Of a stretch of 36,559 nt of DNA, positions 1-36,559 are shown one piece after another. The notes below the pieces were generated by a model, which saw only the letters and a program-made list of their open reading frames with translations, made no database searches and had not been told where the DNA came from. Within the stretch, counting starts at the first letter, position 1; the number at the start of each line of letters is the position of its first letter. The position numbers and the translations under genes are program-made. Origin of the DNA: Actinomycetes bacterium (GTDB lineage: Bacteria > Actinomycetota > Acidimicrobiia > Acidimicrobiales > RAAP-2); contig JAJYQJ010000087.1 in NCBI GenBank assembly GCA_021794655.1, positions 1-36,559 on the forward strand. The letters run 5' to 3'.

Positions 1-2
1 TG

Positions 3-512
3 TATGCGATCTCGTGCCCGACGGTGTCGCTGTGTGTTGGAGTTGGCGGCCTCGGCTTTGCTGAGATCTCAACTAACCCAACAGGTGGTCCTAAAGCTTG
101 GACAAAGACTTTGATCGACCCAACAGGGGGAGACCTCAAGTCTGAGTACCCAACCGTACTGTCTACCATCGACTGTGTCGGGACAAGCTTCTGCATTGCA
201 GGAGACGGCTCAGGTGGGATCGTCGTCACATCTAATCCAACAAGCGGCCCTTCATCCTGGCATCTCTATGTTGTCCAGAACATGTTCGGCGTTGGCCATA
301 ACGTGTCGTGCCCGACTGCGTCGTTCTGCGTTAACTCAAGTGGATTCAGCAAGACTAACCTCCTAGCGCTAGGGGTTAACCCTCTCCTCGGCCCGTCAGC
401 GTGGTCGATATCTGAAATGGTCCCCAACGGAGGCTACGTGTCGTGCCCTACGGTATCGACGTGCTTCTTCTTGGACTTCAAGGGCACAGTGAGCGTCGGC
501 ACCGCTTCGTAG
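3..512 (+). CDS. Secreted Cys-rich repeat protein, C-terminal part (truncated by window edge)
   Basis: The reading frame is open to the left edge (reading YAISCPTVSLCVG before the first GTG), so only the last ~169 residues are visible. It contains repeated SCPTxSxC / FCIAGDGSGG / SNPTSGPSSW modules. Their paired Cys and Trp spacing is typical of extracellular repeat (propeller-like) proteins common in Acidimicrobiia and other Actinobacteria. No catalytic motif is visible, so I assign no function. The final module ends with FLDFKGTVSVGTAS and a TAG stop. A diverged copy of the last ~110 residues lies at about 1899-2224, on the other side of the lipoprotein gene. Signal peptide and full length are outside the window. 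Extracellular location is inferred from the repeat class and the cysteine content. Confidence 0.7.
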   Translation, partial: YAISCPTVSLCVGVGGLGFAEISTNPTGGPKAWTKTLIDPTGGDLKSEYPTVLSTIDCVGTSFCIAGDGSGGIVVTSNPTSGPSSWHLYVVQNMFGVGHNVSCPTASFCVNSSGFSKTNLLALGVNPLLGPSAWSISEMVPNGGYVSCPTVSTCFFLDFKGTVSVGTAS

Positions 513-899
513 GTCAGAGGACCCGCCATTCGACGTGCATTTGTGTCCCGCGAGTCCCTTCAAGTAGTGCAATGGACAGACTCCTCGTTGTTCGCAGCCG
601 ATAGGGGTCTTGGACTCACCCAGCTATGATTCGCCGCGGTCGCCCATCCGCTCCGGCTTGTGGCTGCTGAACTCAGACGGACGGTCCATCGTTTTATTCA
701 TGGGTGCACGCTCGGTTGTGTTATGTTCGATTTGGGCTGGTGTCGTAGAGGCATAGATACCTTGCGAGGTGATAGCTAGGGAGGGACACATAAGGATGTG
801 CCCAGAGCGATGCTTGCTGAGTTTGCACAGATAGTGATGTCACCTGAAGCGTCTGCACAGCGTGGCGCTGGGTTGGTGGATCGGGAAGAGGAGGGTGCC
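513..899. other. Intergenic region upstream of lipoprotein gene
   Basis: No convincing gene lies here. The segment at 573-597 (TGGACAGACTCCTCGTTGT then tCGCAG) recurs almost exactly at 2287-2311. In both places it lies about 61-63 nt after the stop codon of the related secreted-protein tails, so the duplicated unit extends into 3' flanking DNA. A strong ribosome-binding site, AGGAGGG at 889-895, sits 4-5 nt before the GTG at 900 and sets the lipoprotein start. Confidence 0.55.
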
Positions 900-1580
900 G
901 TGGAGGCAGCAGGCGGAACGGTGGCGGGGGCGTGGGGCCGAGGGCGCCACCGGGAGCGCGTTCCGGTGCTGGCTGTCGGGCTCGTGGCGGCGGCATGTGT
1001 GCTGGCCGCATGTGGCGGCGGCTCTGGGGCGTCGAACTTGCGGAGGCCGGGTGGTGTGAGCGGTAAGAGCGGGAGTACGACGACGGTGCCGGGGTCGCTC
1101 GGTAAGGCTGGGTCGGGTTCGGGCGGATCGGCGTCAGGGGCACCGAGGGCTTGCACGCTCGTCTCGGCGGCGCAGGTCAGTGCCGCCCTCGGCGTCTCCG
1201 TCAACCGGACGAGAGAAGAGCCCGACGGGAGCGGGACGTCGTGCTCATGGTCGTTCACGGCAACGAGCCTGGTCAAAGGGCTCGGGACCAATGCGACGCT
1301 GAGCGTGAAGCGGAGCGCCGTCGGATTGACTAGGGCCGCCTTCTACCGGACGCTCGAGAACGAGCCAGAGCTGAAGTTCGCACCGGTCACTATCGACGGG
1401 ATACCGGCGGTGCATGGGTTCGGCTCTTCGCAGCCCGAGGTGCTGGTGGACGTCGGGCCGGTGACGATGACGATCGCAGCGCTCAGCACGATCTCGGCCG
1501 CAGACGACGGCCCCGCGGTGTTGGCGATCGCCGGTGACGCCGTCTCTAGTGTTTGCCGGGTGGTGAGCTGCTCGCACTGA
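900..1580 (+). CDS. Putative lipoprotein, DUF3558-like
   Basis: The product is about 226 residues. GTG 900 was chosen over the upstream in-frame GTG 798 because AGGAGGG lies just before it, and because the later start places a normal lipoprotein signal at the N-terminus: basic residues RGRHRER, a hydrophobic stretch at residues 21-37, and lipobox LAAC with Cys38. A Gly/Ser-rich linker follows. The mature domain contains ACTLVSAAQVSAALGV and a GTSCSWSF motif, matching the Cys-bracketed pattern of actinobacterial DUF3558-type lipoproteins. The protein is probably anchored to the outer face of the membrane. The molecular role is unknown. The gene is flanked on both sides by copies of the same secreted-protein tail, so it may have entered with that duplication. 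Confidence 0.7.
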   Translation: MEAAGGTVAGAWGRGRHRERVPVLAVGLVAAACVLAACGGGSGASNLRRPGGVSGKSGSTTTVPGSLGKAGSGSGGSASGAPRACTLVSAAQVSAALGVSVNRTREEPDGSGTSCSWSFTATSLVKGLGTNATLSVKRSAVGLTRAAFYRTLENEPELKFAPVTIDGIPAVHGFGSSQPEVLVDVGPVTMTIAALSTISAADDGPAVLAIAGDAVSSVCRVVSCSH

Positions 1581-1801
1581 CGCGTTCTGCCGGCGATGGC
1601 GACCCAGCGCGCTGGTGGTCGGTGGGCGTGGAGGTCGTGGTGCGTGTCGCCGTCGCCACTCGGTGCGTCATGTGGTGGGCTGCGAATGACGCCGGCGGAG
1701 AATACGGGCTCTACGCGGCCAGTCGTGGGGAGGCCAGTTCCACCTGTCACTGCACGGCGCCAGCAGGGTACGGGCCGGCAGGTCTCGGGGACTTACGAAC
1801 A

Positions 1802-2224
1802 ATGGAACGAAAAGTCACGCTAAACCCATCAGACTTGTGCTCCCCGACCTGGCCCCTGGCAGCATCCGGGAGCTTCGCGAAGCGGTGCGTGTCAACCTTT
1901 ATTGGGACAAGGTTCTGCATTGCAGGAGACGACTCGGGAGGGATCATCGTCACTTCAGACCCAACTGGAGGGAGTTCTGCCTGGCATGTTTATGTGATTC
2001 CCGGCATGGGAGGGAGCTTCTCGTGTCCTGCACCGTCGTTCTGTGTAGTGGCAACCGGTTCGAACACCACCGGGCTCTCGGGGGTTAGCATCAACCCTCT
2101 ACTCGCTCCATCAGCGTGCTCGGTGTCGCAGGCGGGTTCTTCTGGCTACGTGTCGTGTCCTGCGGTATCTGCTTGCTTTTTCTTGGACTTCAAGGGCACA
2201 GTTAGCGTTGACACCGCTTCGTAG
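1802..2224 (+). pseudogene. Broken copy of the secreted Cys-rich repeat protein tail
   Basis: From about 1899 the translation follows the tail of the gene at the left edge: FCIAGDDSGGIIVTSDPTGG, then SINPLLAPSA, then FLDFKGTVSVDTAS and stop. Only the last ~110 residues are present, with no signal peptide and no upstream repeat modules. The in-frame ATG at 1802 precedes unrelated residues and lacks a good ribosome-binding site. A conserved Trp of the repeat is also lost (PSACSVSQ against PSAWSISE). The 3' flank shares a ~25 bp block with the flank of the first copy. I read this as a truncated duplicate that is probably not expressed as a functional secreted protein. Confidence 0.6.
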
Positions 2225-2371
2225 GGATCCAAGGATCCAGTGGACGCCTGGAGGACCGCCAACCGAGGCCGCCTTGAACACTGCTTTGGACAGACTCCTC
2301 GTTGTCCGCAGGACTCCTTAACCTTAAGATGTGGTCCGTGCCCGCTTCGTGGAGCTGTAAGACTTGAAGAC

Positions 2372-3214
2372 GTGAACGATCAGGTGAAGCCGGAACGAGC
2401 GACGACGATCTCGCTTACGAAGCACGAAGGAGCGGGGAACGACTTCTTGGTTCTCCTAGATACCGAGGATCTCGTGAGACTGAGCGACGCTCAGGTTCGT
2501 AGGCTGTGCGAGAGACACACCGGAGTCGGCGCCGACGGACTAATCAGAGCAGCTCCGAGCAGTAGCGATGCGTCTGTGTTGATGGAGCTACGCAACGCGG
2601 ACGGGACGACGGCAGAGATGAGCGGCAACGGCATCCGTTGCCTCGCGCACGCCGTATTCAACGCGGGGTTCGTCTCGGAGAACATCTTTGACGTGGAGAC
2701 CGGGTCAGGTCTCCGCAAGGTCAAGTTCTATCCCGGCGCAGATCGTTTTCGTGGATCGGCCTCAGTCGAGATGGGAGTAGCGAACCTTGGACAAGACGTT
2801 TCGGTTCCCATCTACGCCGAGAAGGCGATCGTCGTCGACGTCGGTAATCCGCACCTCGTCGTGCTGGTGGAGGATCCAAGTGACCTCGACGTTCGCGCCC
2901 GAGCGAGAGAGCTCGCCGCGGGTTTTGACGACGGGATCAACGTGGAGTTCGTCGCGCCGGGTCGAAACCCAGACGAGGTCGCGTTCAGGGTCTTTGAGAG
3001 AGGGGTGGGAGAGACGATGGCTTGTGGAACCGGGAGCGTCGCCGCGGCAGCCGCGATGCGCTCCTGGGGATTGGTGAAAAACGCCGTAAAGGTGATCAAT
3101 CCTGGCGGGACGCTCGAAGTTGTGCTCGGCGACGACGAGCGTTCTCGCACGTGGCTGTCGGGGCCGGTACGCGAGATAGCCCGCGTCGAAGTAGATTTGG
3201 CGACGCTTCGGTGA
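2372..3214 (+). CDS. dapF: Diaminopimelate epimerase
   Basis: DapF interconverts LL- and meso-diaminopimelate without a cofactor, supplying meso-DAP for lysine and peptidoglycan. From GTG 2372 the product is 280 residues, the usual family size; GTG 2384 is an equally possible start, and upstream in-frame starts would add a non-family extension. The N-terminus LTKHEGAGNDFLV is diagnostic. The two catalytic cysteines are visible: Cys90 in GNGIRC and Cys218 in ACGTGS. The gene lies 7 nt before hflX, the conserved actinobacterial dapF-hflX pair, and heads a probable operon with dapC. miaA, often upstream of dapF elsewhere, is not in this window; the broken secreted-protein copy occupies that position. 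Confidence 0.95.
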   Translation: MNDQVKPERATTISLTKHEGAGNDFLVLLDTEDLVRLSDAQVRRLCERHTGVGADGLIRAAPSSSDASVLMELRNADGTTAEMSGNGIRCLAHAVFNAGFVSENIFDVETGSGLRKVKFYPGADRFRGSASVEMGVANLGQDVSVPIYAEKAIVVDVGNPHLVVLVEDPSDLDVRARARELAAGFDDGINVEFVAPGRNPDEVAFRVFERGVGETMACGTGSVAAAAAMRSWGLVKNAVKVINPGGTLEVVLGDDERSRTWLSGPVREIARVEVDLATLR

Positions 3215-3221
3215 AGCAGAT

Positions 3222-4526
3222 ATGACAACCGGTGCGTTCACTGGGACACTCATCGATCGCTCGTTCAGGGAGAAGATCGTACTCGTCGGAGTGGTCTTGC
3301 CAGACACGACGGTTCAACGCGTGCAAGACTCGTTGGTGGAGCTCGCCCTACTCGTCGACACCGCCGGCGCCGACGTGGTCGGGAAAGTCATCCAGCGCCG
3401 CCAACGCCTCGACCCGGCGACTTTCATCGGAGAAGGAAAGGTCTCCGAACTTGCCGGCCTCGCGCGCTCTCTCGACGCGGACACCGTCGTCTTCGACGAG
3501 AACCTATCCCCGGCCCAGCAGCGCAACCTAGAGTCTCAACTCGGGAGAACCGCGATCGATCGGACCGCCGTCATCCTCGACATCTTCGCACAGAACGCGA
3601 AGACTCCCGAAGGAAAGGCCCAGGTGGAGTTGGCTCTGCTGCGATATAGGCTGCCGCGTCTTCGGGGTCGTGGAAGGTCGTTCAGCCAGCAGGCCGGAGG
3701 CATCGGAACGAGGGGTCCCGGCGAGACCCAACTCGAAATAGATCGGCGCCGCCTCCTGCAGCGGATCCGGCGGTTGGAGTCGGACTTGAAGAACCTCGAT
3801 AAGACCCGCGGACTCCAGCGGCGGGGACGAGAGAGAGGCCGCCTACGAGAGGTCGCGCTCGTCGGATATACCAATGCCGGCAAGTCGAGCCTGCTCAACG
3901 CGCTGACGAGTGCAGGAGTAGACACCGCGGACCGGCTATTTGTGACCCTGGATCCCCGCACCCGCCAACTCGCGCTGCCGGGGGGGGAGACGGTTCTTTT
4001 GACCGACACCGTCGGCTTCATAAAGAAACTCCCACACGAACTCGTCGAGGCGTTTCGCACGACGTTGCACTCCCTTAGATCAGCGGACCTGCTACTCCAC
4101 GTCGTCGACGCGTCGGCTCCCGACATTGAAGATCGGATCGACGCTGTGCACTCGGTGGTGGACGAGGTCGGCGCCCGGGACGTTCCAGAGATGATCGTGT
4201 TCAACAAGGCCGACCTGCTCGACGACCCAGACGCAGGCCTTCGTTTAGAAGACGCGCCAGTCAACGTCTCAGCGAGAACGCGAGAGGGGCTCGACGAGAT
4301 GGTCGCTCAGATGGCGGACCGCCTGCGGACAGAGGACCGGCTGGTCGAGTTCAGGGTTCCCTTTGATCGAGGAGATGTTCTAGCTGCGCTCCATCGAGAA
4401 GGTGAGGTGCTCAAGCAGTACGAGCTCGATCAGGTGACCGTAGTCAACGTCTTGTTGGACGCCGCGGGACGTGCACGGTTTTGCGCATTCGAACAGGGCG
4501 CATTCGAAAAGGGAGAGATTCTATGA
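3222..4526 (+). CDS. hflX: GTPase HflX
   Basis: HflX is a ribosome-associated GTPase that splits stalled or stressed ribosomes. The 434-residue protein has the HflX N-terminal domain (roughly residues 15-115), a coiled region (about 170-205), and a G domain with the P-loop GYTNAGKS at 215-222, G3 DTVG at 262-265 and G4 NKAD at 328-331. The segment GGIGTRGPGETQLEIDRR just before the coiled coil is the characteristic HflX linker. The ATG lies 7 nt after dapF, implying co-transcription. The stop is 18 nt before dapC. Nothing is missing from the catalytic motifs. Confidence 0.96.
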   Translation: MTTGAFTGTLIDRSFREKIVLVGVVLPDTTVQRVQDSLVELALLVDTAGADVVGKVIQRRQRLDPATFIGEGKVSELAGLARSLDADTVVFDENLSPAQQRNLESQLGRTAIDRTAVILDIFAQNAKTPEGKAQVELALLRYRLPRLRGRGRSFSQQAGGIGTRGPGETQLEIDRRRLLQRIRRLESDLKNLDKTRGLQRRGRERGRLREVALVGYTNAGKSSLLNALTSAGVDTADRLFVTLDPRTRQLALPGGETVLLTDTVGFIKKLPHELVEAFRTTLHSLRSADLLLHVVDASAPDIEDRIDAVHSVVDEVGARDVPEMIVFNKADLLDDPDAGLRLEDAPVNVSARTREGLDEMVAQMADRLRTEDRLVEFRVPFDRGDVLAALHREGEVLKQYELDQVTVVNVLLDAAGRARFCAFEQGAFEKGEIL

Positions 4527-4544
4527 AGCTCACGAGAGGTAAAC

Positions 4545-5678
4545 GTGGATAGTTTCGCGCCTCCTCCGTACCCCTACGATCGCCTGAACGAGCTGAGGGA
4601 GGTAGCCGCCGGGTTGCCAGGCGGCGTCGTCGACTGCTCCGTCGGGACGCCGTGCGATCCGCCTCCAGAGATCGTGATACAGGCCCTTCACTCTTCGGGG
4701 ACCGAACGCTCCTACCCACCGTCTGCGGGCTCCCCCGCGTTTCGCCGGGCATGTGCCGACTGGCTCGATCGGCGATTCGGGGTCTCGTTGGACCCGTCGA
4801 ACCTCGCCGGCTGTATCGGGACGAAGGAGATCGTCGCCTCCCTCGCCGGCTTCTTGCACCGACGAGATCGAAGCAGGGACACCGTCTTGTTTCCCGACGT
4901 CTCCTATCCAACCTACGCTATGAGCGCCGAGTTGGCCGGGTTGCGTGCAGTAGCCGTCCCGGCTCTTTTCGCAGACGGAACCGGTGTCGATCTAAGCCAG
5001 GTGAGTGAGGGCGACGCCGAGCGAGCCCTCGTTCTCTGGGTGAACTCACCTTCGAATCCAACCGGCGGACTGAGCGACCTCGACGCCGCGGCCTCTTGGG
5101 GGCGTATCCACGACGTCCCCGTCTTCTCGGACGAGTGCTACGCGGAGTTCACGTGGGCCGGCCCGCGACGGTCGATCCTGGAGTCCGGACCGAGCGGTGT
5201 CGTCGCCGTCCACTCCCTCTCGAAACGCTCGAACATGGCCGGTCTGCGGGTTGGATTCTTCGCCGGCGACCCCGAGTTGGTCCACTACTTGAGAGACGTC
5301 CGTCAGCACGCCGGGTTGATGGTTCCCGGTCCGGTCCAAGCCGCCGGAGCGGTCGCGTTCTCAGACGACTCCCATGTCGAGATCCAAAGAGGCCGCTACA
5401 GCGAGCGCCTCGCGTTCTTCGCGACGGTCCTGACTAACGCAGGGTTCAGCGCCGAGTTACCCTCTGGCGGCTTCTACCTCTGGGTAAAGGCGCCAGAGCG
5501 CTTCGACGACGCCTGGGAGGCCGCCGGGTACCTCGCCCGTACCGGCGGCCTCTTGGTCGCCCCGGGAGACCTCTACGGCGAGCGCGGGAAAGGCCACCTA
5601 AGGATCGCGACCGTTCAGCCGACGAGTCGCCTGGAGCTCGTCGCAGAGCGATTGGAGGCCGCCTCTCGGTCGTGTTGA
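4545..5678 (+). CDS. dapC: Succinyldiaminopimelate transaminase (class I/II aminotransferase)
   Basis: This is a PLP-dependent enzyme predicted to convert N-succinyl-2-amino-6-ketopimelate and glutamate to N-succinyl-LL-DAP. It has 377 residues and starts at GTG 4545, preceded by GAGAGGT at 4534-4540. Fold type I motifs are present: NSPSNPTG around Asn171, SDECY with Asp196 and Tyr199, and the Schiff-base lysine Lys227 in SLSKRSNMAGLRVGF. The general fold cannot by itself distinguish DapC from other aminotransferases. The assignment rests on resemblance to actinobacterial DapC and on dapF upstream with dapD and dapE downstream, which together give the succinylase branch of DAP synthesis. Confidence 0.88.
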   Translation: MDSFAPPPYPYDRLNELREVAAGLPGGVVDCSVGTPCDPPPEIVIQALHSSGTERSYPPSAGSPAFRRACADWLDRRFGVSLDPSNLAGCIGTKEIVASLAGFLHRRDRSRDTVLFPDVSYPTYAMSAELAGLRAVAVPALFADGTGVDLSQVSEGDAERALVLWVNSPSNPTGGLSDLDAAASWGRIHDVPVFSDECYAEFTWAGPRRSILESGPSGVVAVHSLSKRSNMAGLRVGFFAGDPELVHYLRDVRQHAGLMVPGPVQAAGAVAFSDDSHVEIQRGRYSERLAFFATVLTNAGFSAELPSGGFYLWVKAPERFDDAWEAAGYLARTGGLLVAPGDLYGERGKGHLRIATVQPTSRLELVAERLEAASRSC

Positions 5679-5721
5679 CGTGGTCGGCGGGATACCGTTT
5701 TTCCTAGTCAATATGGTTTAT

Positions 5722-5819
5722 TAGCCCAAATGGACCAGATGACCCAAAAGGTGGGCTAGAGTTCCCGGCGGCGGCCCAGCTCCACGCGGGGCCGTGCTTC
5801 GCCGGTGTCCACGGTGGAC
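5722..5819 (+). promoter_or_regulatory. Inverted repeats in the cold-shock gene leader
   Basis: Two palindromes lie between dapC and the cold-shock gene. TAGCCCA (5722-5728) pairs with TGGGCTA (5752-5758) around a 23-nt loop. GTCCAC-G-GTGGAC (5807-5819) is a perfect inverted repeat about 40 nt before the start codon. The first could serve as a weak terminator for dapC or as an mRNA leader structure. The second could be a leader hairpin or an operator. Structured leaders are known for cold-shock mRNAs, but its role here is inferred. Confidence 0.35.
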
Positions 5820-5859
5820 GTCGGTTGCTGATGTGCGTGGAATACGAGAGGTGCAGATA

Positions 5860-6063
5860 ATGACCACAGGTTCGGTCAAGTGGTTCAATGCGGAGAAGGG
5901 TTACGGATTCATCACCCCCGATGGCGGTGGCGAGGATCTGTTCGTCCATCACTCCGAGATTCAGATGGAGGGTTTCAGAGACCTTCCCGAGGGCCAGCGG
6001 GTCGAGTTCGAGACCACCCAAGGCCAAAAGGGGATGCAGGCGAGCAAAGTTCGAAAAGTCTGA
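5860..6063 (+). CDS. Cold-shock domain protein
   Basis: This is a 67-residue single cold-shock domain, an RNA/ssDNA-binding OB fold acting as an RNA chaperone. ATG 5860 gives the canonical N-terminus [10 protein letters not shown], with GAGAGG upstream at 5846-5851. RNP1 (KGYGFI) and RNP2 (DLFVHHS) are intact, and the length is typical of the CspA family. The gene is separated from dapC by a 181-bp leader containing two inverted repeats, and it converges with the downstream methyltransferase gene, whose stop is 24 nt away. It probably has its own promoter. Confidence 0.95.
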
Positions 6064-6087
6064 CCCGACGCTCCGGGGCGCCCCCGC

Positions 6088-6699
6088 TCAACGGTCGGTG
6101 CGCAACCGGTGGACACTGACGGCGTAGTCGTCACCAGCCCGGAACGGCTTCTTGTCCCACGTAGACCACCGGCTTATCGTTTCGAGTCCAGCATCTTTGC
6201 ATAAGAGATCGTAAACCTCGACGCTGAGTCCCGCGCGCTCCAGAGTGAATCCCGATACGAGAACGCCCCCCACGTGTAGGTGACGCGCTAGGTTTTTCAC
6301 CGTCGCCGCCTCGGTACCGGGGGCGAGAAATATCATTACGTTCCCGGCCATGACGACCGCGTCAAACGCGCGGCCGACATCGACCGTCGCAACGTCGGCT
6401 TCCAACCATTCGAGGTCGGGGGCTTTCTCGCGGGCGGATTCGAGCATCCGGCAGTCGAGGTCGACACCGACCACATCGATCCCTCTTCGAGCGAGTTCTA
6501 TCGCGACGCGCCCCGTCCCACATCCCGCGTCGAGAACCGACCTCGGGCCAAGAGACTCGACGAGCGTCGCTTCTCCGTGGACGTCGTGGCCGGCCGCCTC
6601 CAACTCCAAAAAGTGCCGATCGTAGCTCTCGCCGCGCCTGCCTGAACTCCTCAGCCAACGATTCGCGCCCGTCGTTTCCACGTCGCCCAGGATAGACAC
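6088..6699 (-). CDS. Class I SAM-dependent methyltransferase
   Basis: This is a 203-residue small methyltransferase. Motif I is SVLDAGCGTGRVAIELA (LDAGCGTG at residues 56-63), followed by the acidic VVGVDLD of the second strand, which binds the SAM ribose, and AFDAVVMAGNVMIFLAP in the motif IV region. The length and layout match Methyltransf_25-type enzymes whose substrate cannot be predicted from sequence. The GTG start at 6699 has GAAGG about 10 nt upstream. The gene is transcribed away from dapD across a 106-bp spacer and converges with the cold-shock gene. There is no visible link to DAP synthesis. Confidence 0.8.
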   Translation of the reverse strand: MSILGDVETTGANRWLRSSGRRGESYDRHFLELEAAGHDVHGEATLVESLGPRSVLDAGCGTGRVAIELARRGIDVVGVDLDCRMLESAREKAPDLEWLEADVATVDVGRAFDAVVMAGNVMIFLAPGTEAATVKNLARHLHVGGVLVSGFTLERAGLSVEVYDLLCKDAGLETISRWSTWDKKPFRAGDDYAVSVHRLRTDR

Positions 6700-6793
6700 G
6701 GACCGCGGCCTTCGTCGGCACGCCCGTCGAACCTCCCCGCGAAAGCAAGCTCGCTCGCGACTCGTAGGACCATCTCGGACCTCTGTTCCCAGC

Positions 6794-6805
6794 TAGTGTT
6801 TGCCT
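6794..6805 (+). promoter_or_regulatory. Candidate -10 box for a leaderless dapD mRNA
   Basis: TAGTGT (6794-6799) fits the actinobacterial TANNNT -10 pattern and ends 6 nt before ATG 6806, so transcription would begin at or next to the start codon. No Shine-Dalgarno sequence is visible upstream of that ATG, and no clear -35 is seen. The call depends on pattern and spacing only. Confidence 0.4.
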
Positions 6806-7630
6806 ATGGTCGATCTCAGTTTGCAGATATCGGAGTTGTGGGAGTCGAGCGCAGACCTCGACGCCGGGGACCCTGAAGCATCTCGCCTCGTCGAGGCGGC
6901 AGTCGAGCTCCTCGACACAGGGGTGCTCAGGGTCGCCGAGCTCTCCGACTCCGGAGAGGTCGTCGTCCACGACTGGTTGAAAAAGGCGATCCTCTTGCTG
7001 TTCAAGTTGCGCTCGATCGACACCGTCGACGTCGGTCCGTTCGAGTTCGCGGACAAGATACCTCTTAAGCGACACTACGCGGCCTCAGGCGTCCGAGTCG
7101 TTCCGGGCGCCTCTGCACGCTGGGGGTCCTACATCGCCCCAGGGACCATTCTCATGCCGAGCTACGTCAACATCGGAGCTCGGGTCGGAAGTGGATCAAT
7201 GGTCGACACCTGGGCGACCGTCGGCTCCTGCGCCCAGATCGGGGAGCGCGTCCATCTTTCCGGAGGGGTCGGAATCGGAGGGGTGCTCGAGCCGCCGAAC
7301 GCGGTACCGGTGTTCGTCGAGGACGACGCGTTCATCGGCAGCCGCTGCATGATCACCGACGGTGCGCGAGTCGGCGAGGGCGCCGTCCTCGGGGCGGGGA
7401 CGATTCTAAACCCATCGATACCTGTCATCGACGCTTCGGACGGTTCTGAGATCGGACGCGGACACGTCCCCGCGTGGTCCGTCGCGGTATCGGCAAGCCG
7501 CCGCCGAGAGTTTCCCGGAGGGGAGTACTATCTGCCTTGCGTCCTCGTTATCCGGCGCCTCGACGAGGGCGAACGCCACGACAAACTCGCGCTCAACTCG
7601 ATCTTGCGCGAGCACGGGGTTTCCACGTGA
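6806..7630 (+). CDS. dapD: 2,3,4,5-tetrahydropyridine-2,6-dicarboxylate N-succinyltransferase
   Basis: DapD transfers succinyl from succinyl-CoA to tetrahydrodipicolinate, opening the succinylase DAP branch. From ATG 6806 the protein is 274 residues, the size of classical DapD; a TTG two codons upstream is a less likely start. The middle and C-terminal parts show left-handed beta-helix hexapeptide repeats. They include the family signature MVDTWATVGSCAQIGERVHL, then GGVLEPPNAVPVFVEDDAF and FIGSRC. The last codons overlap the dapE start by 4 nt (GTGA), indicating translational coupling. There is no ribosome-binding site before the ATG, and a TAGTGT hexamer 6 nt upstream suggests leaderless initiation. 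Confidence 0.93.
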   Translation: MVDLSLQISELWESSADLDAGDPEASRLVEAAVELLDTGVLRVAELSDSGEVVVHDWLKKAILLLFKLRSIDTVDVGPFEFADKIPLKRHYAASGVRVVPGASARWGSYIAPGTILMPSYVNIGARVGSGSMVDTWATVGSCAQIGERVHLSGGVGIGGVLEPPNAVPVFVEDDAFIGSRCMITDGARVGEGAVLGAGTILNPSIPVIDASDGSEIGRGHVPAWSVAVSASRRREFPGGEYYLPCVLVIRRLDEGERHDKLALNSILREHGVST

Positions 7631-8694
7631 CGAGAGATCTCCTCGCGCTCACAGCCGACCTCGTATCGGTGGAGTCGGTGAGCCGAAACGAGAGCGCGAT
7701 CGCAGACCTCGTCGAGGAGAACCTTTCGTCGCTGAACTCGCTCGACGTCGTTCGCATCGAGAACAACATCGTCGCCCGCACCTCACACGGCCTCCCGAGA
7801 CGCCTGATCTTGGCCGGGCATCTCGACACCGTCCCTTCGCACGACGGCGCCGTCTGCCGGATAGACGGAGATACGCTCTTCGGCCTCGGCGCTTCGGACA
7901 TGAAAGGGGGGCTCGCCGTCATGTTGGACCTCGCCGCCGAGGCCGGTGATCCACTCGTGGACGTAACCTACTGCTTCTACGCCTGCGAAGAGGTCGACCG
8001 CAGCGAGAGTGGGCTCCTCACGCTCTTCGAGCAGGCTCCCGAACTCCTCGAAGGCGACGCCGCTATCCTCGGCGAGCCGACCGACTGCCTCGTCGAAGCC
8101 GGCTGTCAAGGCACGGTGCGCGCCGTTCTCCACCTCGGCGGCGTCCGCGCCCATGCCGCACGTCCGTCGACCGGCGTCAACGCGATCCACCGCCTCGCTC
8201 CGGTCCTCTCCCGCCTCGCCGGCTACAACGGGCGTCGCGTCGAAGTTGATTCGTGCCTCTACGAAGAGCAACTTCAGGCCGTCGCGGTGTCAGGTGGTAT
8301 CGCCGGGAACGTCGTACCAGACGCCGTCGACCTCGTGATAAATCACAGGTTCGCACCCGATCGTAGCGCCCGTGAAGCCGTCGAGTCCCTCGAGACGATG
8401 TTCCACGATCAGCTCCTCGGTGACTACGACGACTCTCTCACAGTCGACGACGTCGCCGAAGCGGCCCGCCCGTCGCTCGACTCTCCCATCCTCCAATCGC
8501 TCGTCGCACTCACCGGCGACGCCCCGAGGGCCAAGGTCGGCTGGACCGACGTCGCAACCTTCGCCTCGCACGGAGTACCCGCGACGAACTTCGGTCCAGG
8601 CGATCCTCTAACGGCGCACCGTCTCGGCGAGTGCGTGAGCAGGGCGGCACTCGAGCGGGCCCGCTCGATCCTCTCCACGCTCGTCTTTGGTTAG
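7627..8694 (+). CDS. dapE: Succinyl-diaminopimelate desuccinylase (M20 metallopeptidase)
   Basis: DapE hydrolyses N-succinyl-LL-DAP to LL-DAP and succinate using two zinc ions. GTG 7627 overlaps the dapD stop as GTGA and gives 355 residues beginning MTRDLLALTADLV. Metal and catalytic residues are visible: His65 and Asp67 in GHLDTVP, Asp91 in GASDMKGG, Glu121/Glu122 in ACEEVD, Glu150 in LGEPTD, and the late histidine in DPLTAHRLGE. The M20 dimerisation domain lies between the two halves of the catalytic domain. Its 3' end overlaps the convergent lexA stop codon by 4 bp. Together with dapC, dapD and dapF it gives four steps of the pathway within 6.3 kb. Confidence 0.94.
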   Translation: MTRDLLALTADLVSVESVSRNESAIADLVEENLSSLNSLDVVRIENNIVARTSHGLPRRLILAGHLDTVPSHDGAVCRIDGDTLFGLGASDMKGGLAVMLDLAAEAGDPLVDVTYCFYACEEVDRSESGLLTLFEQAPELLEGDAAILGEPTDCLVEAGCQGTVRAVLHLGGVRAHAARPSTGVNAIHRLAPVLSRLAGYNGRRVEVDSCLYEEQLQAVAVSGGIAGNVVPDAVDLVINHRFAPDRSAREAVESLETMFHDQLLGDYDDSLTVDDVAEAARPSLDSPILQSLVALTGDAPRAKVGWTDVATFASHGVPATNFGPGDPLTAHRLGECVSRAALERARSILSTLVFG

Positions 8695-9320
8695 AGCCGT
8701 CGTAGTACCGTGACGACCTTCCCGTATATCTTAATCTCCTCCGGCGAGTACGTCATCGGCTCGAACCGAGGGTTCGCCGGCCGTAGCACAATCTTGTCCC
8801 CCTCGCGCGACAGGGTCTTGACCGTCGCTTCATCGTCTGGGATACCCGCCACCACCACGTCGCCGTTCTCCGCGTCCTCCTGCTGGCGCACCACAACGTA
8901 GTCACCGTCGAGGATCCCCGCATCGATCATCGAGTCGCCCCTCACCCGAAGCATGAACGTCGACCCAGTACCGGTGAACTGCTCGGGTAGGGGTAGAAGC
9001 TCCTCTACGTTCTCCTGCGCCAAGACCCCAGTTCCCGCCGCGACATCACCGACGAGCGGAACGTGCCTGACAGGCTGGGCCGCAATCGCGGCCTTCGAAC
9101 TCGGGTCGTAGCGGACCTGGATCGCGCGAGGTTTCGTCGGATCCCGGACCAAGAACCCCTCTCTTTGAAGCACCGCCAGATGGGTGTGGACGGTGGAGGC
9201 GGACTTCAGTCCGACCGCCCCCGCAATCTCTCTCACCGACGGCGGATATCCCCGCTCACGGAGGTTCTTCGCGATGAAATCGATTATCTCGAGGCGTTTT
9301 CCAGTGAGTGCTATCGCCAA
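8691..9320 (-). CDS. lexA: LexA, SOS repressor and self-cleaving protease
   Basis: LexA represses SOS genes and autocleaves when stimulated by RecA-ssDNA. Counting from a possible GTG at 9329 (212 aa), the winged helix-turn-helix occupies residues ~1-70 (YPPSVREIAGAVGLKSASTV). The cleavage site is Ala98-Gly99 in DVAAGTG, the nucleophile Ser133 in GDSM, and the catalytic base Lys171 in ATVKTL. I place the start at TTG 9320 (209 aa): AGGAGG at 9334-9329 directly abuts GTG 9329, leaving no spacing, but lies 8 nt before this TTG. The gene is divergent from the LysM gene over three LexA boxes, so autoregulation is very likely. The stop overlaps dapE. Confidence 0.96.
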   Translation of the reverse strand: MAIALTGKRLEIIDFIAKNLRERGYPPSVREIAGAVGLKSASTVHTHLAVLQREGFLVRDPTKPRAIQVRYDPSSKAAIAAQPVRHVPLVGDVAAGTGVLAQENVEELLPLPEQFTGTGSTFMLRVRGDSMIDAGILDGDYVVVRQQEDAENGDVVVAGIPDDEATVKTLSREGDKIVLRPANPRFEPMTYSPEEIKIYGKVVTVLRRL

Positions 9321-9328
9321 CGTTGTCA

Positions 9329-9334
9329 CCTCCT
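9329..9334 (-). promoter_or_regulatory. Ribosome-binding site that decides the lexA start
   Basis: AGGAGG, on the minus strand, is followed by the 8-nt spacer TGACAACG and then TTG at 9320-9318. The in-frame GTG at 9329-9327 overlaps the purine tract itself, so initiation there is unlikely. Confidence 0.7.
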
Positions 9335-9403
9335 ACTCAGGTCTCCCCAGCGATTCAACCCGCGAACCTCCAGAAGAACTCGAACACAACTCTCGACGCC
9401 AAG

Positions 9404-9431
9404 AGTATCGCGCGGGTGTTTCAATTGCAAA
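9404..9431 (-). promoter_or_regulatory. Candidate lexA promoter
   Basis: On the minus strand, TTTGCA (9431-9426) and GATACT (9409-9404) are separated by 16 nt. The -35-like element overlaps the proximal LexA box at 9428-9441, as expected for autorepression. Both hexamers are imperfect, so this is tentative. Confidence 0.4.
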
Positions 9432-9441
9432 CATCTGTTCG
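9428..9441. promoter_or_regulatory. LexA (SOS) box 1
   Basis: CAAACATCTGTTCG matches the actinobacterial/Bacillus-type SOS box CGAAC-N4-GTTCG at nine of its ten defined positions. It overlaps the putative lexA -35 element. Confidence 0.75.
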
Positions 9442-9448
9442 AAAAGAC

Positions 9449-9477
9449 TTGACACGAACAGACGTTCGTGCTTTTAT
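9449..9477 (+). promoter_or_regulatory. Candidate promoter of the LysM gene
   Basis: A perfect -35 TTGACA (9449-9454) and TTTTAT (9472-9477) are separated by 17 nt, reading rightward. The entire spacer begins with the perfect LexA box at 9455-9468, so LexA binding would block polymerase directly. Confidence 0.65.
9455..9468. promoter_or_regulatory. LexA (SOS) box 2, perfect
   Basis: CGAACAGACGTTCG is an exact CGAAC-N4-GTTCG palindrome. It lies between the -35 and -10 hexamers of the rightward promoter. Confidence 0.88.
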
Positions 9478-9486
9478 GTTGGTATA

Positions 9487-9500
9487 CGAACAAGCGTTCT
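9487..9500. promoter_or_regulatory. LexA (SOS) box 3
   Basis: CGAACAAGCGTTCT has one mismatch from CGAAC-N4-GTTCG. It lies just downstream of the expected transcription start of the LysM gene. The box-to-box offsets are 27 and 32 bp (about 2.5 and 3 helical turns), which could permit cooperative binding. Confidence 0.75.
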
Positions 9501-9535
9501 GATGCCGCTAGTAACGATGCAGGTCAGGGCGGTAA

Positions 9536-9589
9536 GTGGAGACAGTGGCCAGTGTGGAGACAGTGGCCACTGTGGAGACAGTGCAACGG
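9536..9589. repeat. 18-bp tandem repeat, three units, in the LysM gene leader
   Basis: Units GTGGAGACAGTGGCCAGT (9536-9553) and GTGGAGACAGTGGCCACT (9554-9571) differ at one base. A third unit (9572-9589) matches over its first 12 bases. The array lies between the SOS promoter and the ribosome-binding site at 9598. GTGGCCAC within it (9564-9571) is palindromic. Confidence 0.8.
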
Positions 9590-9606
9590 GGTTGATTGGA
9601 GGAGCG

Positions 9607-10179
9607 ATGGCTCAAGCGCTACGGAGTTTGGAGTTGGACCGCACAGAGGACCGTATTGAGGACCGCCGGGTTCACCTGCACACCGTTCGTGGACGGCACG
9701 TCAACGACGATCGGGCTTTTACATATCGAGGCCCAAAGCTCGCGCTGGTGGAGACCCCCTATATGGGCGATAGGCGCTCATACGGGGACGGCCAGAGGCG
9801 GGAGAGAGTCCTGAATCGAGGTGGAGTTTGCTCCAGTGGTCACGAGAAGAGGTTCCACTCAAAGGTGTCGATCCGGATGAAAGGCAGTTCGATTGCCCTG
9901 GTCGTCGTCGCTACGGTAGCGGTTGTGACCCTCGCACTGCCGATCAAGGGACTCGGGGCGACGCCGCCCGTTCAAAGGGCTACGCGTGGTTCGAACCCCG
10001 CGCTTCCAAGCGTCGCGATGCCAGGTCAAGGGAGTGTCTACACGGTGCGACCTGGCGATACGTTGAGGTCTATTGCAAGGCGGCTCGACCCCGGGAGTCC
10101 AAGTGTAGCCTTTGTCCGCCTCGAGAATCAGATCGGCTCCAACGTGGTAGTGCCCGGTGAACACATAGAACTCCCCTGA
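9607..10179 (+). CDS. SOS-controlled single-pass membrane protein with LysM domain (ChiZ/YneA-like division inhibitor candidate)
   Basis: From ATG 9607, with GGAGGAG at 9598-9604, the product is 190 residues. It has an Arg/Asp-rich cytoplasmic N-terminus (1-93), one membrane helix at about 95-113 (SIALVVVATVAVVTLALPI), a Pro/Ser linker and a C-terminal LysM fold at 144-189 (YTVRPGDTLRSIARRL ... VVPGEHIEL). Layout and position match mycobacterial Rv2719c/ChiZ, which lies between lexA and nrdR, is DNA-damage induced and halts division. Bacillus YneA is the analogous TM-LysM inhibitor. Three LexA boxes precede it. The function is inferred from synteny and architecture. A later start at ATG 9877 would leave only the membrane helix and LysM domain. 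Confidence 0.8.
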   Translation: MAQALRSLELDRTEDRIEDRRVHLHTVRGRHVNDDRAFTYRGPKLALVETPYMGDRRSYGDGQRRERVLNRGGVCSSGHEKRFHSKVSIRMKGSSIALVVVATVAVVTLALPIKGLGATPPVQRATRGSNPALPSVAMPGQGSVYTVRPGDTLRSIARRLDPGSPSVAFVRLENQIGSNVVVPGEHIELP

Positions 10180-10272
10180 AACTTCTCGGCTTTGGTTGCG
10201 AACGTGGATCCAGTAGATCGATCTGTCGAGGCCGGCGGATCGAGCGGTTCATTCGAGAGTATCGTCGTTGGT

Positions 10273-10755
10273 ATGCGGTGTCCATCGTGCTCGGCTGATG
10301 ACGACAGGGTTGTCGATTCGCGCTCGGCCGAAGATGGCTCGGCTATCCGCAGACGTCGTCAGTGCCTCGCTTGCGGTGAGCGGTTCACGACGTTCGAGCG
10401 TGCCGAAGACGTTCTCTTGACTGTGATAAAGCGCTCCGGAGAGATCGAACCCTTCGACGCGGGAAAACTCATCGCCGGCCTCCGCTCTGCGTGTAAGAAC
10501 CGTCCGGTAGGGGAGGATGACTTCATGAGAATCGCGCGCGGTGTCGAAGAGGAGATCCGCCAAGAGCTGTCACCGCCGACCACCCAGACGGTCGGCATAG
10601 CTGTTCTAGAACAGTTGAGAGCTCTCGACGAGATATCGTACTTGCGCTTTGCGAGTGTCTACAAGGGTTTCGAGGACGTCGATGACTTCCAACGCGAGGT
10701 TGGACTACTAACCAAGAAGATAACCAAGAAGACCGAAGCGAAACATTCAAAGTAA
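10273..10755 (+). CDS. nrdR: Transcriptional repressor NrdR
   Basis: NrdR senses dATP/ATP and represses ribonucleotide reductase genes. ATG 10273 gives MRCPSC, the invariant family N-terminus, and a 160-residue protein of normal size; earlier in-frame starts would add a non-conserved extension. The zinc ribbon is CPSC (residues 3-6) paired with CLACGERFTTFER. The ATP-cone domain follows (residues ~45-135), with VIKRSGEIEPFD and SYLRFASVYKGF. No clear Shine-Dalgarno sequence is seen. The TAA stop is directly followed by the ATG of the next gene, so translation is probably coupled. The lexA/LysM/nrdR order is conserved in Actinobacteria. Confidence 0.95.
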   Translation: MRCPSCSADDDRVVDSRSAEDGSAIRRRRQCLACGERFTTFERAEDVLLTVIKRSGEIEPFDAGKLIAGLRSACKNRPVGEDDFMRIARGVEEEIRQELSPPTTQTVGIAVLEQLRALDEISYLRFASVYKGFEDVDDFQREVGLLTKKITKKTEAKHSK

Positions 10756-11478
10756 ATGGGTGAACTCGTCGAGTCAGTTCCAAACGTCGTCCTCGCCGTC
10801 TACGCGCATCCAAACGATGCCGACGTCTCGTGTGGCGGGACGCTCGCGTACTGGGCGAGCCGTGGTAGCGAGGTACACCTCTTGGTATGTACCGACGGTG
10901 CGAAAGGGACGACGCAACTTGACTTGGACACTGCGATGTTCGCGACGACGAGGGCTATCGAACTTCGTGACGCCGCATCGGCGTTGAAACTATCTTCGCA
11001 CAGCATCTTGGGCTATCGCGACGGTGACCTCACCGAGGGAGAAGCGTTGAGAGAAGAGTTGGTTGCCTGGGTGAGGAGAGTCCGTCCTGATTCGGTGCTC
11101 GGCCACGATCCAACCGCGGTATTCTTCGGCCAGGAGTACTTCAACCACAGGGACCACCGCGTCGCCGGTTGGGCCCTGTTGGACGCCATCGCGCCCGCAG
11201 CCGGGCTGCCCCACTACTTTCCCGACGCGGGACCACCTCATCAGGTCGGAACTGTGTACTTGTCAGGCACGCTTCAGCCCGACGTCTGGGTCGACATCGG
11301 CTCGACAATTGAGACGAAGGTGGAAGCGGTTCTTTGTCACAGAAGCCAACTCGACGGTCACGGATCAGACACCAACGACTGGATGCGCGAGAGTGTTATT
11401 CAACGCGCAAGAGAGGCGGGCGGGTTCGCAGGTGTCGAGTTCGCCGAAGCGTTCAGGCGAGTTCAGCTACTTCGTTGA
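10756..11478 (+). CDS. PIG-L/LmbE-family deacetylase-like protein with altered HPDD motif
   Basis: This 240-residue protein has the LmbE/MshB fold. That family consists of zinc-dependent N-acetylglucosaminyl deacetylases (mycothiol, GPI and antibiotic pathways). The first metal motif reads AHPND (His18, Asn20, Asp21) where the family has AHPDD. By analogy with MshB, His18 and Asp21 are zinc ligands, and the replaced residue corresponds to the Asp that acts as general base. The third-ligand region HRDHRVAGWAL (131-141) is intact. The start codon abuts the nrdR stop, and dinB begins 15 nt after this gene, so nrdR, this gene and dinB probably form one transcript. The substrate is unknown; activity may be altered or lost. 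Confidence 0.8.
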   Translation: MGELVESVPNVVLAVYAHPNDADVSCGGTLAYWASRGSEVHLLVCTDGAKGTTQLDLDTAMFATTRAIELRDAASALKLSSHSILGYRDGDLTEGEALREELVAWVRRVRPDSVLGHDPTAVFFGQEYFNHRDHRVAGWALLDAIAPAAGLPHYFPDAGPPHQVGTVYLSGTLQPDVWVDIGSTIETKVEAVLCHRSQLDGHGSDTNDWMRESVIQRAREAGGFAGVEFAEAFRRVQLLR

Positions 11479-11493
11479 AGGCGGTAACGAGCT

Positions 11494-12819
11494 GTGGATC
11501 GAACGATACTGCACGTAGACATGGATGCGTTCTTCGCAGCGGTGGAGGTCCTCGACAACCCGGAGCTGAACGGCGTTCCCGTCGTCGTCGGCGGAACGGG
11601 AAAACGTGGCGTTGTCGCGTCGTGCAACTACGAAGCCCGGTTATTTGGCGTTCGCTCCGCAGTCGCGATGGCAAGCGCGAGGAGACTTTGCCCGAACGCG
11701 GTGTTCATCGACGGACGGTACTCGCGTTACGTAGAGGTGAGTGCGAAGTTGTACGAGCTATTGACGACCGTTTCACCCGTAGTCGAGCGGATTGGTCTGG
11801 ACGAAGCGTTCCTCGACATAGGCGGCGCTACGAGACTCTTCGGAGCGCCAATAGAGATCGCTGCTCGTTTGAGAGAGAGTGTCTTGGAAGAGCTCGGTCT
11901 AAACTGTTCCGTTGGCGTCGGTCGCTCCAAGATGATCGCAAAACTCGCCTCGAAAGCTGCGAAACCCCACCTGACACAGCGTGGCGTAGAAGTTGGCGAC
12001 GGCGTGTTGGTCGTCGAAGATAGCTCCGAGAGGTCGTTCTTGGATCCCCTCCCTGTTTCTTGGCTGTGGGGGGTAGGGGCGGTCACGAGAAAGAGACTTA
12101 GCGAGCTAGGGGTAAAGACCGTCGGCGACCTCGCGCAGATCCCGGAAGCGATTCTTATCAAGGAGTTTGGTAGCTCCCACGGGACGCACCTCGCTCTCTT
12201 GTCCAAAGGCATCGATGAAAGCCCGGTCGTCGCGAGCCGCCCGCCAAAGTCGATCGGCCGTGAGGTCACCTTCGCACAAGACTCATGTGACATCGAGTAC
12301 TTAAAGCAGCGCTTGAACGTACTGTCCGCCGGAGTATCGAGCCAGCTGAGAGAGGCCGGGCTTTCTGCCTCCAGGGTGAGCGTCAAGGTGCGTCTTGCCG
12401 ATCTGACGTTTCAGACGCGGTCCTTTACTCTCTCTACGTCTCTCGACACCGGACCGGCGATCAGCGCAGTCGCGCAGGCGTTACTCGACTCCCTCCCGAT
12501 CGACCGCGGGATCAGGCTGCTCGGAGTGTCCACCGCAAACTTCTCCGACGTCGAGCGTGCCGAGCAACTCTCGCTTCTCTCCATGCTCCACGACGACGGC
12601 GTGAGAAAGGTTGACTCGTCAGAGGGAGAAGATCTCCAAGAACAAGCCGCTGTCCTCGAGGACGGATGGCGCGAGATCGTCAAGGCCGTCGACGCGATCA
12701 GGGCAAAGTTTGGATACAGTGCAGTCGGGAACACGTCGACGCTTACCGGACTCGGGTTGCCATCGACTGCCCGCAGAGATGCCCCGTGGGGACCTTCCGG
12801 TCAAGACCCAGGCGATTAA
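11494..12819 (+). CDS. dinB: DNA polymerase IV (Y-family translesion polymerase)
   Basis: This is an error-prone polymerase for lesion bypass, 441 residues from GTG 11494. Palm motifs are intact: HVDMDAFFAAVE with Asp9 and catalytic Asp103-Glu104 in RIGLDEAFLD. Next come the thumb helix-hairpin-helix region (LWGVGAVTRKRLSELGVKTV) and the little-finger domain. QLSLL at about residue 358 resembles a beta-clamp binding peptide and is followed by an extra tail of ~80 residues. No LexA box is seen directly upstream. It may be transcribed from the nrdR operon, possibly with read-through from the SOS promoter at 9449. The sequence downstream carries tandem 22-bp repeats. Confidence 0.94.
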   Translation: MDRTILHVDMDAFFAAVEVLDNPELNGVPVVVGGTGKRGVVASCNYEARLFGVRSAVAMASARRLCPNAVFIDGRYSRYVEVSAKLYELLTTVSPVVERIGLDEAFLDIGGATRLFGAPIEIAARLRESVLEELGLNCSVGVGRSKMIAKLASKAAKPHLTQRGVEVGDGVLVVEDSSERSFLDPLPVSWLWGVGAVTRKRLSELGVKTVGDLAQIPEAILIKEFGSSHGTHLALLSKGIDESPVVASRPPKSIGREVTFAQDSCDIEYLKQRLNVLSAGVSSQLREAGLSASRVSVKVRLADLTFQTRSFTLSTSLDTGPAISAVAQALLDSLPIDRGIRLLGVSTANFSDVERAEQLSLLSMLHDDGVRKVDSSEGEDLQEQAAVLEDGWREIVKAVDAIRAKFGYSAVGNTSTLTGLGLPSTARRDAPWGPSGQDPGD

Positions 12820-12854
12820 ACGTAGGCGTGGAAACCCGGAGCCATTCGTCGACG

Positions 12855-12935
12855 GCTCTTCGTCCAAACGGCGCCAGCTCTTCGTCCAAACGGCGCCAGC
12901 TCTTGGTCCAAACGGCGTCAGCCAAGACGGCGTCA
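12855..12935. repeat. 22-bp tandem repeat between dinB and the convergent DUF2332 gene
   Basis: There are three units (12855-12876, 12877-12898, 12899-12920) of GCTCTTCGTCCAAACGGCGC followed by CA; the first two are identical. A partial fourth copy (GCCAAGACGGCGTCA, 12921-12935) runs into the stop codon of the minus-strand gene. The sequence fills the gap between the convergent genes and shows no T-tract terminator. Confidence 0.85.
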
Positions 12936-14129
12936 GTTGTTCCACCAGTGGATCCACTTGCCGTGTGGGTGCATATCGGCGAGCCGGCGCGCGCGGTGCA
13001 CTCCGTGTTCGATTGAGTCGTAGACGAGTGCGGTTGACCCCTTGACCGACATGCCACCAGGGGACGCGGGCGCTGCAAATCCTGGGGTTTCATACGGCGA
13101 CTCGGCGAACAACCACGACACAGGGCGATCGTAGGAGATCGCTGAAAGTATGCCTCGCAGACGCTCTTGCTGATCGACGCTGAGATAGGCGCCGACCCAG
13201 GTGTTCATCACGCACAGATGAGTGTCGAACGGAGAAGATAACGCGATATCGGGTAGCTCTTCGAGCAGGTCACCTTGAATGAGCGAAACTGTTTCCGGTA
13301 ACTCACGCGCCAAGTCGATAGCTAGACGGAGCCGGTTGAAACGTTCGAGATCTTGGGGCCACTGGCACGCGAGGAGCCATAGCGCCTCCTCCTCGTCGGA
13401 AAGGTCGATTGGTCGGCGATCTACTCCAACGCGACTCGCAATCGACGGAATCGTTACGTTCGATATAACTCCATGCCTGACCTCACATGAAATGCGAACT
13501 CTTGAGTTCACCGCGCCTTCGATTTGAGACCCTCCAAAGTTGTACCCATAGTGATCGAACAAGAGGTTGAGGCCGGCCGAACTACCCAGGTCAACCAGGG
13601 AAAGCGGCATGACGTGGTCGTTTGTCACTACCTCGAGTGCCGGGAGTATTCCAGCGCATCGACCAATTTCGTTCGTCTGGGTCGCCCTTGTCGCGAGCAG
13701 CGTGGCGATCTCGTTTTCGTGCTCTTTACAAAACGAGCGGAACTCTGTGAAAGGATTGCCGGGGTCGTCCTTCCCTGTCGGAGGGGCGGGGGTAGACGGA
13801 GCTGACGAGAACGGTCCACACGAGATCTCATCGTCACCTCGCCCGTCGAGGCTAGCTATCAGTTGAACGGTTGGGAAATAAGAGGCGAGCGGTGAACTCG
13901 CGCCCTTTAGAAGCAGGAAGTGGACGGCCGCCAAGACGATGTTGGGGCGGCGTTGGTTGCGAGGGACGCTGCTCAGTAACGATATGAGGAACGGATCTTG
14001 TGAAGCGCCGTCACAGATCCTCGCGTAGACGGTTTCGCTCTCCCTCGACACGACGGTCGAGAAGCCACGATAGAGTTGCGCGACTTCTTCTGACTGTGGT
14101 TCATCTACTTCGTGCAACCCAGCCTTCAA
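12933..14129 (-). CDS. DUF2332-family protein
   Basis: The product is about 398 residues and resembles DUF2332 proteins, an uncharacterised family common in Actinobacteria and Proteobacteria. Recognisable segments are VAQLYRGFSTVVSRESETVY near the N-terminus, HFLLLKG, ATRATQTNEIGRCAGILPAL, the glycine-rich LVDLGSSAGLNLLFDHYGY (which looks like a SAM- or nucleotide-binding loop) and a C-terminal HPHGKWIHWW. The LVDLGSSAGLNL motif hints at a Rossmann methyltransferase-like fold, but no reaction is established. TTG 14129 is the longest start; TTG 14117, with AAGG upstream, is an alternative. The start lies 12 nt after the DUF4388 gene, so the two are probably co-transcribed. Confidence 0.75.
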   Translation of the reverse strand: MKAGLHEVDEPQSEEVAQLYRGFSTVVSRESETVYARICDGASQDPFLISLLSSVPRNQRRPNIVLAAVHFLLLKGASSPLASYFPTVQLIASLDGRGDDEISCGPFSSAPSTPAPPTGKDDPGNPFTEFRSFCKEHENEIATLLATRATQTNEIGRCAGILPALEVVTNDHVMPLSLVDLGSSAGLNLLFDHYGYNFGGSQIEGAVNSRVRISCEVRHGVISNVTIPSIASRVGVDRRPIDLSDEEEALWLLACQWPQDLERFNRLRLAIDLARELPETVSLIQGDLLEELPDIALSSPFDTHLCVMNTWVGAYLSVDQQERLRGILSAISYDRPVSWLFAESPYETPGFAAPASPGGMSVKGSTALVYDSIEHGVHRARRLADMHPHGKWIHWWNN

Positions 14130-14141
14130 CTCGTCGATCTG

Positions 14142-15497
14142 CTAAGTGTCTTGATCGGAGTGATGAGGCTCGGCGACAGAGGAGGACCAAGGATCTCCGC
14201 TGATCGGTGGAGGCAGCGGCTCGTTCTTGTGTGCGTCTCGAGATTCAGCATCTGAGCCGGACTCTTTGGTTTGGGTGTCGTCGCTCTCACCCTTCGGCGA
14301 CGAGTCAGAGTCGCCGGATTTGCCGGATTTGCCGGACTCAGACTGGACCCAACCCGCGGGCGCCGGAGGGATAGAGGATGCAGCCGCGGGTTCCGTCGAC
14401 TCAGATGACTTGCCGGACTCAGATGACGCAGACGACTCACTCGACACTCCGAGGTTTGGCACGAACGGTGGCAGTGCGGAGTCGCTCTTCTGCTCCGATC
14501 CGGAGTCCTGATTGCCCTGTTTGGACTCTGCTTCTGGGGTCCACTGACCACCAGCTGGCTCAACGTCTCCGACCGCGGCCGCAGCGGGGGTCGCGACTGA
14601 CGCCGGGCTGGGCTGAACTGGGATGACCGGCGGTGGCGGAGGGGGAGGCGGCGGTGGCGGAGGGGGAGCAGGATCGGCGCTCGCGCTAAACGGTGGCAGC
14701 GTGACCGACGCGAGCGCTTCGGTAGTCTCCGCGACGCTCGAGTCGTCGTCGTTTGGAGCGGAGTGGAGAGCCTCTTTGTCCAAATCTGACGATCCACTCG
14801 GTGGCGATCCACTCGGTGGCGGGCCACTCGGTGGCGGGCCACTCGATGGGAGGCCACTCGATGGGAGGCCGACGCCTCCGGTGGAGACGGCCGCCTCTTC
14901 TCGTTGTGCCTTCAATACATCGGGGTCGGGTAGCGTTACAAGCACGAGTCCGGCGTTCGCGAGTTCACGCAAGGTTCTAAGAGCATCCAAGGGGTGCGAG
15001 TTGGTCGCGTCGACCACTTCTTGAACAGGGCGACCCGGGTTTCCCACCAGGCTGAGCATCTGCCACTGGTCACCACGGATCTGGACGTCACCACCTGGAG
15101 GAGATGACGACATGCAGACCGTTGCTTCGAAGGGAAGCGCTTCTATCAGGGTCCTCCACTCTTGCACTTGAGGACCGAGGTTGTCGAGGGTCGAAGTAAT
15201 GGAGACCCTTGTACTCCCTTCAGGTGCGTTTGCGGAAGTGAAATAGAACCAGCCGTCCTCGATGCAAGCGAGTTCGAACACAGCGGTATCGAGAGGCGTG
15301 CCCCTAGTGTCGTCGTTGTCGACGAGATCGCCGGAGTCGACCCAGATGCGGCGGTCAACTCCTTTGCCGACGACTTGGAGTTCACCGGAGTGACCGGTGC
15401 GCGCCAGCATGTCGAGTACGTCGATCAGCGTGAAAACCGACAGCGATCCGACTAGCGCAGCTGGCGCCGCCTCCGTCCCGGACTGGACCTGTGTCAT
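14142..15497 (-). CDS. PATAN (DUF4388) domain protein with proline- and serine-rich tail
   Basis: ATG 15497 was chosen because GAGGGGG lies 9 nt upstream; the product is about 451 residues. The N-terminal ~100 residues (LVGSLSVFTLIDVLDMLARTG, then RRIWVDSGDLVD) match DUF4388/PATAN, a domain found in bacterial signalling proteins, often with receiver or GTPase-related modules. A helical, winged-helix-like section follows (NPGRPVQEVVD to GLVLVTLPDPD). The second half is low complexity: five PPSG-type units, a run of 13 prolines, and long Ser/Glu/Lys-rich stretches with SESGKSGKS. No membrane segment or signal peptide is visible, so it is probably a cytoplasmic scaffold or adaptor. The function is not known. 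Confidence 0.65.
   Translation of the reverse strand: MTQVQSGTEAAPAALVGSLSVFTLIDVLDMLARTGHSGELQVVGKGVDRRIWVDSGDLVDNDDTRGTPLDTAVFELACIEDGWFYFTSANAPEGSTRVSITSTLDNLGPQVQEWRTLIEALPFEATVCMSSSPPGGDVQIRGDQWQMLSLVGNPGRPVQEVVDATNSHPLDALRTLRELANAGLVLVTLPDPDVLKAQREEAAVSTGGVGLPSSGLPSSGPPPSGPPPSGSPPSGSSDLDKEALHSAPNDDDSSVAETTEALASVTLPPFSASADPAPPPPPPPPPPPPPVIPVQPSPASVATPAAAAVGDVEPAGGQWTPEAESKQGNQDSGSEQKSDSALPPFVPNLGVSSESSASSESGKSSESTEPAAASSIPPAPAGWVQSESGKSGKSGDSDSSPKGESDDTQTKESGSDAESRDAHKNEPLPPPISGDPWSSSVAEPHHSDQDT
14791..14865. repeat. 15-bp coding tandem repeat and adjacent polyproline tract
   Basis: Five 15-bp units (GATCCACTCGGTGGC twice, GGGCCACTCGGTGGC, then two ending CGATGGG) encode PPSG/PSSG pentapeptides in the DUF4388 protein. 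About 120 bp away (14632-14671) a 21-bp unit, GGCGGTGGCGGAGGGGGAG plus two bases, occurs twice and encodes the 13-proline run. Both can change length by slippage without breaking frame. Confidence 0.85.
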
Positions 15498-15817
15498 CGT
15501 GTACAACCCCCTCGTTTATCTTTTCCGACCAGGATAAATCCTACTCCTTCGGGTTGGGAAAAACCATATGTGCTGTTTAGAGAAGGTTTTTGCCCCCTTC
15601 GCTCGGAGTCGCGCGCCTTTATGTAGATCCCGCCTCATCTAAGTAGGACATCGGTTTACGACGCATTTCATCGCGTGGATTGTCGCTCCAAGGTGCTTAA
15701 ACTAACCTGGTCGCAGATGTCGCGCACCGCTCCAACAGGCTCTTCTTGCTCGACCGTCACGACGGGAGACAGTGCGTGGGAGGCTGGGTGACCCCGCGTT
15801 CGAGGGCCTCCAAGACC
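15498..15817. other. Divergent intergenic region, DUF4388 gene / methyltransferase gene
   Basis: This 320-bp spacer separates divergent genes. It contains a perfect 12-bp palindrome, AGGATAAATCCT (15531-15542), 33-45 bp upstream of the DUF4388 start, suitable for a dimeric regulator or overlapping a -10 element on the minus strand. No RNA gene was recognised. In-frame TTG/GTG codons from 15746 would extend the methyltransferase, but the encoded residues look non-conserved. Confidence 0.4.
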
Positions 15818-16882
15818 ATGAGGCGGTTCCTTGTCTCCCTAAGGGACACTTTGGGCACAGATCGCTCCAGTGCCCCAGAACGCAGCGACGCAACAAACAC
15901 CGACCCAGAACACAGTGCCCCAGAACACGGCGACCCAGCAAACGCCGACTCGACGAGCGAGGATGGCTCGGTATACGGTCCGAGTTACTTTGGAGCGGGC
16001 CGCGACTCAAGCGGTGATCGACAGGGGATTTCGGGGTACGCGGTCTACGACCGGGTGTCGTCTAACGCAGACATCGCAGCGTACCTGCTCTGGCGCAATT
16101 TTAGAGCGGAGAAGGCTCTTGATGTTGGATGTGCGAAGGGTTACTTGGTTGAAGCGCTGCGAGAGTTGGGGGTGGACGCGTACGGCTGTGACGTCAGCGA
16201 GTTTGCCGTGGAAAACGCGTCGAGCGCCGTGAGCGGCCTCGTGCGAACTGGAGACTTGGAAACCGGCCTTCCCTACTCGGACGCGGAGTTCGATCTCATA
16301 AGCGCGTTGGAAGTCCTAGAGCACTTGCACCCCGAGAAGGTCAGCGCTGCGCTCGCTGAGCTGAGAAGAGTCTCCAGAGGGGTGGTGTATGCAACGATAC
16401 CGTCGTTTGGATACAACGCGTCGGGTCCGGACGGACACTTCGAGGGGAAAGTGAGACCTGAGTGCCTTGAACGCTACAGGGTCGACGGGGATGATCGAGG
16501 TGGCCCGATCCCTTTTGAAGAGTTGGCGGTCGACAGTAGCGGCCAACCAGTAGAGGGTCACCTGACTATCGCGTCGTTTCAATGGTGGACGGAGGCGTTC
16601 GCTCGTGCGGGATTTGTGAGGGACGTTGAAGTTGAACGCCGGTTGTACCGAGATATCTCGCCCCTCGGGCTCGCCAAGTTTTGGAACCTGTACGTGTTTT
16701 GTGTCCCCGGTGCGAGCAGTAGGTCCCTACTGGAGCCGAGAGAGCCGATGAAGTCCCTGTGGGATCTCGGGTTGGTCCATCCCCTAGTTCAAGACGCGGC
16801 GTCCAAAGGTCTGCTGGCTGTGAACCCTGAAAGCGCTTCTAAGGATTCAAACGTGCCTGAAGCGTCAAACGCGTCTGAGTAA
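15818..16882 (+). CDS. Class I SAM-dependent methyltransferase with acidic repeat linker
   Basis: From ATG 15818 the product is 354 residues. Residues ~20-50 form a low-complexity linker (DPEHSAPEHGDPANAD) built from short nucleotide repeats. The methyltransferase core starts around residue 75, with motif I LDVGCAKG at 101-108, the acidic residue of CDVSEF, and the motif IV region FDLISALEVLEHLHP. It resembles Methyltransf_11/23 enzymes that act on polysaccharides, lipids or small molecules. The C-terminal part contains IASFQWWTEAFARAGF, which is typical of sugar- or polysaccharide-modifying members, but the substrate is not predictable. The ribosome-binding site is weak (GAGGG 11 nt upstream). 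The C-terminus is Ser/Asn/Glu-rich and probably disordered. Confidence 0.75.
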   Translation: MRRFLVSLRDTLGTDRSSAPERSDATNTDPEHSAPEHGDPANADSTSEDGSVYGPSYFGAGRDSSGDRQGISGYAVYDRVSSNADIAAYLLWRNFRAEKALDVGCAKGYLVEALRELGVDAYGCDVSEFAVENASSAVSGLVRTGDLETGLPYSDAEFDLISALEVLEHLHPEKVSAALAELRRVSRGVVYATIPSFGYNASGPDGHFEGKVRPECLERYRVDGDDRGGPIPFEELAVDSSGQPVEGHLTIASFQWWTEAFARAGFVRDVEVERRLYRDISPLGLAKFWNLYVFCVPGASSRSLLEPREPMKSLWDLGLVHPLVQDAASKGLLAVNPESASKDSNVPEASNASE

Positions 16883-16975
16883 CTACTCGATGGCCCGGGG
16901 TGAGGCGACGACCTTCAGCCTTCGATGACTATTTATTCGATACTAGTCGAGACTATTTCTTGGACGGTTGCCAGG

Positions 16976-18148
16976 TTATTGGACGGTTACTAGGGTCCCG
17001 ATCGGCGTCATCGGGAACACGACGGCCGCGTGTGCGGGGGGCATCTCGACGCAACCGACGCTTTGAGGGAAGCCGTAGCTCGCTCGTACGAAACCGTGGA
17101 GTGCGTCGCCACCGTTGAAGTAGCTCACCCAAGGGATCCCTGGGTCGACGTACTTTGTCCCGTTGGGGTTTGTCCCACTCATCGTCGTCGACGTGTAACG
17201 AGCGTAGACGGGGAACGTCCCGTTAGCAGTTGGTGCGGCGGGGACGCCGGTGTTTGCGAGGGTGGTGTACTTGACGACGCCGTTTTGGTAGACGGTCGCG
17301 GTCTCGGGGAGTTGCTTGGAGACGAGGACGTAGCCGTAGGGAAGTGGATCGGCGGCGCCCGTGGAGGCCGCCTGGAGGAGTGCGGTCCAAAAAGCCGTGC
17401 CGGTAGGGGCGCCGTTCCAGGGGAGTCCGTGCTGGGCTTCAAAGCTCATAACGGCCCCGTTCGTGATGACGTTTGGAACACCAGGTGACCAAAGAGAGGT
17501 GAGAGAAGGTGGCTGGTTCGGCCATCTCCATGCGAAGGTTCCAACCTGTGGATCGGCCTCTTGCTGGGGCGAAGAAGGCTGGCTCGCCGGGGTGAAGTTC
17601 AGCGGCAGGTAGCCGAGTTCAGCTAGTAGCTGCTGGAGCCGCAACGTCGAACCTTGGGCGACGGTGAAGCTCGCGGTGTAGGGCGCGATCATCGTCTGGT
17701 GTTTTGTCCCGAGAGCACCGGTAGCACCACCTGGTACGGTTATCTTTTCGCTCGACCCCGGCACGAGTGGACCCGCGGGGACGAACTCGAGCTCGGTCGG
17801 GGAGGCGGAAGTCCAGTTTCCCGGGACCGCCGGGGTTATCGACGGCTTCGGGCTCGAACTGGACAACGGGGCGGAAAACGTGACGGTTATCGGGGAACTC
17901 GCGGTCACTCCGGTAGCGTTCGCCGCCGGTGTGGTTCCGACGACGTACAACGGCGGGACGGGGGGTTTTTGAGCAGCAGATGCGCTCGTCCCAGCTGGTC
18001 GCAGGAGTGCGAAACCAGCTACACCTACGACCAAGACGGCGAGCGCGACCACTGCGACGACCAGGGATCGCTTCGACCTTGGTATCGCGTTACTTGGCTT
18101 GCGACTACTCTTACTACTTGGCTTTAAGTGTGCTGGGTTCTTTGTCAC
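16976..18148 (-). CDS. L,D-transpeptidase (YkuD) with Big_5-type and peptidoglycan-binding-like regions
   Basis: The 390-residue protein is predicted to form 3-3 (L,D) peptidoglycan cross-links outside the membrane. It has a Lys/Ser-rich cytoplasmic N-terminus, a membrane anchor at about 29-49, and an Ig-like Big_5-type domain (~66-163: TTPAANATGVTASSPITVTFSAPL). A helical peptidoglycan-binding-like region follows (170-260: LQQLLAELGYLP ... NGAVMSFEAQHGL). The C-terminal YkuD domain has the HGFVRASYGFPQSVGCVEM motif with His351, Ser363 and nucleophile Cys366. The start is GTG 18148 without a ribosome-binding site; a -10-like TAGTAT ends 8 nt upstream. It uses meso-DAP stems of the kind made by the dap genes in this window. 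Confidence 0.9.
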   Translation of the reverse strand: MTKNPAHLKPSSKSSRKPSNAIPRSKRSLVVAVVALAVLVVGVAGFALLRPAGTSASAAQKPPVPPLYVVGTTPAANATGVTASSPITVTFSAPLSSSSPKPSITPAVPGNWTSASPTELEFVPAGPLVPGSSEKITVPGGATGALGTKHQTMIAPYTASFTVAQGSTLRLQQLLAELGYLPLNFTPASQPSSPQQEADPQVGTFAWRWPNQPPSLTSLWSPGVPNVITNGAVMSFEAQHGLPWNGAPTGTAFWTALLQAASTGAADPLPYGYVLVSKQLPETATVYQNGVVKYTTLANTGVPAAPTANGTFPVYARYTSTTMSGTNPNGTKYVDPGIPWVSYFNGGDALHGFVRASYGFPQSVGCVEMPPAHAAVVFPMTPIGTLVTVQ

Positions 18149-18156
18149 CGATACGT

Positions 18157-18185
18157 ATACTACCAGGGATTGTGGAAACTGTCCG
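18157..18185 (-). promoter_or_regulatory. Candidate promoter for leaderless L,D-transpeptidase mRNA
   Basis: On the minus strand, CGGACA (18185-18180), a 17-nt spacer and TAGTAT (18162-18157) are followed 8 nt later by GTG 18148. The -35 keeps GACA of TTGACA. No Shine-Dalgarno sequence precedes the GTG, which fits leaderless translation. Confidence 0.5.
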
Positions 18186-18246
18186 GCATCCTTTCAAGCT
18201 ATTCTCAGAATCAGGTTGGAGAGTCCGAATCGATGTGCCCGCGCTG

Positions 18247-18294
18247 TAGTCCGAATCGTTCTGCCCGCTCCATAGTTCGAATCGTTCTGCCCGC
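18247..18294. repeat. 26-bp-period direct repeat, two units
   Basis: TAGTCCGAATCGTTCTGCCC plus GC (18247-18268) recurs at 18273-18294 with one mismatch. It lies upstream of the L,D-transpeptidase promoter and downstream of glnD, adjacent to the 17-bp array. Confidence 0.8.
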
Positions 18295-18296
18295 GC

Positions 18297-18364
18297 TACA
18301 GCGCGTCGAGTTCTATAGCGTGTCGAGCGCTATAGCGTGTCGAGTGTTAGAGCGCGTCGAGACG
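18297..18364. repeat. 17-bp tandem repeat, four units
   Basis: Units starting at 18297, 18314, 18331 and 18348 follow TATAGCGTGTCGAG plus three variable bases. The common core is TAnAGCGyGTCGAG. The array ends 8 nt before the glnD stop codon. No stem-loop with a T-tract was seen. Confidence 0.85.
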
Positions 18365-18371
18365 ACGGTTT

Positions 18372-20768
18372 TCAGCTGGCGGCCCGAGCGGAGGATCTCG
18401 CGATTGCCGATCGGAGGTGGCTCTCAATCATGCGGGCACGGCGTTCGTCGGTCACCTTTGCCCCGGTCGAGTCTCTTACGTAGAAGGCGTCGATGACCTC
18501 GGTGCCGATGGTCGAAACTCTGGCCGAGACTACGTCGAGGTCACAGTTGAAGAGCGCCTTTGTGACGTGGTGGAGAAGCCCTATCTCGTCGGTGGCGTGA
18601 ACCTCGACAACCGTTGCGGCCGACGACGCGTCGTTGTCTATCGATACCGCGACGGCGACGGGATGAGCTGCTTCGGCACGCCTACTCGAAGCGTACGCGC
18701 GAGCCTTCTTCTCCAGCCGTTCCTCGACCTCGATACCGCCTTGGATCGTCAGGTCGATGTCTCGCTCGAGGTCGAAAGAGTCGGGCCATCTAGAGTGTTG
18801 GGCGTCGACGGTGAACACGTCGACGATTATCCCGTCTCGCGACGTCGTGTCTGCGGACTGGACGTTTAGGTCGTGGAGGGCCAGAACACCGGTTACCGAC
18901 GAGAGCAACCCACGGCGATCCTCGGCGGCGACGAACACTCTCGGCGGCCTAACGACGACGGCGGAGCGCCGTGTCTTCCTGACACGATCGCTCAGATGGT
19001 TGCGCATGTCGTCGAGGAGGCGCGTCAGGCGATTCACGCCCGACGGGCTCGTCCCTGCGAGGGCCTCTTCGGTACGGCCGACGAGATCGGCGACGAGCCC
19101 GGCTTTCCAGCTTCCCCAAGCGGCCGGCCCGGTCGCTTTCGAATCGGCCTCGGTTAGCATCCAGAGCAACGAGAGCAGCTCACGATTGCCGACGAGAGTC
19201 GCGACGCGCTCGATCGTCGCGGGATCGTCGAGGTCTCGTCGCGTCGCGGTGTCCGGGAGTAGTAGGTGATACCTGACCATGTTCGACAAGATCTCGACGT
19301 CGTCTGGTTCGAACCCGATTCGCTGCCCGATGAGCCTGACTTTGTCGATGCCGATCTCCGTGTGGTCGCCGGGGAAGCCCTTGCCGATGTCGTGGAGGAG
19401 CGCCCCGACGAGTAGGAGGTCTGGTCTCGTCACGTTGCTGGTGAGAGACGCCGCGTTCGCGACGGTCTCCAACAGGTGGCGGTCGACGGTATAGCGGTGA
19501 TAGGCGTTTCGCTGGGGTTTGTTGCGAACGGCCTGCCATTCGGGAAGGATGCGAACGACGATCCCCTCTTCGTCGAGGGACTCAAACGTCTCGATCGCAG
19601 GCTCGCCGGTGGCCAAGAGTCGGATCAGGGCGTCTTTACCTGACGCCGGCCACCGCGTCGAGGGTCGAGGGCACTTGTCGGCGAGGCGGTGGATGGTCGC
19701 TCTACTGATTGGAAGCTTCCTCTCGGCGGCTATCGCGGCCACTCGAAGTGCGAGGGTGAAATCGTCGGCGACGGCAGCGGAAGGCCGAAGCGTGACCTCG
19801 CCTCCGACGACAGCGACGTCGGGATCGTCGACGTTTTCGATCTCTTGTGAGTTCGGATACGTGCCGTCGTGTGACCGACGGCGAAACCACCGGTTGCGGC
19901 GAGGTCGGGAGGGGTCCCAGAAGCGCCTCCTGCGCCAGGCGTCGTCGCTGACCCACGCGACGCGCCGGCCCGCTTCAGATACCGACGACATGAGCGAGTC
20001 GGCGTCTTCGTAGCCCAACGTCGTCGCTATGTGATCTTGTTCTTGGAGGAGCAGGGTGTCGAGTGATCGCTTGGAGGATCTGTGGAGTTCGACGCGGACG
20101 TCGGCGAGGACCGCGACGGCTGGATCGAGTGAGGGTAGATCGACGTAGTCGGCGAGGAGGGGCGCGTACTTGCGAAGCGCCTGGAGAGCGTTTACGTCTC
20201 GAAGACCACCGTGGCTCTCCTTTAGGTTCGGTTCGAGGAGAAACGCGACGTCACCTTGAAGACGGTGTCGTTCTCTCATCTGCTCGGAGAGGGTCGGCAG
20301 CCATCGTGCGCCGAGGTACTTTCGCCACCGATCGGTTACCTCGTCGAGCAAGGGTTTCGCGACTCTCTCGTCCCCCCACACGAGGCGTGCGTCGAGGAGT
20401 CCGAGGGCGACGCGCAAGTCGGAGTCGGCGGCCGCCAAGGTCTCTTTCGGCGTACGTACGCTGTGGTCGAGGTGTACCCCCTCGTCCCATACCGGGTACC
20501 AGATCGCGTCGGCTAACGCGGAGATGCTGTGGCGTCCGTCGTAGACGAGGACGACGTCGAGGTCACTGAAAGGGAAGAGCTCTCCACGCCCGTATCCGCC
20601 GACGGCGAGCAGCGCGAAGTGTTTTGGACTCCCACCGCTCGCTTCTTCGATGAGTTGGGTGAGCCAACCGTCGGCCTCGGCGCAGTACGCGCTGCACAGT
20701 TCAAGCCCGTGGAGACTGGTATCTCCCAAGAGTGCAAGACGTCGGTCCTTCAAGGAGATGTCGACCAC
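18372..20768 (-). CDS. glnD: [Protein-PII] uridylyltransferase / uridylyl-removing enzyme
   Basis: GlnD senses glutamine and (de)modifies PII proteins; in many Actinobacteria the modification is adenylylation. The 798-residue protein has the full domain order. The nucleotidyltransferase motif GGYGRGELFPFSDLD (residues 57-71) carries Asp69 and Asp71, followed by the GlnD linker domain. The HD phosphohydrolase motif LLHDIGKGFPGDH has His459-Asp460. Two C-terminal ACT domains follow (RVFVAAEDRRGLLSSVTGVL and VVEVHATDEIGLLHHVTKAL). No glnB or amtB is nearby. GTG 20768 has no ribosome-binding site but has TATTTT six nt upstream, suggesting a leaderless mRNA. The gene upstream ends 45 bp away. Confidence 0.94.
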   Translation of the reverse strand: MVDISLKDRRLALLGDTSLHGLELCSAYCAEADGWLTQLIEEASGGSPKHFALLAVGGYGRGELFPFSDLDVVLVYDGRHSISALADAIWYPVWDEGVHLDHSVRTPKETLAAADSDLRVALGLLDARLVWGDERVAKPLLDEVTDRWRKYLGARWLPTLSEQMRERHRLQGDVAFLLEPNLKESHGGLRDVNALQALRKYAPLLADYVDLPSLDPAVAVLADVRVELHRSSKRSLDTLLLQEQDHIATTLGYEDADSLMSSVSEAGRRVAWVSDDAWRRRRFWDPSRPRRNRWFRRRSHDGTYPNSQEIENVDDPDVAVVGGEVTLRPSAAVADDFTLALRVAAIAAERKLPISRATIHRLADKCPRPSTRWPASGKDALIRLLATGEPAIETFESLDEEGIVVRILPEWQAVRNKPQRNAYHRYTVDRHLLETVANAASLTSNVTRPDLLLVGALLHDIGKGFPGDHTEIGIDKVRLIGQRIGFEPDDVEILSNMVRYHLLLPDTATRRDLDDPATIERVATLVGNRELLSLLWMLTEADSKATGPAAWGSWKAGLVADLVGRTEEALAGTSPSGVNRLTRLLDDMRNHLSDRVRKTRRSAVVVRPPRVFVAAEDRRGLLSSVTGVLALHDLNVQSADTTSRDGIIVDVFTVDAQHSRWPDSFDLERDIDLTIQGGIEVEERLEKKARAYASSRRAEAAHPVAVAVSIDNDASSAATVVEVHATDEIGLLHHVTKALFNCDLDVVSARVSTIGTEVIDAFYVRDSTGAKVTDERRARMIESHLRSAIARSSARAAS

Positions 20769-20780
20769 CTGTCGAAAATA
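20769..20780 (-). promoter_or_regulatory. Candidate -10 box for leaderless glnD mRNA
   Basis: TATTTT (20780-20775, minus strand) ends 6 nt before GTG 20768, and no Shine-Dalgarno sequence is present. No convincing -35 was found at the usual distance. Confidence 0.4.
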
Positions 20781-20813
20781 GCACTTCGACGAGATGATAT
20801 TGACGGCGAACGG

Positions 20814-22796
20814 TTAGCGAAGTGGTATCGACGCTGTGAGGTTGGAGACTCCAATCGTGAACGTGCCGTTTGACTTTCGAAAATATGGAGCGTTTGATCC
20901 GACGAGCTGGAGTTGAATGTTGTGAGCGGCTGCGAAGGTGTACTCGTTTGGATTGAGCTGAAAGGTGACGTCCTCGTTCGCGACGCTCCGTGGGTTTGTC
21001 GAGGCGCGCTGATTGGCGGTTGGACGGTAGATCCCCATCGCGACGATCTGCCGGGTACCGCCCGGCGAGACGTCCCAGAGACGTGCGACGAGTTCAGGAT
21101 AGTTACCGGTTATGTGAAGTTTCGCGGAGACGCTGACCGCACCGAGGAGGGTGACGGAGTGTTTGCCGACTTGCCGGTTGTATATCGCGGTTCCCGGCGC
21201 CGAAGAAGGGGGAAGAGGGTTGCACAGTGGCGCCGAGCCGGCAGGGTTGAGTGCCTGAGACGTAGTGGGGTTGCCACCGTTGGAGGTGACGGTCTGTGGG
21301 CGTGGTCCGTTGAGCACGAGCCTTCCGTGTTGTAACGCGCTGAGTGATGGGCCGGTCACGGGCGGCCCAGAGGGAGCGGTTTTCGGACATGTCTGAGGAA
21401 TGACGGCGACCCCGGTCAGCGGACGCCCCAGGCCGCGCACGACTGCGTTCAAGAACGCGATCCCCGCCTTGTTGGTATAGGCGGTGTCGGCAGGCTTGTC
21501 CTGGGCCCAGCCGTGCCCGACGTCGTCGAACATCATGAGCAACGTCGTGTGATCGCCGGCGGCGTTGATTCTATTGGCGTAGTGGAGAGCCTCTGAGACC
21601 GGGAAAAGCGAGTCGGTCCAGCCGCTTTGAATCGCGGTCGGCGCGGGGCCGCCAGGGGGGAGCGGGATTCCGATGGAAGACTTGTACTTCTGGAGGATCG
21701 ATAGCGCGTGGGCGTCGAGCGCGGAGTAGGGTTCTCCTGCCATGAACTCGTGATACCACGTGGTCAAGTCCGTCTGAGGATCCACGCCCGGAGGTGAGAG
21801 ATATGCACCCTTTGCGACCGCGTAGAGCAGCTTCACCCAACTCTGTTTTGCGACGCCGAACGGGGAGATGTCGGACGCGGCGGGAGTGTAGGAAGCGGTC
21901 GCGAGGTGCCCGTTTGGAGCGAGGGCGGTGACGAGGTCTTCCCACGGCCACATTGCGTATGCGCCGGCGACGGACATTGGGACGTGGAGGCGGGGACTCA
22001 CGAACGGCACGAGCTTCCCGTTTGTGAGCCGCATGCGGTTCTTCAAAGTTGCGAGCTCGAGGGACTGGCCGGCGCCGTAGGATACGCCGGCGACGGCGAT
22101 GTTGGGCTTCACGAGGCCCTCGTCGACGAGTTCTCCGGCGAGGTACTGGGTGTCTCTGATCTCGTAACGTTGATCCGCGAGTTGGATCCAACCTTTTGAA
22201 CACGCGGGCGTCCCCGCCCTGGAGGCCGGCGTCCCACACGAGGAGCCAAACCCCCGGGCCGTATACATCAAGACCGCCCATCCCTGGCTCGCCATCGTTA
22301 CGTCGTCGAGCGATCCGTCGTTGACGCTCGTCTCGAACTCCGCCTTGGACTCTCCGAAGCCGTGGAGGAGGACGAGGAGCGGGAACGGGCCCCTTCCGGT
22401 CGGCGGCAGTGCGAGGTCGGCGCTGAGGGGAACGCCGTCGAAGGAGGGCACGCGCAGATCGCGGCCGTTGACGAAGCCACCTTTACAGAACCGGATCCCA
22501 TAGAGCGGGGAACAGTTCAACTTTCCAAACGGGTGTGGGACGATCGGTGGCGGGGGTTCGACGCCGAGAGCGGAGGTGTTGCGGGTGGGAGTTGATCGCG
22601 ACGCGACGCCGTTGTGTGTCGAGAGCGTCGAAGAGGAGCACGACGCAGCGAGAACGGCGACGGCGAGGATGGCGACGACGAACACCCGAGGCCGCAGGGA
22701 GCCCGGTTGGATCACACCGACCGGCCTGCGCTGTTCCCGTCGCAGATCACGTTCTAGCTCGACTTGTTCGACTCTTCGATCCCCCTTCCGACGCAC
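20814..22796 (-). CDS. Secreted alpha/beta hydrolase lipoprotein (X-Pro dipeptidyl-peptidase/CocE-like)
   Basis: This is a 660-residue exported hydrolase. The lipobox VLAASC places the lipid-anchored cysteine at residue 53 when counted from GTG 22796. GTG 22715 (start MIQPGSLRPRVF) would give a more standard 26-residue signal and may be the true start. The hydrolase core shows the oxyanion-side LLVLLHGFGES, the nucleophile Ser239 in GVSYGAGQS, and a late His in MFDDVGHGW. Order and spacing fit the S15/CocE-like alpha/beta hydrolases, which cleave peptides or esters. After the catalytic domain comes a beta-rich C-terminal region (from about residue 540), like the jelly-roll domain of that family. 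The natural substrate is unknown. Confidence 0.78.
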   Translation of the reverse strand: MRRKGDRRVEQVELERDLRREQRRPVGVIQPGSLRPRVFVVAILAVAVLAASCSSSTLSTHNGVASRSTPTRNTSALGVEPPPPIVPHPFGKLNCSPLYGIRFCKGGFVNGRDLRVPSFDGVPLSADLALPPTGRGPFPLLVLLHGFGESKAEFETSVNDGSLDDVTMASQGWAVLMYTARGFGSSCGTPASRAGTPACSKGWIQLADQRYEIRDTQYLAGELVDEGLVKPNIAVAGVSYGAGQSLELATLKNRMRLTNGKLVPFVSPRLHVPMSVAGAYAMWPWEDLVTALAPNGHLATASYTPAASDISPFGVAKQSWVKLLYAVAKGAYLSPPGVDPQTDLTTWYHEFMAGEPYSALDAHALSILQKYKSSIGIPLPPGGPAPTAIQSGWTDSLFPVSEALHYANRINAAGDHTTLLMMFDDVGHGWAQDKPADTAYTNKAGIAFLNAVVRGLGRPLTGVAVIPQTCPKTAPSGPPVTGPSLSALQHGRLVLNGPRPQTVTSNGGNPTTSQALNPAGSAPLCNPLPPSSAPGTAIYNRQVGKHSVTLLGAVSVSAKLHITGNYPELVARLWDVSPGGTRQIVAMGIYRPTANQRASTNPRSVANEDVTFQLNPNEYTFAAAHNIQLQLVGSNAPYFRKSNGTFTIGVSNLTASIPLR

Positions 22797-22881
22797 GGAG
22801 GATAGGTTAGCGTTCTGTTACCGACTGTCAACTCGTCGGTCGCGGAACTGTCGTAGCTCAAGGCGGTCGTCTAGTCGCACG

Positions 22882-23916
22882 TCATCGCGAGCGGGTGAGC
22901 TCGTTGAAGAGAGAGAGGTGGTCTTTGACCATCCGAGAGGTGGAGAAGAATCCCTCGACGGCCTCTCGACACCGAGCGCGATCGACCTCGTCGATCCGCC
23001 GGCACGCTTCGACCATCGCCGACTCGTCGTCGCACAAGAAGCCGGTGCGCTCGTTCTCGACTACCTCGGGGGCCGCTCCCTCGGGGAAGGCGATGACTGG
23101 TGTGCCACACGCCATCGCTTCGAGCATCACGAGGCCGAAGGGTTCGTTCCAGCGAATCGGGAAGAGAAGTGCGGAGGCGCCGCCGAGGAGTTCAAGTTTT
23201 CGCTCATGGGGGACCTCGCCGAGATATACGGCGTCTGGCCCGAGAAGGGGCTCGACTGACTCTGTGAAGTACTCGAACTCCCAGGGTTCACGCATCTTTG
23301 CGGCGAGCAGAATTCTCGAACCGGCAGAACGAGCGACTTCGATGGCCCGGTGGGCTCCCTTGTCCGGCGCCATCCTGCCGAGGAACAAGAAGTAGCGCCC
23401 GTCGCCGTCGCCGTTCCCTTCGCCGATCGGGAAGTTGAGCGCGTCGATGCCGTGAAGGATGACTCTGGCGACCGAGATGTCGGGGGCGGAGCGTCGCTGC
23501 GCCTCGGAGATCGAGACGATAGAGACGCTCTTGTCCATCGCGGCGTATATGTCGTGGAGCTCGTCGTTGAACGGTCCGTGGACGGTAGTGACGACGGGAC
23601 AGCTCAAGTCCATCGCGGGAGCGAGTAGCGGTCCCGCTATGGTGTGGTCGTGGATTACGTCACAGTTGGATAACGCTTTGTATCCTGCGATCGCGTGACG
23701 AAGCTCTGGAACCGCCATCCCGATCCGTCGCCCCTCGGACTCCTCTAAGATCCAGTGGCGCTCGACGGGGCAGGTGGAGTCACCGGTCGTAAAGAGGGTG
23801 ACCCGGTGGTTCTCTTTGGCGAATCCACGTGCGAGCTCGTCGACGATCAGTTCGATGCCGCCGTAGAGCCTGGGGGGCACCGGGGTCCAGGGAGGGGCGA
23901 TTAGGCCGATGTGCAT
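22882..23916 (-). CDS. Glycosyltransferase family 4 protein
   Basis: This is a GT-B fold retaining glycosyltransferase of about 344 residues. ATG 23916 gives MHIGLIAPPWTPVPPRLYGG, the usual family N-terminus; TTG 23928, with AGGAG 3 nt upstream, is an alternative. The N-terminal domain includes DVIHDHTIAGPLLAP and VVTTVHGPF. The C-terminal nucleotide-sugar-binding domain includes FLFLGRMAPDKGAHRAIEVA and the signature PIRWNEPFGLVMLEAMACGTPVIAF with the EX7E-type glutamates. Such enzymes build glycolipids, capsule or trehalose-like glycosides. The sugar donor and acceptor are not evident. It precedes the secreted hydrolase on the same strand with an 85-bp gap. Confidence 0.88.
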   Translation of the reverse strand: MHIGLIAPPWTPVPPRLYGGIELIVDELARGFAKENHRVTLFTTGDSTCPVERHWILEESEGRRIGMAVPELRHAIAGYKALSNCDVIHDHTIAGPLLAPAMDLSCPVVTTVHGPFNDELHDIYAAMDKSVSIVSISEAQRRSAPDISVARVILHGIDALNFPIGEGNGDGDGRYFLFLGRMAPDKGAHRAIEVARSAGSRILLAAKMREPWEFEYFTESVEPLLGPDAVYLGEVPHERKLELLGGASALLFPIRWNEPFGLVMLEAMACGTPVIAFPEGAAPEVVENERTGFLCDDESAMVEACRRIDEVDRARCREAVEGFFSTSRMVKDHLSLFNELTRSR

Positions 23917-24034
23917 AACTGGATTCAAGCACTCCTGGACCGGCGGCTTCGACCGAAGGTTTGTCGAACGCGAAACGCCAGGTGACCAAGGGAGTTAAGG
24001 AGGTGGCGCGAAACGAGTATGGTTGTTGAGATCC

Positions 24035-24106
24035 GGCGGCGTGGCCGAGTGGTTGAGGCAGGGGCCTGCAAAGCCTCGTACGGCGGTTCGATTCCGCCCG
24101 CCGCCT
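24035..24106 (+). tRNA. tRNA-Cys (GCA)
   Basis: A complete cloverleaf is visible. Acceptor GGCGGCG (24035-24041) pairs with CGCCGCC (24099-24105). The T arm is GGCGG-TTCGATT-CCGCC (24082-24098), and the anticodon loop CTGCAAA carries GCA. The discriminator base is T, as expected for tRNA-Cys. CCA is not encoded. Open frames on the opposite strand here (reading GGIEPPYEALQ) are tRNA shadows. Confidence 0.96.
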
Positions 24107-24287
24107 CGAAGACGTCTTCACATTTGGACGTGACTCTCCCGGTATAGCTCAAGGCTCCTATCAGATCACGCCCATCCGACAGGCTGATGCGTGTTCTTGG
24201 AGAGGAACCGGGTCGACAGATCAACGGCAAGGCACGAGGCCAATCAATAGGTTGGGGTCAGACCCAGCCACCTCTGAGGACGGCCAG
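24107..24287. other. Spacer between tRNA-Cys and the IS1595-type remnant
   Basis: No gene was recognised. It contains an 11-bp palindrome, GGGTCAGACCC (24256-24266), which may mark the end of the transposon remnant, but I found no matching copy on the other side. Confidence 0.3.
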
Positions 24288-24963
24288 TTCCACCGGTCGG
24301 AGCGCTTGATGTTGAACGGCTTGTGCCCGTAGGTGTCGGCGATGGCCGGTGGGTAGGACCGCAGAGCGTCGCTGATCACGACCGAGCCTGGCGTGATGTG
24401 GCGCTGCTGGAACCGCCCGAGGTTCTCGGCGTCGATCTTCTAGACGACCTCGAGCCGGTAGCGGCCGAACGCCTTGCCGGGCGCGCCACGGCCTCGTTTC
24501 CCGCCTGTTTTGATACCGCCGATGAAGGTCTCGTCGACCTCGACATCGCCGCTGAGCAGGTCCACGGAGGTGCGCCCCATCGCGGTCCGCAGCTTGTGGC
24601 ACATTGCCCAGGCGGTCTCATACGACCCGAGCCCGAGTAGCGGCTGCGGGGACGCGGCGCTGACACCGTTCTTCGTGACGGCCATCAACCAGGCGGCTTC
24701 GAACCAGACCGTCAGCGGCGTGCGGGTGTCTTAGAAGACCGTGCCGGCGAGTACCCGGACTCGCTTGCGGCAGCCTCCGCACGACCAGCCCCCGGCTGGG
24801 AGTCTCCGCCCTTCTCGGAGCCGCAGTGCGTGCAGCGGAAGCGGTCAGGCCACCGCAACCAGTCCAGGTAGTCCAGGCAGGCCGCATCGTCCGGGAACCA
24901 CGAGCGCAACGCGGCGAGGTTGCCCGGGTAGTGCACCCCGGCCTTGGGTGAGCTCATCGGCAT
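24288..24963 (-). mobile_element. Degenerate IS1595-type (ISXO2-domain) transposase remnant
   Basis: The minus-strand translation begins at ATG 24963 with NLAALRSWFPDDAACLDYL and WLRWPDRFRCTHCGS, the IS1595-family zinc-ribbon N-terminus. It then changes frame at the C5/G5 run at 24789-24793. The new frame reads GGWSCGGCRKRVRVLAGTVF, hits TAA at 24733-24731, and resumes with DTRTPLTVWFEAAWLMAVTK, GLGSYETAWAMCHKLRTAM and the ISXO2 catalytic segment SGDVEVDETFIGG. A second nonsense codon, TAG at 24442-24440, follows, then ITPGSVVISDALRSYPP. The C-terminal end of the family is missing after KRSDRWNWP. One frameshift, two stops and a missing end mean it is inactive. Confidence 0.85.
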
Positions 24964-25276
24964 GCCTACAAGCTACTGCCGTCTTATCCGGATAGCCGTT
25001 GCTGATGAAGGGCTTGCTGGGGCCGTAGATGTCGACGTGGTACGTGCGGCAAGGCGTGCAGGGCGATTCCTCGTCACTTTGGATCGAGGTTTGGCAGACA
25101 TTCGCCTCCATCCACCCGGTAGCCATGCAGGGATCTTGGTGTTGCGCGTCGCTGACCAACAGCCTGCGACGGTCGTCGACGCGCTCGTCGATGCTCTGAT
25201 GGGACTTGATCTCGACGACTTGGCCACCTGCATTGTGGTTGTCCAAGCCGACCAGGCGCGAGTCCGGCGCCCCTGA
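24944..25276 (+). pseudogene. DUF5615 (PIN-like) toxin-family gene, N-terminus lost
   Basis: From about 25001 the frame reads ADEGLAGAVDVDVVRAARRA, then RFLVTLDRGLADIRLHPPGS, then HAGILVLRVADQQPATVV. This closely resembles the C-terminal three quarters of DUF5615 proteins, PIN-like putative RNases of toxin-antitoxin type. The conserved N-terminal strand that carries the first acidic residue (normally FLVDENLP-like) is absent; instead the frame continues into the transposase remnant. No DUF433-type antitoxin gene is visible next to it. I interpret it as a module decapitated by the neighbouring IS1595-type insertion. A short expressed protein from ATG 24962 or later cannot be excluded. Confidence 0.65.
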
Positions 25277-25508
25277 ACTTCTGTCTCGTTGCGTTTCCCT
25301 GCCGACGACTACCGCAAGCATTCCGCACGCCTCATGCCATCACGATGATGAGGCGCCTGCGTCTTGGCAGGACGAGGAGTCATAACCAGAAGTTGTGGAT
25401 CCACGATCTGACGATGTGAGCGACGTACCCTCTGGGCTTATGGACCCGATAACCAAAGTGACACGGACTAACGCGTCGTTTGTCACAGCGACGTGCAATG
25501 ATCGAGGG
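25277..25508. other. Spacer upstream of the exonuclease gene
   Basis: I see no gene, tRNA or clear promoter. An in-frame ATG at 25440 could extend the exonuclease by 23 residues, but it has no ribosome-binding site and the extension is not conserved-looking. Confidence 0.3.
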
Positions 25509-26252
25509 ATGGCTAGATACGAAAGATGGTTCGACGGCGAGCTCGTCGGCTTTGACTTGGAGACGACGGGAGTTGACCGGTTCAGTGACGTGCCTGTTTC
25601 TTATGCTCTCGTGAAGTTTGAAGCGGGTGTCGTCGTGGACAGAGACGTGTCGTTGGTGGATCCTGGCCGCAAGATCCCACCTGGAGCGAGTGCGGTCCAC
25701 GGGATTACGTCGGAGCGAGCGATCGCCGAGGGGATCCCGTTGGTTGATGCGCTGAGGCACTTGGGTGAGGAGATAGCGGCGGCGGGGAGGCGGGGCGCCC
25801 CGATAGTCGGGATGAACATCGCGTACGACCTAACGATGTTGGACGTTCAGTTGAAGAAGCGATGTGGAGGTGGGTTGGAGTCGCTTGGTTGGAGCGGGCC
25901 GGCGATAGACGTGCTGACGCTCGATCGCCATTTCGAGAAGTTCCGTAAAGGGTCGAGACGGCTGGGGGATCTGTGCGAGGTCTACGGGGTGACGCTGGAG
26001 GATGCGCACGACGCTTCGGCGGACGCGCAGGCGGCGGTTCAAATAGCGATCGCGCAGAGTGCGAGACACGTTGAACTCCGCTCGTCGAGTCCGGTCGACC
26101 TCCATTCATGCCAGGCGAGATGGCATCGGGAGTGGGCCGAGTCCTATGACTCCTGGAGAAAGGCGCACGGGAGGAGTCCGATGAACAAAGGAGAGTTCCG
26201 ATGGCCGGCCGCGTCGTTTGTGGACTCGATGGTCGAGGCGGCGAGCGGCTGA
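25509..26252 (+). CDS. DEDDh 3'-5' exonuclease (DnaQ/epsilon-like)
   Basis: This 247-residue protein (from ATG 25509) has all DEDDh motifs. Asp16 and Glu18 are in GFDLETTG, an Asp is in NIAYDLTMLD, and His and Asp are in DAHDASADAQAA. This fold removes nucleotides from 3' ends in proofreading, repair or RNA trimming. Typical inserts are present: GASAVHGITSERA and APIVGMNIAYD. The C-terminal ~60 residues contain a Trp-rich segment (WHREWAESYDSW) seen in actinobacterial stand-alone epsilon-like exonucleases. No polymerase or helicase domain is fused. It lies between the IS1595-type remnant and tRNA-Val, in a region of integrations. Initiation signals are weak. Confidence 0.87.
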   Translation: MARYERWFDGELVGFDLETTGVDRFSDVPVSYALVKFEAGVVVDRDVSLVDPGRKIPPGASAVHGITSERAIAEGIPLVDALRHLGEEIAAAGRRGAPIVGMNIAYDLTMLDVQLKKRCGGGLESLGWSGPAIDVLTLDRHFEKFRKGSRRLGDLCEVYGVTLEDAHDASADAQAAVQIAIAQSARHVELRSSSPVDLHSCQARWHREWAESYDSWRKAHGRSPMNKGEFRWPAASFVDSMVEAASG

Positions 26253-26321
26253 GGACCACGCCAACTGACTGGGTCGTATTCAACAACAGGGCGGCGAAGA
26301 TGGTAGGGTCACTTGGTATAC

Positions 26322-26397
26322 GGGCCGTTGGCGCAGTTGGTAGCGCACTTGCATGACGCGCAAGGGGTCAGAGGTTCGAGTCCTCTACGGCCCACCA
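26322..26397 (+). tRNA. tRNA-Val (GAC), CCA encoded
   Basis: Acceptor GGGCCGT (26322-26328) pairs with ACGGCCC (26387-26393). The anticodon stem CTTGC/GCAAG encloses ATGACGC with anticodon GAC. The T arm is AGAGG-TTCGAGT-CCTCT (26370-26386). Discriminator A and a genomically encoded CCA (26395-26397) are present. A serine-recombinase-like fragment abuts its 3' end, suggesting the tRNA served as an attachment site. Confidence 0.95.
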
Positions 26398-26533
26398 AGT
26401 CTCCGGGTTCGAACTTCGGCGAAGAGAAGAGCAGGTCGAACGGCTTCTTGTAGGCCGTGTCGACGACATGGCCGTCGCGGATGTGGACCTCGTCGAGCAC
26501 GGCGGCGTTGACGAGCGACCTCGTCGTGAACCT
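26398..26533 (-). pseudogene. Fossil C-terminus of a serine recombinase/integrase
   Basis: Minus-strand frame from 26533: RFTTRSLVNAAVLDEVHI, then RDGHVVDTAYKKPFDLLF, then SSPKFEPGDLVG. This resembles the C-terminal end of large serine recombinases, where an (L)NQAVFEKIYV-like strand is followed by an acidic turn and EPFxxLL. The frame runs straight into the antisense of tRNA-Val, as happens when an integrase gene ends at its att site. Only ~45 residues remain; the catalytic domain is absent, and the next recognisable unit is the IS200/IS605 element. The codon pattern is strongly GTC/CTC/GCC-biased. I infer a decayed integrated element; 26534-26654 shows nothing else recognisable. Confidence 0.6.
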
Positions 26534-26665
26534 CCCCCTTTGAGTGCACTGTTCGCCGGAGAGCCGTGGATGCCTCCGGCACCGACACGCACCTGATCTC
26601 ACGAATATAGTCGCCCGCCTGTGGCATTGCTGAGCGGCTCCTCTCCAGAGATGGCGTGACATCCT

Positions 26666-26686
26666 CCCCACGGCCAAAGCCGGGGG
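26666..26686 (-). ncRNA. Right-end hairpin, probable 3' end of a TnpB guide (omega) RNA
   Basis: On the minus strand CCCC-CGGC-TTTG-GCCG-T-GGGG forms an 8-bp stem with one bulged T and a tetraloop, followed by AGGATGTCA. In IS200/IS605 elements this terminal structure belongs to the non-coding RNA transcribed across the tnpB 3' end. The guide would be the flanking DNA just beyond (below ~26657). The 5' limit of the RNA, probably inside the tnpB 3' coding end near 26740-26860, cannot be set by eye. Confidence 0.45.
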
Positions 26687-26736
26687 CTTCCCCTTGCACT
26701 ACACCGGCTACCGACGACGATGCTCTGCCGGCGGCT

Positions 26737-27930
26737 CTAGATGTAGCTGAGCCCGTCTCCGGCACTACCGGAGATGCAAGCACTGTGCCTGCATGTGGAA
26801 CGGGGTTTTGGGGCTTTGCCGCGAGCAGCTCCAACGGCAGGGACCCGGCCACCTACGCGTCCGTAGCGCTTTTGCGCCAGTGGGACTCGCTGCTTGTACT
26901 CCCCAGACGCCGCGTGCACGGAGATGTCCTTCCGCCTACTTAGCTCAGCTTGGGCCTTTGGCGCGTCGAGGGTCCCATCTTCTTTGATATGCCTCCACAG
27001 ATACGCGGAGAACACGTCTCGTTGGATGGGTCCGGCACCGCACTCACAGGCATGTACCCGTTGTGAGGGCGGCTTCTTCTTCCTAGCGCCACAGACACAC
27101 GATTGGAACGGAGCAGGTTTCCTTGGGTCCCCCTCACGAGTTCGCCCGCCGGCACTCTCAGCCTTGCGGAGCAAACCCGTGATGAAACCACCAGGTGCCC
27201 TGTCTCTCACGCTGCGCCCGTAGTTGCGCTGGAAAGACTCATACGAGTTCTTCTCTGCGGTGACGTCGGCGCCGAGGCTAAGGATGCGGTTCTGTAGGTT
27301 CCCATGCAGGCTCTCGCGATGAGATGCCATCACACGGTGAGCTTTTGAGAGCTTTGCCTGTGTGTGCCTGGCAGATGCCGGCCTTTTCTTCCAGTGACAG
27401 TTGTCCTTTACGTGGCGACCGGCCTTGTCGAAGCACTCCGAGCTTCCCTGGTGGTGTCGGCGGTCGAGTTGGCGAGAGAGCCTGCGTATGTAGGCCCTGT
27501 CGAACTCGATGCCGGGGTCGGTGCTGTTCGCTCCTGCGAGCTGCTCCCTGTAGCAACCAGTGTCACTGACGACGTTCGCGTAGTCGAGGCCGGGGTCCAA
27601 GGTGATCTTTTCGGCGCCGACCTTATAGCGCTGGAGTGGGACCCCGTTAAAGACGAGGAGTGCCCGATAAGTAGGCCGGCCCCGGATGATCGTCCGGGTT
27701 ATCCCGACCCGCAGGAGCCTACCGGCGGCCACGTGGAGTGCTGCCCACCAAAGAACCGGGTTGTCGGTGTCTAAGACGAATCGCAAGTAGACCCCGGCCC
27801 AGGTGATCCCAGCAAGGCAGGCCTCCATATTGCCGACGAGTACCTTGCCGATACTTCCGTCACACCAGACGAGGTGATGCTTGGTCGAATAGGCCACGTT
27901 CTTGCTCGATCGGTAGGTGGACTTCGACAT
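26737..27930 (-). CDS. Chimeric TnpA(N-terminus)-TnpB protein, RuvC nuclease core retained
   Basis: ATG 27930 starts MSKSTYRSSKNVAYSTKHHLVWC, the N-terminus of the IS200/IS605 Y1 transposase TnpA; ATG 27960 is an alternative. After about 35 residues the frame switches to TnpB-like sequence: RVGITRTIIRGRPTY, then RuvC-I ITLDPGLDYANVV, then RuvC-II VTAEKNSYESFQRNYGRS. A CxC...CxCG zinc ribbon (SCVCG ... HACECGAG) and RuvC-III IQRDVFSAYL follow. In numbering from 27960 the acidic triad is D122, E236 and D315. The TnpA catalytic residues and the TnpB N-terminal recognition region are missing, implying an in-frame internal deletion. Whether it still binds guide RNA is unknown. Nearby tRNA and integrase remnants mark the zone as mobile. 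Confidence 0.72.
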   Translation of the reverse strand: MSKSTYRSSKNVAYSTKHHLVWCDGSIGKVLVGNMEACLAGITWAGVYLRFVLDTDNPVLWWAALHVAAGRLLRVGITRTIIRGRPTYRALLVFNGVPLQRYKVGAEKITLDPGLDYANVVSDTGCYREQLAGANSTDPGIEFDRAYIRRLSRQLDRRHHQGSSECFDKAGRHVKDNCHWKKRPASARHTQAKLSKAHRVMASHRESLHGNLQNRILSLGADVTAEKNSYESFQRNYGRSVRDRAPGGFITGLLRKAESAGGRTREGDPRKPAPFQSCVCGARKKKPPSQRVHACECGAGPIQRDVFSAYLWRHIKEDGTLDAPKAQAELSRRKDISVHAASGEYKQRVPLAQKRYGRVGGRVPAVGAARGKAPKPRSTCRHSACISGSAGDGLSYI

Positions 27931-28048
27931 CACTCCCACTTTACGGTTGGGGTGTATCATCTACACTGACCAGGTACTTTAGGGCTCGCTCGACCCTATG
28001 GCTAGAGCCAGGGGCTTGCGCTCGCCGTTTTGAGTCAGGAGAGACCAA

Positions 28049-28213
28049 ATGTTGACGGCTACGACAGCGTTCGCGACCAACCTCGCCTTCGCCGTGGGGT
28101 TCACCGTGTTCGTCGTCGCCTTCGTCGTCCTCGTTATCTTGACTTTGACCTGGGCAATTCGCCACGACCGGGCCGAACGTGAAGATAGCCACCGAGATGG
28201 TCCGACTCGATGA
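28049..28213 (+). CDS. Small single-pass membrane protein (54 aa)
   Basis: ATG 28049 is preceded by AGGAG at 28038-28042 with 7-nt spacing. The 54 residues comprise a short polar start (MLTATTAFATN), one long hydrophobic helix at about 12-36 (LAFAVGFTVFVVAFVVLVIL), then a charged cytoplasmic tail (IRHDRAEREDSHRDGPTR). The stop overlaps the start of the patatin gene as ATGA (28210-28213), a classic coupling arrangement. The positive residues after the helix suggest N-out/C-in orientation. I do not recognise a family. Coupling to a phospholipase suggests it could anchor, regulate or partner that enzyme at the membrane, which is inference only. Confidence 0.75.
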   Translation: MLTATTAFATNLAFAVGFTVFVVAFVVLVILTLTWAIRHDRAEREDSHRDGPTR

Positions 28214-29205
28214 TGGGGGCACGCCTTAACGACGAGACTAAGAGATTCAGGCGGTCAAACCCGCTATTTGGAGTCTTTGAACACCTGAGAGCCCATGGCA
28301 TCGGTCGCGGCGCTCGGCGCGAGATGACCGCGTTCGTCCTCGCAGGCGGTGGGAGCAGGGGCGCCGTTCAAGTCGGGATGCTGAGCGAGCTCGTCGCACG
28401 CGGCATCCACGCCGACCGGGTCTACGGTGCTTCCGTCGGCGCCGTCAACGCGGCCGCCTACAGCGGAGACCCGACCCCTAAAGGGATCGAGGACTTAGAG
28501 AACGTCTGGCGTAATCTGAAGGGTGCCGAGGTCTTCCCAAGGTCTCGACTCGGGGGACCTTGGATGCTCCTCCAACAGCGAGAGTCGGTGCATGCGAACA
28601 CCGGCTTGCGAAAGTTGATCGAAGACGGGCTAAAGTTCGAGAACATCGAGGACTCCGCGGTTCCTTTGGAAGTCGTCGCGACCTCCCTCACCGACGGAGC
28701 AGAACGCTGGATCTCGCGGGGACCAGCCGTCGACGCGCTCCTCGCCTCCGCCGCGATCCCGGCAATCTTCCCCCCGATCCGTCTCAACGACGAACTCCTC
28801 ATCGACGGCGGCGTCGTCAACAACGTCCCGATTCGCCGTGCCCTCGACGCCGGCGCTACTCGAATCTACGTCCTCTTGTGCGGACCGCTCAACTACCGCC
28901 CACCCGCGCCGAGGCGACCGGTCGAGGCCGTCTTGACCGCCTTCTTCGTCGCCGTCCACGCCCGTTTCGTCCGCGAGTTGGCCACCGTCGATCCCGACGT
29001 CGACGTCATCGTCTTCACCGGCGGCGGCGAGCCTTCCGGCGCCTACCGTGACTTCAGCGCGACGCCAGAACTCATCGCCGAGGGAAAGGCGCAGGTCGCT
29101 CGCGTCCTCGACCGGCTCGCCGCACAAGCCGGTACCGCCACCGACTCAAGCGAACCAACCCCGGATCGTTCAGCGCCCGACGAGCTCGGGATGGCGACGG
29201 CTTAG
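28210..29205 (+). CDS. Patatin-like phospholipase (RssA-type)
   Basis: This 331-residue protein has a Ser-Asp dyad acyl hydrolase domain. The oxyanion loop is GGGSRG (residues 46-51) and the nucleophile is Ser75 in GASVG. The dyad Asp199 is in LIDGGVVNN. A third family feature, AIPAIFPP, precedes the DGG. The start at ATG 28210 overlaps the upstream small membrane protein gene by 4 nt; ATG 28324 (MTAFVLAGGG) would be nearer the usual family start but has no ribosome-binding site. Such enzymes cleave phospholipid or lysophospholipid acyl chains; bacterial relatives include housekeeping RssA-like proteins and effector phospholipases. The 3' end overlaps the convergent DUF4395 gene by 36 bp. Confidence 0.88.
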   Translation: MMGARLNDETKRFRRSNPLFGVFEHLRAHGIGRGARREMTAFVLAGGGSRGAVQVGMLSELVARGIHADRVYGASVGAVNAAAYSGDPTPKGIEDLENVWRNLKGAEVFPRSRLGGPWMLLQQRESVHANTGLRKLIEDGLKFENIEDSAVPLEVVATSLTDGAERWISRGPAVDALLASAAIPAIFPPIRLNDELLIDGGVVNNVPIRRALDAGATRIYVLLCGPLNYRPPAPRRPVEAVLTAFFVAVHARFVRELATVDPDVDVIVFTGGGEPSGAYRDFSATPELIAEGKAQVARVLDRLAAQAGTATDSSEPTPDRSAPDELGMATA

Positions 29206-29679
29206 GTCGCCGCACTCTTCGCAGACGTCATCGGGCACGACGCCAACTCGCATCAACAACGCGAATATCTTGCACCCGACGCAGAGTCCAAGTATCGCCT
29301 CGAGTGACGCCGCGACCATCAGCGCTCCGACTATCCACGCCGCGACACCCCATCCCACCGTAAGCACCACGACGAGCGCCCCCGTCGACATCACCGCTCC
29401 AATACCTTGCGCGAACCGTTTCGGTGGTCCCGGAAGCATGCGAGGCGACGAACTCAACCGCGGCGCGACGACCCGCGTCGCCAACTGCCCCAGCGGGCTC
29501 AGCGTCGGCCCGGTCAACACCCGTGCCCAGAACCCATAGACGACCGCGACGAGCAACCACCGCTCCTCGGACACGATCGACGCCGCACACAGTAGGACGA
29601 CACCCGTCGCAACCGACCTCGCCGCCACCTCGTTCACCGGGTTCGGGAAGCTAAACAACCCTTCACTTCGATCGGACAT
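29170..29679 (-). CDS. DUF4395 integral membrane protein
   Basis: The 169-residue membrane protein starts at ATG 29679 with GAGGAG 6-7 nt upstream. DUF4395 hallmarks are visible: FPNPVNEVAARSVATG near the N-terminus, TGPTLSPLGQLATRVVAP, then GPPKRFAQGIGA and a Cys pair in GLCVGCKIF. About four hydrophobic helices are present. A CEECGD motif near the C-terminus adds another possible redox or metal Cys pair. Members often sit beside thioredoxin- or rhodanese-like genes, and thiol chemistry has been suggested; no such partner is adjacent here. The gene is convergent with, and overlaps, the patatin gene. Confidence 0.87.
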   Translation of the reverse strand: MSDRSEGLFSFPNPVNEVAARSVATGVVLLCAASIVSEERWLLVAVVYGFWARVLTGPTLSPLGQLATRVVAPRLSSSPRMLPGPPKRFAQGIGAVMSTGALVVVLTVGWGVAAWIVGALMVAASLEAILGLCVGCKIFALLMRVGVVPDDVCEECGDLSRRHPELVGR

Positions 29680-30133
29680 TCGACGCTCCTCTTCGACCGC
29701 TATTCCTCGGACTCTCGTCCCTCTTCAACTCCCGACCCCCTCCGTCAGCCGCCCTCGCAGCTACTCGCAATATATTACCTCTTTGGTCGGGTTTAGGTCC
29801 AGCGCGGCAACCCCCCAGGTCACCGCGGTCTTTTGACCATCGGTCTTTTAACCATCATCCGACGCCCGCCTCGTGACGGCCGCGAGTAGTAAGGGAGCGC
29901 CGCGGCCCCCCAACCACCTCAATTGCGACCGGTGGAATTGGCCGACCCTGAACGGCGGCGACGGTCGCGCCACGAGTCGTTTACCGAGTTCCGCGAGCGT
30001 GGTCAGATTCGCAATCCAGGCCACCGAAGTGATCGTTGAAGAGGAACTCGGGTAGGACGTCGGAGATTTGATCGCAAGCTAGACGCTCCCGTGATAGAAA
30101 CGGCTGGCAACCACGGCTCGACCAGGAGGACAG
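29680..30133. other. Divergent intergenic region with operator-like direct repeat
   Basis: This 454-bp spacer lies between divergent genes. The sequence CGGTCTTTTGACCAT (29826-29840) is repeated directly as CGGTCTTTTAACCAT (29841-29855), with 14 of 15 matches. Each unit contains an inverted GGTC/GACC-like pair around TTTT. No gene or structured RNA was recognised. AGGAGG at 30124-30129 serves the next gene. Confidence 0.5.
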
Positions 30134-30907
30134 ATGAGCGACGTCTCGCGGGGAAGCGGGTGGTGGATCGCCGCGGACAACAAATGGTACCCGCCGGAGT
30201 CGCACCCCAACTACCAGGCGTCCACCGCAACCCCCGGGACCCCCTCGTCGAGCCTTGAGCCCGCGTCGCTTCAAGTTACGCCACGAGTTGTCGGAAACGA
30301 TCGCAACCGCCGTTCTCGGGTACAGATAGGCGGTTCTATTGCAGTCGTCGCTGTTGTCGCTGTTGTCGCCGTCTTTGTGATCGTCGTGACTCTAAAGAGT
30401 GGCGGGGTCTCAGTGTTCGAACCCGGTCACGGGTCGGCAACTATCACATGGAAACAGGCCGGGGGCGGATATGGCCTGCCACCGAGGCCGTTCACGGGCT
30501 CGGTTAACAAGAGTTCGCTCTTCGGAACTGCGACTCAGCCAGGTCGGCCGAGTGTGAAACCGAACCAGCCGGTGACCGCCGAGTTTCACATCTCCACGTG
30601 GACCGGGATGCTTGCGGGTAGGCCGTTTAACTTGAAGTTGACGGCATCGGTCGTTGCAAACCGAAAACTTCGGCCACCGACGCCAAAGAACCCACAGGCC
30701 GATCTCAGCGAGTCCGTCTCTTTCAAGGTGACAGGTTCGTACGGATCTCAACCTGTGCATGGCGTCGCGCTTTGGAGCCTTTCCAGGTCATCCCTACTAC
30801 GTTTCACTGGAACGATCGGCAACGTCGGGGTCACCGGCACGATATCGAACCCGAACTACAACGGGAAGACCGCCGCCGCAAGAGTCCTCTTCACGGTCAC
30901 CAACTAG
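30134..30907 (+). CDS. GWW/KWYPP-motif membrane-anchored protein of unknown function
   Basis: This 257-residue protein has a strong ribosome-binding site (AGGAGG, 4 nt before the ATG). The N-terminus carries GWWIAADNKWYPPESHP, a short motif found at the start of many acidimicrobial and other actinobacterial membrane proteins (DUF2510-like in style). A Ser/Pro/Thr linker and one membrane helix at about 67-86 (GGSIAVVAVVAVVAVFVIVV) follow. The extracellular part has regularly spaced beta-type stretches ending TGTISNPNYNGKTAAARVLF. No enzyme motif was recognised. The topology suggests a cytoplasmic GWW motif and an external beta domain. It converges with the subtilase gene. Confidence 0.7.
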   Translation: MSDVSRGSGWWIAADNKWYPPESHPNYQASTATPGTPSSSLEPASLQVTPRVVGNDRNRRSRVQIGGSIAVVAVVAVVAVFVIVVTLKSGGVSVFEPGHGSATITWKQAGGGYGLPPRPFTGSVNKSSLFGTATQPGRPSVKPNQPVTAEFHISTWTGMLAGRPFNLKLTASVVANRKLRPPTPKNPQADLSESVSFKVTGSYGSQPVHGVALWSLSRSSLLRFTGTIGNVGVTGTISNPNYNGKTAAARVLFTVTN

Positions 30908-30917
30908 CGCTCCCCGC

Positions 30918-30974
30918 TACGAGTTGAGAGTTGCGAAATCCACAGTGCGAGTTACGAGTTGAGAGTTGCGAAAT
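30918..30974. repeat. 22-bp perfect direct repeat between convergent genes
   Basis: TACGAGTTGAGAGTTGCGAA plus AT occurs at 30918-30939 and again at 30953-30974, separated by 13 bp. It fills the gap between the GWW-protein and subtilase stop codons. No terminator hairpin with a T-run was found. Confidence 0.85.
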
Positions 30975-31030
30975 AAGAGCACGCGAGCGATCGCGTTTCC
31001 CCGTTGATCGGCTCCGCGACGGTTACGTTC

Positions 31031-34000
31031 TCAACCGACCGCCATTCCGACCATCGGTTTGTTGAGCGGCTTGCCACCCATCGACCCAAAGAACGGGGCG
31101 TCGAACGCGAAGATCCCACCGTCGGAGGCGTCCATCCAATAACCACCGGTGACAGGGTCAACCGTCATCCCGACGATCGGCTCGTTGAGCGGCTTTCCGC
31201 CCATCGACCCGTGGAACTTTGCGGAACCGAATGCGAAGATCCCGCCGTCGGAGGCGACCGTCCAGTAGCCGTTGCCACCGGGGGTCGCGGTCATCCCGAC
31301 CATCGGCTTGTTGAGTGGCTTGCCACCCATCGACCCGTGGAACGGGGCGTCGAACGCGAAGATCCCACCGTCGGAGGCGACCATCCAGTACCCACCGGTA
31401 GCAGGGTCGATCGTCATCCCGACGATCGGCTTGTTGAGCGGCTTGCCGCCCATCGACCCGTGGAACTTTGCGGAACCGAATGCGAAGATCCCGCCGTCGG
31501 AGGCGACCTCGTAGTAGCCGTTGCCGCCGGGCGTCGCGGCCATCCCGACGATCGGCGCGTTGAGCGGCTTGCCGCCCATCGACCCGTGGAACGGTGCGTC
31601 GAACGCGAAGATCCCACCGTCGGAGGCAACCATCCAGTATCCACCGGTAGCGGGGTCAACGGTCATGCCGACGATCGGCTTGTTGAGCGGCTTGCCGCCC
31701 ATAGAGCCGTGGAACCGGACAGCGCCGAACGAGAAGATCCCTCCGTCGGCGGCGACCTCCCAGTAGCCGGTGGGGGCTGGAGGCGTAGGCGGACCGCCGC
31801 CCGTGGGCGCAGTCGAGTTCAAGTTGTTCGTGTTGTAGAGGTCGTGGTGGTTCTCCGGCCACGGACCGCTGCTCGCCGTGGCTGGCTCTGGCGTCGACCA
31901 GGCCCACAGATACCCTTCTCGTGTCCCGGCGGCCAGCACTTGGTTAGCGAGGCCCCCAAAGCGACCAAAGACCGCACTGTTGGTTAGCCAACCCCCGGTG
32001 AATTTCGGGAACCCGGGTGCCTCTTGGCCGGCGGCGTTGAACGCCCTTATGTCGTAGAGGGAGCTTCCCTGCACGACGTAAGCGACGCCGCCCGCGATGT
32101 CGGCGACGATCGGTTGGGTCAGTAGGGGCATACCGTTCAACAATTGCGGGAACCCACTACGCAACGCTCCGGTGCACGCGTTCCAGGAGTCGAGTTGGGA
32201 CTGGTTCCCCGCTTGTTTCGCCGGTAGAGCGGCGTCCTCGACCGCCCCGAAGCTGACGGCGCCTGCGAGGATCGTCAACGGGCAACTCGCGCTCGAAGAC
32301 GGATTGAGCGGCGCCATGATCGGACTGGAGAAAAATGGGATCGTAGGTTGGGACGTGGAGTTCGACCCTGACCCATAGGGACTCAGAGCGCCGACGTTCG
32401 GTCGCGATGGACTACCACCGTAACCGAGATAAGAACTTCCGTTTGGGTTCAACACGTACGGAGGTCCGACCGTCGCCATGACCGCAGTTTGGAGTTGTCC
32501 GGTGGACTTTACCGACGCGAGGGTTGGACTCTGGGAGACCCCATTGCCGATGTCGGGGAGAACCGGTGCCTGGAGGTTCCCGATCGCAACCGGCCAACCC
32601 GGAAGAAAAGCTCCGGGATTGGGATACCCCGGTGGATCGGGTGCACCCGAAGCGGCTGGATGGAGCGACCCGTTGGGGTAGATCGCGTACACCCGCGAGT
32701 TCGCGGAGCCGAGCGGCAGTGGCAGACCGAGTTGGCCTATGAAACCGAGATCGCTGAGCAACGAGTTGGTTATGTTCGCGTTGACCGGTCCTGCATAGTC
32801 CTCGTTCGAGCCGACGATCACGTCAGGAGGTCCAGAACCTCCGTTCAAGTTCCCGATCGCTGGAGTCGCGACGAGCTTGGTGCCGATGAGCGCGTTTGCA
32901 CCGGAGGAGAACGTGACTTGGTTTGTCGATGGGTTCACCGAAGCGACCTTCGTCGGGTCAACGACCAGAACGGGCCACCCGGGTACCGGCGTGCCGTTCG
33001 GCTGCCACGCATAGACGTGGCGGTCCATTGCCGCGGCGACGATGTCGAGTTGACCGTTGCCTTGAAGGTCTGCGAGCGCAGGCGCCGAGAAAATACCCGG
33101 CAACAACCGGTTCGATGAATTAGTGATCGAGGGTTGTGAGTAGGCCGGGTTCGTTTGGACGGGGAACCCGGGCAGGAGTTGGCCGGCTGCGTTCCAAGCG
33201 TAAACGTGCCCTGTCAGGTCGGTCGCGACGACGTCTAGACCAGCGCCGGGGGATCCAGAGAGGTTGCCTACTGCGACTCCTCCGATGGTCTCACCTCGAG
33301 GTGGCGTGACTCCTCCGGTGGTGAACGCCGCTTCGCCGGAGTGGTACGCGAGGTAGTTGGTGTGGACCGGCCATCCTGGCAGCTCGGAGCCGTTTGGTAG
33401 GTAAGCGTGGATCGTGCCGTCAGCATCAGCTACAAGAAGGACGTCGGTTCCACCCGGGCCGAGGGGGGCGAGCTTCGGCGCGGCAACGATCGATCCACCG
33501 AGGCGCTTTGGGAACCCACTCAGGAGTGTCGGATCGAAGTGCAAGTAGTCTGCGCGCCGTGCCATCCCGACGAGACCGTTAGCAGCTTTAACCTGCAGAA
33601 GGAGCGTGAACGTAGTCGCGTTAGGATTCGGGGTTCCGTTCGGGAGAGTCGGAGGCTGGTTGAAGTTAGTGCCAGCGGGAAACAGCGACGCGATCGCCGA
33701 GACGGGGATGTTCGCGATCGGGCCGTTTAGACCTGTCGAGCCACCCGACCCTGTCCCTTGCGCCATGAGGTGATAGGAGTCAAGTGCCGGCTGAGCGCCC
33801 ACGCCGGCGAGAACCTGCCAGGTGAAGGTCCCCGGCGTTCTGATCGCCGCGACGTGTCCGTCCACCGGAACGGTCGCTCCAGGCTGGGACGGATCGAACG
33901 TCTGGAACCAAGAAGGAGACGTCATCGAGGCTTCGGGGGGAATCTGCCCGTTGGCTATTCGGTTCACGATGTTCGCCGCGTTGACCCTGCCGTAGCCTGT

Positions 34001-36115
34001 CCACATATTGAAACCAGCTTGTGTCGGGAACCGGCTCGTCGGCGGAGCGGCGTTGGATAAGAACGGTAGATACTGTGTGTCCCACGTCACGCCGTAGTTG
34101 TTCTGCGGGGAGGGTCCTGCTGCGTCTTGGAAGTCGACCGAGTTTGCGCTCATGGTTACGAGCTGTTTGATCTCGTTCGCCGAGAGCGGGACGCTCTGAC
34201 CCGATACCGTCTTTAACCCCGGATACGGCTGGAGCGTACCGTTCGCGACGGCGTCGGCCGCAGCCGACTCAGCGAGCCCGACTATACCTCCCAGGACTCC
34301 AGAGGCCTGGGAGGTGCACTCAACACTCTCGACGGCTACTGAAATGTTCGCGCCGTAGTTGGAGCAACCGTTGAAGTACAAGGAACTAGGAGGGTTGACC
34401 GCGGGGTAGGACTGTCCGAGCAACGGGACGCTCGGGAAGGGCAGGACGCTGGAAGCGACGATCGTGTGAGACAGAACGGTCGGAAGGTTGTGATGCTGCG
34501 ACGACTCGTCGGCGGCTGATACGACGACAGGGACTCCGTGAGCCTGCGCGTATCCGATCGCCTCGCGGGCTGTAGGTGTGATGTCATAGCCACCCATCGC
34601 GGCTTCGATGACCGAGGCGCCCGAGTCGACCGCGAAGAGTACCCCCTGGGCGAAAGCGTTACCGCTCGCCATGAACGAGTCTCCGGTACGCACCGGTAAG
34701 ATCGTGCAGTTAGGACAGGCTCCGACCTGGCTGCCCGTCGCATTGGCGGCCCCGCCGACGTCGAGGGCACGGCCGGTCCCGTGGCCGTAGCTAACGGTGT
34801 CCTCGGGGTTATTCGTATTGTTGAGGAAGTTCCAGCCCGAGATAGCCTCTGTAAAACCGGCTGGCGAAGCCGCCGAGTAAGAGGAGTTCGAGGAGTTACA
34901 GTACGTCGGGCAGTAGTACGGCGAGCTCGGTGTGCCAAAGGCGGTAATAAGGTCCATCGGAGATATGAAGCTGCTGCAGTGAAAACTGGCTTCCACTTTT
35001 AGGACTCTTGGATCGTTGGCCCACTGGGCCGCGTTGATGACTCCGGTGTTGTTCAAGTCGTAAGGGTTTGAGTCCGCGAACTTCACCCCTTGGGCTTCGA
35101 GCTGTGGCTTCGTCAGACCGGCGGAGTTCTCCGGCCAGGGGAGCGCGGCAGGGTTCAAGTAGTCTTTGTTCACGAGTCCGGCGTTGCACCACTGGATACC
35201 CGAGTCGAGTACCGCGACGACCGTCGTAGGCCTTCCGGTCGTCACCTGCCAAGCCCGGTCGACCGAGTTCCCGATGACCCCGCAGAGTTCTTGGGGACTG
35301 GCCGAGACCTGTGTAAAGAGGTTCTTCGTTACGTTAGAGGGACGACGGTAGGTAGCACTCGTGAGCGTCGTAGAGGCGTTCCCGCTACTCCAGTTCCCCG
35401 GGCGAACTGGAGGGGAAGAGACCGCCGTATGGTCGTAGGACTGGTAGTCCATCGGGTTTGAACCGGCGGGCGGAGCCGGCCACGGCACGTCTCCAGTCGT
35501 GCTCTGCGTCTGGTTGCTCCCGGTATTTGGATCCGACGGAGCCGCTGGGCATGTGACTGGCCGCGACGGTGTCGCCCCCGCCGCTCCTACGTAGGGCTTC
35601 GCGCCGTTCGCGACGGTGACGGTGATGCTCGCGGTTGTAGAGTTGTCACTGCACAAAAGTCCTACATAGTTGCTCACCTTGGAGGTGATCGTGTAGGCGC
35701 CGTTGTGCACGGTATCGCTGAGCCACAGACGCGTGAGACCGTTGACGGGTCCCCAGTTCGTTCCCATTAGTTGACCCGTCTCCTCCCAGGAGACCACGGT
35801 CTGATTAGAGGAGTCGGTCACCGAGATATCGACGTAGGGTGCAGGGCAGTACGGCTCCCCACTAGTACCTGACGCGCTCTCTGTAATTGTGACTTGCCCG
35901 CTGACCGTGGACCCGTTCGTTGGCGAGCTGAAAGAAGCCCCCACGGCGCCCGCCGGGGTGACACTGACTGCGAGGCTGAGCGGGAGGAAGCCGACGACGA
36001 CTCCGAGCACCATCAGCGATACGATCACTCGATGCGAGCGGGAGTTCTTCGTCCGCGCCGCCTTGTCGGTCCATGATGCCTTACGCGGCCCTTGGGCCTT
36101 CATTTTCCTGGTCAC
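31031..36115 (-). CDS. Large secreted subtilisin-like (S8) protein with propeller-type region and GYW repeats
   Basis: The 1694-residue exoprotein starts at GTG 36115 with GGGGAGGG upstream. A signal peptide (basic stretch, helix at about 29-50, AGAVGA near 55-60) precedes an Ig-like region (60-172). The S8 domain has Asp304 in VVAVLDSGIQW, His445 in YGHGTG and probable Ser602 in CTSQASGVLGGI. The Ser motif lacks the usual GTSMA, and the oxyanion Asn region reads VSAADESS rather than AAGN, so activity may be reduced or lost. Central repeats such as GLDVVATDLTGHVYAWNAAG and DIVAAAMDRHVYAWQPNG resemble FG-GAP/PQQ propeller blades. Six GYW..DGGIFAF units of ~41 residues form the C-terminus. It follows a paralogue 25 nt upstream. 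Confidence 0.85.
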   Translation of the reverse strand: MTRKMKAQGPRKASWTDKAARTKNSRSHRVIVSLMVLGVVVGFLPLSLAVSVTPAGAVGASFSSPTNGSTVSGQVTITESASGTSGEPYCPAPYVDISVTDSSNQTVVSWEETGQLMGTNWGPVNGLTRLWLSDTVHNGAYTITSKVSNYVGLLCSDNSTTASITVTVANGAKPYVGAAGATPSRPVTCPAAPSDPNTGSNQTQSTTGDVPWPAPPAGSNPMDYQSYDHTAVSSPPVRPGNWSSGNASTTLTSATYRRPSNVTKNLFTQVSASPQELCGVIGNSVDRAWQVTTGRPTTVVAVLDSGIQWCNAGLVNKDYLNPAALPWPENSAGLTKPQLEAQGVKFADSNPYDLNNTGVINAAQWANDPRVLKVEASFHCSSFISPMDLITAFGTPSSPYYCPTYCNSSNSSYSAASPAGFTEAISGWNFLNNTNNPEDTVSYGHGTGRALDVGGAANATGSQVGACPNCTILPVRTGDSFMASGNAFAQGVLFAVDSGASVIEAAMGGYDITPTAREAIGYAQAHGVPVVVSAADESSQHHNLPTVLSHTIVASSVLPFPSVPLLGQSYPAVNPPSSLYFNGCSNYGANISVAVESVECTSQASGVLGGIVGLAESAAADAVANGTLQPYPGLKTVSGQSVPLSANEIKQLVTMSANSVDFQDAAGPSPQNNYGVTWDTQYLPFLSNAAPPTSRFPTQAGFNMWTGYGRVNAANIVNRIANGQIPPEASMTSPSWFQTFDPSQPGATVPVDGHVAAIRTPGTFTWQVLAGVGAQPALDSYHLMAQGTGSGGSTGLNGPIANIPVSAIASLFPAGTNFNQPPTLPNGTPNPNATTFTLLLQVKAANGLVGMARRADYLHFDPTLLSGFPKRLGGSIVAAPKLAPLGPGGTDVLLVADADGTIHAYLPNGSELPGWPVHTNYLAYHSGEAAFTTGGVTPPRGETIGGVAVGNLSGSPGAGLDVVATDLTGHVYAWNAAGQLLPGFPVQTNPAYSQPSITNSSNRLLPGIFSAPALADLQGNGQLDIVAAAMDRHVYAWQPNGTPVPGWPVLVVDPTKVASVNPSTNQVTFSSGANALIGTKLVATPAIGNLNGGSGPPDVIVGSNEDYAGPVNANITNSLLSDLGFIGQLGLPLPLGSANSRVYAIYPNGSLHPAASGAPDPPGYPNPGAFLPGWPVAIGNLQAPVLPDIGNGVSQSPTLASVKSTGQLQTAVMATVGPPYVLNPNGSSYLGYGGSPSRPNVGALSPYGSGSNSTSQPTIPFFSSPIMAPLNPSSSASCPLTILAGAVSFGAVEDAALPAKQAGNQSQLDSWNACTGALRSGFPQLLNGMPLLTQPIVADIAGGVAYVVQGSSLYDIRAFNAAGQEAPGFPKFTGGWLTNSAVFGRFGGLANQVLAAGTREGYLWAWSTPEPATASSGPWPENHHDLYNTNNLNSTAPTGGGPPTPPAPTGYWEVAADGGIFSFGAVRFHGSMGGKPLNKPIVGMTVDPATGGYWMVASDGGIFAFDAPFHGSMGGKPLNAPIVGMAATPGGNGYYEVASDGGIFAFGSAKFHGSMGGKPLNKPIVGMTIDPATGGYWMVASDGGIFAFDAPFHGSMGGKPLNKPMVGMTATPGGNGYWTVASDGGIFAFGSAKFHGSMGGKPLNEPIVGMTVDPVTGGYWMDASDGGIFAFDAPFFGSMGGKPLNKPMVGMAVG
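31034..31768 (-). repeat. Six GYW-DGGIFAF repeats (41-42 residues; ~249-bp doublet period)
   Basis: Each unit reads GYWxVASDGGIFAFxxxxFH, GSMGGKPLNxPIVGM, then DPATG or TPGGN. Two unit types alternate (FDAPFHG with DPATG before, and FGSAKFHG with PGGN before), making a longer doublet period. The DNA copies are nearly identical, favouring recombination. The last unit differs (GYWMDASDGG, APFFGSMGG) and recurs as the last unit of the neighbouring gene. Confidence 0.9.
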
Positions 36116-36140
36116 GTTGAACCCTCCCCGGCGTTTCTGG

Positions 36141-36557
36141 TCAGCTCGAAGTCATGCCGACGATTGGTTTGCTGAGCGGCCGGCCACCCATCGACCCAAA
36201 GAACGGTGCGTTGAACGCGAAGATCCCACCGTCGGAGGCGTCCATCCAATAACCATCGGTGACGGGGTCAACCGTCATCCCGACGATCGGCTCGTTGAGC
36301 GGCTTGCCGCCCATCGACCCGTGGAACTGAGCGGAACCGAATGCGAAGATCCCACCGTCGGTCGCGACCTCGTAGTAGCCGTTGCCGCCGGGCGTCGCGG
36401 CCATCCCGACGATCGGCTTGTTGAGCGGCTTGCCACCCATCGACCCGTGGAACGGTACGTCGAACGCGAAGATCCCGCCGTCGGAGGCGACCATCCAGTA
36501 CCCACCGGTAGCGGGGTCAGCCGTCATCCCGACGATCGGTTCGTTGAGCGGCTTGCC
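36141..36557 (-). CDS. GYW-repeat exoprotein, C-terminal end (truncated by window edge)
   Basis: The frame is open to the right edge, starting GKPLNEPIVGM; about 138 residues are visible. It comprises three full GYW..DGGIFAF units and part of a fourth, almost identical to the tail of the subtilase that begins 25 nt downstream. The final unit again is GYWMDASDGGIFAF with APFFGSMGG, ending VGMTSS and TGA. The N-terminal domains lie outside the window, so the enzymatic class is unknown. Tandem arrangement and shared tails suggest a duplicated exoprotein cluster with a common surface- or wall-associated tail; that role is inferred. Confidence 0.85.
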   Translation of the reverse strand, partial: GKPLNEPIVGMTADPATGGYWMVASDGGIFAFDVPFHGSMGGKPLNKPIVGMAATPGGNGYYEVATDGGIFAFGSAQFHGSMGGKPLNEPIVGMTVDPVTDGYWMDASDGGIFAFNAPFFGSMGGRPLSKPIVGMTSS

Positions 36558-36559
36558 AC

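Follow-up and report, generated by a model that had tools for sequence, protein, structure and literature searches.

The window, i.e. the whole stretch of 36,559 nucleotides analysed here, which comes from a poorly studied lineage of Actinobacteria, contains a gene predicted to encode the SOS repressor LexA (8691-9329, minus strand) and, divergently oriented, a gene predicted to encode a small protein with a single transmembrane (TM) helix and a LysM domain (9607-10179, plus strand; lysM in the following). This arrangement raises the question whether both genes are controlled by LexA and whether the LysM protein acts on cell division after DNA damage. The best explanation, which we hold with considerable confidence, is a LexA-controlled divergon of the kind represented by YneA and ChiZ. 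By analogy with these proteins, a membrane-anchored, cell-wall-binding LysM protein would probably halt division after DNA damage. The boxes, promoter elements, gene order and domains described below are derived from the sequence and from its comparison with relatives.

LexA and its predicted boxes

The predicted LexA protein is a full-length member of TIGR00498 (E=1.7e-68) that combines a winged helix-turn-helix (wHTH; Pfam LexA_DNA_bind) with an S24 peptidase (Peptidase_S24), and its Ala-Gly cleavage site (A98-G99) and the catalytic residues S133 and K171 are intact. Three putative LexA boxes reported by the initial annotation were found at precisely the positions given there: box 1 (CAAACATCTGTTCG, 9428-9441) and box 3 (CGAACAAGCGTTCT, 9487-9500) each deviate by one mismatch from CGAAC-N4-GTTCG, and box 2 (CGAACAGACGTTCG, 9455-9468) matches it perfectly. 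The three boxes span 73 bp in total. Matches with at most one mismatch occur six times in the 36.6-kb window compared to 3.26 expected from dinucleotide shuffles, and under a Poisson approximation chance would produce only about 7e-5 groups of three within 73 bp per window, so that the cluster lies far beyond chance. A fourth, decayed site had been overlooked. Of this site (9381-9394), the half-site CGAACAC remains at 9381; its distance to the left of box 1 is 47 bp, and relatives carry an intact lexA-proximal box here.

The same motif was searched for in the remaining genome by pattern searches. The exact pattern GAACRNNYGTTC occurs at 17 places compared to seven for the reversed pattern, and outside the lexA locus it is found, among others, roughly 300 bp upstream of recA, at the start codon of ruvC, which is followed by ruvA and ruvB, and roughly 0.7 kb upstream of an imuB-like gene (the names recA, ruvC and imuB-like were assigned by reading the translations). 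Furthermore, a LexA box was detected upstream of recA in all 22 relatives with a locatable recA start, which supports the assumption that this is the LexA motif of the genome under study. With one mismatch allowed, the genome contains 259 matches compared to 57 for the reversed control, and single sites therefore mean little. That the boxes are merely chance palindromes in a genome rich in CGAAC and GTTCG, as this excess might imply, is nevertheless extremely improbable in view of their clustering, their conservation, their constant spacing relative to promoter elements and the presence of the motif upstream of recA in those relatives.

Two repeated sequences were noticed in the course of these searches. 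GATCATATGTTC or GACCATATGTTC occurs within the first 170 bases of many contigs (G000 C6, C23, C29, C31, C69, C71, C94, C100, C127 and others), probably representing a repetitive element that interrupts the assembly; it inflates the counts of LexA-like palindromes. An identical 22-mer, TGACACACCCTCGTTGTAGAGT, is present in five contigs (G000 C5, C29, C81, C104 and C139; L196, L198, L206, L209 and L212) and probably belongs to a repetitive element that includes a promoter-like sequence.

Promoter elements and two box pairs

On the lexA side, a putative -35 element (TTGCAA, 9425-9430, minus strand) is separated by 17 bp from a putative -10 element (TACTCT, 9402-9407, minus strand). In 42 of 43 loci the pattern TAnnnT is located exactly 20 nt past box 1, with practically no occurrence at other distances, and box 1 retains the asymmetric half CAAAC, which reads GTTTG on the lexA strand. 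Because of this GTTTG half and the fixed distance of TAnnnT, box 1 is predicted to contain the lexA -35 element, and the overlap proposed by the initial annotation is thus borne out.

On the opposite side, the rightward promoter is predicted to comprise the -35 element TTGACA (9449-9454, plus strand) and the extended -10 element TGC-TTTTAT (9469-9477, plus strand), the hexamer TTTTAT of which (9472-9477) follows TTGACA at a spacing of 17 bp. Box 2 fills most of this spacer, as had been described, and box 3 is located just past the expected start site. A generic sigma-70 scan of the window, which requires an A at the second position of the -10 element, detected no promoter here; the extended -10 element was revealed by the comparison across relatives. 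TTGAC immediately precedes a box in 43 of the 52 Acidimicrobiia-like loci compared to about 0.6 expected, and TGnTnnnnT is conserved after box 2 in relatives, so that the earlier promoter prediction including its weak -10 element is supported by conservation.

The leaders of lysM and recA show further features. Elements of the form TGTCACAC-N8-NAnnnT were detected in 16 of the 41 distinct lysM leaders examined (L016, L028, L029, L037, L041, L047, L057, L149 and others) and in 12 of 22 recA leaders, often as TGTCACACCCCCTCNNTAGGGT (L001 near 1729, belonging to the window genome, L167, L169, L174, L181 and others). Their resemblance to the RecA-NDp/PafBC promoter of Actinobacteria suggests a second, LexA-independent damage input. 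Such a second promoter was also sought in the lysM leader of the window and is absent there; the recA leader of the same genome does carry the TGTCACAC-like element and, in addition, two copies of a GGATTGGACAGT-like sequence. The lysM 5' leader of the window contains tandem 18-bp repeats of GTGGAGACAGTGGCCAGT (9536-9589, 2.7 copies), which are predicted to fold into a stable hairpin (leader z=-2.6) and are absent from the relatives examined.

The initial annotation considered the operator to be unusually dense, which is not confirmed by the comparison of 52 Acidimicrobiia-like lexA loci. Four boxes are the commonest number (24 loci), followed by three (17), five (6), two (4) and one (1 locus), and the window is therefore normal to slightly low. 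In most relatives the lexA-proximal box lies 41-49 bp left of box 1. Three genomes carry insertions between lexA and lysM (about 2.1 kb in G009 and in G017, about 3.7 kb in G024), with two boxes staying with lexA and two or three accompanying lysM, and extra DNA is present at the same point between the box pairs in L007, L014 and L035. Since the insertions in the three genomes fall exactly between the pairs, the four-box region behaves, as judged from these loci, as two pairs with one pair per promoter, a two-module structure that had previously been overlooked. The operator of the window is by this comparison one with a half-lost lexA pair and a whole lysM pair. As the lexA-proximal box is lost except for the half-site at 9381, the autoregulation of lexA may be looser in this organism.

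Insertions of 2-4 kb between the two box pairs are seen in the loci L162, L163 and L231. The first inserted gene in L162 and L163 is oriented in the direction of lysM and is predicted to encode a P-loop ATPase (GPxGxGKT), which may also be SOS-controlled.

The TM-LysM protein and its relation to known division inhibitors

The lysM gene begins with an ATG at 9607, preceded by the Shine-Dalgarno sequence GGAGGAG (9598-9604), and is predicted to encode a YneA/ChiZ-like division inhibitor of 190 aa based on its LysM domain, hydropathy, structural model and synteny. The initial description of an Arg-rich N-terminal part, one helix and a LysM domain is confirmed. The N-terminal part contains 17 Arg and 4 Lys compared to 13 Asp or Glu in 94 aa, the single TM helix (coded at about 9883-9936) shows a hydropathy peak of 2.58 and covers aa 93-110 in the model, and the C-terminal LysM domain (coded at about 10039-10167) is recognised by Pfam with E=1.2e-4 and 22.4 bits compared to a cut-off of 20.9. 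Pfam LysM matches 16 of the 17 family members. In a model built from 17 sequences the LysM domain reaches a pLDDT of 91-95 and the N-terminal part is of low confidence; the best fold matches in the PDB are LysM domains.

The LysM domain of the window protein reads GDTLR where GDTLW contains a near-invariant Trp, which is also missing in several relatives of the family, and this replacement by Arg might weaken peptidoglycan binding. No hydrolase domain was recognised by Pfam in the 17 members, although the protein may have hydrolase activity even so. Although the cytoplasmic N-terminal part varies among the LysM proteins of Acidimicrobiia, a short PxPALRLVxGG-like motif is repeatedly found in it; the copy in the window (RGPKLALV, aa 42-49) may represent a docking or degradation signal.

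Single-TM division inhibitors encoded adjacent to lexA have been described in Bacillus, Listeria, Mycobacterium and Corynebacterium, mostly with a LysM domain (PMC6851548), and no clear homologues of such inhibitors are known in Streptomyces (PMC9380542). The sequence features of the YneA/ChiZ kind are all found in the window, i.e. a divergent position adjoining lexA, predicted LexA boxes in the promoter, a single TM helix and a C-terminal LysM domain. The position next to lexA is conserved in 49 of the 50 Acidimicrobiia-like loci with sufficient room (L054 matched weakly), and in the sole exception (L024) an insertion is present and the LysM gene is kept 4 kb further on. The layout and synteny claimed by the initial annotation are therefore well supported. 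It had named the absence of the boxes or of the TM-LysM gene from close relatives as an argument against its proposal; both are conserved.

Like YneA of Bacillus subtilis, the window protein is encoded divergently from lexA under LexA boxes and has a single N-terminal TM helix and a C-terminal LysM domain predicted to be extracellular, and the family profile also recovers the gene next to lexA in Bacillus mojavensis (E=8e-6). Unlike the YneA-type Bacillus protein, it possesses a cytoplasmic N-terminal part of about 90 aa, and its downstream neighbours differ from those of the YneA locus in being nrdR, pigL and dinB. With ChiZ (Rv2719c) of Mycobacterium tuberculosis it shares the cytoplasmic N-terminal part, the single TM helix, the C-terminal LysM domain and the lexA neighbourhood (PMC6851548). 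This likeness refers to the published build of ChiZ; the sequence comparison was conducted via syntenic genes of other Actinomycetes. The genes of Prauserella and Trebonia match the profile with 1e-7 to 1e-9 and are likewise followed by nrdR, and pigL-dinB was not found downstream at these two loci. The profile furthermore detects lexA-adjacent genes of Metallococcus and several Paenibacillus but fails at some of the Bacillota lexA loci examined. DivS of Corynebacterium glutamicum and SosA of Staphylococcus aureus are likewise lexA-adjacent single-TM proteins and SOS-induced division inhibitors, but both lack the LysM domain (PMC6851548) that is present in the window protein, which was therefore not assigned to their type.

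YneA docks on TM7 of FtsW via its helix, and the block of septal synthesis requires binding of its LysM domain to peptidoglycan; ChiZ has been modelled likewise (PMC13396833). Division arrest and FtsW docking were shown for YneA only and would apply to the window protein by analogy. The divergon might also be SOS-controlled with the LysM protein remodelling the cell wall or recruiting hydrolases without stopping division itself, considering that cell wall hydrolase activity has been reported for ChiZ (PMC3989709) and that a LysM domain by itself indicates peptidoglycan binding only. Taking into account that none of the 17 members contains a catalytic domain and that YneA and ChiZ, which have been characterised and share this location and build, inhibit division (PMC6851548, PMC13396833), a role restricted to remodelling seems improbable, and we maintain the assignment as a putative division inhibitor.

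The downstream gene row and its predicted consequences

The initial annotation overlooked that lysM is followed on the plus strand by nrdR (10273-10755; TIGR00244 E=2.7e-46), by pigL encoding a PIG-L/LmbE-type deacetylase (10756-11478; Pfam PIG-L 8.7e-26) and by dinB encoding the Y-family DNA polymerase IV (11494-12819; Pfam IMS 5.5e-48), assignments which are further supported by the conserved gene order. The four genes are contiguous and in the same order in all 24 family genomes with data; in two genomes of other families lysM-nrdR and pigL-dinB are kept about 1 kb apart. No LexA box of its own was identified for dinB inside the predicted operon of the window, nor was one with at most one mismatch detected within 450 bp upstream of dinB in 11 relatives with dinB elsewhere, based on the best dinB match per genome only. 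SOS control of dinB is therefore predicted to come from gene order alone, in which case the division block and the translesion polymerase would be induced together.

It is accordingly important whether the row is transcribed as a unit. The alternative that the SOS response here is confined to lexA and lysM, and that nrdR, pigL and dinB are conserved neighbours expressed from other promoters without being induced by damage, appears rather unlikely. It draws on the gap of 93 bp between lysM and nrdR, given which nrdR could have its own promoter, and on the generic nature of the promoter and terminator scans, which leave room for an internal promoter; a crude scan found no separate nrdR promoter in that gap. 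Against it, pigL begins on the base right after the nrdR stop codon (0 bp) and dinB follows pigL after 15 bp, the order and the short gaps recur in the 24 family genomes, and the generic scan found no terminator-like site between the four genes. We therefore lean towards a scenario in which, in one Acidimicrobiia family, the rightward SOS promoter captured dinB via lysM-nrdR-pigL-dinB, so that the position of dinB would suffice to make it SOS-induced, jointly with a division brake and the repressor of ribonucleotide reductase genes, under two separable two-box LexA modules.

From these features we infer binding of LexA, induction by damage, transcription as an operon, arrest of division and FtsW as the target. 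As long as the cell is undamaged, LexA bound to box 1 would cover the lexA -35 element; on the rightward side, occupation of boxes 2 and 3 would cover the spacer of the extended -10 promoter and its start region. Upon DNA damage RecA would trigger the self-cleavage of LexA and both promoters would be freed. The rightward transcript would give rise to the membrane protein, the single helix of which may dock on the division machinery (FtsW, by analogy with YneA), and its LysM domain, facing outwards, would attach to peptidoglycan at the septum and bring septum synthesis to a halt. Since nrdR, pigL and dinB are probably part of this transcript as well, the division pause would be coupled to DinB translesion synthesis.

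Our literature search found no LexA regulon study in Acidimicrobiia and nothing relevant on an nrdR-dinB SOS operon. The lexA/TM-LysM arrangement as such is already known; according to the sequence comparison it is present here throughout a new bacterial branch, with dinB downstream in the row. This lineage-specific gene row would be a modest novelty if co-transcription of dinB and induction by damage hold. The predicted lexA-adjacent TM-LysM checkpoint is thereby extended to the Acidimicrobiia and is provided with an explicit promoter-level model of two box pairs, one per promoter, for which the loci with insertions represent natural test cases. If the operon is true, a Y-family polymerase would be placed under SOS control by gene order, and division arrest, nucleotide supply and mutagenic repair would be tied into one transcript.
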